Of a stretch of 10,540 bases of DNA, positions 1-10,540 are shown piece after piece. Every line of letters begins with the position of its first letter. Position 1 is the stretch's first letter. Made by a program: the position numbers and the translations under genes. This stretch comes from Planctomycetota bacterium (GTDB taxonomy: Bacteria; Planctomycetota; Phycisphaerae; UBA1845; UTPLA1). A model generated the notes under the pieces. The model saw only the letters and a list, made by a program, of their open reading frames with translations. It did not search any database and was not told where the DNA came from. The DNA is taken from positions 1-10,540 of the forward strand of contig JAPULF010000249.1 in assembly GCA_027295245.1 (NCBI GenBank), read 5' to 3'.

Positions 1-986
1 TAAAAGCCGTAGCGGCGGATGATCGGTTCGCGGCACTCGGGGCACAGGGTGTGTTCGCGATCGCCGACCTGGCCGGGCAGGTTGCCGGGATACACGTAGC
101 GGAGGCCGGCGGCGCGGCCGATGTCGTAGCCGCGCAGGAGAGTTGCGACCGGCGTTCGGGCGGTGTCCTGCATCTTGTAGTCGGGGTGGAAGGCGGTGAT
201 GTGCCAGGGGATGTCGCGGGAGACGCCGGCCAGGAATTCGGCGATCTGCGCGAGTTCCTCGTCGCTGTCGTTGAAGCCGGGGATGGTCAGCGTGACGACC
301 TCGACCCAAAAGCCCTTTTCGACCAACCGTTCTATCGTCTCCAGCACGTTGGACAGCACGCCGCCGAGCTCGCGGTAGTGCTTGTCGTCGAAGCCCTTCA
401 GGTCAACCTTGTACAGGTCGACGTACGGGCGCAGGAAATCGAGCACCTCGGGCGTGGCGTTGCCATTTGATACGTAACCGCAGGTCAAGCCGCGCCGGCG
501 GGCGACCTTGAAAACCTCGACGGCCCATTCGCTGGTGATCAGCGGTTCGTTGTAGGTCGACACGATGACGGGCGCTCCGCGCTCCACGGCCGTGTCCACG
601 AGCTGCTCGGCATCGCAGAAGCGCGGCAGGCTGACGGCCCGGTCGTCGCGGAGGGCCTGGGAGGTAACCCAGTTCTGGCAATAGCCGCAGTGGTAGTCGC
701 AGCCCAGCATTCCGAATGACAAGGCATCGCGGCCGGGAAAGGCGTGATGGAAGGGCTTCTTTTCGATGGGGTCGACCTGGAGCCCGGCGACGGAACCGCC
801 CGGTACGCGCAGCTCGCCGCCCTCATTGAACCGAACGCGGCAGACCCCGGCCCTGCCCGGCTTTACCAGACAGCGATGGCCGCACGCCAGGCAACGCAGG
901 CCGTGGCGTTCGGAGCGCACGAGGTCCGGGTGGCCCGCAATCGTATTGTCGGTCAGGAGGGTCTTGAGTGAAGTCGTCGCAGACAA
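1..986 (-). CDS. amrS: AmmeMemoRadiSam system radical SAM enzyme (AmrS-like), C-terminus cut by the window edge
   Basis: This is a radical SAM iron-sulfur enzyme related to pyruvate formate-lyase activases and is the usual partner of AMMECR1-domain and MEMO-like proteins; its substrate is not firmly established. I translated the frame by hand from 986 to the edge and it is open throughout, about 328 residues. The N-terminal zinc-finger-like cluster has Cys32, Cys35, Cys39 and Cys49. The cluster-binding CxxxCxxC is Cys96, Cys100 and Cys103 (CDYHCGYCQNW), after the family hallmark VDPIEKKPFHH. Further family segments are STYNEP, SNGN, DLYKVDLKG and WHITAFHPDYKM. A second Cys pair (CPEC, near 315-318) lies close to the edge. 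The family normally continues some 20-30 residues, so the true end is probably just outside. The start is TTG at 986, with GGAGG six bases upstream; a GTG at 1022 is in frame but has no such site. AMMECR1 or MEMO partners, if present, would be beyond the left edge. Confidence 0.93.
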   Translation of the reverse strand, partial: MSATTSLKTLLTDNTIAGHPDLVRSERHGLRCLACGHRCLVKPGRAGVCRVRFNEGGELRVPGGSVAGLQVDPIEKKPFHHAFPGRDALSFGMLGCDYHCGYCQNWVTSQALRDDRAVSLPRFCDAEQLVDTAVERGAPVIVSTYNEPLITSEWAVEVFKVARRRGLTCGYVSNGNATPEVLDFLRPYVDLYKVDLKGFDDKHYRELGGVLSNVLETIERLVEKGFWVEVVTLTIPGFNDSDEELAQIAEFLAGVSRDIPWHITAFHPDYKMQDTARTPVATLLRGYDIGRAAGLRYVYPGNLPGQVGDREHTLCPECREPIIRRYGF

Positions 987-992
987 GTCGCG

Positions 993-997
993 CCTCC
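993..997 (-). promoter_or_regulatory. Shine-Dalgarno site selecting a TTG start
   Basis: The minus strand reads GGAGG here, followed by six bases and then TTG at 986. No ATG is available in the frame before the first conserved cysteines, so this site decides the start of the radical SAM enzyme. Confidence 0.7.
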
Positions 998-1046
998 GGC
1001 AATGAACTCGGCGCGTCCACACGCGACGGCCGCGTGCGTCAACTTT

Positions 1047-1055
1047 ATTATAGCA
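1047..1055 (-). promoter_or_regulatory. Extended -10 promoter (TGCTATAAT) for the radical SAM gene
   Basis: The minus strand reads TGC followed by a perfect TATAAT, which is the TGnTATAAT extended -10 form. The position 17 bp upstream holds CCGGTG, not a -35 box, and it falls inside the hairpin of repeat copy A. An extended -10 element can work without a good -35. The predicted start is near 1040, giving a leader of about 50 nt before TTG 986. The TGC also forms part of the terminal GCAT/ATGC inverted end of the repeat. Confidence 0.6.
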
Positions 1056-1109
1056 TGAAGACTCTGTTTCACCGGTTGAAAACCGGTGCCACAGTGGCTC
1101 TCGAGATGC
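1053..1109 (-). repeat. Intergenic imperfect palindromic repeat, copy A
   Basis: This copy begins about 10 bases past the stop of the metal ATPase. On the plus strand it has a perfect 8-bp stem CACCGGTT / AACCGGTG (1070-1077 and 1081-1088) with a 3-base loop GAA. A second small palindrome, GCCAC-A-GTGGC, lies at 1088-1098. The outer ends are GCAT / ATGC inverted. It shares with copies B and C the ordered blocks CTCGAGA (or CTCAAAA), CAC-x-GG, GTTTYC and GAAA, all in the same orientation. It is the most diverged copy at its right arm. It may also act as a 3' stem after the ATPase gene, but it has no T-tract. Confidence 0.7.
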
Positions 1110-1118
1110 AGTGCCCCC

Positions 1119-3164
1119 CTACGCGGTGGCAGGCACGGCCGCCGGGGCGGGGCTTCGATCTTCCGCGATCACCTGTTCGTGTGTCGCCTTCTCCTCGCCG
1201 AATCGGACCAGGCGGGCGGAGTTGAACACCACCACGAAGCTCGACGCCGTGTGGAGAATCGCCGCCACGATCGGGGGAACGATGCTGAAAGCCCCCAACG
1301 CCATGACGGTGATGACGAACAGCACCCCGAAGACCAGGTTCTGGACGACGACGCGGCGCGTCGCCCGGCTCAGGCGAATCAGGAACGGGAGCCGCGTGAG
1401 GTCGTTGTTCATCAGGGCAATCGACGCGGAATTGATGGCCACATCGCTGCCGGCGGCGCCCATGGCGACGCCGAGGTCACCGGCGGCAAGCGCCGGGGCA
1501 TCGTTCACACCGTCGCCCACCACCAAGACACGATGGCCCTGTTTTCGCATCTGTTCCACGAGTTCGAGTTTTTCATGCGGCAGACAATCGGCCCTGAATT
1601 CGGTGCAGGCCATCTCGGCGGCCACGCGTTGGGCCACCGCATGGCGGTCGCCGGTCAACATGGCCAGGCGACGTATCCCGCAGTCGCGCAGTTCCTGAAC
1701 GGCCTGTCGTGCCGCCGGCCGGGTGCGGTCTTCCAAGGCCACCATTCCGAGCAGTTGTTTTCCACGGGAGACGAACAATTGACTCATGCCTTCAGTGCGG
1801 GCCTGGGCTTCATCCAGCGACGACAGGTCAACACCGTTGTCCGACAGAAAGGCGGCCCGACCGACGAGGACTTCGTCGCCGTCAATCTCAGCGATCACGC
1901 CTTTTCCGGGGACTTCCTTGAATTTGTCCGGCCGGGTGAGCCGAAGGTTGGCTTCGGCGGCCACCTTGACCAGGGCCCGCGCCGCCGGATGATTGCTGGA
2001 CTGCTCCGCCGAGGCAGCGAGGCGCAGCAGGCGTTCCCCTTCGGCGTCCTTGACCGGAATCAACCGCGACACCGACAACTCGCCGGTCGTCAGGGTGCCG
2101 GTCTTGTCGAAAACGACGGCCGTCAATCGGCCGGCGCTTTCGAGATGGCCGACATCCTTGATGAGGATTCCCAGACGGGCCGCGCAACTCAAGCCCGCAA
2201 CCATGGCGGTCGGCGTCGCCATGATAAGGGCGCAAGGGCAACTCGCGACGAGCATGGTGATGGCCCGATGGGCGCCGTTGTCCTCGCGATTGAAGAAGAA
2301 GACGAGCATCGACAGGATCAGGATCACCGGCGTGTACCAAACGACGTAGCGATCGATCAACCGCATGATGGGAATGCGGGTCTGCTCGGCCTGGAGAATC
2401 AGATTCTGCACGCGTCCGAGGGTCGTATCGGCGCCGACCTTGGTCACTTCGACTTCGAGTGCGCCGGTCAGATTGGTGGTTCCGCTGAAGACGGTGTCTT
2501 CGGGTCGCTTGTCGACGGGCAGGGACTCGCCGGTGATGTTGGCCTGGTCCACGGTCGATTCGCCGGAGACGACCTTGCCGTCCGCCGGGATGTTTTCGCC
2601 GGGACGGATCCGCACATGCTGACCCTTCTTTAGAGACGTGGCCTGGACCTCTTGTTCTTCACCCTCGATGACCACGCGAGCCGTTTTGGGCGTGAGCTTG
2701 ATCAGCTCTTCGATGCTGGCCCGGGCGCCGATGGCCGTTCGGGTTTCGATCAGCTCCGATAGCAACAGGAAGAATGCAATCACCCCGGCCACCTGGTAAG
2801 CCCCGATGGCGAAGGCCGCCAGGATTGCCAGGGCGACCAACTCGTCCATGTGCATGTGACCGGCGATGAGGTTCTTGAGGGCATGCCCGATGATCAGGGC
2901 GCCCAACATGAAGGCCCCGATCCCGGCGACCAGGTCCATTTGAAATCGCCAGACCAGTTCGCCCGACAAATCCACGGGGCTGAAAATCCTCACCCAAAAA
3001 CTGGTGAGGACGAGCATGCCGCCGGCGAGTGTCCAATAAAGCCAAAGTTTCACGGACCGGGCCGCTTGGCCGGATTCGGGATGATGATGGCCGTGGTGGT
3101 GTTGATGTTCAGCCGAATGATGGGCCTCTTCGGCCGCCTTAACGCCCACAACGCGATGTGCCAT
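1119..3164 (-). CDS. P1B-type heavy-metal translocating ATPase with His-rich N-terminus
   Basis: An inner-membrane pump that uses ATP to move a soft or transition metal cation out of the cytosol; 681 residues. Visible landmarks are a His-rich tail (residues 15-28: HHSAEHQHHHGHHH), membrane segments around 40-60, 75-97, 107-137 and 275-291, the actuator TGES (211-214), the metal-site CPC in SCPCALIMATPTA (309-311), the phosphorylation DKTGT (353-357, Asp353), the P1B nucleotide-domain HP (392-393), TGD (504-506) and GDGVNDAP (550-557), then two terminal segments with LHTASS (637-642). There is no N-terminal HMA (GMxCxxC) domain; the His tail stands in its place. CPC fits Cu(I) or Zn/Cd/Pb pumps. 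The HTASS segment is not a clean match to the Cu (MxxSS), Zn (Asp) or Co (HEGGT) signatures, so I leave the metal open, leaning to a divalent cation. The ATG at 3164 has AGAGG nine bases upstream. A single-gene unit with its own promoter is likely. Confidence 0.95.
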   Translation of the reverse strand: MAHRVVGVKAAEEAHHSAEHQHHHGHHHPESGQAARSVKLWLYWTLAGGMLVLTSFWVRIFSPVDLSGELVWRFQMDLVAGIGAFMLGALIIGHALKNLIAGHMHMDELVALAILAAFAIGAYQVAGVIAFFLLLSELIETRTAIGARASIEELIKLTPKTARVVIEGEEQEVQATSLKKGQHVRIRPGENIPADGKVVSGESTVDQANITGESLPVDKRPEDTVFSGTTNLTGALEVEVTKVGADTTLGRVQNLILQAEQTRIPIMRLIDRYVVWYTPVILILSMLVFFFNREDNGAHRAITMLVASCPCALIMATPTAMVAGLSCAARLGILIKDVGHLESAGRLTAVVFDKTGTLTTGELSVSRLIPVKDAEGERLLRLAASAEQSSNHPAARALVKVAAEANLRLTRPDKFKEVPGKGVIAEIDGDEVLVGRAAFLSDNGVDLSSLDEAQARTEGMSQLFVSRGKQLLGMVALEDRTRPAARQAVQELRDCGIRRLAMLTGDRHAVAQRVAAEMACTEFRADCLPHEKLELVEQMRKQGHRVLVVGDGVNDAPALAAGDLGVAMGAAGSDVAINSASIALMNNDLTRLPFLIRLSRATRRVVVQNLVFGVLFVITVMALGAFSIVPPIVAAILHTASSFVVVFNSARLVRFGEEKATHEQVIAEDRSPAPAAVPATA

Positions 3165-3254
3165 AAAACCGTGCCTCTAAACGGGGGATCGTTGCACGAC
3201 GGTCTACGATTCGAGCCCGCCTCAGGTTCGCCCCGGGACCCGAAAAGATGCCGA

Positions 3255-3283
3255 ATCATACCGAGCCCCCCCGTCGTTGCCAA
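3255..3283 (-). promoter_or_regulatory. Sigma-70-type promoter of the metal ATPase gene
   Basis: The minus strand has TTGGCA (3278-3283), a 17-bp spacer with a run of seven G, and TATGAT (3255-3260). The predicted start is near 3248, leaving about 84 nt of leader before the ATG at 3164. The spacer is the normal 17 bp, not the 19-20 bp of MerR-family (CueR/ZntR) promoters. I see no clear metal-regulator operator and no regulator gene beside it. Confidence 0.6.
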
Positions 3284-3453
3284 GTGCGATCGGGACGGGC
3301 GGCCTGTGGTTCTTGCAAGACACGAATACACACCGGCAGGACGCCGATGCTCCCCTATAGACGACACTCTTTCCGAAACTTCACGAGCGCCGAGAACCAT
3401 GTCGGGTGACACAGGGGCAACGGCTGCGAACGGGGCGGCGCTCGAGATAGCGG

Positions 3454-3486
3454 AAAAAGGGCTCGAGGAGGTTCCGGTCCCTTCTT
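3454..3486 (-). terminator. Weak terminator-like hairpin after rho
   Basis: Eleven bases past the rho stop, the minus strand has AAGAAGGG pairing with CCCTTTTT (one G.T wobble) across a 17-base loop. The T-run is part of the stem and is followed by CCGC, so this is not a classic intrinsic terminator. An overlapping CTCGAG...CTCGAG pair (3441-3446 and 3462-3467) offers a competing fold. Confidence 0.3.
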
Positions 3487-3496
3487 GCCACGCCTG

Positions 3497-5038
<1,542 letters not shown>

Positions 5039-5045
5039 GGGTGGA

Positions 5046-5051
5046 ACCTCC
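5046..5051 (-). promoter_or_regulatory. Strong Shine-Dalgarno site of rho
   Basis: The minus strand has GGAGGT followed by seven bases and ATG at 5038. It sets the rho start and excludes the upstream ATG at 5053, whose own G is the first base of this motif. Confidence 0.8.
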
Positions 5052-5162
5052 ATTGTCTATTTTCGTTGGACCGTTTGTCATGTTGCTGTTCAGTGGTTTC
5101 CTACCACGCGTATGCAGGTATGCGAGTGATACCGGGGGTGCGACGATGTTTCACGCAATCCG

Positions 5163-5184
5163 GCCGGCGCGACCTCGCGCGGGC
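5163..5184 (-). terminator. GC-rich hairpin just past coaE (no T-tract)
   Basis: Eight bases beyond the coaE stop, the sequence can fold as GCC-x-GCGCG, a 4-base loop ACCT (plus strand) and CGCGC-x-GGC, with one mismatch. No T-run follows, so it is not an intrinsic terminator. It could protect the coaE 3' end, pause polymerase, or be part of the rho leader. The rest of 5039-5191 shows no clear promoter: TTGCGT and TATCAC are present, but 21 bp apart. Confidence 0.35.
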
Positions 5185-5191
5185 ATGTCGG

Positions 5192-5902
5192 TCAGACGGT
5201 GCATGACTTCGATACGATCTGGGTGAAGACTTCCTTTACTCTGTCGCGCAAGGCATCCAGACTTGAATTGTTAACACATATATAATCGGCCCTGGCGCGT
5301 TTCATGTCCAGTGGTTGCTGGGATTTTTCCCGGCGGGAAAGTTCTTCCTCGGACCATTGACGGTCTTTTTCGGACCTTTGCTTACGCACCGCTTCGTCCG
5401 CCTCGACGAATACGACCGCTTCGCATAAAAGGTCCAGATCGACCTCATATAACAACGGAGAATCCAAAACGATCATCCTGATGTCGGCCCGTGCCTCGAA
5501 TTCCGCTATCAAATCGGATCGCCGCACGGCAATCCTGGGGTGAAGCAGCGATTCTAGGCGATGTCGTTGCGATGGATCGCCAAAGACAATCGACGCCACC
5601 TTCTGTCGATTGATGGATCCACCCGCTTCCAGTACGCCGGAGCCCCACCAACGCACCAACGCGTCTTTGATCTCCTGCGTGTCGAGTTCCTGCCGGCTCA
5701 ATACATCCGAGTCGATGACACCGGCACCCAGCTCGGCCAGAATCTTTGCGACGGCGCTCTTGCCGGCCCCTACACCACCCGACAACCCAACCGTAGGCTT
5801 TCTAAAGCGTGCTTTTGTCTCTCGCTGCTCCGTCAGCGCTTCTCCTGAATCGCGATTATCGTGGGTCGGACGTTTCCGAGTCCGTAAGACTTCGCTCGGC
5901 AA
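5192..5902 (-). CDS. coaE: Dephospho-CoA kinase
   Basis: Cytosolic enzyme that phosphorylates the 3'-hydroxyl of dephospho-CoA with ATP, the last step of coenzyme A synthesis. It has 236 residues, against about 200 in the family. The P-loop is GGVGAGKS (42-49), followed by DSD (64-66), LLHP (119-122), DSPLLYE (147-153) and the lid/CoA region ending RREKSQQPLDMKRARADY (190-207), all in family order. The first 36 residues before KPTVGLSGG are extra, charged and not part of the fold. The first possible start is TTG at 5902, with AGGGG nine bases upstream; no ATG or GTG lies between it and the P-loop, so either the extension is real or a non-standard start is used. It stands between dtd, behind repeat B and a promoter, and rho, which it may precede in one transcript. 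Confidence 0.96.
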   Translation of the reverse strand: MPSEVLRTRKRPTHDNRDSGEALTEQRETKARFRKPTVGLSGGVGAGKSAVAKILAELGAGVIDSDVLSRQELDTQEIKDALVRWWGSGVLEAGGSINRQKVASIVFGDPSQRHRLESLLHPRIAVRRSDLIAEFEARADIRMIVLDSPLLYEVDLDLLCEAVVFVEADEAVRKQRSEKDRQWSEEELSRREKSQQPLDMKRARADYICVNNSSLDALRDRVKEVFTQIVSKSCTV

Positions 5903-6030
5903 CCTCGAGATCCCCTGATAAGCGAGGCTGTCAACCGAGATTCCGCGGAGATGATACCCGAGGGTACCGACGGCCCGGGATGGACTCTCTTCGGCTGAGC
6001 CTAGTTCGCCCCATCTGCCGCAGGTGCCGT

Positions 6031-6059
6031 ATTATAACCCGGCGGTCTTGCTGTGTCAC
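6031..6059 (-). promoter_or_regulatory. Sigma-70-type promoter upstream of coaE
   Basis: The minus strand reads GTGACA (6054-6059), a 17-bp spacer, then a perfect TATAAT (6031-6036). Predicted start near 6024. This is the best promoter in the window. The leader to coaE TTG 5902 is about 120 nt and contains short pairable segments (GATGG/CCATC, GGC-TCA-GCC, a GGTACCC...GGGTATC palindrome), but I recognise no riboswitch. Confidence 0.7.
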
Positions 6060-6098
6060 GTCAATTTTTGGGTTCGGGCCGCCTCTTTTTCTCAACCA

Positions 6099-6167
6099 TT
6101 AGGAACGGTCTCAAAAGCGGTTTTCCACAGGCTGGAAACCGGTGCCCTAGTGCCTTTTGAGATCGTC
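6099..6167 (-). repeat. Intergenic imperfect palindromic repeat, copy B
   Basis: Starts about 20 bases past the dtd stop. Perfect outer arms TCTCAAAAG (6109-6117) and CTTTTGAGA (6154-6162) flank an imperfect inner hairpin (CACAGG...ACCGGTG on the plus strand, 6126-6144). On the minus strand GGTTTCCA can also pair with TGGAAAACC (one bulged A) as an alternative hairpin. Its last 30 bases in minus orientation, from GTGGAAAAC to GTTCCTAA, match copy C with three differences. Confidence 0.75.
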
Positions 6168-6187
6168 TGCGTGCGGCAACGCCAGCC

Positions 6188-6637
6188 CTACGCGTCCTCC
6201 CTGGAATCTATTACGAGATTGATCGGGCCGTCATTCACGGCCGTGACGAACATTTTTTCGCCGAACCTCCCCGTTTGGACCCCGACCCCCTCCGCTCGGA
6301 TTCTGTTTGCCAGTTGCTCGTAGAGTTCCTCGGCGATTTCGGGATCCGCCGCCCGGTCGAACCCGGGACGGCGACCGCGATTCGTCGAGGCGACAAGCGT
6401 GAAATTGCTGACCAGTAGCACGGCCCCGGCGGCTTGCACGACGTCGAGATTCATTTTTCCCGACGCGTCAGGGAATATCCTGATATGCCTAATCTTGTTT
6501 CCGACGTAATCGACATCCCGGGATTCATCTCCCTTGGCCACGCCAACGTAAACCAACAGGCCGATTTCGATGCTGCCGACCGATTCATGGTCGACGGTAA
6601 CCGCAGCCTCGCGAACGCGTTGCACAAGGGCGAGCAT
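6188..6637 (-). CDS. dtd: D-aminoacyl-tRNA deacylase
   Basis: Cytosolic homodimeric proofreading enzyme that hydrolyses D-amino acids (and glycine mischarged on tRNA-Ala) from tRNA. It has 149 residues, the normal family size. Recognisable stretches are ALVQRVREAAVTVD (3-16), GLLVYVGV (26-33), KIRHIRIFPD (48-57), GKMN (60-63), GRRPGF (88-93) and TGRFGEKM (122-129). Two active-site signatures are altered: SQFTL is SNFTL (77-81), and the Gly-cisPro motif NxGPxT reads NDGPIN (135-140), keeping the Gly-Pro but losing the Thr. The ATG at 6637 follows the TGA of the WYL regulator (6641-6639) after a single T, and no good ribosome site is visible, so translation is probably coupled. An upstream in-frame start at 6745 would lie inside the regulator and add residues foreign to the family. 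Confidence 0.95.
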   Translation of the reverse strand: MLALVQRVREAAVTVDHESVGSIEIGLLVYVGVAKGDESRDVDYVGNKIRHIRIFPDASGKMNLDVVQAAGAVLLVSNFTLVASTNRGRRPGFDRAADPEIAEELYEQLANRIRAEGVGVQTGRFGEKMFVTAVNDGPINLVIDSREDA

Positions 6638-6638
6638 A

Positions 6639-7631
6639 TCAGGCCGTATCCGCCCGAGGCTTGGACGCCGCCAACGCCACCATTCGCCCGGCCTTGTCGA
6701 GAATACGCCGGCGAAGTTCAGGCGGTTCGAGCACTTCGACTTCATCGCCGTAGCCGAGGATCCACCAGGTGATTTCGCCGAGACCGTCCACTTCGGCGTT
6801 GAAAATGAGCCGGCCGTCGTCGAGCCGCGTGGTCGTCTGGCTCTTATGCCAAACCACTTCCTCGAGGTTCGAAGCGACTCTTGCCGAGAAACGCAACTTC
6901 ACGCGGTACAGGGTCCCTTCAGGAATCATGAGCCATGCGGCGCCGAAATGCGTTTCCTCGGTGAAATCGATCGGTGGCGGTCGACGCGTTCGGCCGGCGG
7001 TCTCGACTTTCAGAAAGCGGTCGATCTTGTACGTCCGCGCTTCACCGTGCCGCTGATCGTTGGCGATGAGGTACCAACCGCGTGTCATGAAGACCAGTCT
7101 CCACGGGTCCAGCAGAAGGTCAAGCTCGCGGCCGTCGGTCAAGGAATCGTAGCGGACCTCGAGTTGCTGTTTTTCGACGAGTGCGTGAAGAATCGTATCA
7201 AAGACGCTTGCGGCGGCCGAAGCGCTCGAACACGGCGGCCATCGAACCGAGACGGACTCGAGGGCCCGAACGCAATACTTTCGCACGGCCGCCGGCAGAT
7301 TGCTTTCAATCTTCAGGCCGGCGTTCAGTGCGTGTCGAAAGGCGGGGTGAATCTGCCGGGAGAGGAACTTCCGCGTCATCAATAAGAGCGCCAGAGACTC
7401 GTCGAGATTCAGCTGAAGTGGCGGCAGAAAGAACGAATCCGCGATCGAATAAGACTGTAGACCACGGTCGAATCGATAGGGGACATCGGCCTCGTGCAGC
7501 ATATTCAGATCCCGAAAGAGCGTTCGGCGCGAAACCGCAAGCTCCTTTGCCAGGGCCTCGGCATCAAATTGGCGTCCGGATTGCAGAATCGTGATCAGCT
7601 TGAGAAGTCGATAAACGCGACTGATGTTCAT
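6639..7631 (-). CDS. WYL-domain transcriptional regulator (YafY/DeoR-like)
   Basis: A DNA-binding regulator of 330 residues. The N-terminal winged helix-turn-helix covers about residues 3-62 (RVYRLLKLITILQSGR, then LAKELAVSRRTLFRDLNML). The WYL ligand-sensing domain covers about 140-210, with LLLDPWRLVFMTRGWYLIA at its core (172-190) and the basic TYKIDRFLKVE after it. A C-terminal WCX extension follows (about 242-310). WYL domains are thought to bind nucleic-acid or nucleotide ligands; the target here is unknown. The ATG at 7631 lies one residue before the start of the family fold region, so it is well supported although the upstream gene overlaps it by 68 bases. No Shine-Dalgarno is visible, which suggests coupling to that gene. 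It is followed at once by dtd. Confidence 0.92.
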   Translation of the reverse strand: MNISRVYRLLKLITILQSGRQFDAEALAKELAVSRRTLFRDLNMLHEADVPYRFDRGLQSYSIADSFFLPPLQLNLDESLALLLMTRKFLSRQIHPAFRHALNAGLKIESNLPAAVRKYCVRALESVSVRWPPCSSASAAASVFDTILHALVEKQQLEVRYDSLTDGRELDLLLDPWRLVFMTRGWYLIANDQRHGEARTYKIDRFLKVETAGRTRRPPPIDFTEETHFGAAWLMIPEGTLYRVKLRFSARVASNLEEVVWHKSQTTTRLDDGRLIFNAEVDGLGEITWWILGYGDEVEVLEPPELRRRILDKAGRMVALAASKPRADTA

Positions 7632-9609
7632 GGCGAACCGCGCAGCAGTATTGACCCCGCGATTCGTGGCTCACAGTGCTCCCCTGACCGGACACTGCAA
7701 AGATATTACTGTCCACATAGGTTCGGTACAAGCTCGCCAAGGACCCCAGCAAAAGCGCCCCAGCGAGCGCCAGAAACGCCTTGCGCCCTTCTCGGCTGGC
7801 CGCCAATCCGTAAACCGCCCCCAGTACGGCTAGCGTCAAAGGCCGCAGCCACTCCGCCGGTGGACGCCCCGGTGGGAAAAAAATCGAGAGGCCGGAAGGA
7901 AGCCGCTCGGATGGCACCACCAACCAGAGCGAGTAGGCCGGCAAGACAAGCAGTGCCAGGAGCCAGAGGGGCGCCGCAAAGCCGCGCCAGGCACCGTCGC
8001 GAGCCGTCTCCGCCAGAGCCAGGATGGGCAGGGCGCTCACGGCCAGCACGACCGCCAGGTGTTGCGTCAGCCATCCCCTTTCGGGTGACGACGGGGAGCG
8101 GATAAACGCAAAAAACGTGCAGGCAACAACGAAGGCGATCGCAAGACTGGCGTAAGCCGCGGACTCCGTGCGCCGGGCGACCCGCGCCGTCACGGCGGCG
8201 AGAAACAGCAAGGCCGCAACGCCGGCAACAACGCGCCCGGCGGTATTGTCGGGATCCACCGATGCCACACTCTTTGGCCACAGCGCCATTCGAAAAGCGA
8301 CAAGAACCGCGAGGGCCGTTATGAGAAATGTCGCAAGTCGCACCGATGGGATCATCCGGCCCGCGGTTGTCCACGGTGTTCCGTCGGCGGCGAGTTGTTG
8401 CTCCCAAAAACGGGGCAGCCAGTGCCAAAGAGCCAAGGCCGCGCCGAGGCCGAACAATGCCGCGTTGAAGAGAGCGGGAATTCGAGTGACGTACTCGCGG
8501 GCATAAGGAACCGCGGGATCGGCCGCGACATCGAAGGTCAGCCATGCCGCCAGCGTTATGAAGAGAGTCACCATCGCCGCCGTTAGCAACGCGATGCCCA
8601 GTTCGGCGGTAAGCATGCTCCAACGACGATACGCCAAAAAGAGGCAAGTCGTCCCGGACGCCGCCAATGCCACGAACCCGGCCGAGCTGGGAACGGGCCT
8701 TGCCCCGACGGGGCTCACGACGTGATACACCCCCAGAATGAGAACGACACCCGCGATGACGGCTTCAGACTGTACAAACGCCGGCCATTTCGAATATGGG
8801 GCGATCAGATCGTCGAGACGGTCGGGCCAGGCATTTGCGACCCGCCGCCTATAGGGGAACTCCTGCAGGATGGCCGCCAGTAGCAGCAGCGTCGCCAGAC
8901 CGATTTGCAAGTGTAGAGTCCATGACCACCAATCCGGTAGAAAATCGGGCATGACCGATCTGTCGAGCGCCCGCTCGGCGCCGAGACCCGCCGGAATCAA
9001 CAGGCTCGTCCAACACACGAATACTGCCGAGAGCCCCAGCAAAATGACCGGTTGCTCCGGTCGCCGACCCGCAAGCGTCCAAAGTCCGGTTGCGGCTAGC
9101 AGGGCCGCAATGTCCCACAGCCCGCCCCCGGCCAGTCGTTGAAACACCTGGTCGGGATTCAACAAGCGATCCCACACTTCGAAGATGAGAAAGTAGGCGA
9201 CGAGAACAACCGTTGCGATGCCCGTGACCAGGGACCATGCCAGGAACGTGGCGGAGGATCGTGCGCCAGAGCCCGCCTCGCGGCGATCGCCGCCGATGCC
9301 CGCGGCCCAGCCGAAAAGGGCCCACAAGACGCACACCCCCGCGGAGATGTGTGACGCGAGAAACGCCCGATTTTCCGCGGTGCTGGCATGGGGCCAATTG
9401 TGTTTGAATGCCGTCACCGAGACGCCGACCGTGGTCGCCGCGACGAACAGTGACACCCCCAGTCCGGCGGGCAGCTTGCGACGAAGCAGATAGAAGAGAA
9501 TGCCGACGGCGAAGACGGCAATTGCGAATACCTCGTCCCCGAACGGCCCCACAGCGGCAGGCGGCGTCCGTGCCGCGAACTCGACTACGGATTGATGCAT
9601 CGCGGCCAT
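7564..9609 (-). CDS. Unrecognised polytopic membrane protein (about 18 membrane segments)
   Basis: I do not recognise a family. From ATG 9609 it has 681 residues; about 18 hydrophobic stretches of 17-25 residues are separated by short charged loops, the first near 27-42 (FAIAVFAVGILFYLL) and the last ending near 631 (LLGSLASLYRTY). It carries scattered intramembrane His and Trp (for example LASHISAGVCVLWALFGW and DWWSWTLHLQIG), but I find no CcmF/CcsA tryptophan-rich heme motif, no transporter signature and no soluble domain. Start: the frame stays open to 9732, but that upstream part is encoded by repeat copy C and reads as charged, non-conserved sequence. ATG 9609, or ATG 9600 with AGGA nine bases upstream, is preferred. 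The last roughly 49 residues after the final segment are hydrophilic and overlap the WYL gene, so the C-terminus may be affected by a frameshift. Confidence 0.75.
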   Translation of the reverse strand: MAAMHQSVVEFAARTPPAAVGPFGDEVFAIAVFAVGILFYLLRRKLPAGLGVSLFVAATTVGVSVTAFKHNWPHASTAENRAFLASHISAGVCVLWALFGWAAGIGGDRREAGSGARSSATFLAWSLVTGIATVVLVAYFLIFEVWDRLLNPDQVFQRLAGGGLWDIAALLAATGLWTLAGRRPEQPVILLGLSAVFVCWTSLLIPAGLGAERALDRSVMPDFLPDWWSWTLHLQIGLATLLLLAAILQEFPYRRRVANAWPDRLDDLIAPYSKWPAFVQSEAVIAGVVLILGVYHVVSPVGARPVPSSAGFVALAASGTTCLFLAYRRWSMLTAELGIALLTAAMVTLFITLAAWLTFDVAADPAVPYAREYVTRIPALFNAALFGLGAALALWHWLPRFWEQQLAADGTPWTTAGRMIPSVRLATFLITALAVLVAFRMALWPKSVASVDPDNTAGRVVAGVAALLFLAAVTARVARRTESAAYASLAIAFVVACTFFAFIRSPSSPERGWLTQHLAVVLAVSALPILALAETARDGAWRGFAAPLWLLALLVLPAYSLWLVVPSERLPSGLSIFFPPGRPPAEWLRPLTLAVLGAVYGLAASREGRKAFLALAGALLLGSLASLYRTYVDSNIFAVSGQGSTVSHESRGQYCCAVRHEHQSRLSTSQADHDSAIRTPI

Positions 9610-9682
9610 TCCTGAATTCGCTCTTCCACTCGTCAATCGCTCCGATTGGCAGCACGATGGATCGGACGATCGGGCAGGGCGT

Positions 9683-9753
9683 TTAGGAACTCTCTCAAAA
9701 GCCGTTTTCCACTGGTCAGAAACCAGTGACACACTCGCTCTCGAGAGAGCGTC
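9683..9753 (-). repeat. Intergenic imperfect palindromic repeat, copy C
   Basis: A perfect 7-bp stem CACTGGT (9710-9716) / ACCAGTG (9722-9728) with a 5-base loop CAGAA is flanked by outer CTCTC (9690-9694) and GAGAG (9743-9747) arms and by a self-palindromic CTCTCGAGAG. Same orientation as copies A and B. The minus-strand end GTGGAAAAC...GTTCCTAA matches copy B with three differences in 30 bases. Confidence 0.75.
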
Positions 9754-9776
9754 TTCGGGCCCGCGGCAACAGGGGA

Positions 9777-9791
9777 CCGGCTCCGAGCCGG
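9777..9791 (-). terminator. Perfect 6-bp GC hairpin downstream of tolC
   Basis: CCGGCT, loop CCG, AGCCGG (plus strand), about 65 bases past the tolC stop. No T-run follows on the minus strand, so a role as intrinsic terminator is doubtful; a stabilising or pausing hairpin is equally possible. Confidence 0.3.
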
Positions 9792-9855
9792 ACGGCCCTC
9801 ACCCAACCGAGAACAGCGATTCGCGAGGCGCCTGTCGCCTTCTTGCGACGGCTTG

Positions 9856-10540
9856 CTAGGGCCGTTCGTCAAGCACGACGTTGTTGTATTCCAGCAAGGT
9901 GCCTTTTGCACGCTCAACGTCCGCAATGCCTTGATTGTAATTGACGATGGCCTGCAGGAATGCCCGTCGGGCTTGCGCCAGGTTGCTTTGCGAGGCCAGT
10001 ACGCTGTCCAGGTCGGCCGGGCTCATGCGTTCCAGTCGCTCCTGCTGGGCCCGGAGATTGTCGAAGCCGGATGTCACGGCCACACGGCTCGTGCCGATCT
10101 GCTCGAACGACGTATTCAGGTTCCTCAGGGCGACGCGGCAATCGGTGATGACATCGTCCAGGGCTTTCCGATAGGCGGCGACGGCCTGTGACTGCTGGAG
10201 TTTCGCGATTCGGATGCCGGCCCGTTCGGCCCGCTCGCCGAAATTCCAGGCAAGCTCCACGCCGACGAACTGATCCACGAAGCGTCCGCTGGTCTCCTGG
10301 TCGAACGCCCGGCTCGCGTTGGACCCCAGACCGTTGAACGTCGCCCGGTAGACGACGTCTACTTGCGGAAGCGCCTGGTTCTTCGCGATTCCGAGATTGA
10401 TACGCGTCAGGTCGACGGAGTGTCGGGCCTGAATCAACTCCGGACGGCGCTGAAGCGCGATCCCGACCTCGTGATACCGGTCGCGAATGATGCCCGCGGT
10501 GATCGGGTTGTCGACCGGAATGATTTCGTATTCGGCCGAC
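9856..10540 (-). CDS. TolC-family outer-membrane efflux protein, C-terminal part
   Basis: Outer-membrane channel component of a tripartite efflux pump or type I secretion system. Only the last 227 residues are in the window; the frame is open to the right edge. Visible are the family repeat start IALQRRPELIQARHSVDLTRINLGIAKN, a LPQVDVV strand entering the membrane barrel, GVELAWNFGERAERAGIRIAKL at the return strand, then a long alpha-helical coiled region (RKALDDVITDCRVALRNL, ERLERMSPADLDSVLASQSNLAQARRAFLQAIVNYNQGIADVERAKGTLLEYN) typical of the periplasmic tunnel. The gene ends at TAG 9858-9856. The inner-membrane pump and adaptor would be expected further right, outside the window; which substrate it serves cannot be told from here. 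Confidence 0.9.
   Translation of the reverse strand, partial: SAEYEIIPVDNPITAGIIRDRYHEVGIALQRRPELIQARHSVDLTRINLGIAKNQALPQVDVVYRATFNGLGSNASRAFDQETSGRFVDQFVGVELAWNFGERAERAGIRIAKLQQSQAVAAYRKALDDVITDCRVALRNLNTSFEQIGTSRVAVTSGFDNLRAQQERLERMSPADLDSVLASQSNLAQARRAFLQAIVNYNQGIADVERAKGTLLEYNNVVLDERP

Follow-up and report, generated by a model that had tools for sequence, protein, structure and literature searches.

In the text available of PMC6006769, a canonical REP is marked by a GTAG or GTGG tetranucleotide lying 0–2 nt 5′ of the foot of a hairpin, with a stem of 7–20 bp and a loop of 2–5 nt. The repeat family described here resembles such GT[AG]G REPs, as far as the excerpts of PMC6006769 and PMC3733652 go, in that GTGG stands directly before an 8-bp hairpin, many copies are intergenic and often follow genes, and, in relatives, Y1 transposase genes are flanked by REPs of the same type; it departs from them in being embedded in inverted arms, and in that no flanking RayT gene was found in its own genome. 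The available part of PMC3733652 also describes REP dimers nested in palindromes – GTAG-15 of A. variabilis and CGTC-1 of H. neapolitanus – which, like our family, set a REP unit within a longer palindrome; unlike these dimers, our copies hold a single core, and their frame has target duplications in a relative. Nested REPs are thus already on record, and the new part is the frame with target duplications around a REP.

Bacterial MITEs provide the second point of comparison: inverted ends, a lack of coding capacity and 3-bp TNA duplications (the last in the relative G040) are common to both, whereas here no parent IS was found, no duplication was seen in the window's own genome, and a REP is carried. 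Target duplication is expected of DDE transposases, not of HUH transposition. REPINs are matched by the versions of the family in two relatives, G031 and G024, each with two inverted cores; copies in the window's own genome have one.

The window – the whole stretch of 10,540 nt analysed – is contig C167 of an assembly, G000, of 3.13 Mb in 653 contigs and 75.5% complete, which was compared with relatives within a set of 41 genomes, its own included. Eight genes lie in the window, all on the minus strand (Table 1). An 84% identical homologue of the WYL-domain regulator lies on a contig of 10,248 bases, from a possible close relative, and a 63% identical one carries the name Phycisphaerae. The bacterium itself is probably a planctomycete of the Phycisphaerae. 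The three repeat copies (A, B and C) pointed out by an initial annotation are present, and coincide with the first two direct-repeat families of a repeat finder, one of 41 nt, in which B and C are 78% and 76% identical to A, and one of 64 nt, in which B and C are 75% identical to each other. Their distances past the upstream stop codon (10, 23 and 107 nt, respectively) agree with that account, as does the terminal sequence common to B and C, TTAGGAAC, at 6099 and 9683. Copy A, which has a degenerate low-coordinate arm and no GTTCC end, is the weakest of the three and the only one with an exact GTGG tag, and copy C, taken as minus-strand RNA, has a fold z-score of −5.14.

Table 1. Coordinates of genes and repeat features in the window, and loci of transposases embedded in host genes of the 41-genome set.
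Feature	Position or locus	Strand	Remarks
AmmeMemoRadiSam radical-SAM enzyme		minus	window gene
Heavy-metal P-type ATPase		minus	window gene
Rho		minus	window gene
CoaE		minus	window gene
D-aminoacyl-tRNA deacylase		minus	window gene
WYL-domain regulator, protein P0003	6639–7631	minus	window gene
Large membrane-protein-like frame	7564–9732	minus	722 aa from first start; no Pfam or NCBIfam match
Outer-membrane efflux protein		minus	window gene
Copy A, 58-column block	1051–1108	minus	low-coordinate arm degenerate; R2 58.5 bits, E 5.4e-17; row L019
REP core of copy A	1070–1092	minus	tag GTGG 1089–1092, hairpin 1070–1088; read from sequence
Copy B, block	6107–6164	minus	arms 6107–6118 and 6153–6164; R2 65.1 bits, E 2.1e-19; row L015
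REP core of copy B	6126–6148	minus	tag changed to AGGG 6145–6148, hairpin 6126–6144, one mismatched stem pair
Outer end of copy B	6099–6106	minus	GTTCCTAA on minus strand, common to copy C
Copy C, block	9691–9748	minus	best preserved; arms 9691–9702 and 9737–9748; R2 67.3 bits, E 3.3e-20
REP core of copy C	9710–9732	minus	tag changed to GTGT 9729–9732, hairpin 9710–9728; read from sequence
Outer end of copy C	9683–9690	minus	GTTCCTAA on minus strand
purH	L250, L251, L253, L257, L269		one site, five genomes
Isoleucyl-tRNA-synthetase-like (ileS-like)	L254, L255, L256, L270		four at one site
Isoleucyl-tRNA-synthetase-like (ileS-like)	L252		another site
gcvP	L271, L277		two
RarA-like ATPase	L258		one

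The anatomy of the element was read from 24 strong copies (E ≤ 3e-6) in G000, whose consensus is TATCTCGAGAGCCACTGTGGCACTGGTTTCCAACCAGTGGAAAACGGCTCTTGAGATA. On the minus strand the core consensus runs GTGG and then CACTGGTT-TCC-AACCAGTG, forming a stem of 8 bp and a loop of 3 nt; the tag is exact in 15 of the 24 and has one or two changes in the rest. The family thereby has the tag, the stem and loop, and the multicopy, extragenic occurrence of a canonical REP, and its core is very probably one. The core is also the better conserved part, with a mean pairwise identity of 76% vs 58% and 52% for the two arms; a base pair is formed in 89.6% of cells at the six outer positions of the core, and in 71.8% at the twelve of the arms, against 35–44% over all pairs in slid controls, so that the arms pair as the terminal inverted repeats of a MITE do. 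Bare cores without arms occur as well, in G000 (rows L023, L025 and L037) and, as matches of 24–27 nt, in G040. The suggestion that the copies represent an abundant REP-like or small-MITE family is borne out in both halves: the core fits the definition of a REP, and in G040 the arms have the behaviour of MITE ends.

Copy B alone, used as a query before any model was trained, matched nine other places in G000 at E ≤ 10 (best 5.8e-5). Seven of the nine were recovered by R2, a covariance model built from ten copies, which missed two weak ones and found untrained copies at E-values down to 1.3e-17 (L018). At E ≤ 10, R2 gives 36 matches in G000, of which 32 also pass E ≤ 0.01 (an opposite-strand duplicate among them); with 150 of 1357 first-look candidates scored, the copy count is a lower bound. 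The abundance first proposed thus holds as regards a multicopy family, of at least 24 strong copies in G000, but its size is moderate. The copies, with a mean pairwise identity of 64%, are old. They are also largely confined to the spaces between genes: 27 of 29 are wholly intergenic, two overlap a gene end and none lies inside a gene, according to a simple codon-usage caller run on short contigs, which finds all eight genes of the window but places some of their starts differently. Neither of the outcomes that would have spoken against the original proposal – three copies only, or copies scattered inside genes – was found, and the placement resembles that published for REPs in the excerpted text of PMC3733652. 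The upstream neighbour lies on the element's strand for 15 of the 29 copies, on the opposite strand for ten, and is of unknown strand for four.

All three window copies point the same way relative to transcription, as had been observed at the outset, but genome-wide this is only a tendency: the orientation is sense in 10 of 12 co-directional gaps (two-sided P = 0.039), and in seven of nine once the window's three copies are left out (P = 0.18). Together with the 10 of 29 copies that are sense and at most 40 nt past a stop codon, this tendency is what one would expect if the repeat were a functional RNA, that is, a 3′-end hairpin serving as terminator or mRNA stabiliser. A covariation score reached by only 4 of 500 shuffles points the same way; the support that it lends to RNA-level conservation, which had been proposed as the thing to examine, is modest, however, because both-sided pair changes (8 vs 7.4) are no more frequent than in shuffles. 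At the arm pairs, G–T outnumbers A–C by 41 to 24, which would suit selection on the RNA, but because slid controls vary as much, no such selection is claimed here. The 11 terminator-like sites (a hairpin followed by a T-run) predicted in the window all lie off the copies, the window has no Rfam match at the gathering score, and the sense bias is not significant without the window copies. A role as functional RNA is accordingly improbable, and the window repeats have the look of passengers in the genome, not of genes or switches.

Across the set, R2 matches at E ≤ 0.01 occur in 20 of the 41 genomes, G000 among them; with the stricter filters applied here, the remaining 21 yielded no match. Between 136 and 150 candidates were scored in each genome, so that the counts are minima. 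The REP type itself, GTGGCACNGG-N7-CCNGTG (hereafter the GTGGCAC type), is found in 29 of the 41, with a maximum of 301 sites in a single genome and 11 in G000, against 0 or 1 per strand for reversed-pattern controls. An arm starting 20–22 nt before the tag (distances counted by hand) is also present in G031 (L062), G024 (L043), G040 (L068) and G018 (L069); by eye, it is close in sequence to our own in G024, whereas G040 and G018 have other arm sequences. Tandem arrays of REP cores were seen in G019 (C4:225721-227488), in steps of about 66 nt, and in G003 (L127:893-2259), in steps of 150 nt.

The enzyme that would act on such a core has a candidate in P0001, a RayT-type HUH transposase of the related genome G007, which belongs to the same family. 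Relatives of P0001 at E < 1e-20 are present in ten of the 41 genomes, where REP number is higher (Mann–Whitney P = 0.0005) and where three or more REP sites are found in 10/10, compared with 15/31 of the others (P = 0.003), although these P values ignore shared ancestry and the cut-off was chosen after seeing the search. At 9 of 13 P0001-type loci, a GTRG hairpin stands in forward orientation within 260 nt to the left and another in reverse orientation within 330 nt to the right, where a random 260-nt stretch holds one in 2.25% of cases per strand; five of the nine (L250, L251, L252, L253 and L269) have the GTGGCACNGG (GTGGCAC) type, and L254, L255, L256 and L257 lack such a pair. Among 89 further Y1 loci, spread over 13 genomes, four (L171, L127, L130 and L125) had an R2 match at E ≤ 0.5, and inverted GTGGCAC hairpins stand on both sides of the gene at L171 (G007) and L064 (G019). 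A scan of genome contigs with P0001 confirmed a single locus, apparently G007's own. RayT presumably acts on the core. In the 75%-complete G000 itself, no match to a P0001-type transposase and no REPtron – a RayT gene between copies of the same REP – was found.

G000 does have two Y1 matches, one intact gene (contig C253) and one fragment (C78), and the family might be moved by the intact gene, its locus then being a REPtron: a full copy of the repeat lies 101 nt upstream of the start, and in NCBIfam the protein matches the REP-associated transposase model alone, at 58.8 bits and so below the cut-off of 80. Yet this is one copy on one side, R2 finds none at the 29 loci of relatives from that protein's search, many of the relatives' genes have a GGGGACA-type motif just upstream instead, and genomes with this gene type are no richer in REPs (P = 0.54), all of which makes it very improbable that this gene drives the family. 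The GGGGACA-type motif resembles the GGGGWSAS repeats that TIR-associated Y1 genes carry in the available part of PMC3733652. Within the clade of the G000 gene, AAAAGGGGACATTCTACTTTTT-like or AAAAGGTGTCAGGAAGAATTT-like motifs, TIR-like and unlike the window family, are often found upstream (L012:2031-2056; L073-L100).

The arms tell a different part of the story, most clearly in G040, where a young version of the family occupies 12 places at 94–100% identity over at least 64 bases. Nine two-ended copies in this one genome (L304–L312), with flanks read by eye, form the sample for target duplication: the three bases outside both ends are identical in six of the nine (permutation P = 0.035), 24 of 27 flank letters match (permutation P = 0.008), and the middle base agrees in all nine. 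These flanks are a 3-bp TNA target duplication, which we take to resemble those of the IS1031 group of the IS5 family, and the arms look like MITE ends. That the arms of our own family are homologous to those of G040 – the sequences differ – and that it used the same DDE chemistry is what we infer.

The window's own genome is less obliging. In the register suggested by the relatives, 0 of 17 copies have exact 3-mers (P = 0.47); 2 letters in that register give P = 0.006 and 4 letters 0.0135, after a scan of 600 registers that turned up nothing beyond chance in G000 (best value 0.0065). Old copies or misjudged ends could explain the absence, which nevertheless remains a point against the MITE reading. 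Nor was an autonomous element with the same ends found in the 75%-complete G000 or in G040, where the element itself served as query. All eight G000 sites of our own arm pattern with at most one mismatch are family copies; with at most two mismatches there are 33 sites vs 23 for the reversed control, the best eight again all family copies. An outlying G040 match to the right end, L334, was considered as a parent IS and set aside, as it sits in a cydAB-like gene pair without a transposase.

Taken as a whole, we favour, at a probability of roughly 55%, a composite in which a REP hairpin is carried inside a MITE, a non-autonomous mobile element. The palindromic, non-coding unit of about 70–76 bp would then have two layers: an inner, GTGG-tagged REP hairpin, the kind of site recognised by RayT/TnpA-REP (HUH, Y1) transposases, and an outer pair of terminal inverted repeats moved by a DDE transposase with 3-bp TNA duplications. 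Such a composite would owe its dispersal chiefly to the MITE, the REP travelling along as passenger; RayT would separately have spread bare REP cores, and old copies would now persist as intergenic hairpins, often just after stop codons.

The chief competitor is a pure REP or REPIN, the whole unit being moved by a RayT-type HUH enzyme only and the arms being nothing but an outer hairpin. The canonical tag and hairpin, the REPIN-like look of the two-hairpin versions in G031 and G024, the way in which REP number tracks RayT, and the lack of target duplication at our own copies would all sit well with it; the target duplications of G040, which HUH transposition would not be expected to leave, and the bare cores that exist without arms in G000 and G040 would not, and we regard it as unlikely.

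A stronger finding than the composite nature of the window family concerns the RayT-type genes themselves. Among the 41 genomes, the 13 best P0001-type genes (E ≤ 4.3e-26) run stop-free into host genes on both sides (Table 1; host names were read from translations, and L256 reaches a contig end), and the next two matches, L272 and L259, do not appear to be embedded. By eye, all 13 retain the HUH histidines and the tyrosine, and the REP hairpins at the borders are translated as linkers, giving peptides such as HRLETGATG or TGFQPV. In a protein collection, the embedded part was matched by 358 of 591 candidates at E ≤ 1e-12; the search admitted proteins of 0.55–1.75 times the length of the 793-aa query and by design excluded short free-standing ones. 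The best 23 of the 120 listed matches all have a PurH domain, and later listed ones have tRNA-synthetase, DUF1156, HAM1, PriA, BirA or other domains. The excerpted text of PMC3733652 records REPs and RPEs within reading frames, and no title among the literature matches listed describes in-frame insertion of such transposases into housekeeping genes.

These guests allow a bolder and rather doubtful extension, in which one element of 75 bases would bring together two transposition chemistries of unrelated kinds: the GTGGCAC hairpin would be the site of in-frame RayT guests (in PurH, tRNA synthetases, GcvP, PriA and others), a DDE-type MITE would have captured it as cargo and strewn it over the intergenic spaces, and the window family would be intergenic debris of an intein-like lifestyle. 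RayT genes lying in frame inside housekeeping enzymes would, in any case, bear on how transposases persist in genomes. As for the composite favoured here, the spread of REPs is still debated, and a REP within a MITE that leaves duplications would imply that REPs can also be dispersed by a second transposase, unrelated to the first. The G040 family is young enough to test such dispersal.
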